From positions 1-40,665 of the forward strand of contig JAKPQA010000286.1 of the NCBI GenBank assembly GCA_029547025.1: a stretch of DNA of 40,665 nt. The letters are read 5' to 3'. Under the pieces are notes generated by a model. It worked only from the letters and a program-made list of their open reading frames with translations. It was not told the origin of the DNA and searched no databases. Each line of letters starts with the position of its first letter. Position 1 is the first letter of the stretch. Positions 1-40,665 of this stretch are shown here, piece after piece. The DNA comes from Armatimonadota bacterium (GTDB lineage: Bacteria > Armatimonadota > Zipacnadia > UBA1398 > JAKPQA01). The position numbers and the translations under genes were made by a program.

Positions 1-780
1 AGAGCCGACATCCCCACCCCAACGATCCCCCATTCCGTCCATGGCTCTCCGCTGCGGGGGCGGTGCCCCCGACACGGGTGCTCGCGGTACCGGGCGACAG
101 GTTGCCGTAGCGTGTCTTCCCTTGCCGCAGTGGCCGGAATGGTTTCAGGACGCACACCCGCCGGACGACCTCGGGGTACTCGTCGACTCCCAGAGTCACC
201 GCGCCGACCTGGACCCGTCACGCCGAGTCCAAGCCCACCGCTACCGAACTGCCGAGGGCAGGGCGTGGCGCACGCGACCTTCCCGTTTGTTCGCCTACCC
301 GATGCCGATGACGGGCACCGAGGTGGCAGATGTGTTCGCGCCCGGCGGCATACCGGCCCGCCATCGACCGGCTGCACAACCGCGTGCGCGAGACAGTGCG
401 CGATCTGCCGGATCCTGACGCACCGGAGCGGATGCTGTACGGCGAGTTCGCGCTAGGTCCATGACGCCCCGAGCGGCAGCAGGGGTACGCCATTCTGGAG
501 GGATGAGAGGAGCCCGAGGATGGACCCGAGGACAATCGCCACGCCTGCTCGGGACACGATAGCGCTCCCATCAGTGGCCCGGCTGGGAGCGTACAGGAAT
601 CAGGAGCCGGCCCCGGCGCCATCAAGGCGCCAGGCGGCCTCGCGGCCCATACCGACTCGATCAGAGTCTGACATGCCCGGGCTGCAGAATGTGTCGAGTG
701 CCCCCGATCGACGCGGGCACCCGGGATGGCTCGCGCAACCACCTCGGGTGCCCGTGCCGGCCTGGTGCCTCGAACTGGCA
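1..780. other. No confident gene; possible 3' remnant of a coding region
   Basis: No open frame in this stretch has the composition or motifs of a recognisable protein. One short plus-strand frame, about 330-464 and ending in TGA, reads as a plausible protein tail (residues such as AIDRLHNRVRETVRDLPDPD), but it is open only from 312 and has no convincing start or ribosome binding site. It could be the end of a frameshifted or decayed gene entering from the left. The segment 465-711 shows nothing I can name. The last 70 bases hold the hairpin listed separately. Confidence 0.25.
712..756 (-). terminator. Hairpin after the DUF1080 gene
   Basis: The arms 712-723 and 745-756 are complementary over 12 positions, including one G-T pair; the inner ten (CGGGCACCCG and CGGGTGCCCG) match perfectly. 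The hairpin lies 25 bases past the stop of the minus-strand DUF1080 gene. No T-run follows it, so termination would have to rely on the GC-rich stem or on Rho. Confidence 0.4.
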
Positions 781-2031
781 CTACTGGGTGATCTCGCGAA
801 TGTAGATGTTCTTGAACCAGAGTGTCGATCCATGATGCTGGAGTTCGATCGGTCCGGTGGGGTACATGGGCTTGCTCCGGTCCCAGTAGTTCTCCATGGT
901 CACTTCATCGACGATGAGGATGCCGTTCAGGTAGACGGTCACCGTGTCACCCACCATGATGATCCGGAACCGATTCCACTGCCCCGGTGGGTTGTCGGCC
1001 TTCAACAACGGCTGCGACGGGTTGTTCTGGTTGTTGTAGAGACCACCCGAGCCCACATCGGGACGGTCCCAGATCTGCACCTGGGGGCAGCCCCGGAGGT
1101 AGATGCCACTGTCCCCGCCTGGGTGAATCTTCCAGTCGACGAGTAGCTCGAAATCCCCATAGTCCTTGGCCGTGCAGAGGTTGTCCGCCTGGCCGTCGTA
1201 CTCGATGGTGCCATCCTTGACGACCCAATGGGGGAGGATCGCCTCATCGGCCTTCGCCTGGGCCTCCTGGAGCTGCTCCGGGGTCATCTTCGCCCGCTCC
1301 TCGGGGTTGAGGACCAGGCCCTTCCACCCAGTGAGGTCCGTGCCGTTGAACAACGCCTCGAAACCCTCAGGCGGAGTGTTGTCCGGGCCGGCGTTCAGGT
1401 CGAGGATGCGGAGGTTCCTGAACTCGACGCGCGAACCGTGGCCCATGAACCCCAGGTGGCCCGAAGGCCGCATCAGGCCCGGATGGCGCTTGAGGACCTC
1501 TTCGTCCGTGACCGTAGTGAGGTCTGCGTCCACGATGACGGTACCGTTCAGGGTCACCTTGATGTGGGGCCCCATGGCGAAGATCTCCTGCGTGTTCCAC
1601 TCACCCACCGGCTTCTGGAACCCGCGTTTGGATGCGACGACGTCGTAAATCGAGCCGTGGTACTGCTCGGGGCGCAGGTTCGCGTACTCGGGCGCGCTGT
1701 CATCGAGGATCTGCAGCTCCATGCCGTCGTACGCGGGGTTGCCCTCCAGCGGTGCGCGAATGCCCACCCCGTTGTTGCCCCCGGCCTCCAGCTTGAACTC
1801 GAAACGGAAGACGAAGTCCGAGTACTCCTTCTCGGTCAGCATGATCCCGCCGCCCTCAGCCGGACAGACCAGGTTGCCGTCCTCGATGGCATACTGGCTG
1901 CCGGTCCATCCGTCGAGATCCCTGCCGTTGAAGAGGGAGACGAACCCGGCCTCTGGGTCCGCAGCATTCACGGGAACGGCGAACACCGCTACCACGAGCA
2001 GGCCAAGTAGAAACACGAGCACCTTCCGCAT
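781..2031 (-). CDS. Secreted protein with two DUF1080 (3-keto-disaccharide hydrolase-type) domains
   Basis: A 416-residue protein starting with a signal peptide (about residues 1-24, hydrophobic core [13 protein letters not shown], Ala-rich cleavage region), so it acts outside the cytoplasmic membrane. Two copies of a DUF1080 jelly-roll domain follow. Each opens with the family hallmark: [12 protein letters not shown] near residue 33 and [12 protein letters not shown] near residue 227. Each also carries a GxNxGxxxR or [10 protein letters not shown] signature. The family is a concanavalin-like fold abundant in Planctomycetes and related groups; some members hydrolyse 3-keto-glycosides, and many have no assigned substrate. 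It stands alone on the minus strand, divergent from lhr, with a hairpin just after its stop. The ATG is supported by the signal peptide; the ribosome binding site is weak. Family assignment is firm, substrate unknown. Confidence 0.88.
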
Positions 2032-2068
2032 AGCGCATCAGCCCCGCCTCGGAGTGGAATAAGCGTAG

Positions 2069-2091
2069 CCGGGCGCCATGGAGGCGCCCGG
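2069..2091. promoter_or_regulatory. Perfect 9-bp hairpin between DUF1080 gene and lhr
   Basis: CCGGGCGCC at 2069-2077 and GGCGCCCGG at 2083-2091 form a perfect stem with a five-base loop. It sits in the 179-base divergent spacer, 38 bases upstream of the DUF1080 start codon. It could be a leader structure of the minus-strand mRNA or an operator; nothing in the sequence decides between these. Confidence 0.3.
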
Positions 2092-2150
2092 GACAACGAC
2101 GATCGTTACAGTTTCCACGTTCCGTGGCCCTGTCCCTCTCGCGGCGGCAG

Positions 2151-2179
2151 TTGCGTTGCGGCCACAGGCATGCTAGACT
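2151..2179 (+). promoter_or_regulatory. Candidate promoter of lhr
   Basis: TTGCGT (2151-2156), a 17-base spacer and TAGACT (2174-2179) with an upstream TG giving an extended -10. The predicted start is about 25 bases before the lhr ATG. The match to consensus is moderate (3/6 and 4/6), so the call rests on spacing and position. Confidence 0.35.
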
Positions 2180-2210
2180 GACGCAAACGCTTGTTCTATA
2201 GGATGCTCTC

Positions 2211-5200
2211 ATGCGCAGCGCCCTGCTCGATCGCTTCCATCCCGCCATCCGCGACTGGTTCGTCTCCGAGCTCGGCGCGCCGAGCCCGCCCCAGGTCATG
2301 GGGTGGCCCAAGATACGCGAGCACAGGAACACGCTGATCCTGGCGCCCACGGGCTCAGGCAAGACTCTGGCCTCCTTCTTGGTGTGCATTGATGAACTGG
2401 TTAAGAAACTCTCTGAGGCCGACGGGTGGGCCCCCGTTGCGGGGGTGGAAGGTGGGCGGGCACGCCGGCGCGGTCCGATGGTGCTCTATGTCTCGCCTCT
2501 GAAAGCACTCAACTATGACATCGAGCGCAACCTCCGCCGCCCGCTGCGCGGCATCGCGTCGGCCGCCGGACGACTGGGGCTGTCCCTCCCCGCCATCGAC
2601 GTGGGCGTTCGCACTGGAGACACACCGGACCGCGAGCGTCAGCGCATGGTGCGGCGGCCGCCTCACATCCTGATCACAACCCCCGAGTCCCTCCACCTGA
2701 TGCTCACAGGCTCGGCCAGGGAGATCCTCCGCGATGTTGAGTATGTGATCGTTGACGAGATCCACTCGGTGTGCCGGGAGAAGCGCGGCGTCTTCCTGTC
2801 GCTGGTGCTAGAGCGACTCACCCATAACATCGGACGAGACCCGGTACGCATCGGCCTGTCGGCCACCATGCGGCCGCTGGATCTGGTGGCCGCGTATCTC
2901 GGGGGCATGGCAACCCACGGAGACGGACCTCCTGCTCCCCGGCCGGTTGAGATCGTCAACGCCGGGCAGCGCCGCGAGCTGGACGTGCTTGTCGAGTGGG
3001 TGGCAGAGGCACGCCTGCGCGATGACCCGGGTTCGATATGGGACTCGGTCCACGATCGGCTCTATGAGCTCGTGTGTGCCCACAAGAGCACCATTGTTTT
3101 CGTCAATAATCGCGGTCGGGCCGAGCGGGTCGCCAGTGCACTGAACGAGAGGGCCGGACGCGAGATCGCCTATCCACACCATGGGAGTGTCGCTCCCGGC
3201 GTGCGGCGTGAGATCGAGGAGATGCTCAAGCGCGGGAAGGTGCCCGCGGTGGTCGCTACGGGTACGCTGGAGCTGGGCATTGACATGGGTGATGTCGATC
3301 TGGTGTGCCAGGTCGAATCGCCCCTGACCGTCTCGCGGGGCCTGCAACGCGTGGGGAGGGCCGGGCACCTCATGTCTGCCGTGTCGAAGGGGCGAATCCT
3401 CCCCAAGCACGAGGGCGACCTGCTCGAGGCGGTGGTCGTGGCCCGCGAGATGCTCGACGCCCAGGTGGAGCCCACTTGGATTCCGAGCAACTGCCTGGAT
3501 GTGCTGGCCCAGCAGATCGTGGCCATGGTGGCCGGTGAGGACTGGGACCTCAGCGAGCTCTACCGGGTGGTCCGGCGCTCGTACTGCTATCGTGACCTGG
3601 GTTTCGACACCTTTCGCGCTGTCGTCGAGATGGTCGCCGGCCGCTATGAGTGCCCCGAATGGACCGATCTGAGGCCGCGGATCTCGCTGGACCCCGACCG
3701 CGGCCGGGTCCAGGCGCTCCCAGGAGCCCGAAACGTCGCCGTGGTCCAGGGCGGCACCATCCCGGACACGGGGGAGTACCGTGTGTGCCTCCAGGGCTCT
3801 TCATCAGCCATCGGCGAGCTGGAGGAGGAGTTCGTCTACGAGAGTCGACCGGGCGATGTGTTCCTGCTCGGCACGGCCGCGTGGCGCATCCGCAGGATCG
3901 AGGCCGACCGTGTGGTGGTGTCTCCGGCTGGCTCCGGGCCAGGCCGGATGCCATTCTGGAAGGGCGAGCAGATCCCTCGCCCCGCGGAGCTCGGCCTCAG
4001 AGTGGGCCGATTCGTCCGCGAGTTGTGTGACCGGGCCCGCGAGGCATCGACCCATGAAGACGTGATCCGGTGGCTTCGGGCCGAGTACCCGGTCGATGAC
4101 GCCGGGGCACGGAGTCTGTATCGCTACGTGTACGAACAGCACGTTCGGGGACCTGGGGCCCCCACGGATCGGCGTGTCGTCCTCGAGCAGTTCTGCGACA
4201 ACCAGCGCAAGCGCCAAGTGGTGTTGCTGACCCTCCGGGGGCGACGGCTTCATCACACGCTACGGATCGCCATCACGGGGTACCTTCGGCGCGAGTTTGG
4301 GCTGGAGGTCAACTCAGCGCACACCGACGATGGCCTCGTGTTGCAGCTTCCCGACCTGACTACGGTGCTCCCGCTTGACCTGTTGACACGGATCAGTCCC
4401 GACGAGGTCCTCGACCTTGTGCTGGACGAACTGGCCGCTTCGGCGTTGTTCGGTCTTCGGTTCCGGCACAATGCGGCGCGCGCCCTGCTCCTTCCGGGCG
4501 CCAAGCCCGGCAAGCGAACGCCGCTGTGGCTGCAGCGGCTCAAGGCCAAGGACCTGCTCCAGATTGTGAAGGACTACGACGGGTTCCCGGTCATCGTCGA
4601 GACCTATCGCGAGTGCATGGAGGAACACCTCGACGTTGCCGGATGCCAGGAGCTGCTGGCGGACATCCGTGCCGGCCGACTCGAGGTGGTGGCGGTCAAT
4701 GCGCCATTCCCGTCGCCGTTTGCTTCCGGTTTGATCATGAACCTCACGGCAGCGTATGTGTACGACGATGACAAACCCCACGGGCTCAGCCAGCAGGCTG
4801 CCATGGGGGGCGACCGCCGCGAGCTTGCCGCGCTCCTCGGTATCCCCGAACTCCGCCGCGAACTCGACGAGCGCGCACTGGACCGGATCAACGGGAGGCT
4901 GCAACGCACCGGCAGGGGTCACCAAGCCCGGACGACGACCGAGTTGTACGAGGTGCTGCGGCAGCTGGGCGATCTGAGCGAGGACGAGATGCTGGAGCGC
5001 GCCGCAACGGATGGCGCGGCGATGGTGGCCGCATTGCGCGCCCAAGGGCGCCTCGCTCCCGTGGCCTTCGCCACTCCCTCAGGCGAGGTCACTCGCTGGG
5101 TCGCCGCAGAGGATGCTCCCAGGTGGCGGGACTGGGCAGGCGCGCGTGACGCCGGCGCCGCCGCCGATATCACTCGCCATCAACTGCGTCGTCGAGCGTT

Positions 5201-6809
5201 CGTCACGGCCGATGAACTGCACCAGCGGTACGGCCTCGGGCTCGAAGACGCGCGGACGGCCCTTGATGAGGCAGTCAAGGCGGGTGCGGCCATCCGCTTC
5301 GGCGCTCCCGGCTCACCTGAGCTCGACCGGTACGCGGACCCGCGGCACGCCGACGCCGCCTACCGCATCACGCTCACCATGGCGCGGTCCGAAGCGGATC
5401 CGGCCTCGCCCGAGGAGTTCTGCCGGTTCCTTCTCCGCTGGCAGTGTGTGTCGCCGCGGACGCGCCGCAGTGGTCTGGAGGGATTGGCCGACGTCCTCGT
5501 CCAACTGCAGGGCCGGCCGCTTCCGTTCTCTGTGTGGGAGGCGGCCGTGCTTCCTGCCCGGGTCCGCGACTACAGCCCGTCATGGCTTGATGAGCTGTGC
5601 TCCGGCGGCCTTGTCGCCTGGCGCGGCTTGCCGGGCCCCGGGCCCTCGGACGGGCGCATCGCGTTCTACCGCCGCGAGAACCTCGCGCGCTGGGCACCCG
5701 CCGGAGTGGATGCCACAGAGGGCGATGTGCCCGAGAGGGTCCGCGGAGCTCTGCGGCGGCTTGGGCCGTCTTTCCTCGCCGACATTGCGGCGGAGGCGGG
5801 TGTGTCGGCGCACGAGACACTTGGGGCGTTGTGGGACATGATGTGGCACGGCGAGGTGGCTCAGGACGACTTCCGCGCCGTGCGCCGGGGTCGGCCCGAT
5901 GAGGCCGAGGCGCGGCAGATCGGCGCTCGTCTGGCCGTCGGAGGTGCCCGAGGCGGGTTCCTGGGCGCCGCCATGCCCCGGTGGTCGCTTCTCCCGCCGG
6001 GGCAACTCGATGCCGAGGCATTCACCAGCGACCGCACACTCGCCGAGACGGTGGGCTGGCTCCTGTTGGCCCGGAACGGCATCATGGCCCGAGGTCTGCT
6101 CGAGGCTGAGGATGTGCCGCTGCCCTGGGGTGCCCTCTATGATGTCTACCAGCGCCTCGAGATGCAGGGCAAGGTGGCGCGCGGCTATTTCGTCGCCGGG
6201 CTCGAGGGGGCGCAGTTTGCCCTGCCTGAGGCTGCCGATGCCCTCCGAGGAGTACAAACCGAGTCAGACAGGGAGGCCGAAGGGCCCGTGCTCCTCAACA
6301 CCTGCGACCCGGCAAACCCGTACGGTGCGGGTGCGCCATGGGCAGTCACGGATGCTTCGGGCGCTGAGGTCCCCTGCCACCGCAATCGCCAGAACTCCCT
6401 GGTCGTGGATCAGGGTCGCCCGGCCCTGCTGATCGAGTGGGGCGCCGAACGGGTGACCGCCCTTGTCCCGTCTGACGAGACCAGTCTGCGGCGTCTGCTC
6501 CTGCCAGTCCGCGAGGCACTCGAGTCACCTTCTGCTGCGCGTTCGGCCAGGAGGCTCCGAGTCGTCCGCTTTGGCGATGCCCCGGTCCTCCACAGCCCTA
6601 TCGAGCCACCGCTGCGCGATGCGGGCTTCCAGAGCGACGGCCAAGGGCTTGTCTACGTTGGGCTGCCGCGCCCGGCGAAGGGTTCTGACGCCGAGGGCTG
6701 GCCCACACCGCGTCCCGCGCCGCGCGGCACAGTGCCCAAGCTGCCCTATCCCAGGCCCCCCGGCCGTCGTCGTGGCAAAGGCCGCCGTCAGGGGCAGGGC
6801 CCTCCCTAG
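2211..6809 (+). CDS. lhr: Full-length Lhr-family ATP-dependent DNA helicase
   Basis: A 1532-residue superfamily 2 helicase, close to the 1538 residues of Escherichia coli Lhr. Visible motifs are a Q residue at 28, Walker A APTGSGKT with Lys51, the DEIH box at 182-185, motif III LSAT near 218, and motif V/VI (GTLELGIDMG, then QRVGRAGH) near 345-385. These are followed by the winged-helix and Lhr-core region and a long C-terminal extension, as in the full-length Lhr subfamily rather than the short Lhr-core type. Lhr enzymes are 3'-5' translocases unwinding RNA:DNA or DNA duplexes in repair and are induced by DNA damage in mycobacteria; the exact role varies by lineage. The gene is followed after 44 bases by the GH51 gene on the same strand, so they may share a transcript, although no functional link is evident. 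Confidence 0.93.
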   Translation: MRSALLDRFHPAIRDWFVSELGAPSPPQVMGWPKIREHRNTLILAPTGSGKTLASFLVCIDELVKKLSEADGWAPVAGVEGGRARRRGPMVLYVSPLKALNYDIERNLRRPLRGIASAAGRLGLSLPAIDVGVRTGDTPDRERQRMVRRPPHILITTPESLHLMLTGSAREILRDVEYVIVDEIHSVCREKRGVFLSLVLERLTHNIGRDPVRIGLSATMRPLDLVAAYLGGMATHGDGPPAPRPVEIVNAGQRRELDVLVEWVAEARLRDDPGSIWDSVHDRLYELVCAHKSTIVFVNNRGRAERVASALNERAGREIAYPHHGSVAPGVRREIEEMLKRGKVPAVVATGTLELGIDMGDVDLVCQVESPLTVSRGLQRVGRAGHLMSAVSKGRILPKHEGDLLEAVVVAREMLDAQVEPTWIPSNCLDVLAQQIVAMVAGEDWDLSELYRVVRRSYCYRDLGFDTFRAVVEMVAGRYECPEWTDLRPRISLDPDRGRVQALPGARNVAVVQGGTIPDTGEYRVCLQGSSSAIGELEEEFVYESRPGDVFLLGTAAWRIRRIEADRVVVSPAGSGPGRMPFWKGEQIPRPAELGLRVGRFVRELCDRAREASTHEDVIRWLRAEYPVDDAGARSLYRYVYEQHVRGPGAPTDRRVVLEQFCDNQRKRQVVLLTLRGRRLHHTLRIAITGYLRREFGLEVNSAHTDDGLVLQLPDLTTVLPLDLLTRISPDEVLDLVLDELAASALFGLRFRHNAARALLLPGAKPGKRTPLWLQRLKAKDLLQIVKDYDGFPVIVETYRECMEEHLDVAGCQELLADIRAGRLEVVAVNAPFPSPFASGLIMNLTAAYVYDDDKPHGLSQQAAMGGDRRELAALLGIPELRRELDERALDRINGRLQRTGRGHQARTTTELYEVLRQLGDLSEDEMLERAATDGAAMVAALRAQGRLAPVAFATPSGEVTRWVAAEDAPRWRDWAGARDAGAAADITRHQLRRRAFVTADELHQRYGLGLEDARTALDEAVKAGAAIRFGAPGSPELDRYADPRHADAAYRITLTMARSEADPASPEEFCRFLLRWQCVSPRTRRSGLEGLADVLVQLQGRPLPFSVWEAAVLPARVRDYSPSWLDELCSGGLVAWRGLPGPGPSDGRIAFYRRENLARWAPAGVDATEGDVPERVRGALRRLGPSFLADIAAEAGVSAHETLGALWDMMWHGEVAQDDFRAVRRGRPDEAEARQIGARLAVGGARGGFLGAAMPRWSLLPPGQLDAEAFTSDRTLAETVGWLLLARNGIMARGLLEAEDVPLPWGALYDVYQRLEMQGKVARGYFVAGLEGAQFALPEAADALRGVQTESDREAEGPVLLNTCDPANPYGAGAPWAVTDASGAEVPCHRNRQNSLVVDQGRPALLIEWGAERVTALVPSDETSLRRLLLPVREALESPSAARSARRLRVVRFGDAPVLHSPIEPPLRDAGFQSDGQGLVYVGLPRPAKGSDAEGWPTPRPAPRGTVPKLPYPRPPGRRRGKGRRQGQGPP

Positions 6810-6853
6810 TGCCCATCGAACTGGGACGCCGTTCGGCTTGGAGGTCGGGGCCC

Positions 6854-8281
6854 ATGAACCGCATCAAAGTGGACTCGGAGCGTCAGACCGCCTCCGTGGA
6901 TCCCAGGATTTACGGCAACTTCGTCGAGCACCTGGGACGCTGCGTCTACGGCGGCATCTACGACCCCGGGAGCCCTCGATCCGATGCCGACGGTATGCGC
7001 CTCGATGTGCTCGAGGCAACCCAGCGGCTCGCCCCCACGCAAGTCCGGTACCCGGGCGGCAACTTCGTCTCCGGCTATCACTGGCTCGATGGCGTGGGGC
7101 CGCGCGATGCGCGGCCGCGCCGAATGGAGCTGGCCTGGCACACGGTCGAGACCAACCAGTTCGGCACGAACGAGTTCGTCCAGTGGTGCCGGCGGGTGCC
7201 AACAGAGCCCGTCTTCTGCGTGAACCTGGGTACGGGCACGATCGAGGAGGCCCGAGACTGGCTCGAGTACTGCAATGGCACCGGCGACACTCACTTCGCC
7301 CAGCTCCGGCGCAGCCATGGTTTTGGCGAACCTCACGGGATCCGCGTGTGGGACCTGGGGAATGAGATCGACGGCGACTGGCAGATCGGCGCCAAGACCG
7401 CCGAGGAGTATGGTCGAGCCGCGGTCGAGTGCGCCAAACTGATGAAGTGGACGGACCCTTCGATCGAGCTGGTTGCTTGCGGAGACTCATTCGCGCGTGA
7501 CGACTGGAACCGGACCGTGTTGCGTCACCTGAATGGGTGGGCCAACTACCTGTCGGTACACATGTACATCGGGCGGCAGAATCGGGATGTGCAAGCCTAT
7601 CTGGTGGAATCGCGCGCCCAGATCGAGCGCCGGATCAGCCGTGTCGCGGCACAGATCACGGCCGAGGAGCTGCGGCAGCCGATCGCCATCGCCTTCGACG
7701 AGTGGGGCATGTGGCTCGGGAAGGACCATGGCGGCGAGTACACGCTGGCCGATGGCCTGGTGGCCGCGCTCTACCTCAATGCGTTCATTCGTCACGCCTC
7801 AATGGTCCGCATGGCCAACTACGCCCAGCTGGTGAACGTCATCCCGGCCCTCAGCACCACCCGTGACGATCTGTTCCTCCAGGCAACCTACTTCCCGCTC
7901 GAACTGTTCCGGCACCACAACGGACCGGTCGCGCTGGATGTCTGGTGCGATGCCGAAACGTTCACCTCGGGCGACCACACCGCGCCGGCATTGGATGTGA
8001 CGGCCACACTGGATCCCGGCAAGGCACAGGTCACGCTGAACCTCGTGAATCTCGACACGTCAGAGGCCCGGGACGTATCTGTCGAGTGCCAGCATGGCGC
8101 TTTCAAAGGGAGGGCCATGCTGAGCATTCTCGCCTGCGACAGCCCGGATGCGACGAACGGGTTCGACGCCAAGGATCGCGTGGCCGTCGACACGTTCGCG
8201 CTCGCTCCGCGACCCGACCGCCTCACATTCGAAGCGCCACCGCACTCGCTGTGCGTCCTGCGGGCGCCGCTGGACGCCTGA
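6854..8281 (+). CDS. GH51 alpha-L-arabinofuranosidase
   Basis: A 475-residue glycoside hydrolase of family 51, which removes terminal alpha-L-arabinofuranosyl residues from arabinan, arabinoxylan or their oligosaccharides by a retaining mechanism. The N-terminal RIYGNFVEHLGRCVYGGIY segment, the RYPGGNFVSGYHW motif, the acid/base Glu171 in DLGNEIDG and the nucleophile Glu283 in AFDEWG are all present. A C-terminal beta-sandwich (about residues 370-475) follows. There is no signal peptide, so it is probably cytoplasmic and acts on imported oligosaccharides. I chose the ATG at 6854 because GGAGGT at 6840-6845 precedes it by eight bases; a GTG at 6809 that overlaps the lhr stop would add 15 residues unlike the family. 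The gene converges on the kinase gene with only 12 bases between stops. Confidence 0.9.
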   Translation: MNRIKVDSERQTASVDPRIYGNFVEHLGRCVYGGIYDPGSPRSDADGMRLDVLEATQRLAPTQVRYPGGNFVSGYHWLDGVGPRDARPRRMELAWHTVETNQFGTNEFVQWCRRVPTEPVFCVNLGTGTIEEARDWLEYCNGTGDTHFAQLRRSHGFGEPHGIRVWDLGNEIDGDWQIGAKTAEEYGRAAVECAKLMKWTDPSIELVACGDSFARDDWNRTVLRHLNGWANYLSVHMYIGRQNRDVQAYLVESRAQIERRISRVAAQITAEELRQPIAIAFDEWGMWLGKDHGGEYTLADGLVAALYLNAFIRHASMVRMANYAQLVNVIPALSTTRDDLFLQATYFPLELFRHHNGPVALDVWCDAETFTSGDHTAPALDVTATLDPGKAQVTLNLVNLDTSEARDVSVECQHGAFKGRAMLSILACDSPDATNGFDAKDRVAVDTFALAPRPDRLTFEAPPHSLCVLRAPLDA

Positions 8282-8293
8282 GGATCCCGCGGG

Positions 8294-9406
8294 TTACCAG
8301 TCGAGCCAGGTGTGGGCCGCCGCCAGCACGGCGGCACAGAGGGCGCCCCATCCGGCCAGGGCCGACGACCGGGCCCCTCCCGCGAGCCGTGCCGTGAGCG
8401 CCACGGCGGCGCCCCCCGCCGCCAGCGATACGGCGGCGGGTCCGGCAAAGATCAGAGTGCCCGCGATGGCGGCCGCGTAGCCACCGACAAGGCCAATCAT
8501 CAGGACCCGCGATCGGCCCGGGGCTGCGACGGGCACCCCCAACGCCGAGTCATCCTCGCGGCGGTCCCCGGCCGCCAAGTCCCATCGCAGGAGCAAGGGG
8601 TCGCGGAGGGCCGTAAGCATCTGCTCGGCCGTCGCGAAGCGCTCCCTGGGATCCTTGGCAAGCGCGCGCCGCAGCAGAGCGCGAAGCCTGGGCGGAAAAC
8701 TGCCGCCCAGATCCGGTTCCGTGTGGACGATCTTGTAGGCAACCTCGGGCACGGAGCTCCCCTGGAACAGCCGTCGGCCCGTGAGCATCTCGTACAGCAC
8801 CGTGCCCAGAGTAAACACGTCGGTGCGCCCATCCACATCGCCGCCCTGGATCTGTTCGGGAGACATGTAGCTGGGCGATCCGATTACCGTTCCGGGGCTC
8901 GATACCGTGATGTCCGTGGCCAGGCGTGCGACGCCGAAGTCCATGACCTTAACGCGATCGGTGGGCGAGACGCTGATGTTGTCGGGCTTGATATCGCGAT
9001 GGACAACGCCGCGCGAGTGGGCGTAGCTCAGCGCCGTCGCAATCTGCCTCGCGATATCGACCGCCTGGGGCGGCCCCATCGGCCCGAGGAGGTCGATGCG
9101 GTCTCTCAGGGAGTCACCATGCACTAACTCCATGGTGAGGAACAGGCAGCCGTTGTCCTCGCCGGCGTCATAGACCTTGGCGATATTCGGGTGGGTCAGT
9201 CTGCCGGCAACACGACACTCCCGCAGGAATCGCTCCGCCAGGGCCGCCTGCTTCTCTGGGGTCAGGCCGGGCTGCGGCCGCAGGACCTTCAGCGCGACTT
9301 GTCGCTGGAGCACTTGGTCCTCGGCCAGGAACACGACGCCCATGCCGCCCGCGCCGATCTCGCGGATGATGCGGTACCTTCCGATGGTCTCGGGCGCCTC
9401 CCACAT
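8294..9406 (-). CDS. Membrane-anchored Hanks-type Ser/Thr protein kinase
   Basis: A 370-residue bacterial eukaryotic-like kinase. The domain spans about residues 10-270: glycine loop GAGGMGVV (18-25), catalytic Lys40 in VALKVL, HRDIKPDN with Asp138, DFG with Asp156, and an SPSYMSPEQ activation segment. All catalytic residues are intact, so it should be active. After a short linker, the C-terminal 70 residues are Ala/Gly/Leu-rich and hold two or three probable membrane helices, with no PASTA or other sensor domain outside. The start at 9406 is preferred because the GGAGGAG site lies in the last codons of dus and the residues just downstream begin the kinase fold; a longer frame back to 9550 reads through dus in another phase. 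It lies 8 bases after dus, so the two are probably co-transcribed and coupled. Substrates are unknown. Confidence 0.88.
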   Translation of the reverse strand: MWEAPETIGRYRIIREIGAGGMGVVFLAEDQVLQRQVALKVLRPQPGLTPEKQAALAERFLRECRVAGRLTHPNIAKVYDAGEDNGCLFLTMELVHGDSLRDRIDLLGPMGPPQAVDIARQIATALSYAHSRGVVHRDIKPDNISVSPTDRVKVMDFGVARLATDITVSSPGTVIGSPSYMSPEQIQGGDVDGRTDVFTLGTVLYEMLTGRRLFQGSSVPEVAYKIVHTEPDLGGSFPPRLRALLRRALAKDPRERFATAEQMLTALRDPLLLRWDLAAGDRREDDSALGVPVAAPGRSRVLMIGLVGGYAAAIAGTLIFAGPAAVSLAAGGAAVALTARLAGGARSSALAGWGALCAAVLAAAHTWLDW

Positions 9407-9414
9407 GGCGTGGC

Positions 9415-10434
9415 CTACTCCTCCGCGTCGCGAACAGCCCAGGATTCCCCGTATCTCAGCAGCAGGCCGCGCAGGTCTTCGAACGACGTGAGCTGCAGGG
9501 CCTCGGCTCGCAGTGCGGCCGACGATGGCATTCCCCTGGTGAACCAGCACACGAACCCTCGAAGCTCCCTGAGACCGCGGTACTCACCATAGAAGTCGAC
9601 CATCTCCCGCCCGAGTCGGAGCAGTGCGCCGATGCGCTCCCCGGGCCCGGCGGGCTCTGGCACGGCTTCGCTCCGCGCCGCGGCGCGGAGCTCCCGGAAG
9701 ACCCAAGGGTACCCCATGGCGCCGCGACCAACCATGACCCCGTCGCATCCGGTCTCACGGAGCATGCGCGCGGCGTCGGACGCGCCTCGAACATCACCGT
9801 TCCCGACCACGGGCAGCGAGGTCTGCTGCCTCAAGTCGGCGATCATGGACCAGTCGGCATGACCCGAGTAGCCTTGGCACCCATACCGGGCGTGCAAGAC
9901 GATACCGGATAGCCCGGCGTCCTCGGCCTGCCGGGCGATCTCGGCGAAGCATCGGCTCCGGGGATCCCACCCGGCGCGGATCTTGACGGTGACGGGGGCC
10001 CGACCGGCGACGCCCCGCACGGCAGCCTCCATCACGGCTCGAGCCCGGGGCAGATCCCGCATCAGGGCCACCCCGGCACCGCACCGAATCACCTTCGGTA
10101 CGGGGCACCCCATGTTGATGTCCACGACGTCCGCCCCGGCCTCGACCGCAGCCTCGGCCGCAGGCTCCGCGACTTCCGGCGTCGGGGCCAGGATCTGGAC
10201 GCTCACGGGATGCTCATCGTCGCATACATGCAACATGAGCGCCGTTTTGGGGTTCTGGTACGCCAAGGCATTGGCGCTGACCATCTCACTGCAGACCATC
10301 CCGGCGCCCAGCTCCCGACAGAGGCGCCGGAAGGGGGGCACCGTCACTCCGGCCAGGGGTGCGAGGACCGTCGGCGGGTCGACGACCACCGCACCGATCC
10401 GCAGGGGTGCCCATGCCGCATCGCCTCGTGCCAA
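9415..10434 (-). CDS. dus: tRNA-dihydrouridine synthase (DusB/NifR3 type)
   Basis: A 339-residue FMN enzyme that reduces a uridine in the tRNA D-loop to dihydrouridine with NAD(P)H. The TIM-barrel motifs are clear: VLAPLAGVT at the flavin site, SVQI, DINMGCPVPKV with catalytic Cys110, VKIRAGW with Lys151, HARYGCQGYSG with His181, and GNGDV followed by GVMVGRGAMGYPW for phosphate binding. The DusB-like C-terminal helical domain follows. No ATG is available in frame; the first usable codon is TTG at 10434, preceded by GAGGAG at about ten bases, so the exact start is uncertain. It is the first gene of a two-gene minus-strand unit with the kinase and is divergent from the TIM-barrel gene across 156 bases. 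Confidence 0.9.
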   Translation of the reverse strand: MARGDAAWAPLRIGAVVVDPPTVLAPLAGVTVPPFRRLCRELGAGMVCSEMVSANALAYQNPKTALMLHVCDDEHPVSVQILAPTPEVAEPAAEAAVEAGADVVDINMGCPVPKVIRCGAGVALMRDLPRARAVMEAAVRGVAGRAPVTVKIRAGWDPRSRCFAEIARQAEDAGLSGIVLHARYGCQGYSGHADWSMIADLRQQTSLPVVGNGDVRGASDAARMLRETGCDGVMVGRGAMGYPWVFRELRAAARSEAVPEPAGPGERIGALLRLGREMVDFYGEYRGLRELRGFVCWFTRGMPSSAALRAEALQLTSFEDLRGLLLRYGESWAVRDAEE

Positions 10435-10590
10435 CGGGCCATCGCTCCTCGCCGTCGGTCATGTTCGAGTGGCGGCGCCGGTGGGCCCTCCCTGTTCAGG
10501 TGGGAAGGACCCCGCGACCGCGCAGGAAAAGATCACAGCGTGTCGCGCTCGTGACGGTCGGCCGGAGCCGGGTGGCGACGCGGGGGGCCC

Positions 10591-12756
10591 ATGTACTATA
10601 TTCCACTTCCGAAACGGCCGCGGAAGCGGCGCATGCGTCGCACGTCAGTTTCGGTGCCGCTGGGCTATGCCGAGCGGCGGCCTGCCGTATGGTACAAGTT
10701 CGTCCTGTACCCGCTGATAGCCATCTGGCTGTTGTGGTTCTTCCTCGGCGACACCATTCAGGCCACGCTTCGCGAACGCCAGCGGCATCGCCCATCTATC
10801 CCCGCAGTCCGCGTTTGGATACCGGAGAACCGCCCCTTCCGCCGCTATGAGATCGTCCCAGTGCGCGTCGCCCTGCGGGCGAGCGACGGCAAGCCGATAC
10901 GCGGGATCTCTCCGCGCGTCAGAGTCTTCCGAGGTGAGGAGCCACTTCGCGATGCCGCGAACCGGCGCTATGCCCCGCTCCGCTACGACCGGGACAACGA
11001 TGTCTGGGTTGCTCGCTATGCCATGCCCATCGGCAGTCGTCCCGGTACATACACGTTCGAGGTGAGCGCCGCGCTGCCGGCCGACCGGGTCCGCCTCACC
11101 GAGGAAGAGGCACGAGGCATCGATTCCACCGCCAACCTGGCCGCGCGCAAAGTCGGCCGGACCGCCTCGGTCAGCTTTGAGGTCCAGGGCCGCGATCCGG
11201 CTGAGGTGCCTCCGGCGCTCTGTATCGCCACGGTGGAGGCCGCGCGTGATATTCGCAGCATGGGCTTCTGGACCCCTGATGGCCGCCCCGCCGACTGGCA
11301 TGCGGTGATGGAATGGGTGGATCTGTTGGGTGCCGACACCCTGTGGGTCCAGGGCCCGACCACCGACACACGCACGGCGCCGCTGAGCCGCGGAAGCCCT
11401 TGGGCCGGGGCGAACTTGGCGGCTCTGGATGACCTGATCCGCGAGTGCCGCCAGCGAGGCATCCGTCTGGGAGTGTGGATCCCGTCCATGCGGCTCTTTG
11501 GTGAGCCTTCCACGCTACCCCCCTACCGTATCGGCGGCGTGGCGGCCAGGGTACCGGCGGTCGCGGTGTCCTTCCTGGATACCCAGCGGCCCAAGGATCT
11601 GGCCGACGCCGTCAAGTGGCTCTGCTCGATCCAGGGAGTCGACTATGTGGGCCTGGACTACCTGCGCGACGAACCGCAGAGCTGGGATGCCGTCGACCGG
11701 TTCATCGAAGACCTGGGCCTCGATGTGCCCAAGACCGCGGACGGCCAGGAGATGGACGCCCAGGCGCGACAGGCTTGGTTGCGGCATTCGTGGATGCGTT
11801 GGCGTCAGGATCGGTCCGTCTTCGACATGTGGAACTGGTGGCGCGCCCACCGAATGGCCGAGATCGTCGCCGACATCCGGGCTCGGGCCAAGCCGGACAA
11901 ACCCCTCTGGGGATTCACCCTCGGCTGGAAGCACGGACTGGAGCACGGGCAGGACCCTTTCATGCTCATGGATGCCGGGATCGACCTCGACGCGGTGATG
12001 CTCTACCAGATCGAAGGGCGCGACCGCTACGAGGCCATGATGCGCGAGTGGAGCCAGTACACGCGGCCGGAGGAGGTGGGCGGCCCCGAAGACTCAGCGT
12101 CCGGACTCGAACTGACGCCGCCGGACGAGGCCCCCGACGAGGGCCCCGAGGTCATCCCCGTGCCCATCCAGCTTGTGGTGGGTGATCAGGTCGACGATTA
12201 CCACCACCAACGCACCCGCGAGACCCCCACGCCGCTGGAGTTGTACACGCGGATCCACGAGGCCGTGCGCCAGTGCGCGACCAACCCCCGGGTCCGAGGG
12301 GTGTTCATCCACGACATCATCCGTTTGGCGTCGGGCCGCGGCGACACCGGCCCCTACCCCGCCGCCGAATGGGCCATCGCCGGGGCCGCGGCGGGATCGG
12401 ACGTGCGAGCCGTCTGGGGCCGAGTCCCCTTTCGCCTCTCCGTCGAAGCGCCCGCCCGCGTAGCGCTGGACCAGCCGTTCGATGTGATCGTGCGGGCTAC
12501 CCACACGGGCGATGCCCCACCAGCCGAGGGGCTCCTAGTCCGTCCCCTGGCGACCGAGGCCGTCACCGTGAGCCAAGAGGCGATTCGCCTCGGCGACTTG
12601 AACCCCGGCGGCACGGCCCAATGCACCTTCTCGGCGGTCGTGCATGAGCGCAACCCGGAACGCGCCAATCGGTTCATGCTCGCATTCCGTGGCCAGACCA
12701 CAACCGAGGGTGTCTGGCCCCACGCCACGGCGTTTGCCTATGTCTGGGTGCCCTGA
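10591..12756 (+). CDS. Membrane-anchored putative glycoside hydrolase-like TIM-barrel protein
   Basis: A 721-residue protein I cannot assign to a characterised family. A basic N-terminus (residues 8-17) precedes one membrane helix at about 36-53, so it looks like a type II protein with the bulk outside the membrane. Residues about 70-200 look like an immunoglobulin-type beta domain (VRVALRASDGKPIRG, PGTYTFEV). Residues about 215-600 look like an (alpha/beta)8 barrel: LDDLIRECRQRGIRLGVW resembles the strand-helix pattern of GHL10/DUF187-type putative glycosidases, and acidic residues in DYVGLDYLRDEP (about 352-363) and GIDLDAVMLYQIEG (about 465-480) lie at strand ends. The last 110 residues form a second beta domain that may be CARDB-like. 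Its final 19 bases overlap the end of ricT on the other strand. The fold is inferred from pattern only and the substrate is unknown. Confidence 0.7.
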   Translation: MYYIPLPKRPRKRRMRRTSVSVPLGYAERRPAVWYKFVLYPLIAIWLLWFFLGDTIQATLRERQRHRPSIPAVRVWIPENRPFRRYEIVPVRVALRASDGKPIRGISPRVRVFRGEEPLRDAANRRYAPLRYDRDNDVWVARYAMPIGSRPGTYTFEVSAALPADRVRLTEEEARGIDSTANLAARKVGRTASVSFEVQGRDPAEVPPALCIATVEAARDIRSMGFWTPDGRPADWHAVMEWVDLLGADTLWVQGPTTDTRTAPLSRGSPWAGANLAALDDLIRECRQRGIRLGVWIPSMRLFGEPSTLPPYRIGGVAARVPAVAVSFLDTQRPKDLADAVKWLCSIQGVDYVGLDYLRDEPQSWDAVDRFIEDLGLDVPKTADGQEMDAQARQAWLRHSWMRWRQDRSVFDMWNWWRAHRMAEIVADIRARAKPDKPLWGFTLGWKHGLEHGQDPFMLMDAGIDLDAVMLYQIEGRDRYEAMMREWSQYTRPEEVGGPEDSASGLELTPPDEAPDEGPEVIPVPIQLVVGDQVDDYHHQRTRETPTPLELYTRIHEAVRQCATNPRVRGVFIHDIIRLASGRGDTGPYPAAEWAIAGAAAGSDVRAVWGRVPFRLSVEAPARVALDQPFDVIVRATHTGDAPPAEGLLVRPLATEAVTVSQEAIRLGDLNPGGTAQCTFSAVVHERNPERANRFMLAFRGQTTTEGVWPHATAFAYVWVP

Positions 12757-13676
12757 GCGGGGGAGCCCTCGGCCGCGCCAGCGTCCTTGGGCTTTCGCCC
12801 GCGGCGGCGTCTCCGCCGGTCCTTGCGGGGCCGCTTCTTCGGCGCCGGCTCTGGCTCCACCAGGTCGCTCAATCGATAGCGCCGAACCTCACCATTGCCC
12901 TCGGGTGGCCCGTCGTCTTCCGCCGAGTGCAGCTCGACCTCGAAGGTCTCCCGGAGCAGTTCGACATCCACGACGACTCCCGGCCCGTCCACGGTCTCGA
13001 CCGTGGTTCCCGGCTTGGGCAGCGTCCTCCGCAGTTCACGGTACGTGTCGTACTCGTAGCGCAGGCAGCACAGCAGGCGGCCGCACATGCCTGAGATCTT
13101 GGTCGGGTTGAGGGAAAGCCCCTGCTCCTTGGCCATCCGGATCGCGACCGGACAGAACTCCTGCAGGAAGGTGGCACAGCACAGGGGTCGGCCGCATGTG
13201 CCGAACCCGCCCACCATCTTGGCTTGGTCACGCACGCCAACCTGGTGGAGCTCGATGCGCGTGCGGAGTGATCGCGCCAGGTCCCGGACCAGATCGCGGA
13301 AGTCCACCCGGCCCTCGGCGCTGAAGTAGAACACCACGCGCGACCGGTCCAGGGTGTAGGCCACGTTGACCAGCCGCATCGGCAGCCCATGCTGCTGGAT
13401 TAGCGCGACGCACGCCTGCCGGGCTTCGATCTCCTTGGCGCGATTCGACTCCTCCTTGCGCAGGTCCCCCGGCGTGGCCACGCGGAGCAGTGGTTTCAGC
13501 GGCTGCGGAATCAGTTCATCGGGGACCGAGTGCCGCCCCTCGGTGACACGCCCCAGCTCGATGCCCTTGGCCGTCTCGGCCACCACGCGGTCCCCCAGGC
13601 GCAGCTTCAGGTCGCCGGGATCGAAGTAGTAAGGCTTCGGCGCCAAGCGGAAGCATACAGCGACGACCTCTGCCAT
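12738..13676 (-). CDS. ricT: PSP1 domain / RicT (YaaT) family protein
   Basis: A 312-residue protein of the PSP1/RicT family. In Bacillus subtilis RicT with RicA and RicF forms the Fe-S Y-complex, which promotes RNase Y-dependent mRNA maturation. The conserved core is present: a beta-rich N-terminus (VVAETAKGIELGRV), the YTLDRSRVVFYFSAEGRVDFRDLV segment, and the cysteine cluster CGRPLCC (Cys161, 166, 167), Cys175 and CGRLLCC (Cys198, 203, 204). The C-terminal 40 residues are Lys/Arg-rich (PKKRPRKDRRRRRRGRK) and may bind RNA. The ATG at 13676 is chosen for its upstream GAGAGGGG and the family N-terminus. It lies ten bases after mfd and is probably in the same transcript. No ricA or ricF partner is seen in this window. 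Confidence 0.88.
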   Translation of the reverse strand: MAEVVAVCFRLAPKPYYFDPGDLKLRLGDRVVAETAKGIELGRVTEGRHSVPDELIPQPLKPLLRVATPGDLRKEESNRAKEIEARQACVALIQQHGLPMRLVNVAYTLDRSRVVFYFSAEGRVDFRDLVRDLARSLRTRIELHQVGVRDQAKMVGGFGTCGRPLCCATFLQEFCPVAIRMAKEQGLSLNPTKISGMCGRLLCCLRYEYDTYRELRRTLPKPGTTVETVDGPGVVVDVELLRETFEVELHSAEDDGPPEGNGEVRRYRLSDLVEPEPAPKKRPRKDRRRRRRGRKPKDAGAAEGSPAQGTQT

Positions 13677-13686
13677 AGAGCCCCTC

Positions 13687-16600
13687 TCAGGTCCTCCGCG
13701 GCGGCCGGGCCCCCGCGACGGGCACGCCTCCCAGGCGGCTTGCTGGGGAAGAGCCGCCGAGCCCACCATTAGCGGCGCTGGTCAGCACGAGCTGGACGAG
13801 TTCGTCTAGGGCGCGAAGCCGCTCGGACATGGAGATGTTCATGAAGCGTACCACGACCCGGCGTCGCTCGACAACCACGTCGCGAAGCGTCTGGCGCCGG
13901 TGTGCGAGCATGTACTTCGCAATCACACGCTTGCTCTTCAGCGTAACGGCCCGATCGTCGGCCACCCGCAGCACCACGGCCCCACTCTCGACCATCACCT
14001 GCGTGATGCCTCGCTCCGCGCAGGTCAGGCGGAAGCTCAGCACCCGCATCAGGTTCTCTGTCTCCGGAGGCAGCGCCCCGAAGCGGTCGACCATCTCGTC
14101 CTGAATCTGCCGGAGCGCATCCGTATCCCGCACCAGCGAGATGCGCCGGTACAGATCGAGCCGATGGCCTTCAATCTGTACGTAGCTCTCCGGGATGTAC
14201 GCGTCCAGCGGCAGCTCCACCGCCGGGAGCTCCCGCCGCTCAACGGCTTCCCCCTTGAGCTGACGCACGGCTTCCGACAGCATCTGGCAGTACAGCTCGA
14301 AGCCCACCGCCTCGATGTACCCATGCTGTTCCGGCCCCAGTAGGTTCCCCGTTCCGCGGATCTCCAGGTCGCGCATGGCGATTTTGAGGCCCGAACCCAG
14401 CTCGGTGAACTCCTTGAGGGCCGCCAGGCGGTCCTGAGCCTCGGGCGTCAACGCCTCCGGCTTGCGGTAGAGGAAGTACGCATAGGCCTGGCGACTCGAT
14501 CGCCCGACGCGGCCCCGGAGCTGGTAGAGCTGCGCGAGGCCGAAGCGATCGGCGTCGTGCACGATGATCGTGTTCACGTTCGGCACGTCCAGGCCATTCT
14601 CGATGATGGTCGTGCACACCAACACGTCGTAGTCGCCCGCGTAGAAGTCGATCATGACCTGCTCGAGATCGTCCTCGTGCATCTGGCCGTGCCCCACACA
14701 GACCCGGGCCTCCGGCACCAGCTTCTTCAGCCGCTGAGCGATGTGGTAGATCGATTGCACGCGGTTGTGGACGAAGTAGACCTGTCCCTCGCGGCCCAGC
14801 TCGCGTTCAATGGCCTCCCGAATCACGTTGTCGTCTTCTTGAACACAGAATGTGCGGATGGCGACCCGGCCTTGCGGAGGATCATTGATCAGGCTCATGT
14901 CGCGAATACCGGCGAGCGACATGTGCAGCGTCCGCGGGATGGGCGTGGCCGTCATCGTGAGCACATCGACGGCCTCCTTGAGCTGCTTGATACTCTCCTT
15001 GTGGCGAACGCCGAAGCGCTGCTCCTCGTCAATGACCAGCAGGCCCAGGTCGCGGAACGCAATGTCCCTGGACAGCAGGCGGTGAGTGCCGATCACAATG
15101 TCCACTTCGCCCGATGCCAACCGATCCACCGTGCGCCGCTGCTGCTCGCGGGTGCGGAAGCGGCTCAGCAGCTCGACGGTGATCGGGTAGGCTCCGAGAC
15201 GCTCCTGGAACGTGCTCAGGTGCTGCTGGGCCAGTACGGTGGTCGGCACCAGAACCGCGGCCTGTTTGCCGTCGAGAACGCACTTGAGCGCGGCCCGCAC
15301 TGCCACCTCGGTCTTGCCATAGCCCACGTCGCCGCACAGGAGGCGGTCCATGGGCTTGGGAGCCTCCATGTCCTGCTTGATATCGCGGATGGCGCTCAGT
15401 TGGTCTGGCGTCTCATCGTAGATGAACGCGTCCTCGACCTCGGCCTGCCATGGCTGGTCTTGGCTGAACGCATGACCCATGGCCTGATTGCGGGTGGCGT
15501 ACAGGCGCAGGAGATCCCGCGCCAGTTCCTCCGCTGCCTGCTGGACCTTCTTCCGAGTCCGCGCCCAACGAGGGTCATTGAGGCCGTGCAACGTCGCGAC
15601 GGCGCCTTCGGGCCCCACGTACTTCTGCACGCGATCGATCTGGGGCGTCGGAACATAGAGACGGTCCTCGCCCGCATACTGGATCTCGAGGTAGTCGCGT
15701 TCCACCCCCTCGATGGTCTTCTTCACGATGCCCGTATACCGGCCGATGCCGTGGTTGATGTGGACCACCAGGTCGCCTACGTGCAGGTCAGCCAGGGACG
15801 TGAGCTGCACTTCATCCCGGCTCCGGCGGCGGGGTACGACCGCGCGCTGCCACCCAAAGATGTCCCGGTCAGCCAGTACCACGAGGCCCGCCGAAGGGAT
15901 CTTGAAACCCGCCTGCACCGGAAGGTGGCCGATGTGCACCGCGCGGCGCTCCAGGTGCTCGTCCGGGCGGTACTCCCGGATGGGCGCCACGTTCCGAAGC
16001 TTCAGCAGCTCGTGCAGGCGCTTCCTCTGGCTGGTGACCAGCACGATCGCCTGGGCCGATGCCTGCCAGTCTTCAATCGACCGCGTCAGCAGGTCGAGGT
16101 CGCCACGGAAACTCTCGGCAGATGAGCTCACGACGTCGACCCTCGGGAGCTTGGGCGCCCAGGGGATGGTTGGCGACAGGAGCGTGAGGTGAACCGTCTG
16201 GCGTTGGGCGAGCAGATCCAGAAGCTGGTCCAGATCGCGGAACACGGGCGTTTCCAGGCGCAGCAGCTCGCCGCTGCGCACCCGGGTCTCATGCAGAGCG
16301 CCCAGCTCTGCCAGTAGCTGCTCGCATTGTGCCTTCATCCGCAGGGGCTCGTCGACCACGATCAACGCATCGTCGGCCAGGTAGTCAACCAGCGTGTGTC
16401 GGGTCTCGTAGAGGAGTGGGAGGTAGTACTCCAGGCCCCGGATAGTCCGCCCTGAGGCCAGCGCGTCGATGTGCTCGCGCACGGTGGTCTCGAGTTTGGC
16501 CGCGGCGCGCGTCTCTCCCTCGTCCGCCAGCCGCGCGGCCTCGTGCCTGAGCCGTTCCTCCAGGGCCCGCGCGGCTTGCCGGCGCCGTTCGTCGTCCGCC

Positions 16601-17289
16601 AGCAGCTCGGTGGCCGGACCGATGGTCACCTCGTCGGCCGGCGTGTGTGACCGCTGGCTCGCGGCATCGAAGAATCGGATGCTGTCCACATCGTCGCCGA
16701 AGAACTCGACGCGGATCGGGGAGTCCGACGTGGGGGGGAACAGGTCCACAATGCCCCCACGGACGCTGAAGTCGCCCGGTTCGGCCGTGAGCTCCGCTCG
16801 GGCGTACCCCGAGTCCGCCAGCAGGGACATCAGGTCAGCGAAGGGGAACTCCGTCCCGGTGCGGAGCCGGCGAATGCGGGACTCGAGTACCCCGCGTGGA
16901 ACGATGTCCGGGAGCAGCGCGCTGGCCGAGGTCACCACGATGCGCGCCCGGCCTGTGACCAGGTCACCCAGAGTGGCCAAACGATCGCCCGCCACCTCGC
17001 GGTCCACGCCGACCATCTCATACAGGGCGGCCTCGATCGAGGGGAACAAGCGCAGCTCACCGGCGGGGACGCTGTTCAGCAGGTCGAGATGAAGCTTGTC
17101 GGCCTGCTCCTCAGTGGGACACACAACCAGCATCTGGCGGCCGATGGCTGCCTGGAGAGCCGCCAGTACCGGGGCTTTCGCCGGCGCGGCGATGCCATCC
17201 ACCTGCACGGAGCGGGCACCGCCGGCAATGGCTGAGGCCACCGCGCCGAGCTCGGGTGCGTCCTGGATCTTGGCGAGTAGCGCGTCCAC
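13687..17289 (-). CDS. mfd: Transcription-repair coupling factor
   Basis: A 1200-residue Mfd protein, which removes RNA polymerase stalled at DNA lesions and recruits UvrA. In order: a UvrB-like N-terminal region (about 1-450) containing DLFPPTSDSPIRVEFFGDDVDSIRFFD; the CarD-like RNA polymerase interaction domain (about 490-560, HVGDLVVHINHGIGRYTGI); a RecG-like helicase motor with Walker A GDVGYGKT near 655 and DEEQRFGV near 753; motif VI QLRGRVGRSSRQAYAYF; and the C-terminal TRCF autoinhibitory domain (about 1010-1110). Length and order are normal for the family. The start is a GTG at 17289 with AAGGA upstream. It follows the ROK kinase gene by 73 bases and precedes ricT by ten, all on the minus strand. 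Confidence 0.96.
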   Translation of the reverse strand: MDALLAKIQDAPELGAVASAIAGGARSVQVDGIAAPAKAPVLAALQAAIGRQMLVVCPTEEQADKLHLDLLNSVPAGELRLFPSIEAALYEMVGVDREVAGDRLATLGDLVTGRARIVVTSASALLPDIVPRGVLESRIRRLRTGTEFPFADLMSLLADSGYARAELTAEPGDFSVRGGIVDLFPPTSDSPIRVEFFGDDVDSIRFFDAASQRSHTPADEVTIGPATELLADDERRRQAARALEERLRHEAARLADEGETRAAAKLETTVREHIDALASGRTIRGLEYYLPLLYETRHTLVDYLADDALIVVDEPLRMKAQCEQLLAELGALHETRVRSGELLRLETPVFRDLDQLLDLLAQRQTVHLTLLSPTIPWAPKLPRVDVVSSSAESFRGDLDLLTRSIEDWQASAQAIVLVTSQRKRLHELLKLRNVAPIREYRPDEHLERRAVHIGHLPVQAGFKIPSAGLVVLADRDIFGWQRAVVPRRRSRDEVQLTSLADLHVGDLVVHINHGIGRYTGIVKKTIEGVERDYLEIQYAGEDRLYVPTPQIDRVQKYVGPEGAVATLHGLNDPRWARTRKKVQQAAEELARDLLRLYATRNQAMGHAFSQDQPWQAEVEDAFIYDETPDQLSAIRDIKQDMEAPKPMDRLLCGDVGYGKTEVAVRAALKCVLDGKQAAVLVPTTVLAQQHLSTFQERLGAYPITVELLSRFRTREQQRRTVDRLASGEVDIVIGTHRLLSRDIAFRDLGLLVIDEEQRFGVRHKESIKQLKEAVDVLTMTATPIPRTLHMSLAGIRDMSLINDPPQGRVAIRTFCVQEDDNVIREAIERELGREGQVYFVHNRVQSIYHIAQRLKKLVPEARVCVGHGQMHEDDLEQVMIDFYAGDYDVLVCTTIIENGLDVPNVNTIIVHDADRFGLAQLYQLRGRVGRSSRQAYAYFLYRKPEALTPEAQDRLAALKEFTELGSGLKIAMRDLEIRGTGNLLGPEQHGYIEAVGFELYCQMLSEAVRQLKGEAVERRELPAVELPLDAYIPESYVQIEGHRLDLYRRISLVRDTDALRQIQDEMVDRFGALPPETENLMRVLSFRLTCAERGITQVMVESGAVVLRVADDRAVTLKSKRVIAKYMLAHRRQTLRDVVVERRRVVVRFMNISMSERLRALDELVQLVLTSAANGGLGGSSPASRLGGVPVAGARPPRRT

Positions 17290-17362
17290 CAGCCTGTGTC
17301 CTTGACGGGGCCAGCTCCCCGGGCCCTCGTGGAGTCACGGTGTCGAGAGCACTCTCCCCGGC

Positions 17363-18361
17363 CTAGGGGGTGAGCTCTGGGATCCCCTCATCATCAAACA
17401 GCGCCACAGCACCCAGGCTGCCGGCTTCGCCGCCCAGCTGAGCCAGAACCACGTTCTGAGGGTCAAACGGTACCATGCGCGCACGGGCCCGAATCGTACG
17501 GCGAGCCGGCTCCAGAAGCGGTTCTCCTGCCTGCGCGATCTGGCCGCCCAGGATGATCTTGTCGGGATCCACCAACATGCAGATGCTCGTCAGCCCGGTG
17601 CCCAGTACGTTGCCGATCGTGGCAAGCACCTCGCACGCCAAGGCGTCGCCCTGGGACGCCGCCGTGGCGACAACCAAGGGGGTCACGTTCAGAATGTCGC
17701 CCTGGGCCAGGTCGAGCATCATGCTGGGGCGCCCTGTCTGCAGCATTCGGCGCGCCACCCGCGAGATCCCGGCGGCGCCGCAGAATGCCTCCAGACACCC
17801 ATGATTGCCACACCCGCACTCGGGACCGTTCGGGTCAACAATCATGTGCCCAATCTCTGCCATGCCCTCGCGCGGTCCCACCTGCAACCGCCTGTCGATG
17901 ATCAGGCCACCGCCCACGCCCGTGCCCAAGGTCAGCATGGCCATGTGGGTGGTCCCGCGGCCCGCACCGAAGCGGTGTTCCGCCAGCGCGGCGCAGTTGG
18001 CGTCGTTGCCCATACGGAATCGCGTCGGGAAACGTTCGAGGATCGGGCCCGCGACCGGCACGTCTCTCCAGCCCGGGAGGTTGGGCGAGAACACGCACGT
18101 CCCCTGAGCGGACCGCAGGTTGCCCGCCAGCGCCAGACCGATGCCGGCCACCGGCTGGCTCGCCTGGGCGACGAGACCCTCCGTCAGGTCGAGGATCCGG
18201 CTCATGACGGCCTCATAGCCCTGCGCCGCCTCGGTGGGGCTCGATGCCCGCGCCTTCACTTCCCCGGCGCCGGTACACAGGAGCCCCTTCAGCCCCGTCC
18301 CACCGACGTCCAGGCCAACGTAGAGCTGGTCTGGAGCGATTCCGCAACAGGAACCCGACAT
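17363..18361 (-). CDS. ROK-family sugar kinase (glucokinase-like)
   Basis: A 332-residue ROK protein that should phosphorylate a hexose such as glucose or N-acetylated amino sugars with ATP. It has the phosphate-1 loop DVGGTGLKG (Asp18), the catalytic Asp120 in MGNDANCAA, the TLGTGVGGG segment, and the ROK zinc site formed by His172 and CGCGNHGCLEAF (Cys182, 184, 189). There is no N-terminal helix-turn-helix, so it is a kinase rather than a NagC/XylR-type repressor. The sugar cannot be told from sequence. It starts about 60 bases beyond the hairpin that ends the ribosomal-protein unit, which suggests its own promoter or read-through, and it precedes mfd on the same strand. Confidence 0.9.
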   Translation of the reverse strand: MSGSCCGIAPDQLYVGLDVGGTGLKGLLCTGAGEVKARASSPTEAAQGYEAVMSRILDLTEGLVAQASQPVAGIGLALAGNLRSAQGTCVFSPNLPGWRDVPVAGPILERFPTRFRMGNDANCAALAEHRFGAGRGTTHMAMLTLGTGVGGGLIIDRRLQVGPREGMAEIGHMIVDPNGPECGCGNHGCLEAFCGAAGISRVARRMLQTGRPSMMLDLAQGDILNVTPLVVATAASQGDALACEVLATIGNVLGTGLTSICMLVDPDKIILGGQIAQAGEPLLEPARRTIRARARMVPFDPQNVVLAQLGGEAGSLGAVALFDDEGIPELTP

Positions 18362-18422
18362 CCGCTACACCGCCATCCCCAAAGCCCGAACTTGCTCGGA
18401 ACTGGCCCCGCAAACACCAACG

Positions 18423-18451
18423 GCCGCAGGCCAAAGGGCTCGGCCTGCGGC
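18423..18451 (-). terminator. Terminator hairpin after rpsR
   Basis: GCCGCAGGCC at 18423-18432 and GGCCTGCGGC at 18442-18451 form a perfect ten-base stem with a nine-base loop. It lies 43 bases after the rpsR stop. On the minus strand the stem is followed by a moderately T-rich stretch (CGTTGGTGTTTG), as expected for an imperfect intrinsic terminator of the rpsF-ssb-rpsR unit. Confidence 0.55.
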
Positions 18452-18494
18452 GTGCGGCCTTCGTCGGGACCCTGGACCAACTGGTACGGGTTGC

Positions 18495-18752
18495 CTACTC
18501 CCCTGCGACGAACGGAACCAGGGCGATCTCACGGGCACGCTTGATGGCCACCGTCAGACGCCGCTGATGTTTGGCGCAGGTACCACTGCTGCGGCGAGGC
18601 ATGATCTTGCCTCGGTCCGACATGTATCGGCGGAGCAGCGGCACGTCCTTGTAGTCGATGTAGTCCACCTTGTCGGCGCAGAACGAACACACCTTGCGCC
18701 GGGGCCTGCGTTGCCTTCTCTCTCTGCGTGGAGGCACCTTGTGACTCTCCAT
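18495..18752 (-). CDS. rpsR: 30S ribosomal protein bS18
   Basis: An 85-residue S18 protein of the small ribosomal subunit, which pairs with S6 on the central 16S rRNA domain. It has the Arg-rich N-terminus, the [19 protein letters not shown] core and the [30 protein letters not shown] tail. Cysteines in VCSFC and TCAKHQ form a possible C+ (zinc-binding) version. It is the last gene of the unit; rplI, which often follows rpsR in other bacteria, is not here. Confidence 0.97.
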
Positions 18753-18794
18753 TTCCGATCTCCCAAGCCGTTCACCGGCCCGGAATGTTCCCGC

Positions 18795-19268
18795 CTAGGC
18801 ATCGGCGAAGGGGTCGAAACCCCCGTCGTCGTCGCCGAACGCCTCGCGCATGTCCTCTTCGATGGCGGAGGGCGCCGCGGCTCGCTCGGTGCCCCGCGCC
18901 GGACCGGGGGCCTCCGCGCCGCGCCGTGGCGGCGGCTCGTCGCCGCTGCGCTCCTTCGGCTGCAGATTCTGGATGCTGTCCGCAACCACTTCAACCGACC
19001 GGCGCTTCTCCCCCGCCTGGTTCTCCCACTCGCGCACCTGCAGTCTGCCGTCGACGCCGACCAAGTAGCCCTTCTTGAGGTAGTTCGCCACGAACTCAGC
19101 GTTCTGCCGCCAAGCCACCACATCGATCCAGTCCGTGTCCGGCTGCCCCTCCTGGGCACGCGGCCTGCGAACCGCCAGCCGCAGCGAACAGACCGAGATG
19201 CCGCTTGCCGTGACCCGAAGCTCTGGGTCATTCCCGAGACGACCGACCAGCACCACGCGGTTGATCAT
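18795..19268 (-). CDS. ssb: Single-stranded DNA-binding protein
   Basis: A 157-residue SSB. The OB-fold covers about residues 1-108 (MINRVVLVGRLGNDPELR, then WIDVVAWRQNAEFVANYLKKG and the GRLQVREWENQAGEKR strand), followed by a Pro/Ala/Arg-rich linker. The C-terminal end is acidic (DDDGGFDPFADA) but does not finish in the usual DDDIPF tip: the PF pair is three residues inside the end. This tip normally docks replication and repair partners. Its place between rpsF and rpsR is the standard bacterial order, with gaps of 52 and 42 bases. Confidence 0.96.
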   Translation of the reverse strand: MINRVVLVGRLGNDPELRVTASGISVCSLRLAVRRPRAQEGQPDTDWIDVVAWRQNAEFVANYLKKGYLVGVDGRLQVREWENQAGEKRRSVEVVADSIQNLQPKERSGDEPPPRRGAEAPGPARGTERAAAPSAIEEDMREAFGDDDGGFDPFADA

Positions 19269-19320
19269 AGCGCCTCACTCCCCGTGAATGGCTCCTCGGT
19301 CCATGCGTTACGATTCCGAA

Positions 19321-19809
19321 CTACTGCTCGGCGTCGTCGCCCTCGTCAAGGTCTTCATCGTCGGCCGCTTCATCGTCCCACGCCGCGCCCGCCGCGGCCT
19401 CCTCGGCCGACTCCTGGGGTTCGGCGGTGTCCTCACCCGGCTCCGCCCCACTCGGGGGAGACGTCTCCGCCGTCGCGGCCTCCGCCTCGGCCCGGGCCTT
19501 GGCCTGGGCGGCCCGCTTCATGGCTTTGGTCTCCACGATGGTAATATGCCGGATGACCTTCTCATCCAGCCGCATCTGGTGTCCGAGTTCCGCCGGAACC
19601 GACGATGGAGCCCGGTACACCATCAGGACATAGCGGCCATCGAAGTGCCCATTGATCTCGTAGGCCAGCTTCCGCTGTCCCATGTCCTCCAGGCGTTCGA
19701 TCTCGGCTCCTCGTTCCTCCGCGAACGCCCGGTACTTCAGTGCGACCTCGCGCGCTTCCTCGAAGGTGAGCGCCGAGGGCACAATGTACAGGGTCTCATA
19801 CCGTTTCAC
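19321..19809 (-). CDS. rpsF: 30S ribosomal protein bS6 with a long acidic tail
   Basis: A 162-residue S6 protein. The ferredoxin-like core (about residues 1-96) has the RYETLYIVPSALT start, GQRKLAYEINGHFDGRYVLMVYRA and the IRHITIVETKAMK end. It is followed by roughly 65 residues rich in Ala, Glu and Asp ending in a strongly acidic stretch, longer than in most bacteria. I chose the GTG at 19809 because GGAGGT lies nine bases upstream and S6 proteins begin exactly here; the open frame extends 55 codons further back without family similarity. The 5' leader has pairings that could control translation, listed separately. It is the first ribosomal gene of the unit and follows the ychF-like gene by 157 bases. 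Confidence 0.95.
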   Translation of the reverse strand: MKRYETLYIVPSALTFEEAREVALKYRAFAEERGAEIERLEDMGQRKLAYEINGHFDGRYVLMVYRAPSSVPAELGHQMRLDEKVIRHITIVETKAMKRAAQAKARAEAEAATAETSPPSGAEPGEDTAEPQESAEEAAAGAAWDDEAADDEDLDEGDDAEQ

Positions 19810-19868
19810 CGGGATAGGACCTCCCTCTCTGGACTGGGTCCCGGAGCCAGCCGCGTATCTTGGCTGGC
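19810..19868 (-). promoter_or_regulatory. Structured rpsF leader, possible S6:S18 autoregulatory site
   Basis: On the minus strand the leader holds a GCCAGCC/GGCTGGC hairpin (19862-19868 with 19846-19852), then a small GGAC-CCA-GTCC hairpin within a CCG-containing segment (about 19831-19844), then GGGA/TCCC (19822-19825 with 19811-19814), which would bury the GGAGGT site. The upstream GGACC at 19837-19841 can instead pair with GGTCC at 19817-19821, so alternative folds exist. In several bacteria an S6:S18 pair represses its operon by binding a CCG-containing leader hairpin. Assignment here is by analogy only. Confidence 0.35.
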
Positions 19869-19966
19869 GAACCGAGGCGGCCCGGCGGCTCCCGTAACCC
19901 CCGGGCAGAAGGAACGCCACGCCCTGTGGACCGCGCCTCGGGAAGGCCTGCGCGCGGTGGCGTGGA

Positions 19967-20764
19967 TCAGGCAAACAGCCCGCTATGTTCGCACACGCTA
20001 TAGACCCTTGTCAACAGGTCCTGACCGCCGGTGAGCTCGTCCACCAGCCCATCCGAGGCCTCGGTACCGGTGTCGGCGACACAGGCCGAATCCGCCTCGA
20101 GCCTGGCGCAGCACACCAGCAGGGGTGTGCCCGCGATCTCGGCCTTCTGGCGCAGTTCGTCGGGAAACGGCAGGCCGGTCTCGCTGTACAGGTCCTCCTC
20201 ATCCACATTGGCGATGAGGATCAGCGGCTTCGCGGTGAGCAGGTCGATCTCGGTCAGATCCCGGAGTTCGTCGGCCGCCAGCCCCATGGTGCGGGCCATC
20301 TGCCCGTGCTCGATGGCGTTGAGAATCGCGGCCAGGGCGGCACCCTTCTCCGCCCCGCCTCCGGAATCGCTGCCCAGCCATTCGCGGATGGCCGACGCAT
20401 CGCTCATCGCCAGCTCCTCATCCACGATACGCGCGTCCCGGAACCCGTCGACGCTGCGCTCCGGGTGGTCCATGGCAATCAGTCCACGCCCGAACAGCCG
20501 AACGACCACCAGAAGGAGGTCCACGTCCGCGATCTCGCGGAGGAATGCGCCACCTGCGCCTCGACCCAGCGACGACCCCCGGCACAGCCCCGGGGTGTCG
20601 ATGATCTCCACCGTCTGCCCGTTGGGCGCGGGACGTCGCGCTTCAGCCACGGGCGTCAACTCGGACTCCAGTAGCCCATCGGCCGACCATCCGTGCTGGC
20701 CGGTCAGTGCGGTGAACACGGTTGACTTGCCCGACTGGGCCAGTCCGATGATGGCGATGCGCAT
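19967..20764 (-). CDS. ychF: YchF-like P-loop ATPase/GTPase lacking the TGS domain
   Basis: A 265-residue protein related to YchF/OLA1, a P-loop nucleotidase that binds ribosomes. The nucleotide motifs are GLAQSGKST (Lys13), DTPGL (about 56-60), a GRGAGGAFLREIADVDLLLVVVR stretch matching the family, and the YchF-type G4 motif ANVDEED. Normal YchF proteins are about 360 residues long. This one is shorter between the P-loop and DTPGL and ends exactly where the C-terminal TGS domain should begin (after DLLTRVYSVCEHSGLFA). I see no clear TGS sequence in other frames downstream. Synteny supports the identity: Bacillus subtilis has the ychF homologue immediately upstream of rpsF-ssbA-rpsR. An extended -10 promoter lies upstream. 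Confidence 0.75.
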   Translation of the reverse strand: MRIAIIGLAQSGKSTVFTALTGQHGWSADGLLESELTPVAEARRPAPNGQTVEIIDTPGLCRGSSLGRGAGGAFLREIADVDLLLVVVRLFGRGLIAMDHPERSVDGFRDARIVDEELAMSDASAIREWLGSDSGGGAEKGAALAAILNAIEHGQMARTMGLAADELRDLTEIDLLTAKPLILIANVDEEDLYSETGLPFPDELRQKAEIAGTPLLVCCARLEADSACVADTGTEASDGLVDELTGGQDLLTRVYSVCEHSGLFA

Positions 20765-20837
20765 ACGTCGGGATCTTCCACCTATCCGGCTGGCGCGGCC
20801 CCTGAGCTCTGCCCCTCAGACGCTGCCCGTCGTCGGC

Positions 20838-20846
20838 ATTATAGCA
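20838..20846 (-). promoter_or_regulatory. Extended -10 promoter of the ychF-rpsF-ssb-rpsR unit
   Basis: The minus strand reads TGC followed by a perfect TATAAT (TATAAT at 20843-20838), the form used by extended -10 promoters that need little -35 contact; no good -35 hexamer is seen 16-18 bases upstream. The predicted transcript start is about 67 bases before the ychF-like ATG. A perfect TATAAT is rare in such GC-rich DNA. Confidence 0.55.
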
Positions 20847-21021
20847 GTTCGGCCCAGCCGCTCCGGTGCTCGCCGGTGACGTGTTCGGACAGCCTGACCC
20901 CGCCGGCGTCATGCCCGCCTCCCCCGGGAGTGGCGTGCGCCATCACCGGAACGCCTCCACGGCACGGTGGTGGGTCGGCCGTTGCGGGAGCCGAGTGTGG
21001 GGCGGAGGGCTCACTAGCCAG

Positions 21022-21065
21022 GATGACGGCCCGGCACCGGTGAGGACGCGGGCCGGGCCGTCATC
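21022..21065 (-). terminator. Terminator hairpin after the GH4 gene
   Basis: GATGACGGCCCGGC at 21022-21035 and GCCGGGCCGTCATC at 21052-21065 are perfect 14-base complements around a 16-base loop. The hairpin starts five bases beyond the GH4 stop codon. No T-run follows on the minus strand. Confidence 0.5.
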
Positions 21066-21070
21066 AGCGA

Positions 21071-22396
21071 CTACCAGGTGATCCTGGTGAACTGCGGCAG
21101 GTGGGGCTGGTTCTTCTTCAGCATCGCCTTCACCATCTGCCGTATCTCATCCAGCGACAGCTTGGCCGCGGTGAGTGGATCGTGGCAGATGGCTTGGTAG
21201 ACCAGCTCGGGATTGCCGGTCAGAGCCGCCTCGACCGCCATCTCCTCGACCGCAACACTCAGGGCAGTGAGAGGCTGGCACTGGGGTGGCAGATCGCCCA
21301 CGTGGACCGCATTGAGCGAGCGCTTGGCGGCGAAGACCGGGACCTCGACGCAGCAGCGCTCCGGCAGGTTCGTGATCAGGCTCGTGTTCGGGACATTCCC
21401 GTTGAACCGGAACGTTTCGCCGCCCATCCACGCGTTGATGATCGAAGCGGCGTACTCGTGCCCACGTGTCAGGTCGAGCGGCTTCGGGTCGTCCAACCAC
21501 GCCTGGATGCCCTTGCGCCATCCCTTCTCCATCTTGAGGTACTCGTTGAGGATGTACGCATACTCGCCCGGGTTCCAGCCCGTACCGTCGAGACAGTACT
21601 TGTCGATCAAGTCCTGACGCTTGCGGAACCACCAGTTGTACTCCGAGTTGTGCCCGCTGGACTCTGTCACATAGTACCCCAGGGCGAGGAAGAGCTCGTT
21701 GCGCACCTTCTCCTCATTATATACAGCCTTGCGCTTCATGGCCTGCCGGATCAGTGGGTACGCGTCCTCGCCGTTCCACTCGAACTTGACAAACCACGAG
21801 AGGTGGTTGATGCCCGCGCAGACGTACTGGATCTCATCGTAGGGTGCGCCGATCCAGTGAGCCAGCATGGCTGCCGTGCCCTGCACGCTATGGCACAGCC
21901 CGCTGACGGTGATCCGGCTCTCTCGCTGCATGGCCCGGCACAGCATGGCCATGGGGTTCGTGTAGTTGAGCAGCAAGGCGCGCGGGCAGAGCTCCTCCAT
22001 GTCCCTGCATATACTCACCATCACGGGAATGGTCCGCAACGCCCGGAAGATGCCCGATGGCCCGCGAGTGTCCCCCACATTGGTGTCGACCCCGAACTTC
22101 TTGGGGATCTCGATGTCGTGCCGCCACACCTGCACGCCGCCCGCGAGGATCGTGATGATGACCGCGTCCGCGCCCTGAAGGGCCTTCCGGCGGTCCGTGG
22201 TCGCCGTGACCTTGGCCCGGTAGCCCCCCTCTTTCACGATCCGGTTTACCGCACGCGTGCTGTACTCCAGGCGCTCCTCGTCAATGTCCATGAGCGCCAG
22301 TTCAGCATCCTCAAGCAATGGGAAGGTGAGAATGTCCTTCACCAGGGTGCGCGTGAAACCGAAGCTCCCCGCGCCGATGAACGCGATCTTCGCCAC
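21071..22396 (-). CDS. GH4 glycosidase (alpha-galactosidase/alpha-galacturonidase-like)
   Basis: A 441-residue glycoside hydrolase of family 4, which cleaves glycosides by an NAD+- and metal-dependent redox-elimination route. It has the Rossmann motif GAGSFGFT (8-15), DIDEER, the NYTNPM segment (144-149), the metal-binding CHSVQG motif (Cys168, His169) and NHLSW with His198. The CHSV form of the metal motif is typical of MelA-type alpha-galactosidases rather than the 6-phospho-glucosidases (CNVP, CDMP), but related uronidases also use CHx motifs, so the substrate is open. There is no signal peptide, so it is cytoplasmic. The start is a GTG at 22396 with AAGGAG eight bases upstream. It is the last gene of a MATE-DUF4380-GH4 minus-strand series and is followed by a strong hairpin. 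Confidence 0.88.
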
Positions 22397-22460
22397 GATC
22401 CTGTCTCCTTCAGTTCGGGTCAGTCCCGCAAGACCTCAGCCTCGCCGGGATCGGCTGGTG

Positions 22461-23444
22461 TCAACGCACCAGCGGGAGGACGTTCGCCTCGATCTGGGCA
22501 TCGGTCCGGAGCTCCGGTAGTCCGCGATGCAGGGTCCAGACCTCCTCGTGCTCAACGGTCTGCCCCGGCTCCAGGGTCACCCGCACGCCGAGGCTCTCCA
22601 CCTCGAGCATCCGCTCATTCGTGAAGAACTCGGCGTTACAGCCATAGTCCAAGTACGCGCCCGCTTCCACGAAGGGAAAGCGCTTGATGAACAGATGATC
22701 CTCATTCGAGTAGGCGGCCCAGCCGGCCCGGATCATCGCGCCAAGCTTCTGCGGCGCCGGATTCCCCGGGTCCTGCTGGAGCTGGATGTACTGGCGGCCC
22801 CAGGTCCATCGCGGGTCGCTCATATCCGTGTAATACCACAAGACCAGAGGCCGGGCCGGCAACAGCACCTCGGTATGGGGACGGAACCCCTCGTGCGGGA
22901 TGATGGCATGCCCGCCGGGTGCCATGACCGACAGCGACCACGGCGCCAGACTGACCGCCCAGAGGTTCGTGTTGGTGATGCCGTGGATCACCCGCACGCG
23001 GTTCGCGTCCCCGTCCAACAGCACCGAGATCCGCTTCTGGATCCCAGTGGTGGTCTCCACCGGCGGAGTCAGCTCGACTCCACCATCGACCTCCCGCACG
23101 GCAACCGGCGCGTTATCGGGAAAGTACGTGCGCGGCTTCTCCTCCGGAGCGTGCCAAAGGCGGTGGCCCCCATACAGCCGCCACTCGTCGCCACCGGTCT
23201 TGCCCATGTCCTCCGCGAACTCGGCGAACTCGTTGCGGTCGCCCGTGAATCCGAACCGGATGATGCGTGGACCAACATCGAGTGTCGCGATAAGCTCTAC
23301 CTCCGCATTGGAGAGACGAATGCAGTGGGCCCAACCCCCGTAGGCGACCCGCTCGACCTTCGGTGGAGCTGCCGCGCTTGGGTTCGAGAGCACCAGGGCC
23401 GACAGGGCCGTAACGCCACAACTGACCGCACCGGACTTCGTCAT
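22461..23444 (-). CDS. Secreted DUF4380-type protein
   Basis: A 327-residue protein resembling the DUF4380 family of putative carbohydrate-related beta-sandwich proteins. Signature segments are DVGPRIIRFGFTG, the YGGHRLWHAPEEKP block near residues 90-103, and a region with APGGHAIIP then GRQYIQLQQDP. The first 28 residues (MTKSGAVSCGVTALSALVLS, ending in an Ala-rich site) look like a signal peptide, so it probably acts outside the membrane. The fold resembles aldose 1-epimerase-like proteins, but no catalytic residues can be assigned. I used the ATG at 23444, which has GGAGGG six bases upstream, rather than the open-frame start at 23468. It lies 61 bases after the MATE gene and 64 before the GH4 gene. 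Confidence 0.75.
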   Translation of the reverse strand: MTKSGAVSCGVTALSALVLSNPSAAAPPKVERVAYGGWAHCIRLSNAEVELIATLDVGPRIIRFGFTGDRNEFAEFAEDMGKTGGDEWRLYGGHRLWHAPEEKPRTYFPDNAPVAVREVDGGVELTPPVETTTGIQKRISVLLDGDANRVRVIHGITNTNLWAVSLAPWSLSVMAPGGHAIIPHEGFRPHTEVLLPARPLVLWYYTDMSDPRWTWGRQYIQLQQDPGNPAPQKLGAMIRAGWAAYSNEDHLFIKRFPFVEAGAYLDYGCNAEFFTNERMLEVESLGVRVTLEPGQTVEHEEVWTLHRGLPELRTDAQIEANVLPLVR

Positions 23445-23505
23445 TGGGGACCCTCCATCGAGCGGCAAGTACGTTCGGGTTCAACCGGCGCGGCCAGTGG
23501 ACCTC

Positions 23506-25026
23506 CTACGCCGGCGAGTCGGGTCTCGCCTCGGCCGGCTTCTGAAACGGCCTCGTCACCACTGGACGCCGCCAGCGGCCGGAATGGTAGTACCCCAGGC
23601 TCACCAGCATGCCCACCACCAACCCCGCCACGATCCCCAGCCAGATGCCCCGCACGCTATCCATCCGGGCGCTCAGTACGGTCGCGACAGGAACGCGCAC
23701 GAGCCATATGGAGATCAGCGTGAACAGGGTCGTGGCGAACGTCCTACCCGCTCCGTTCACCACGCCGTTGGCGGCGAACATCACCGCGAAACACACATAG
23801 GCGGGAGACACCGTCCGCAGATAGCCCACGCCCAGTTCCACGACGTCCGGCTCGCCGGTGAACATGAGCACAAGGGGGCGGGGCACCACGGCGGCCAGGA
23901 GCGAGACGAAAAGGGTGAATCCTCCGCTGAGCAGCACTCCCCATCGGAGCACCTCGCGCACGCGGTCGAACCGGCGCGCTCCGATGTTCTGCCCCGCCAG
24001 ACTCGCGATGGCCATGCCGATGGTCAGTGCCGGGAGAAGCGCCATCTGCTCCACCCGAACCACCGCTCCAAAGGCCGCGGCGGCATCCTCGCCGAAGCGA
24101 TTCACCAGCCCCACCGTCACCGCAGCCCCAACCGACACCATGGCCTGCTGGATCATGCTGGGCACGCCAATGCTCAGGGTGAGCCACGTCATGGACCGGG
24201 TAAGCCCCAGCCGCCGCCAGGCCGGGGCCACCAGATGCCGGGTCCGGTGAAGGTAGAGCGCGAGTCCGATGAAGGCGGCGGACATCGAGGTGATACTCGC
24301 CCAAGCCGTGCCGTTCAGTCCCAGTCGGGGGAACCCGAGCCACCCGAACATGAGCAACGGGTCGAGCACCGTGTTGAGCACCAGCGCACCCAGCTGGAAC
24401 CACACGGGCGTCTTCGAATCACCCGCGCCGCGCAGGCACGCGGCGAGCAGGAACAACCCGAAGTTCAGCGGAGTCGTCAGCAAATAGATGTGTAGGTAGC
24501 TGGAGGCGAGCCGGAGTACGTGGCCCGGTGTCTCCATCGCCACCAGTATCGGTGCTGCCAGGAGTTCGCCCACAATCAGGGTCCCGATCCCAACCAGGGC
24601 GATCAAAGTCACCGAGTTGCGGACCACATGGCGAACGCGGTCCCAGTCCCGGGCGCCATAAGCCTGGGCCACCAGGATGTTCGTGGCCATGGTCAGACCC
24701 ATGGCGGCCGCCACGAGCATGAAGAACACCGGAAACCCCGCCGTGATGGCCGCCAGGGCGTCGGTGCCCAGCCCGCGGCCCACCCAGATGCCATTGACGA
24801 TGGCATAGGCATTCTGCACGGCGCTCTGGGCCAGCATGGGCACCGAGAAGGCTAATAGATGGCGCGGCACGCTCCCGACGGTCAGGTCACGTCCACGGGA
24901 TGCGGCGGAGCGGGATTCGCTGTCGAGCTCGTCGGCGACCTCAGGGCACACCGCATCACGGTAACCCAAGGCGTGGGCCGATGTCGACCCATCCTCGCCT
25001 TGCTCCGCCGGGCGCGGGTCGGCCAT
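23506..25026 (-). CDS. MATE-family multidrug/metabolite efflux transporter
   Basis: A 506-residue integral membrane protein of the MATE family, which exports cationic drugs or metabolites in exchange for Na+ or H+. Two bundles of six helices are visible, with family motifs such as [32 protein letters not shown] near the start of the membrane part, [13 protein letters not shown], and in the second half [34 protein letters not shown] and [15 protein letters not shown]. About 50 hydrophilic residues precede the first helix. The ATG at 25026 is the last one compatible with the tdh promoter region, but a start nearer the first helix (GTG in [11 protein letters not shown]) is possible. It is divergent from tdh and may be co-transcribed with the DUF4380 and GH4 genes. 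Substrate unknown. Confidence 0.87.
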
Positions 25027-25054
25027 ACTCAGGGTCAGGCGCCCGCCCGCGCCC
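25010..25054. repeat. Inverted repeat spanning the MATE/tdh divergent start region
   Basis: GGGCGCGGG at 25010-25018 and CCCGCGCCC at 25046-25054 are perfect complements separated by 27 bases. The pair brackets the MATE start codon and ends two bases before the tdh ribosome binding site (GGGAGGT). It may be an operator or an mRNA structure, or a chance product of GC-rich DNA. Confidence 0.25.
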
Positions 25055-25065
25055 CGGGAGGTCCA

Positions 25066-26118
25066 ATGCCCACCATCCGTGCCCTCGTCAAGCGGGACCC
25101 CGCTCCTGGGTTGTGGCTCGAAGAGACCACGCTGCCCGAGTACGGTATCAACGACGTGCTGATCAAGGTGCTTCGCACCGGCATCTGCGGCACTGACCTG
25201 CACATCTACAACTGGGACCCGTGGGCACAAGGTGCCGTCCCAGTCCCCCTGGTCATCGGCCATGAGTTCGTCGGCCGCATCGTCGAAGTCGGCAGCAATG
25301 TCACCGATTTCCGGCCGGGCGATATTGTCAGTGGCGAGGGGCATGTCGTGTGTGGCCGCTGCCGCAACTGCTTGGCCGGTCGGCGGCATCTGTGCATGGA
25401 CACCAAGGGAATCGGCGTGAACCGGCCCGGGGCCTTCGCCGAGTACCTGGCGCTACCGATGACCAACGTGTGGTACCACGACCCAGCGATCCCCCGGAAC
25501 ATCCAGGCCATCTTCGACCCCTTTGGCAACGCCGTCCACGCCGCGCTGTCGTTTCCGGTTCTCGGCGAGGATGTACTCATCACCGGCGCTGGGCCCATTG
25601 GATGCATCTCGGCCGCCGTGGCGAGGCATGCCGGCGCTCGCTATGTCGTCGTGACCGACGTCAACCCCTACCGGCTGGATCTCGCCCGGCGCATGGGGGC
25701 CACCCTGGCCGTTGATCCCCGGGCCGAATCGCTGGCAGACGTCCAGCGCAAACTCGGGATGAAGGAAGGCTTCGACGTCGGCCTCGAGATGTCGGGCAAC
25801 GCCGACGCCTTCCGCGACATGCTGGCCAACATGGCCCATGGCGCCAAGATCGCGATGCTCGGCATCCCCGATCGCGACATGGCTGTCGACTGGAACACCG
25901 TCATCTTCAACATGCTCACCATCAAAGGCATCTATGGCCGCGAGATGTACGAGACCTGGTATAAGATGACGGTCATGCTCCAGAGTGGCCTCGACATCTC
26001 TCCGGTGATCACTCACGTGCTGCCCTATGACCGCTTCGAGGAAGGCTTCGAGGCCATGCGCTCCGGTCGATCCGGCAAGGTCGTGCTTGTGTGGGACGAT
26101 GAAGGGCTGCCCGAGTAG
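25066..26118 (+). CDS. tdh: L-threonine 3-dehydrogenase
   Basis: A 350-residue zinc-dependent medium-chain dehydrogenase that oxidises L-threonine to 2-amino-3-ketobutyrate with NAD+. The family core is clear: catalytic zinc ligands Cys41 ([13 protein letters not shown]) and His66-Glu67 (GHEFVG), the structural zinc cysteines 96, 99, 102 and 110 (CGRCRNC and HLC), the Tdh-typical [14 protein letters not shown] and [12 protein letters not shown] segments, and the Rossmann glycine motif ITGAGPIG near 168-176. Length matches Escherichia coli Tdh (341). The ATG at 25066 has GGGAGGT four bases upstream; the longer open frame back to 24859 runs into the divergent MATE gene. It is followed after 19 bases by kbl, completing the pathway. 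Confidence 0.94.
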
Positions 26119-26137
26119 GGCCCGGGAGGGCGACGGC

Positions 26138-27322
26138 ATGTTCGGACGGATGAGAGATCATCTGACGGAGGAGCTTGGGCGGATCCGCGAATCGGGGCTC
26201 TACAAGAACGAGTGGATCATCGACACCCCCCAGGGGGCTCGTGTCCGCCTCGAAGATGGCGCCCCGCTCCTGAACCTGTGTGCCAACAACTACCTCGGTC
26301 TGGCGAGTCATCCCGAGGTCATCGCTGCCGCCCACCGGGCGCTCGACCGCTGGGGCTACGGGATGGCCTCCGTTCGGTTCATCTGCGGCACCCAGCGGAT
26401 CCACAAGGCCCTCGAGGCCAAGATCAGCGAGTTCCTCTCCACTGACGATACCATCCTCTACTCGTCTTGCTTTGATGCCAACGGCGGGCTGTTTGAGGCA
26501 CTGCTCGGGCCCGACGACGCGATTATCTCGGACGCCCTGAACCACGCGAGCATCATCGACGGCGTCCGGCTGTGTAAGGCTCGTCGGCTCCGCTATGCCA
26601 ACAACGACATGGCCGAGCTCGAATCGGCACTCAAGGAGTCTGCCGACGCCCGCTTCCGGCTCATCGCCACCGATGGTGTGTTCTCCATGGATGGCACTAT
26701 CGCCAACCTGCGAGCCATCTGCGACCTGGCCGACCAGTACGACGCCCTCGTCATGGTCGATGACTCCCATGCCGTCGGATTCATGGGCCCGGCGGGCCGT
26801 GGCACCCACGAGTACCGCGATGTCATGGGGCGAGTCGACATCATCACCGGCACTCTGGGCAAAGCGCTGGGCGGCGCCAGCGGGGGATACACCAGCGGCC
26901 GGGCGGAGATCATCGAGATGCTGCGCCAGCGCTCCCGGCCCTATCTCTTCTCGAACACCGTCGCACCGCCCATTGCCGCCACCTCGCTGGCGGCCCTCGA
27001 CCTGCTGTCCCGCTCCTCCGAGCTCCGCGAACGCCTGCACGCCAACACCCGGCTGTTCCGCCACGGCATGGCGGCCCGCGGCTTCGACATCCGCCCCAGC
27101 GAGCACCCCATCGTGCCCATCATGCTCGGGGATGCGGCCCTGGCCGTCCGCATGGCCAAAGCCATGCTCGAGCGCGGCGTGTACGTGGTCGCTTTCTCCT
27201 ACCCGGTGGTCCCTGAGGGCGCGGCCCGAGTCCGGGTCCAGGTCTCCGCCGTTCACACGCCCGACGATCTCGAGTTTGCAATGGATGCGTTCGCTGAGGC
27301 GAGGCGGGCGCTCGGCGGGTAG
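26138..27322 (+). CDS. kbl: Glycine C-acetyltransferase (2-amino-3-ketobutyrate CoA ligase)
   Basis: A 394-residue PLP enzyme of the alpha-oxoamine synthase family that splits 2-amino-3-ketobutyrate with CoA into glycine and acetyl-CoA. Hallmarks are [48 protein letters not shown], the [18 protein letters not shown] segment and the PLP lysine Lys242 in [15 protein letters not shown]. Escherichia coli Kbl is 398 residues, with its lysine at 244. The ATG at 26138 is preceded by GGGAGGG at eight bases. It is the second gene of the tdh-kbl operon. The closest relatives by fold (8-amino-7-oxononanoate synthase) are excluded by the tdh neighbour and the N-terminal motif. Confidence 0.95.
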
Positions 27323-27342
27323 TCCGGGACGAGCCAGAGCCA

Positions 27343-27359
27343 GCCGGGGCGTCTCCGGC
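27343..27359. terminator. Small hairpin between convergent kbl and URO-D genes
   Basis: GCCGGGG at 27343-27349 and CTCCGGC at 27353-27359 pair over seven positions with one G-T pair and a three-base loop. It lies in the 63-base gap between two convergent stops, where a shared terminator would be expected. There is no T-run on either side. Confidence 0.3.
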
Positions 27360-27385
27360 CGGGCCGAACGGCGCGGGCCGCGGCC

Positions 27386-28546
27386 TCACCCCGGGTGGCC
27401 CCATGCCCTCCCCGCGGCCGCGCGACCGAGCCGGCGCCCCGTCTCGATCATCGCGGCAATGTTCTCCTCAGGCGTCTCCCGGCCCACCTGGTCACCCGTG
27501 CCCAGGATCAGCCGTGACGGCGGCACTCCCCATCGGTCGAGGATCTCCTCGACCTGAAGAGACACCGCGTCCGGGCCGCCGCGGATGAGTGTCTCCACCG
27601 TGTGCACGTTACCATTGACAGTCACCCGGTCACGGAGCTGCTCCCGAACGACCGATAGGTCTGTCGTGTCGCCGCCGGGCGGGCGCTCAAATGGGCACAC
27701 GCAGTCGGCACCTGTGTCCGGGAGATCGGCCACGATGGCCGCGCACCGGCCGTGGAGGTGCACGTGCAGCAGCCGCCCCCCGCGGTGCGCCTCCTCAGCC
27801 ACCGCGCGGATGACGGGGGCATCCCATCGCCGCCAGAGGTCAGGGCTTAGCACCGAGAGACACGACCACGCGCAGCCGATGAACAGCGCCTCCGCCGCCG
27901 TCTGCTCGCACGCGGCCCGTGCCAGCCGGCGCATGTGGGCCAGGTAGCGCTCGTGGAGCGACTGGAGAAACGGGCCATGGTCCGCCAGGTCGAAGAGCGC
28001 CCGGGTGGGGCCGCCCTCGCGCCCGAGGGCAATGTAGTCGAAAAAGGGCACGCCCACGCCCACCTCGAGCAGGTAGTCGTCGCCCACTGCCGCCAGGGCG
28101 CGTCTGACCCCGGACCAGTCGGCCTCCTCCACGGCACCCAGGCTTGCCGCCTCGTAGGCCGGCCAGTCAGTCACAAAGTCCTTAATAGGTCGCTCAATCG
28201 CGGATGACGGCTCGGCCCGGTCGAAGAGGGTACGGCTTCGGAGCACTCCGTGCGGAGTCTCCGTGACAACGCGCGATTCGAACCGGCCGCCGCCGATGTC
28301 GACCCAGTCCTCGCGGCTCCGCACGCCCGGCGACGGGATGCTGCCCCCCGCGACAGACCAGCCCTCGGTGCCGTAGTGGCGGAAGGTCCGTTGGTGGGCC
28401 TCCCACAGCGGCACCTGCCGCTCGAACGTGATCATGTCCACCCCGAGGAGCCGCGCCGGGATGTAGTACCAGAACTCAGGGGCCACCGGCACGCCATCGA
28501 CGGGAAGGCCGCGGTAGGCGGCAACCATGCGCTCGCGGGGAGACAA
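27386..28546 (-). CDS. URO-D/MtaA-superfamily protein
   Basis: A 386-residue protein with the uroporphyrinogen decarboxylase fold as found in the MtaA/CmuA methyltransferase-like branch. It starts with the typical SPRERMVAAYRGLPVDGVPVAPEFW segment and ends with the family pattern VNGNVHTVETLIRGGPDAV, then RLILGTGDQVGRETPEENIAAMIETGR. True HemE proteins have an invariant RQAGR near the N-terminus, which is absent, so it is not a heme-pathway decarboxylase. Such paralogues are often found next to sugar catabolic or corrinoid-dependent methyltransferase genes; their reactions are mostly unknown. The start is a TTG at 28546 with GGAGG seven bases upstream. It is divergent from a second member of the family, with a shared dyad between them. 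Confidence 0.8.
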   Translation of the reverse strand: MSPRERMVAAYRGLPVDGVPVAPEFWYYIPARLLGVDMITFERQVPLWEAHQRTFRHYGTEGWSVAGGSIPSPGVRSREDWVDIGGGRFESRVVTETPHGVLRSRTLFDRAEPSSAIERPIKDFVTDWPAYEAASLGAVEEADWSGVRRALAAVGDDYLLEVGVGVPFFDYIALGREGGPTRALFDLADHGPFLQSLHERYLAHMRRLARAACEQTAAEALFIGCAWSCLSVLSPDLWRRWDAPVIRAVAEEAHRGGRLLHVHLHGRCAAIVADLPDTGADCVCPFERPPGGDTTDLSVVREQLRDRVTVNGNVHTVETLIRGGPDAVSLQVEEILDRWGVPPSRLILGTGDQVGRETPEENIAAMIETGRRLGRAAAGRAWGHPG

Positions 28547-28568
28547 GGCATTCCCTCCTGCTCCGGAA

Positions 28569-28609
28569 GCGACACAGGCATCATAGACCGACGTGCCGAA
28601 CCGTGTCGC
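28569..28609. promoter_or_regulatory. Promoter and dyad between the two URO-D genes
   Basis: GCGACAC at 28569-28575 and GTGTCGC at 28603-28609 are perfect complements with 27 bases between them. On the minus strand GCGACA (28609-28604), an 18-base spacer and TATGAT (28585-28580) form a plausible promoter for the minus-strand gene, so one arm of the dyad covers its -35. No equally good -10 is visible for the plus-strand gene. A regulator binding both arms could control the pair. Confidence 0.4.
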
Positions 28610-28637
28610 GATCTACGGCGCGGGACGGTGCGATGCC

Positions 28638-29702
28638 ATGAAGCGTCTGACCATGCGCGAACGCCTCCTGGCGGTGTTACGCGGCCACGAGCTCGATGAG
28701 GTGCCCTTCGCCGTCTACGACGGGACGGAAGGCACCCGGCAAGACATCTGGGACTCAGTGGGCCGCGACTGCGTCGGGCTGTTGGGCTGGACCAGTGCCC
28801 ACACGGCGGCCGCGCCCCACTGCCACTGGGAGACCGAGGACATCCTTGTCGATGGCCGTCGGGGCCTGCGGACCGTCCTCCACACGCCGGCGGGCTCGCT
28901 CGTCGAAGAGAAGATCCTCCAGCCCGATCTCGGCGTTCTTGCGGCCTACCGCCATTTCGTGCGTGTCCCGCGGGACTACGAGGTCCTTCTCGCCTACCTC
29001 CGAGACGTGATCGTCTCGCCCAGCCCGGAGACATGCGCCGCGACGGTAGCCAGCCTGGGCGATGACGGTCTCCCTCACCTCGCCGTCGACCGCACGCCCT
29101 TCCAGCAGCTCTGGATCCAGTGGGTGTGTCTTGAGGACCTGTGCCTGCACCTCGTCGACTGCCCGGAGATCGTGCGCGATTGCATGGACGCCATGGGGGC
29201 ATTGCTTCGCCGCGAGTTCGAGGCCGCTTGCCGAGCCAGTGCGCCCTATGTGGTCATCCCCGACAACATCACCGCGCCCGCCATCGGGCCGCGCCTCTTC
29301 CGCGAGTACTGCATCCCCTACTACCGTGAGCTGGCCGCCATGCTGGGTGAACACGACATGCGGCTCTTCGTGCACATGGATGGCGACTTGCGCCCCCTGT
29401 GGGCCGACATCGCAGACTCCGGCGTCGGTGGGATCGACTCCCTGTCGCCGCCGCCCGATAATGACACATCGGTCGCCGCCGCCCTGTCCCAGTGGCCCGA
29501 CATGCGGCTGTTCGTGAACTTCCCCTCCTCGGTCCACCTCGCACCGCCCGAGCAGGTCTATGCCCAGACCGCCCAGATGCTCGCCGAGGGGAAAGCGTCC
29601 GGTCGCCTCGAGATCCAGATCTCCGAGAACCTGCCGCCCGGCCGCTGGCGTGTCAGCTACCCGGCCATTGTGGCCGCCATTCGGGATTTGGGCCAGTACT
29701 GA
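28638..29702 (+). CDS. URO-D/MtaA-superfamily protein
   Basis: A 354-residue member of the same superfamily as the divergent neighbour but only distantly similar to it. It begins KRLTMRERLLAVLRGHELDEVPF, as the family does, and shows the barrel segments YVVIPDNITAPAIGPRLFREYCIPYYRELAAMLGEHDMRLFVHMDGDLRPLWADIADSGVGGIDSLSPPPDND, where VHMDG and the GIDSL strand resemble the ligand pocket of MtaA-like proteins. The HemE signature is absent. The ATG at 28638 is the best start by family length; a GTG at 28593 would add 15 residues. It is followed by a 356-base spacer with hairpins. Function unknown; a methyltransferase or lyase role is inference. Confidence 0.78.
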   Translation: MKRLTMRERLLAVLRGHELDEVPFAVYDGTEGTRQDIWDSVGRDCVGLLGWTSAHTAAAPHCHWETEDILVDGRRGLRTVLHTPAGSLVEEKILQPDLGVLAAYRHFVRVPRDYEVLLAYLRDVIVSPSPETCAATVASLGDDGLPHLAVDRTPFQQLWIQWVCLEDLCLHLVDCPEIVRDCMDAMGALLRREFEAACRASAPYVVIPDNITAPAIGPRLFREYCIPYYRELAAMLGEHDMRLFVHMDGDLRPLWADIADSGVGGIDSLSPPPDNDTSVAAALSQWPDMRLFVNFPSSVHLAPPEQVYAQTAQMLAEGKASGRLEIQISENLPPGRWRVSYPAIVAAIRDLGQY

Positions 29703-30058
29703 AGGCCGAGGCAGCCCGGCCGGTCAATGACCCCCACAGTACGCCGAACGTTCCACAGCCCGTCTTGCGGAGGGGCCTGATAGGGGGGAACAGCCGTAGG
29801 CTGGTGGGACCCTGATCGGCCCGGCGCTCGACGGCCCTCGACGGGCCAGAGAGCGCCGTCGTAGAGCACTGACGGTCTTGGTCGGTCGGCCTGGCAGCCG
29901 ACGCGGGCCCATTGGGGCCCCTCCGCCAGATCCGAACGTGCCGTCTCGGCGCTCCTGCGGCGTCATCTCGGGCCTAACTGAGCGCCAGTGGGGCAGAGCC
30001 CCGCAGTTGCCCGCTGTCGGCGGCGTGGCGGAGCCCCATGGTTGCCTCGGTCCTGACC
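29703..30058. other. Convergent intergenic spacer with hairpins
   Basis: This 356-base gap separates the ends of two convergent genes. It contains the two-part hairpin at 29823-29857 (listed separately) and a GGGCCC-ATTG-GGGCCC hairpin at 29905-29920. No coding frame here looks real and no RNA gene was recognised. Confidence 0.5.
29823..29857. terminator. Two-part hairpin, possible bidirectional terminator
   Basis: An outer stem GGCGCTC/GAGCGCC (29823-29829 with 29851-29857) encloses an inner stem GGCCC/GGGCC (29833-29837 with 29843-29847). It lies between convergent genes, 120 bases past the URO-D gene and about 200 bases past the glycosyltransferase gene. No T-run is present. Confidence 0.35.
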
Positions 30059-31252
30059 CTACGCTACCCCGTGCGCCGCTTTGTACTCCTCGATGAGATC
30101 GGCCGCCCGGATCACACCGCCGGCCTCCCGCAGCGAGGCGCCCACCTGCGCCACGTTCGCCTGGATGCCCGGGTCCGTTACGACGTGGTGCACCGCCTCG
30201 GCCAGCCGCGCGGGCGTCGCTCGGTGAGGGCTGAGTAGTATGCCGGCTCCGAGCCGCACCACTTGGCGGGACATGAGGATCCGCTCTGCCGTGCCGGGGA
30301 CCAGCACCACGGGGACGTTGTGCCAGAACGCCTCCTGAATGCTGTTGATCCCGCCATGTGAGATCAGCACGGCCGCGCGCTGCAGCACCTCGAGCTGTGG
30401 GATGGAAGCGCGGATGACGAAGTGGGCGGGGGCGCGGAGCCGCGCCACTTGCTCCTCGGACCCCACGGCCATGACGACGCACCCATCCCATTGCGCAAAC
30501 GCCTCAACACATGACTCGTAGAAGCGCGGAAGATCGGTGTCGATCGTGCCCATGCTGATGCAGATCACCCGGCGGCTCTCCAGCTGCTCCCACGGGAAGT
30601 CATGGGCACTGCCTCGGGAGCCGAGGCACGGGCCGACGAAGGCATAGCTGCTGTCGAACCGCTCGGGTTGGGGCTGCACCAGCCGAGACGTGTAGACCAG
30701 ATTCAGCGGCTCGTGGTTGGTGAACACATCGAGAATCCCGCTCGGCGCGACACGGTGTTCGGCCCAGAGGCGCCGGCGGGCACGCAGGTAGCGCATGAGC
30801 CACCGCGTTCCACCCGGGACCGTCTTCGCCAATGACGACATGAACGGTACCGATGTGAGCAGGACGCGCAGGCTGAAGGCCAGCTGCGTCACCGAGCACA
30901 CGGCCGGGATGCCGCGGGCGTGCGCCAGGATCTTCCCCCAGACGCACACGGAGTCGTGGATGATGTAGTCGGGAGGCGACTCCCGCAGGTCCTGGCAGAG
31001 CGGACCGTAGCCCGCCGTGCACGCTTCCATGAGCCTCGCTGCACCCTCGAACACCTCGCCGGTGGGGCGGACATACGAGTCGTCGATGGGATAGGGCCGG
31101 AACTGCGCTCCCGTGGCGGTGATCCGGGGCTCGAACTCGCGCGTGCAGTAGAAACGGACACACTCCCCGCGCCGAACCAGCTCCTGTGCCAGAGCTAGCG
31201 CCGGGTTCATGTGTCCATGGCACGGTATGTTGAAGAAGGTAACCTTCGACAC
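30059..31252 (-). CDS. GT1 (MGT/UGT-type) glycosyltransferase
   Basis: A 397-residue GT-B glycosyltransferase of the macrolide-glycosyltransferase/YjiC branch, which moves a sugar from a nucleotide donor to a small or lipid acceptor. The N-terminal acceptor domain opens with KVTFFNIPCHGHMNPALALAQEL, including the HGH at 12-14 where the catalytic base lies. The C-terminal donor domain has ICISMGTIDTD, ASIPQLEVLQRAAVLISHGGINSIQEAF near 285-312 and VPGTAERILMSRQVVRLGAG. The donor motif is slightly altered: the usual DQ is replaced by ER, so donor choice may differ. I placed the start at the GTG at 31252 with GAGG eight bases upstream, because the open frame beyond has no family similarity. It has a strong promoter (TTGGCG-17-TATAAT) and is divergent from the YkoP-like gene. 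Confidence 0.85.
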   Translation of the reverse strand: MSKVTFFNIPCHGHMNPALALAQELVRRGECVRFYCTREFEPRITATGAQFRPYPIDDSYVRPTGEVFEGAARLMEACTAGYGPLCQDLRESPPDYIIHDSVCVWGKILAHARGIPAVCSVTQLAFSLRVLLTSVPFMSSLAKTVPGGTRWLMRYLRARRRLWAEHRVAPSGILDVFTNHEPLNLVYTSRLVQPQPERFDSSYAFVGPCLGSRGSAHDFPWEQLESRRVICISMGTIDTDLPRFYESCVEAFAQWDGCVVMAVGSEEQVARLRAPAHFVIRASIPQLEVLQRAAVLISHGGINSIQEAFWHNVPVVLVPGTAERILMSRQVVRLGAGILLSPHRATPARLAEAVHHVVTDPGIQANVAQVGASLREAGGVIRAADLIEEYKAAHGVA

Positions 31253-31280
31253 GGATGGCCTCGCCTCTTGGTGCCGAAGG

Positions 31281-31309
31281 GCGACACCTGTCGGCTGGGG
31301 CATTATACT
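31281..31309 (+). promoter_or_regulatory. Promoter of the YkoP-like gene
   Basis: GCGACA (31281-31286), a 17-base spacer and TATACT (31304-31309). The predicted start near 31316 leaves a leader of about 38 bases before the GTG at 31354. Its -10 overlaps that of the opposite promoter. Confidence 0.45.
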
Positions 31310-31315
31310 GCCCCA
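31296..31315. promoter_or_regulatory. Perfect 20-bp dyad covering both -10 elements
   Basis: TGGGGCA at 31296-31302 and TGCCCCA at 31309-31315 are perfect complements around TTATAC. The dyad contains the -10 of both divergent promoters, so a protein bound here, or polymerase on one side, would block the other. It looks like an operator; no regulator gene is adjacent. Confidence 0.45.
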
Positions 31316-31330
31316 CCAGCGGGCCGCCAA
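31302..31330 (-). promoter_or_regulatory. Promoter of the GT1 glycosyltransferase gene
   Basis: On the minus strand TTGGCG (31330-31325), a 17-base spacer and a perfect TATAAT (31307-31302). It is the best sigma-70-type match that I noticed in the window. The predicted leader before the GTG at 31252 is about 43 bases. Confidence 0.6.
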
Positions 31331-31353
31331 AGCCGCGAGGGGGACGATCGCGG

Positions 31354-31977
31354 GTGGGATCGCTCATCGAGAAGCTGTTCGACTGGGCCTATCACGTCGA
31401 GCCCCTTGCGGAGAACTCGGACCATCTCAACTTCCGGGTCTGCTTCCAGACCTACCGGGGCCGGTCGATAGACCTACCGCCGGGCATCCGGGTCGAGCGA
31501 GGCGCCCGCGTGGTCGAGCTGCACCAGAAGAACGAGATGCTCGCACGCCTGCACGACGACCACCCCAGCCCCCGTGCTGCCGCACTGGCGTACAGCAGAC
31601 TCATGGGCGAGTCCCTCGCCGCGTTGGCACGGGCTTGGCGTGAGGACCCCAGATTCCAGGGCGTCGTGGCCGCCTACGGCGTCAACCTTTTCGCCGACGT
31701 AGCTGTCCGCGGCGGGTTCACGGCCCGCCCGATCCGCCCCGAATGGCGCAGAAAGCTGCTCAGCTGGTGGATCCGTCGCATCGTCGCATCACACCACCCC
31801 GCTGGCAGAGCACGGGTCATCAAGAATGGCGTGCCGCTGATGGCTCAGGAGGTCTGGATCTCGCGCGAGGTCTGCCAACAGCTATATGGAGAGGCAACCG
31901 AGCAGTCAGACGCCCTCGACGCAGCGCGAAAGAGTCGTCGCCTCCAGACCGCGCTCGGCCAAAACAGGGAGGACTAG
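31354..31977 (+). CDS. YkoP-like protein
   Basis: A 207-residue protein matching the pattern of YkoP-type proteins: LFDWAYHVEPL near the start, then LNFRVCFQTYRGRSIDLPPGIRVERGARVVELHQKNEMLARL (about residues 22-63), followed by an alpha-helical region with LAYSRLMGESLAALARAW. The family is uncharacterised; in Bacillus the ykoP gene lies near a glycosyltransferase gene, and related domains occur with polysaccharide deacetylases, which is the setting here too. No signal peptide is seen, and WRRKLLSWWIRRIV may be amphipathic and membrane-associated. The GTG at 31354 has GAGGGGG upstream. Its last 72 bases overlap the end of the deacetylase gene on the opposite strand. The role is inferred only from context. 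Confidence 0.7.
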   Translation: MGSLIEKLFDWAYHVEPLAENSDHLNFRVCFQTYRGRSIDLPPGIRVERGARVVELHQKNEMLARLHDDHPSPRAAALAYSRLMGESLAALARAWREDPRFQGVVAAYGVNLFADVAVRGGFTARPIRPEWRRKLLSWWIRRIVASHHPAGRARVIKNGVPLMAQEVWISREVCQQLYGEATEQSDALDAARKSRRLQTALGQNRED

Positions 31978-32613
31978 CTCCAGGCACTGCGCCACACGCT
32001 CAGGCGTGTCGTCGAACCCTCCGGCATCATGAAGGCACACGATGTCTCCTCCGCCGACCCGCCCCAGGATGTGCTCGGCCATGGCCTGCACCGAGGGCTT
32101 CACCCAGAAGCCCTCCGGGCAGATCGACCAGCGCACGGGGCGCAAACCCAGCTTCCGGTATACCCACAGCCCCGTGGCGCTGCACATGCCCCACGGTGGC
32201 CGCACGTAGAGCGGCCGTGTGCCCGAGGCCCTCTCGATCGCCTCCAGCCCGCGCCGGAGGTCAGCCTGGTGCAACCCGGGCGGTGTGAACCAGGCATGCA
32301 GGTGGTTGTGCCCGTGGAGCTGCACCTCATGCCCCCGCTCCACCGTGGCCCCCAGAGTGTCCGGGTAACGGTCCACCTGGCGTCCGAGCACAAAGAACGT
32401 CCCCTTCGCGCCATGCGCCTCGAGGATGTCGCATATCCGCTGTGTGTGGGGCGGGTTCGGGCCATCGTCGAAAGTCAGAGCGACGGCCGAGGGATGCCGT
32501 CCACGATGGACCACGCCGCGGTTGCCCCGGGTCACCACCGCATGGGTGAGAGCCGCCGAGCCAAACCAGGCGCCCGCCAGGGCCGCTGGGCCGGCCATAA
32601 TCCACGGGTTCAT
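31906..32613 (-). CDS. Membrane-anchored polysaccharide deacetylase (NodB/CE4 family)
   Basis: A 235-residue carbohydrate esterase family 4 protein that removes N- or O-acetyl groups from sugars. An N-terminal helix (about 3-26) should anchor it to the membrane with the catalytic domain outside. Motifs are intact: TFDDGPNPPHT with the Asp pair 49-50, HGHNH with metal ligands His100 and His104, RPPWG at 138-142, and LHDAG with His195 at the end. It starts at the ATG at 32613, which overlaps the MFS stop as ATGA and has GAGGAGG about seven bases upstream, so translation is probably coupled. It is the last gene of the glycolipid-type operon. Substrate is not visible from sequence; an acetylated aminosugar lipid would fit the neighbours. 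Confidence 0.86.
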   Translation of the reverse strand: MNPWIMAGPAALAGAWFGSAALTHAVVTRGNRGVVHRGRHPSAVALTFDDGPNPPHTQRICDILEAHGAKGTFFVLGRQVDRYPDTLGATVERGHEVQLHGHNHLHAWFTPPGLHQADLRRGLEAIERASGTRPLYVRPPWGMCSATGLWVYRKLGLRPVRWSICPEGFWVKPSVQAMAEHILGRVGGGDIVCLHDAGGFDDTPERVAQCLELVLPVLAERGLEATTLSRCVEGV

Positions 32614-33887
32614 CGCATCGCCTCCTCGGACTGCACCGAACAAACCGCCGCTTCTGGCTCCTCGGAACCCGGAACCGGATCGAGCGCCTCCGGATCACCG
32701 CGGAACATCGGCGCCGCGAATGAGTACACAGCCGCGATCACCAGCAGGACACCCGATGCCGCCAGGAACGGGCCACGAGGCCCCCAACGGCCCTCAATGA
32801 AGCCCGACGAAGCCGGGCCGGCCATGAAACCCAGCTGCTCGCATGCCATGAACGCCGACAGCATCAGCGCCCGTTGCTCCCGGTGCGCGTGCAGCAGCAG
32901 CAATGCGTTCCATGTCGGCAGGATCAGCGCGTAGGCGCACCCGGCCACGCCGACCAAGCCGATCAGCACGGGGAACGAGCGCGTGTAGGCGAGCCCCGCC
33001 AGCACCAGGCCCGACGCCGCGAGACTGCTCACCATCAGCCACTGCTTGCTAACCCGATCCGCCATGCGTCCCATCGGGATGATCAGGCCAGCCGCCAGTC
33101 CCCCGCCCGCGATGGCCAGGATCAGAATCTGATCCTCCCCCAGGCCCTGGTGGCCCTTCAGATACGGCGCAAGCACCGGCGCCAGCAGGCCGACCGTGAG
33201 CGTCTGGCAGAACAACCCCACCACCAGCAGCCTCTTTCGAGTGAGACGTCGAGCCGCGTCCAGGCCTACCTCGAGCAGCGGCCTCCGCGCGGCCCGCCCC
33301 TCAACCGCACCCCGCCCACCACGTGGCACCAGCGTGGCCGCAATCAGCAACGCGACGGCAAACTCCACGCCCAGGAGCCCAAACAGCAGACGCGTATCGA
33401 GCCGGCTCAGCAGCATGAGCACCAGGAAGCCGCACCCGATCGCCGCAAACCATGCCGTGAAGACCACCCCCACGGCCGTGCTCCGCCGCTCCGGATCCAC
33501 CCGGTCTGCCGTCAGCGCCAGAACGGTCGGCCCCACCGGCGACGCCGAAACCCCGTGCAGGAACACCAGCGCCCGCAGTATCCACACGCCCGTCGCGAAC
33601 GGCATGCCGGCAAGGGTGGCAAGCGAGCCGGACATGGCAAACACTAGCATGGCCCGCCGGCCCAAGCGGTCAGCCAGGGCTCCCGAAAGCACTTTCATCG
33701 ACAGATCGGCCAGCGTGTAAAACGAGATGGTGACGCCGATCTCGGCCGGCGAGAGACGCAGAACCCGCTCGCCATGCTCGCGAAGCAGTACGTACAGCAG
33801 ACCGCCGTGCGCGAACTCCGCCAGTGACATCACGGCCACGGCAGGCAGGAACTGCCGCCAGGGGATACCCCGCTCGCCCGATGCCAT
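32610..33887 (-). CDS. MFS transporter, possible glycolipid flippase
   Basis: A 425-residue major facilitator with about 12 membrane helices. Motif A (GALADRLGRRAML) lies between helices 2 and 3, and a related GRMADRVSKQW in the second half marks the internal duplication. The first helix contains acidic residues (SLAEFAHGG), unusual for drug pumps. The ATG at 33887 overlaps the stop of the upstream glycosyltransferase by one base (TGATG), and its own stop overlaps the deacetylase start. In Staphylococcus an MFS protein, LtaA, encoded next to the lipid glycosyltransferase YpfP flips its glycolipid product; this arrangement is alike, so a flippase role is a reasonable guess. Export of a sugar or drug cannot be excluded. 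Confidence 0.8.
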   Translation of the reverse strand: MASGERGIPWRQFLPAVAVMSLAEFAHGGLLYVLLREHGERVLRLSPAEIGVTISFYTLADLSMKVLSGALADRLGRRAMLVFAMSGSLATLAGMPFATGVWILRALVFLHGVSASPVGPTVLALTADRVDPERRSTAVGVVFTAWFAAIGCGFLVLMLLSRLDTRLLFGLLGVEFAVALLIAATLVPRGGRGAVEGRAARRPLLEVGLDAARRLTRKRLLVVGLFCQTLTVGLLAPVLAPYLKGHQGLGEDQILILAIAGGGLAAGLIIPMGRMADRVSKQWLMVSSLAASGLVLAGLAYTRSFPVLIGLVGVAGCAYALILPTWNALLLLHAHREQRALMLSAFMACEQLGFMAGPASSGFIEGRWGPRGPFLAASGVLLVIAAVYSFAAPMFRGDPEALDPVPGSEEPEAAVCSVQSEEAMR

Positions 33888-35020
33888 CAGACTCCGCACA
33901 ACCCAACCAGCGCCTCAGCCACGCGTCGAGCGGCCTCCGGCTGTCCCAGCGCGCGTGCGCGCTCCGACATGGCGCTCAGGCGATCCGGTGCCGACAGCAG
34001 CCCGCTCAGGTTTGCGGCCAGCTCCCGAGCCCCCCAAGACAACAGACCAGCGCCCCCCTCGGTCACGTACCGCACGTTCCACTCCTCATGCCCGGGCAGC
34101 GGCCGATGCAGCAACAGCGGCAGGCCGCGGGCCAACGCCTCGCTCACCGTGATCCCGCCCGCCTTCGTCACCATCAGGTCGGCGGCACCCATCAGCCGAT
34201 GCATCGCATCGATGTGGCCCATGGCCCGCATCCGGTCCGGGCAGCGGCTCGCCAGCCGCGTCCGGACCTCGACGGCCCGGGCCCCCGTCCCGCCGACGAA
34301 GACTACCTGAACTCCCGGCATGCGCGACAGCACCCCAAACGCCTCGCGCGCCGCCTGGGTCGCCCCGAAGGCCTCCGGCCCCACCAGAACCACCGGCCGC
34401 GACGGGTCCAGGCCGAACTCCCGCCGGGCCGAGTCGCGGTCGACGGGCTCCGCGAATGCCCGCCGGATCGGTATCCCCGTGTGTCGCACCCGCTCGGCTG
34501 GCATCCCGCGCTCGATGAAGCCCTGCCGCACGGACTCGCTGGGCACCAGCGTGAGATCCGCACCGGGGTGCATCCACTGGCTGTGCACCGCATGGTCGGT
34601 CACCACCACGGCCACCGGACACGGGACCACCCCGGCGGCGCGCAGCTCGGCCGCAGCCCCAGCCGGAGTGTTGTGCAGACACACCACCGCCCGGTAAGGC
34701 ATCGATCCGCAGAACTGCGCGAACCCGCTGCGTCCGGCCTGGTGCAGGCGCCGGTGGGCTGCACTGCCCAACGGCAGCTCGGCGGTCCGCCAGTAGAACG
34801 ACCGATAGAGACTCGGAACTCGGCGAATGCTCTGCACGAAGCTGAAAGTCACCAGCGTACGGGCCCAACGCCCCACAAACCAGCTGAAGTAGTCGATGAC
34901 CTCAACGCGCAGCCCCGGCCGCCGCTCCGTCAGTGCTTCGGCAATGGCCGCACCCGCCGAGTTGTGACCCGAGCCATACGATGCGCTCAGGAACAGGATG
35001 GCTGTGCCGTCCGCGGACAT
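33887..35020 (-). CDS. MGDG synthase/UgtP-type lipid glycosyltransferase (copy 1)
   Basis: A 377-residue GT28-type (GT-B) enzyme of the monogalactosyldiacylglycerol synthase/processive diacylglycerol glucosyltransferase group, which adds a sugar from a nucleotide donor to diacylglycerol or a glycolipid at the inner membrane face. It has the N-terminal SASYGSGHNSAGAAIAEAL loop, the VVVTDHAVHSQWMHPGADL segment, and the donor-binding KAGGITVSEALARGLPLLLHRPLPGHEEWN region near 288-318. The ATG at 35020 has GAGGGAG just upstream and overlaps the paralogous gene by 34 bases. Its stop overlaps the MFS start by one base. It is clearly related to its neighbour upstream, but the two differ widely, suggesting different acceptors or donors. 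Confidence 0.87.
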   Translation of the reverse strand: MSADGTAILFLSASYGSGHNSAGAAIAEALTERRPGLRVEVIDYFSWFVGRWARTLVTFSFVQSIRRVPSLYRSFYWRTAELPLGSAAHRRLHQAGRSGFAQFCGSMPYRAVVCLHNTPAGAAAELRAAGVVPCPVAVVVTDHAVHSQWMHPGADLTLVPSESVRQGFIERGMPAERVRHTGIPIRRAFAEPVDRDSARREFGLDPSRPVVLVGPEAFGATQAAREAFGVLSRMPGVQVVFVGGTGARAVEVRTRLASRCPDRMRAMGHIDAMHRLMGAADLMVTKAGGITVSEALARGLPLLLHRPLPGHEEWNVRYVTEGGAGLLSWGARELAANLSGLLSAPDRLSAMSERARALGQPEAARRVAEALVGLCGV

Positions 35021-36174
35021 AGCTCCCTCGCCACACCACTGACCGGCGTCCCCTCAGCGAGGGCCAGGAGCACTTGGGCCGCGTGCCGCCCGGCCAGCGG
35101 GCGCCGGATGCGCTCCGCGCACCTTCGCATCTGCTCCAGCGCCTCATCATCGCCGACCAATCGTTCCATCACACGGCCCAGCTCCCGGCCATTACGCGTT
35201 ACTAATCCCACCCCGGTTTCCACCACGTAACGCGCATTGGCCCCCTCCTGACCCGGGATCGGCCGGTGAATCACCATCGGCAGCCTCAGCGCCATGGCCT
35301 CGGTGCACGTGACCCCGCCTGCTTTGGTGATACAGAAATCAGCCAGCGCCATCAGCTCATGCATCTCCGTAACGAAACCCAGCACCCGCAGGCGGTCTTC
35401 CTGGCCGGCCACCCGGGCCGTGAACCACTCGCGCACGCTCCGGCTGTGTCCGGTCACAATCAGCGCGTGCAGCCCCCGAAGCCGCTCCAGCGCGCCCCAC
35501 ACCTCGCCGAGGCCCCCCATCATCCCGAAGGCTCCCGGCAGCACGAGCACAACCGGCGCATCGCCGGGCACGCCCCACTGGCGCCGCAGAGCCGCCCGGT
35601 CGTGGTCCTCAGCGAACGATGGCCGAATGCACAGCCCCGTGGTGATGACGCGTGCCGGATCGAGGCCCCGCGCAATCATCCCCTCGGCCACGAACTCCGC
35701 CGTCGCTAGGGTGAGGTCGTTGTACGGATGGACCCATTGATTGCTAATGTCGTAATCGCCCACCATCGTGACCACGGGGCATCCGATCTCGCCTCGCCGC
35801 CGCAGCTCGCCGCAGGCGCCAACCGCCGCCGGGTAGTTGCACAGGATCACGTCGGGCCGCTCGCGCTCGTAGTACTCGCGGAAGGCTTGCTGTCCGCCCC
35901 GGTTGATGAACCGCTGGAGCGCGCTTCTGGGCGGAATCCGGCCCGCCACCCAGTGGTACAGACCGTAGAGCCGCGGCGCACAGCACACGGCGCGAAGATA
36001 CTGGCGCCGGCCCCGTTCCGCCGCCTCGACGCCGACGAACTCGCGGACGAAGTCCAGCACCGTGACCCTGGCGTCGGGGCGCAGTTGGGTCAAGAACTGA
36101 GCAATGGCGCTGCAGATCGAGTCATGCCCCGCACCGACCGAGGCGCCGAGGAGGAGGATGTGAGGGCGCGTCAA
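34987..36174 (-). CDS. MGDG synthase/UgtP-type lipid glycosyltransferase (copy 2)
   Basis: A 395-residue paralogue of the previous gene with the same architecture: LLGASVGAGHDSICSAIAQFL at the N-terminus, VVTMVGDYDISNQWVHPYNDL, and KAGGVTCTEAMALRLPMVIHRPIPGQEGANARYV in the donor domain. The first gene of the operon, it starts with TTG at 36174 (no ATG is available) behind a TTGGTC-17-TATGAT promoter. A likely reaction is the first glycosylation of a lipid, with copy 1 extending it, but the order is inference. The protein ends in a short Cys/Ser-rich tail (CPRTAQPSCS) of no clear role. Both copies lie 34 bases into each other, so translation is probably coupled. Confidence 0.86.
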   Translation of the reverse strand: MTRPHILLLGASVGAGHDSICSAIAQFLTQLRPDARVTVLDFVREFVGVEAAERGRRQYLRAVCCAPRLYGLYHWVAGRIPPRSALQRFINRGGQQAFREYYERERPDVILCNYPAAVGACGELRRRGEIGCPVVTMVGDYDISNQWVHPYNDLTLATAEFVAEGMIARGLDPARVITTGLCIRPSFAEDHDRAALRRQWGVPGDAPVVLVLPGAFGMMGGLGEVWGALERLRGLHALIVTGHSRSVREWFTARVAGQEDRLRVLGFVTEMHELMALADFCITKAGGVTCTEAMALRLPMVIHRPIPGQEGANARYVVETGVGLVTRNGRELGRVMERLVGDDEALEQMRRCAERIRRPLAGRHAAQVLLALAEGTPVSGVARELCPRTAQPSCS

Positions 36175-36234
36175 CTCGCCGAATGTCTCCCGCTACCAGA
36201 CTCCGCGCCCAATCCGCGCGCGGCCTAACGCGGT

Positions 36235-36263
36235 ATCATAAGCTGCTCCCGCGTTCCGACCAA
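36235..36263 (-). promoter_or_regulatory. Promoter of the glycolipid-type operon
   Basis: On the minus strand TTGGTC (36263-36258), a 17-base spacer and TATGAT (36240-36235). The predicted start lies about 54 bases upstream of the first gene, consistent with a single transcript covering four overlapping genes. Confidence 0.45.
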
Positions 36264-36502
36264 GTCCGGCGGGCACACAACAGCACCGCCGCCCTCGCCG
36301 CAAGCCCCAGCCGCAGCTGTCAGTGGTCTGCTCATATGCTTATATGGCCGGTCAATGGGAAGGCCAACCCCTTCCCTGGCCAGCGTGATGCCTGAGCGGA
36401 CTGTGCTACGGTACTGCAGGTCATGGACGCAAGGTGGGGAACCAACGCAAGGGAATAGTGTGAAACACACCGCTCGTACTCCAAGCGAGGAAATGGCATG
36501 CC
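36264..36502 (+). promoter_or_regulatory. Upstream region of the cas operon
   Basis: This stretch holds an unusually AT-rich palindromic patch, CATATGCTTATATG at 36333-36346. CTGTCA (36317-36322) with an 18-base spacer to TATATG (36341-36346) is a possible promoter, giving a leader of about 150 bases before cas3. No CRISPR repeat is visible. GAGG at 36487-36490 is the likely ribosome binding site for the ATG at 36503. Confidence 0.3.
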
Positions 36503-39211
36503 ATGGCCAGTGCGATGAACGGCGGACTCGAGTGGCTCTGGGCCAAGAGCCCTGCGCCCGGCGGCCCGCCCGATCGCTACCACCCGCTTGTGTGCCACAT
36601 GCTCGACGTCGCCGCGGTCGCAGAAGCACTCTGGGACCGCTGGCTGAAGCCGCCGGTCCGTCGACGGCTGGGCCGCCTTCTCGGCGCTGACGATGGGGAG
36701 GCGCGCACGTGGCTCGCCCTGGTCGCGGGCCTGCACGACCTGGGCAAGTGCACGCCGGCGTTCCAGGTCCTATGGCCGGGCGCTCTCCCGAACTTGGCCG
36801 CGGCGGGCCTGACGGGAAGCCCGATTGAGCGCATCGGCCACGGGACGGCGAGCTGCCGGCTCATCGCCGACGAGCTGCGCGCATGCTGTCCCGGTCTTCC
36901 GGCGCGATCGTGCGCCGCCCTGGCCCTGGCGGTGGGCGGGCACCACGGGGTCTTCCCGGCCGAGGCCGAACTGCGGTCGGCTCGGCCGATGAGCTACGGC
37001 ACGGGTGCGTGGAGCGAGGCCAGGCGGTCGCTGGTACTTGGCGTGGCCGAGTTCGCCGGGGCACGGCTGGACGCGCCGCCGATGGCGGCTTGCCACTCCG
37101 ACCTGCCCGGGCTTGCACTACTCGCCGGGCTCGCGTGCGTGGCTGACTGGATCGGGTCGAATGAGGAGCACTTCCCGCACTCGCCGCCGCCGCTCGATCT
37201 GGAGGCCTACGCGCGTCTGGCGCGCGGGCGGGCGCGGGCCGCAGTAGAGGAGCTGGGCTTCGCGGGGTGGCAGCCGCCGGGGGCACCCGCAGACTTCGCG
37301 GAGCTGTTCCCCGCGATCGCCGAACCGCGAGCGCTCCAGGTCGCGGCGGGGCACCTGGCCGCCCGTGCTTCACCCCCGCGGCTCGTCGTCGTCGAGGCGC
37401 CCATGGGGGAAGGCAAGACCGAGGCCGCGGTGCTGCTCGCCGACGCCGCGAACGCACGCCTGCACCAGGCCGGCGTGTACGTCGGTCTGCCGACCATGGC
37501 CACGGCCAACGCCATGTACGGGCGTTTCGGCCAGTACCTGCGAGGCCGGTACCCCGACCACGTGAACTTCCGGCTGTTGCATGGGCAGGCCATGCTCTGC
37601 GACGGGCCGCTGGAGTACCGGCGGGAGGCCGTGCGGGGCGCCGAGGCGATGGATGCCGACTGCGCTGTCCCCGCAGATGAGTGGTTCTCTCACCGCAAGC
37701 GGGGCTTGCTGGCTCCCATGGCTGTGGGGACCGTGGATCAAGCTCTGATGGCCATCCTCCAGACCCCCCATGTGTTCGTCCGGCTGCTCGGGCTGGCGGG
37801 CAAAACCATCATCGTCGATGAAGTGCACGCGTACGACACCTACACCTCGACGCTGCTCGAACGGCTGCTCGGGTGGCTCGCGGCTCTCGACTGCTCGGTT
37901 GTGCTGCTCTCAGCCACGCTGCCCCGGGCTCGACGCCAGGCTCTGGTCGATGCGTACGGCGGCGCCACGTCGGCAGCGGCCGCGGCAGCCTATCCCCGGC
38001 TGACCCATACCGCGGACGGCGCGGCCGCCTCCGTCCACTTCCCGGCCTCGCGCACACACACCATTGGCGTGGAGTGGGTGGGCGGGGGTGCCGGGCTGGC
38101 CGGTTCGCTCGGCGCGGAACTGCGGGACGGCGGCTGCGCGGCTGTGGTGTGCAACACGGTCCACGAGGCCCAGGAGACCTACCGCGCGCTGCGCGATGCC
38201 CTGGGGCCGGATGGGGTCGAGGTGTCGCTCTTCCACGCGCGGTTCCCGTTGGGGCGGAGGCTCGAGCTCGAGGACGAGGTGCTGCGTCGGTTCGGGCCCC
38301 CTGGCCAGGCGAGCAGACCCGCCAGGGCCGTGCTCGTCGCGACCCAGGTCGTCGAGCAGAGCCTGGACCTTGACTTCGACCTGCTGGTTACCGAGCTGGC
38401 GCCTGTGGACCTGGTCCTTCAGCGCGCCGGGCGCATGCATCGCCACAGCCGCCAGGGCCGGCCCGCGCGTCACGCGTCCCCGCGCCTCTGGCTGATGTCG
38501 CCCGAGCTAGGAGCCGACGCGCTGCCCCAGTTCGGCTCCAGCCAGTGGGTCTATGGCGAGTTCCCGCTGCTCATGTCCTGGCTCGCCTTGCGGCATCGGG
38601 CCTCGATCACGCTGCCCGAGGATGTCGAGCCGCTCATCGAGTCGGTCTACGTTGAGGGCTGCCCCGGGGCCACCGGGGACTCCGGTCTTGACGCGCGCCT
38701 GGCGCGTGCATGGGCCGAGATGGAGAAGCGGCGGGAGGCCCTTGAGGACAGGGCGCGGGAGGTGTGCCTCCCTCGGCCCACCAGCACCAAGGGCCTCTCG
38801 GCGCTCACTCGGATGGAGTTGGAGGAGGACAACCCCGAGATGCACGCCGCCTTCCGGGCGTTGACGCGGTGGTCGGACGCCCCGAGTGTGGAGCTGGTCT
38901 GCCTCCACGGCACACCCGACCGGGCCTACCTCGACGCCCAATGCGCCGCAGCCATCGACCTGTCATCGGAGCCGGATGCCGGCACGCTGGACCAGCTCCT
39001 GAGGCTCTCGGTGAGCATCACAGGGCACCGGTGGCTGCAGGCGTTCGGCCCATCCTCCACACCGACAAGCTGGCACAAGCACGCGGTACTTCGGCATAGG
39101 CGAATCGTCCTCTTCGTGGACGGTTCGTGTGAGACCCCGTTTGGCCCGTTGCGGCTGGACGGCGAACTGGGGCTGGTCTTGCCCCGAGCCAAGGAGGGAG
39201 CAGACGCTTGA
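36503..39211 (+). CDS. cas3: CRISPR-associated nuclease/helicase Cas3 (type I-E)
   Basis: A 902-residue Cas3, which is recruited by Cascade and degrades target DNA with an HD nuclease and a 3'-5' helicase. The N-terminal HD domain has YHPLVCHMLDVA, the HD pair His78-Asp79 in GLHDLGKC, GHGTAS with His113 and GGHHGVFP with His147-His148. The helicase has Walker A MGEGKT with Lys305, the DEVH box at 439-442 (IIVDEVHAYDTYT), SATLPRARR, QVVEQSLDLDFDLL and the QRAGRMHRH arginine finger motif. A C-terminal Cas3 domain follows. All catalytic residues look intact, and length is normal for type I-E. The ATG at 36503 has GAGG 13 bases upstream; ATG at 36515 is an alternative. Its stop overlaps the start of cas8e by four bases. 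Confidence 0.92.
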   Translation: MASAMNGGLEWLWAKSPAPGGPPDRYHPLVCHMLDVAAVAEALWDRWLKPPVRRRLGRLLGADDGEARTWLALVAGLHDLGKCTPAFQVLWPGALPNLAAAGLTGSPIERIGHGTASCRLIADELRACCPGLPARSCAALALAVGGHHGVFPAEAELRSARPMSYGTGAWSEARRSLVLGVAEFAGARLDAPPMAACHSDLPGLALLAGLACVADWIGSNEEHFPHSPPPLDLEAYARLARGRARAAVEELGFAGWQPPGAPADFAELFPAIAEPRALQVAAGHLAARASPPRLVVVEAPMGEGKTEAAVLLADAANARLHQAGVYVGLPTMATANAMYGRFGQYLRGRYPDHVNFRLLHGQAMLCDGPLEYRREAVRGAEAMDADCAVPADEWFSHRKRGLLAPMAVGTVDQALMAILQTPHVFVRLLGLAGKTIIVDEVHAYDTYTSTLLERLLGWLAALDCSVVLLSATLPRARRQALVDAYGGATSAAAAAAYPRLTHTADGAAASVHFPASRTHTIGVEWVGGGAGLAGSLGAELRDGGCAAVVCNTVHEAQETYRALRDALGPDGVEVSLFHARFPLGRRLELEDEVLRRFGPPGQASRPARAVLVATQVVEQSLDLDFDLLVTELAPVDLVLQRAGRMHRHSRQGRPARHASPRLWLMSPELGADALPQFGSSQWVYGEFPLLMSWLALRHRASITLPEDVEPLIESVYVEGCPGATGDSGLDARLARAWAEMEKRREALEDRAREVCLPRPTSTKGLSALTRMELEEDNPEMHAAFRALTRWSDAPSVELVCLHGTPDRAYLDAQCAAAIDLSSEPDAGTLDQLLRLSVSITGHRWLQAFGPSSTPTSWHKHAVLRHRRIVLFVDGSCETPFGPLRLDGELGLVLPRAKEGADA

Positions 39212-40665
39212 GCTTCTCGTTCAACCTGATCGACGAGCCGTGGATCCCCTGCCTGATGGCGGACGGCTCGTACCGGGAGTTCGGGATCCGCGAGACACTG
39301 GCGAGGGCGCCGGACATCCGTGAGGTGGTGGACCCCTCGCCGTTGGTCACGGTGTCGGTGCACCGGCTGCTGCTGGCTATCCTGCACCGGAACTTCGGGC
39401 CGAGGGACGAGGACGAGTGGAAGGCGCTGTGGGACGCCGGGGCGTTCGACATGGGCGTGCTCGACGCGTACCTCGGCAAGTGGCGGCACTGCTTCGACCT
39501 TTTCGACCCCGAGCGCCCCTTCTACCAGGTGGCCGGGCTGGCCATCACACAGCCCAAGCCACCCGCCGACATCCGCATCGAGTGCGCGACTGGGAACAAC
39601 GCTACGCTGTTCGACCACAGCACGGACGACCAGCCACAGGAGCTCCTGCCGCCAGAGGCCGCACGATGTCTCCTGGTGGAGCAGAGCTTCGGGCGTTCAG
39701 GCACGATGGGTTCAGAGCGCCGAGGGCCCGCCACTGCGGACGCTGGGCCCCTGCGGTCCTGCGCCCTGGTAGTGCCCACGGGTCCCAGCCTGTGGGCATC
39801 GCTGCTGCTTGGCATGGTGCACTATGACCCAGAGGACGACGCGCCGATCCGCGGCACCAGCCACGATGCGCCTGCCTGGGAGCAGGAGGCCGCCGCGCGG
39901 GCGGGGACCCGGCCATGCCGTGGCTACCTGGACTACCTGACCTGGAACTCGCGTAGGATCCGGCTCGAGGTCCGTGCCGGGCCCGATGGCCAAATGCGCG
40001 TCCACCGTGTCCACGTGACCCCCGGCTGCGAGTTCGGCAAGGGTGTCCTCGGGGGGACGCTGCGCGACCCCATGTCAGCCTACCGGCGGAACCAGAAGGC
40101 CAAACCAGGCCAAGCCCCGTGGAGCGCTGTCTGTGTCACCGAGACGCGAGCTCTCTGGCGGGACTCCGGCGCACTGCTCCAATCGTTGCCCGGGCAGGGG
40201 GAACGTCCGGCGCTCATCGACTGGTTGGCCCGGCTCGTCGCGGCCGGGTTCGTCGACTCCGGGACGACGTACCCGATCGCCGTGTACGGCCTCAGGCACA
40301 ATCCGACGAACACTGCCCAGGTGCTCTTGTGGCGTCAGGAGAGACTTCCGCTCCCATTGGCCTATCTGTCGGATCACAACCTTGTCGAGCGCCTGACTGC
40401 GGCCCTGGCCTTGGCGGAGCACGTGGGAACAGCCACCCGGCGAGCGGCGGCGAGCCTTGCGCACAGCGTGTTGTCGCCCGACGTGGGCCGGAACGCCGAC
40501 AGCGACGCCATCACGCGCTGGTGCAAGGCCTTCCCAGCCGAGCGGCTCTACTGGTCGCGCCTCGAGGTGCCCTTCCACCGCCTACTGACACGCCTCCCCG
40601 AGGCCGGTGGCTCCGCCCTGGTGGGGTGGCGGGAGCTGATCGAGCGGGTGGCCGTGGACTCGTTC
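39208..40665 (+). CDS. cas8e: Cascade large subunit Cas8e/Cse1 (partial)
   Basis: 486 codons to the window edge with no stop, so the C-terminus is missing (complete proteins are about 500-560 residues). This is the Cascade large subunit that recognises the PAM and recruits Cas3. The conserved start FNLIDEPWIPC (about residues 5-15), the PLVTVSVHRLLLAIL segment, and GYLDYLTWNSRRIRLEV (about 240-256) followed by GGTLRDPMSAYRRN are typical of CasA/Cse1. It begins with TTG at 39208 inside the cas3 stop (TTGA) and has AAGGAGG at ten bases; the first internal ATG (39256) would remove the conserved N-terminus. The rest of the operon (cse2, cas7, cas5, cas6, cas1, cas2) and any array should lie to the right. 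Confidence 0.88.
   Translation, partial: MSFSFNLIDEPWIPCLMADGSYREFGIRETLARAPDIREVVDPSPLVTVSVHRLLLAILHRNFGPRDEDEWKALWDAGAFDMGVLDAYLGKWRHCFDLFDPERPFYQVAGLAITQPKPPADIRIECATGNNATLFDHSTDDQPQELLPPEAARCLLVEQSFGRSGTMGSERRGPATADAGPLRSCALVVPTGPSLWASLLLGMVHYDPEDDAPIRGTSHDAPAWEQEAAARAGTRPCRGYLDYLTWNSRRIRLEVRAGPDGQMRVHRVHVTPGCEFGKGVLGGTLRDPMSAYRRNQKAKPGQAPWSAVCVTETRALWRDSGALLQSLPGQGERPALIDWLARLVAAGFVDSGTTYPIAVYGLRHNPTNTAQVLLWRQERLPLPLAYLSDHNLVERLTAALALAEHVGTATRRAAASLAHSVLSPDVGRNADSDAITRWCKAFPAERLYWSRLEVPFHRLLTRLPEAGGSALVGWRELIERVAVDSF

Follow-up and report, generated by a model that had tools for sequence, protein, structure and literature searches.

A conserved glycosyltransferase, flippase, deacetylase and YkoP gene set in Armatimonadota and other bacteria: a candidate pathway for N-acylglucosaminyl glycolipids

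We analyzed a 40,665-nucleotide stretch of DNA (the window) from an Armatimonadota bacterium and found a five-gene cassette encoding two MGDG/UgtP-type glycosyltransferases (GT1 and GT2), an MFS transporter of the LtaA group, a CE4 (NodB-type) N-deacetylase and a YkoP-domain protein. Many thermophilic and acidophilic bacteria also carry this gene set. We consider it probable that the cassette makes a hexosamine membrane glycolipid. Whether GT, CE4, YkoP and MFS together form a full pathway, in which the acetyl group of such a lipid is exchanged for another acyl chain, is in our judgment evenly balanced. Somewhat more tentatively, we propose that YkoP represents a family of GNAT-like long-chain N-acyltransferases that swap acetyl for fatty acyl on hexosamine glycolipids, and that GT, MFS, CE4 and YkoP may constitute the pathway by which Alicyclobacillus and related thermophiles or acidophiles make N-acylglucosaminyl glycolipids.

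Organization of the locus

The four minus-strand genes lie where a first-pass annotation of the window had placed them, with overlaps of 34, 1 and 4 bases confirmed from the open reading frames (Table 1). The families given for them also hold, the Pfam scores for MGDG_synth (twice), MFS_1 and Polysacc_deac_1 all exceeding the curated cut-offs. A fifth gene had been overlooked in that annotation. It lies on the plus strand, encodes a YkoP-domain protein and has a ribosome-binding-like GAGGGGG upstream of its GTG start, and it converges on the CE4 gene from the strand opposite to the other four. This gene is thus not co-transcribed with the others, an observation that speaks against an acyl swap. 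The arrangement is not due to chance, because it recurs in other phyla.

Two details had been described more firmly than the sequence allows. A promoter had been placed in front of the operon; a weak promoter-like pair is indeed present 5' of GT1, but it was not listed by the consensus scan, and a promoter is therefore not established there. Similarly, the CE4 protein, called anchored, has one N-terminal segment, but this is only weakly hydrophobic (mean hydropathy, 1.28).

A macrolide-type GT gene beside YkoP (30059-31330) was considered as a sixth member and rejected, having no homologue in the related loci. The source genome is a 6.3-Mb assembly of 369 contigs, among which the window is contig 13, and it is 96% complete. 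It contains no further MGDG-type GT beyond GT1 and GT2.

Table 1. Features of the cassette, with positions in the window
Feature	Position	Strand	Observations
GT1, MGDG/UgtP-type glycosyltransferase	34987..36174	minus	TTG start; Pfam MGDG_synth 66 bits
GT2, MGDG/UgtP-type glycosyltransferase	33887..35020	minus	ATG start; Pfam MGDG_synth 61 bits
MFS transporter, LtaA-like lipid flippase group	32610..33887	minus	ATG start in TGATG; MFS_1 154 bits
CE4 (NodB-type) N-deacetylase	31906..32613	minus	ATG start in ATGA, GAGGAGG before it; Polysacc_deac_1 110 bits
YkoP-domain protein, predicted GNAT-like N-acyltransferase	31354..31977	plus	GTG start at 31354; Pfam YkoP 95 bits
CE4/YkoP tail-to-tail overlap, 72 bases	31906..31977	both	ORF coordinates
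Weak promoter-like pair TTGGCC-17-TATAAG 5' of GT1	36339..36367	minus	read from the sequence

Conservation of the gene set

A GT alignment (A1, with GT2 as the query) was searched against 85k species genomes. We kept the best 80 of 213 confirmed relatives and assigned the genes flanking these 80 loci by iterated profile searches. The loci fall in Armatimonadota, 'ANGP1', Acetothermia, Alicyclobacillus, Sulfobacillus, Desulfosporosinus and other Bacillota. MFS was found at 55, CE4 at 65 and YkoP at 62 of these best 80 loci, fractions that are not population estimates, because the closest relatives were chosen and several lie on truncated contigs. CE4 and YkoP occurred together at 60 of the same 80; the two are fused at 45 loci, separate but on one strand at 9 and convergent, as in the window, at 6. 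The six convergent cases are all of the Armatimonadota/ANGP1 type (L074, L080, L081, L082, L085 and L086).

Linkage was also seen within single groups, in two samples that were less selected than the 80 loci. In 59 Alicyclobacillales genomes, 59 of the 69 YkoP domains lie less than 6 kb from an MGDG-type GT, all 59 of them on the same strand. Among 291 Armatimonadota genomes, a cassette-grade MFS protein was present in five (369-413 bits, the next best scoring 226). YkoP was found in 6 of 201 sampled Armatimonadota genomes, namely, the five with the cassette-grade MFS and a sixth in which the gene sits on a cut contig. The conserved co-occurrence that had been proposed as a check on the operon is thus borne out by the 80-locus survey, the Alicyclobacillales linkage and the overlap of MFS and YkoP in Armatimonadota.

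The type strain of Alicyclobacillus acidocaldarius, 104-IA, carries the genes in the order GT-CE4-YkoP-GT on one strand (L155, 10236-6582). The cassette of a sister genome (L156) has a gene for a pstC-type phosphate transporter immediately upstream. In Alicyclobacillus, a UDP-GlcNAc 2-epimerase gene is oriented divergently from the cassette, which we count in favor of the pathway proposed below. No LtaA-like MFS is present at the A. acidocaldarius cassette locus, and the best MFS elsewhere in that genome reaches only 111 bits; the flippase is therefore not universal in the cassette. The lack of an MFS at this locus is a further observation that speaks against an acyl swap.

Glycosyltransferases

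Both enzymes are of the GT28 type, with MGDG_synth (PF06925) and GT28 C-terminal domains and the KAGG and PGQE motifs; GT1 retains GxGH, KAGG and PGQExxN. Their best match in the PDB is 9wde, a processive diacylglycerol glucosyltransferase. GT1 scored 217 bits, below the cut-off, against the NCBIfam model PRK13609 for diglucosyl-DAG synthase.

GT1 and GT2 are 38% identical over 367 aa (BLASTP). They are sisters in a tree of 46 GTs (support 96/96), with the shorter branch leading to GT2, and therefore arose by tandem duplication within this lineage. In the same tree, Acetothermia have a tandem pair of their own and the second GT of Alicyclobacillus is a distant paralogue; judging from these relationships, the addition of a second sugar seems to have evolved independently on several occasions. 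The second transferase, which had been taken as a defining part of the set, is thus a duplicate of the first, and it is not a defining part, because single-GT cassettes are common. Such cassettes also imply that the shared GT handles N-acetylhexosamine. GT2 is nearer than GT1 to the single GT of the cassettes in other phyla, and we propose it as the candidate N-acetylhexosaminyltransferase.

The MFS transporter

A grouping of the MFS protein with drug or sugar exporters had been named as grounds for abandoning the flippase assignment. The MFS family profile (A3) sides with LtaA instead: among PDB sequences it matched LtaA (6s7v) with 224 bits and an E value of 2.4e-65, the next match being NorA with 89 bits. 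For the single MFS protein, the NCBIfam LtaA model was the best among the MFS models, with 66 bits for a cut-off of 450. The residues of the hydrophilic pocket of LtaA that serve the headgroup and protons are E32, R35, D68, W127 and W150 (PMC8866510). In the MFS family (n = 28), E32, R or H at position 35, D or E at position 68 and W150 occur in all 28 proteins and W127 in 27. The protein of this locus keeps E32, D68 and W150, with R35 replaced by H and W127 by G. We note the G at the W127 position as another observation that speaks against an acyl swap.

The deacetylase and its side of the membrane

The CE4 protein (PF01522, NodB homology) has the D-H-H metal ligands and the catalytic residues. 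Its motifs TFDDGP, HxxxH, RPPWG and HD are intact and invariant across the alignment of the family (A4).

The first-pass annotation had the lipid flipped and then deacetylated outside, in which case CE4 and any partner would act on the outer leaflet after transport by the MFS protein. Such an order was proposed for HexD of Clostridioides difficile (PMC10128005), CE4 proteins commonly work extracellularly, and this one bears an N-terminal hydrophobic segment. However, neither a signal peptide nor a membrane-spanning helix is evident in stand-alone YkoP proteins, and YkoP frequently forms the C-terminal half of the CE4 polypeptide; together these features point to the cytosolic side. The CE4 protein of this locus and 8 of 10 proteins of the Armatimonadota/ANGP1 type have positive charges after the anchor, which favors a cytosolic catalytic domain, but the 66 proteins as a whole split 30 to 25, with 11 ties. 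The P. aeruginosa deacetylase GpgD has also been proposed to be cytosolic (PMC12713373). Deacetylation outside therefore appears unlikely to us. On these sequence features, deacetylation on the cytosolic side is at least as likely and may fit somewhat better, and the more likely order would be to make, deacetylate, re-acylate and flip the lipid.

YkoP, a predicted GNAT-like protein

We obtained AlphaFold2 models of two YkoP proteins from different lineages, with mean pLDDT values of 92 (this locus) and 90. For both models, all 50 of the 50 Foldseek matches listed were GNAT-fold acyltransferases, as classed by the title of the entry or by background knowledge of the protein. The matches were individually weak, with best E values of 0.14 and 0.01, none below 0.001, and TM values of about 0.3-0.45. 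Because no single match is significant, the GNAT-like label rests on their consistency; YkoP is thus predicted to be GNAT-like by agreement among fold matches and not by the GNAT pyrophosphate-binding motif. A search of PDB sequences with the YkoP profile gave no match. The family has a conserved histidine in an ELHxxN motif. The Foldseek matches listed include FeeM, a long-chain N-acyl amino acid synthase, the acyl-homoserine lactone synthases LasI and TofI, and a decanoyl-CoA complex of the teicoplanin acyltransferase.

The fusion of a deacetylase to an acyltransferase-like domain suggests an exchange of acetyl for another acyl group. YkoP may therefore re-acylate the amine freed by CE4, which would yield N-acyl-glucosamine glycolipids. 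In Thermomicrobium roseum, YkoP lies beside unrelated enzymes of like logic, in the order DUF2334 deacetylase-GT2-GT2-YkoP (GT2 here denoting the family). In the plasmid collection, no Thermus YkoP loci were found, and Thermomicrobium and Paenibacillus ones turned up. The family profile also matches Bacillus subtilis and the control genome of Thermus composti. We know of no N-acylglucosamine lipid in B. subtilis, which also speaks against an acyl swap. YkoN was reported to be involved in a new phospholipid of that species, in a 2007 paper as cited in PMC11500525. In the literature searched, YkoP is mentioned only as functionally uncharacterized, and no paper was found that links it to lipids.

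Proposed pathway and alternatives

We infer the following pathway, including its sugar, acceptor and acyl chain and the order and side of its steps. An MGDG-type GT, most likely GT2, would put an N-acetylhexosamine, probably GlcNAc from UDP-GlcNAc, on a glycerolipid acceptor at the cytosolic face, and GT1, its tandem copy, would attach the other sugar. CE4, tethered to the membrane through its N-terminal segment, would take off the acetyl group. YkoP, as a GNAT-like N-acyltransferase, would then acylate the free amine with a long chain, much as NodA follows NodB, and the LtaA-like MFS protein would move the glycolipid to the outer leaflet. In rhizobia, NodC, NodB and NodA work in a similar sequence: glycosyl transfer, deacetylation by a CE4 enzyme, then attachment of a long acyl chain to the amine set free. 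The Nod enzymes differ in having a soluble chitooligosaccharide backbone, another GT and ABC export, and they are likened to YkoP by the logic of the steps only.

That an N-acetylhexosamine lipid is made and then deacetylated, as the first-pass annotation had suggested, fits two precedents, the transferase-deacetylase-flippase operons HexSDF of C. difficile (2023) and GpgSDF of P. aeruginosa (2025), both characterized for hexosamine lipids (PMC10128005, PMC12713373). The set, which had not been recognized as characterized, therefore follows a logic already demonstrated with other flippase families, and the make-deacetylate-flip concept is not new. What sets this system apart is its MFS flippase of the LtaA group, its tandem pair of GTs and its conserved association with YkoP. 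HexSDF, with UgtA/UgtB, likewise combines an MGDG-type GT, an operon polysaccharide deacetylase and a flippase to give a hexosamine glycolipid, a separate GT providing the first sugar (PMC10128005, PMC11898633). It differs in its MprF-like flippase HexF, where our locus has an MFS protein, and in its regulator HexRK and free-amine product; no YkoP has been described for it. GpgSDF is also a single operon for a transferase, a deacetylase and a flippase, but these are a GT4 transferase, a COG3233-type deacetylase and a YbhN-type flippase, and the acceptor is a phospholipid. In YpfP-LtaA of Staphylococcus aureus, a UgtP/MGDG-type GT likewise stands beside an LtaA-group MFS protein, with the headgroup residues largely conserved in the family; that system makes a neutral diglucosyl-DAG as the LTA anchor and has neither deacetylase nor YkoP.

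These precedents raise the alternative that the pathway ends in a hexosaminyl glycolipid with a free amine, zwitterionic or cationic, like HNHDRG of C. difficile or GlcN-PG: the GT would attach HexNAc to PG or a glycolipid, CE4 would deacetylate the product, the MFS protein would flip it, and YkoP would only help or regulate. The GT, polysaccharide deacetylase and flippase of HexSDF make an aminohexosyl-hexosyl-diradylglycerol (PMC10128005), GpgSDF yields GlcN-PG in both P. aeruginosa and E. coli (PMC12713373), and 13 of the 80 GT loci, several on truncated contigs, have the MFS gene and no detected YkoP. Yet YkoP is acyltransferase-like and forms one protein with CE4 at 45 of the 80 loci, and it would be superfluous for such a product; because of this tie, the lipid may not stop at the free amine. 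Moreover, Sulfobacillus harzensis, which carries the cassette (L121), is reported to have a glycolipid but no aminolipid (PMC8489842). We thus regard a free-amine product as rather unlikely. A hopanoid acceptor, on which GT, CE4 and YkoP would build N-acylglucosaminyl bacteriohopanetetrol, seems highly improbable. That compound has been reported from A. acidocaldarius (PMC8537080), and hopene cyclase was found in the genomes G297 (104-IA), G298 (its sister), G021 and G035. However, no hopene cyclase exceeded the cut-off in the source genome, at its completeness of 96%, or in the cassette genomes G292, G293 and G295, and the GTs are of the diacylglycerol type, as their best PDB match indicates.

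The N-acylglucosaminyl glycolipids of Alicyclobacillus and Thermus are of the same class as the product predicted by the acyl-swap pathway; they are known as chemical structures. Those described by Langworthy are reportedly N-acylglucosaminyl-diacylglycerol and its glucosyl derivative. A. acidocaldarius, with its GT-CE4-YkoP-GT locus, is the source of the 'novel glucosamidyl glycolipids' named in the title of Langworthy 1976 (PMID 7302), and in glycolipids of Thermus thermophilus the nitrogen of glucosamine bears a long fatty acid (PMC3398001). In the literature searched, no biosynthesis genes were assigned to these lipids. The cassette would thus provide candidate genes for a lipid class that has been known for half a century. 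It would also give a proposed function to YkoP, an uncharacterized family that is present in B. subtilis as well, and tie LtaA-type MFS flippases to hexosamine lipids outside the staphylococci. For Armatimonadota, which are mostly known from metagenomes, it predicts a membrane chemistry: if the proposal is true, N-acylglucosaminyl glycolipids would be expected in uncultured members of the phylum.

Gene neighborhoods of the probable glycolipid cassette

On the GT1 side, cas3 and cse1/casA form a type I-E CRISPR-Cas locus, in which cse1/casA continues past the window end; there is no evidence of a connection between this locus and the glycolipid genes. On the other side, the macrolide-glycosyltransferase-like gene is divergent from YkoP, and no homologue was present near the other cassettes. 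The two URO-D/MtaA-type genes, mutually divergent, perhaps code for corrinoid methyltransferases.

Features near the cassette and in related loci
Feature	Location	Strand	Remarks
URO-D/MtaA-type methyltransferase-like gene	window 27386-28546	-	weak family score
URO-D/MtaA-type methyltransferase-like gene	window 28593-29702	+	weak family score
Macrolide-glycosyltransferase-like gene	window 30059-31330	-	MGT subfamily, 325 bits, over cut-off
cas3 (HD + helicase), then cse1/casA	window 36503-40665	+	divergent from GT1
Non-hydrolysing UDP-GlcNAc 2-epimerase (wecB)	L096 3795-4943		divergent to cassette; 521 bits
Tandem DUF2334 deacetylase, two GT2-family transferases, YkoP	L165 4786-7528		Thermomicrobium roseum megaplasmid

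The T. roseum set shares its logic with the window cassette, with different enzyme families. Some Alicyclobacillus genomes carry additional, stand-alone YkoP copies distant from CE4 (L158, L161 and L163), next to class II aldolase/adducin, alpha/beta hydrolase, acyltransferase-like and lipid-kinase-like genes, which represents a second YkoP context.

The wecB-type gene has equivalents in Alicyclobacillus loci, and its position beside the cassette indicates that the sugar could be ManNAc instead of GlcNAc. In Alicyclobacillales, pstC/pstA-type phosphate transporter genes are found directly upstream of GT-CE4-YkoP-GT (L155, A. acidocaldarius; L156, a sister genome; L160; L164), an assignment borne out by NCBIfam in L156 and L160. 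This arrangement suggests phosphate-linked regulation of the lipid.
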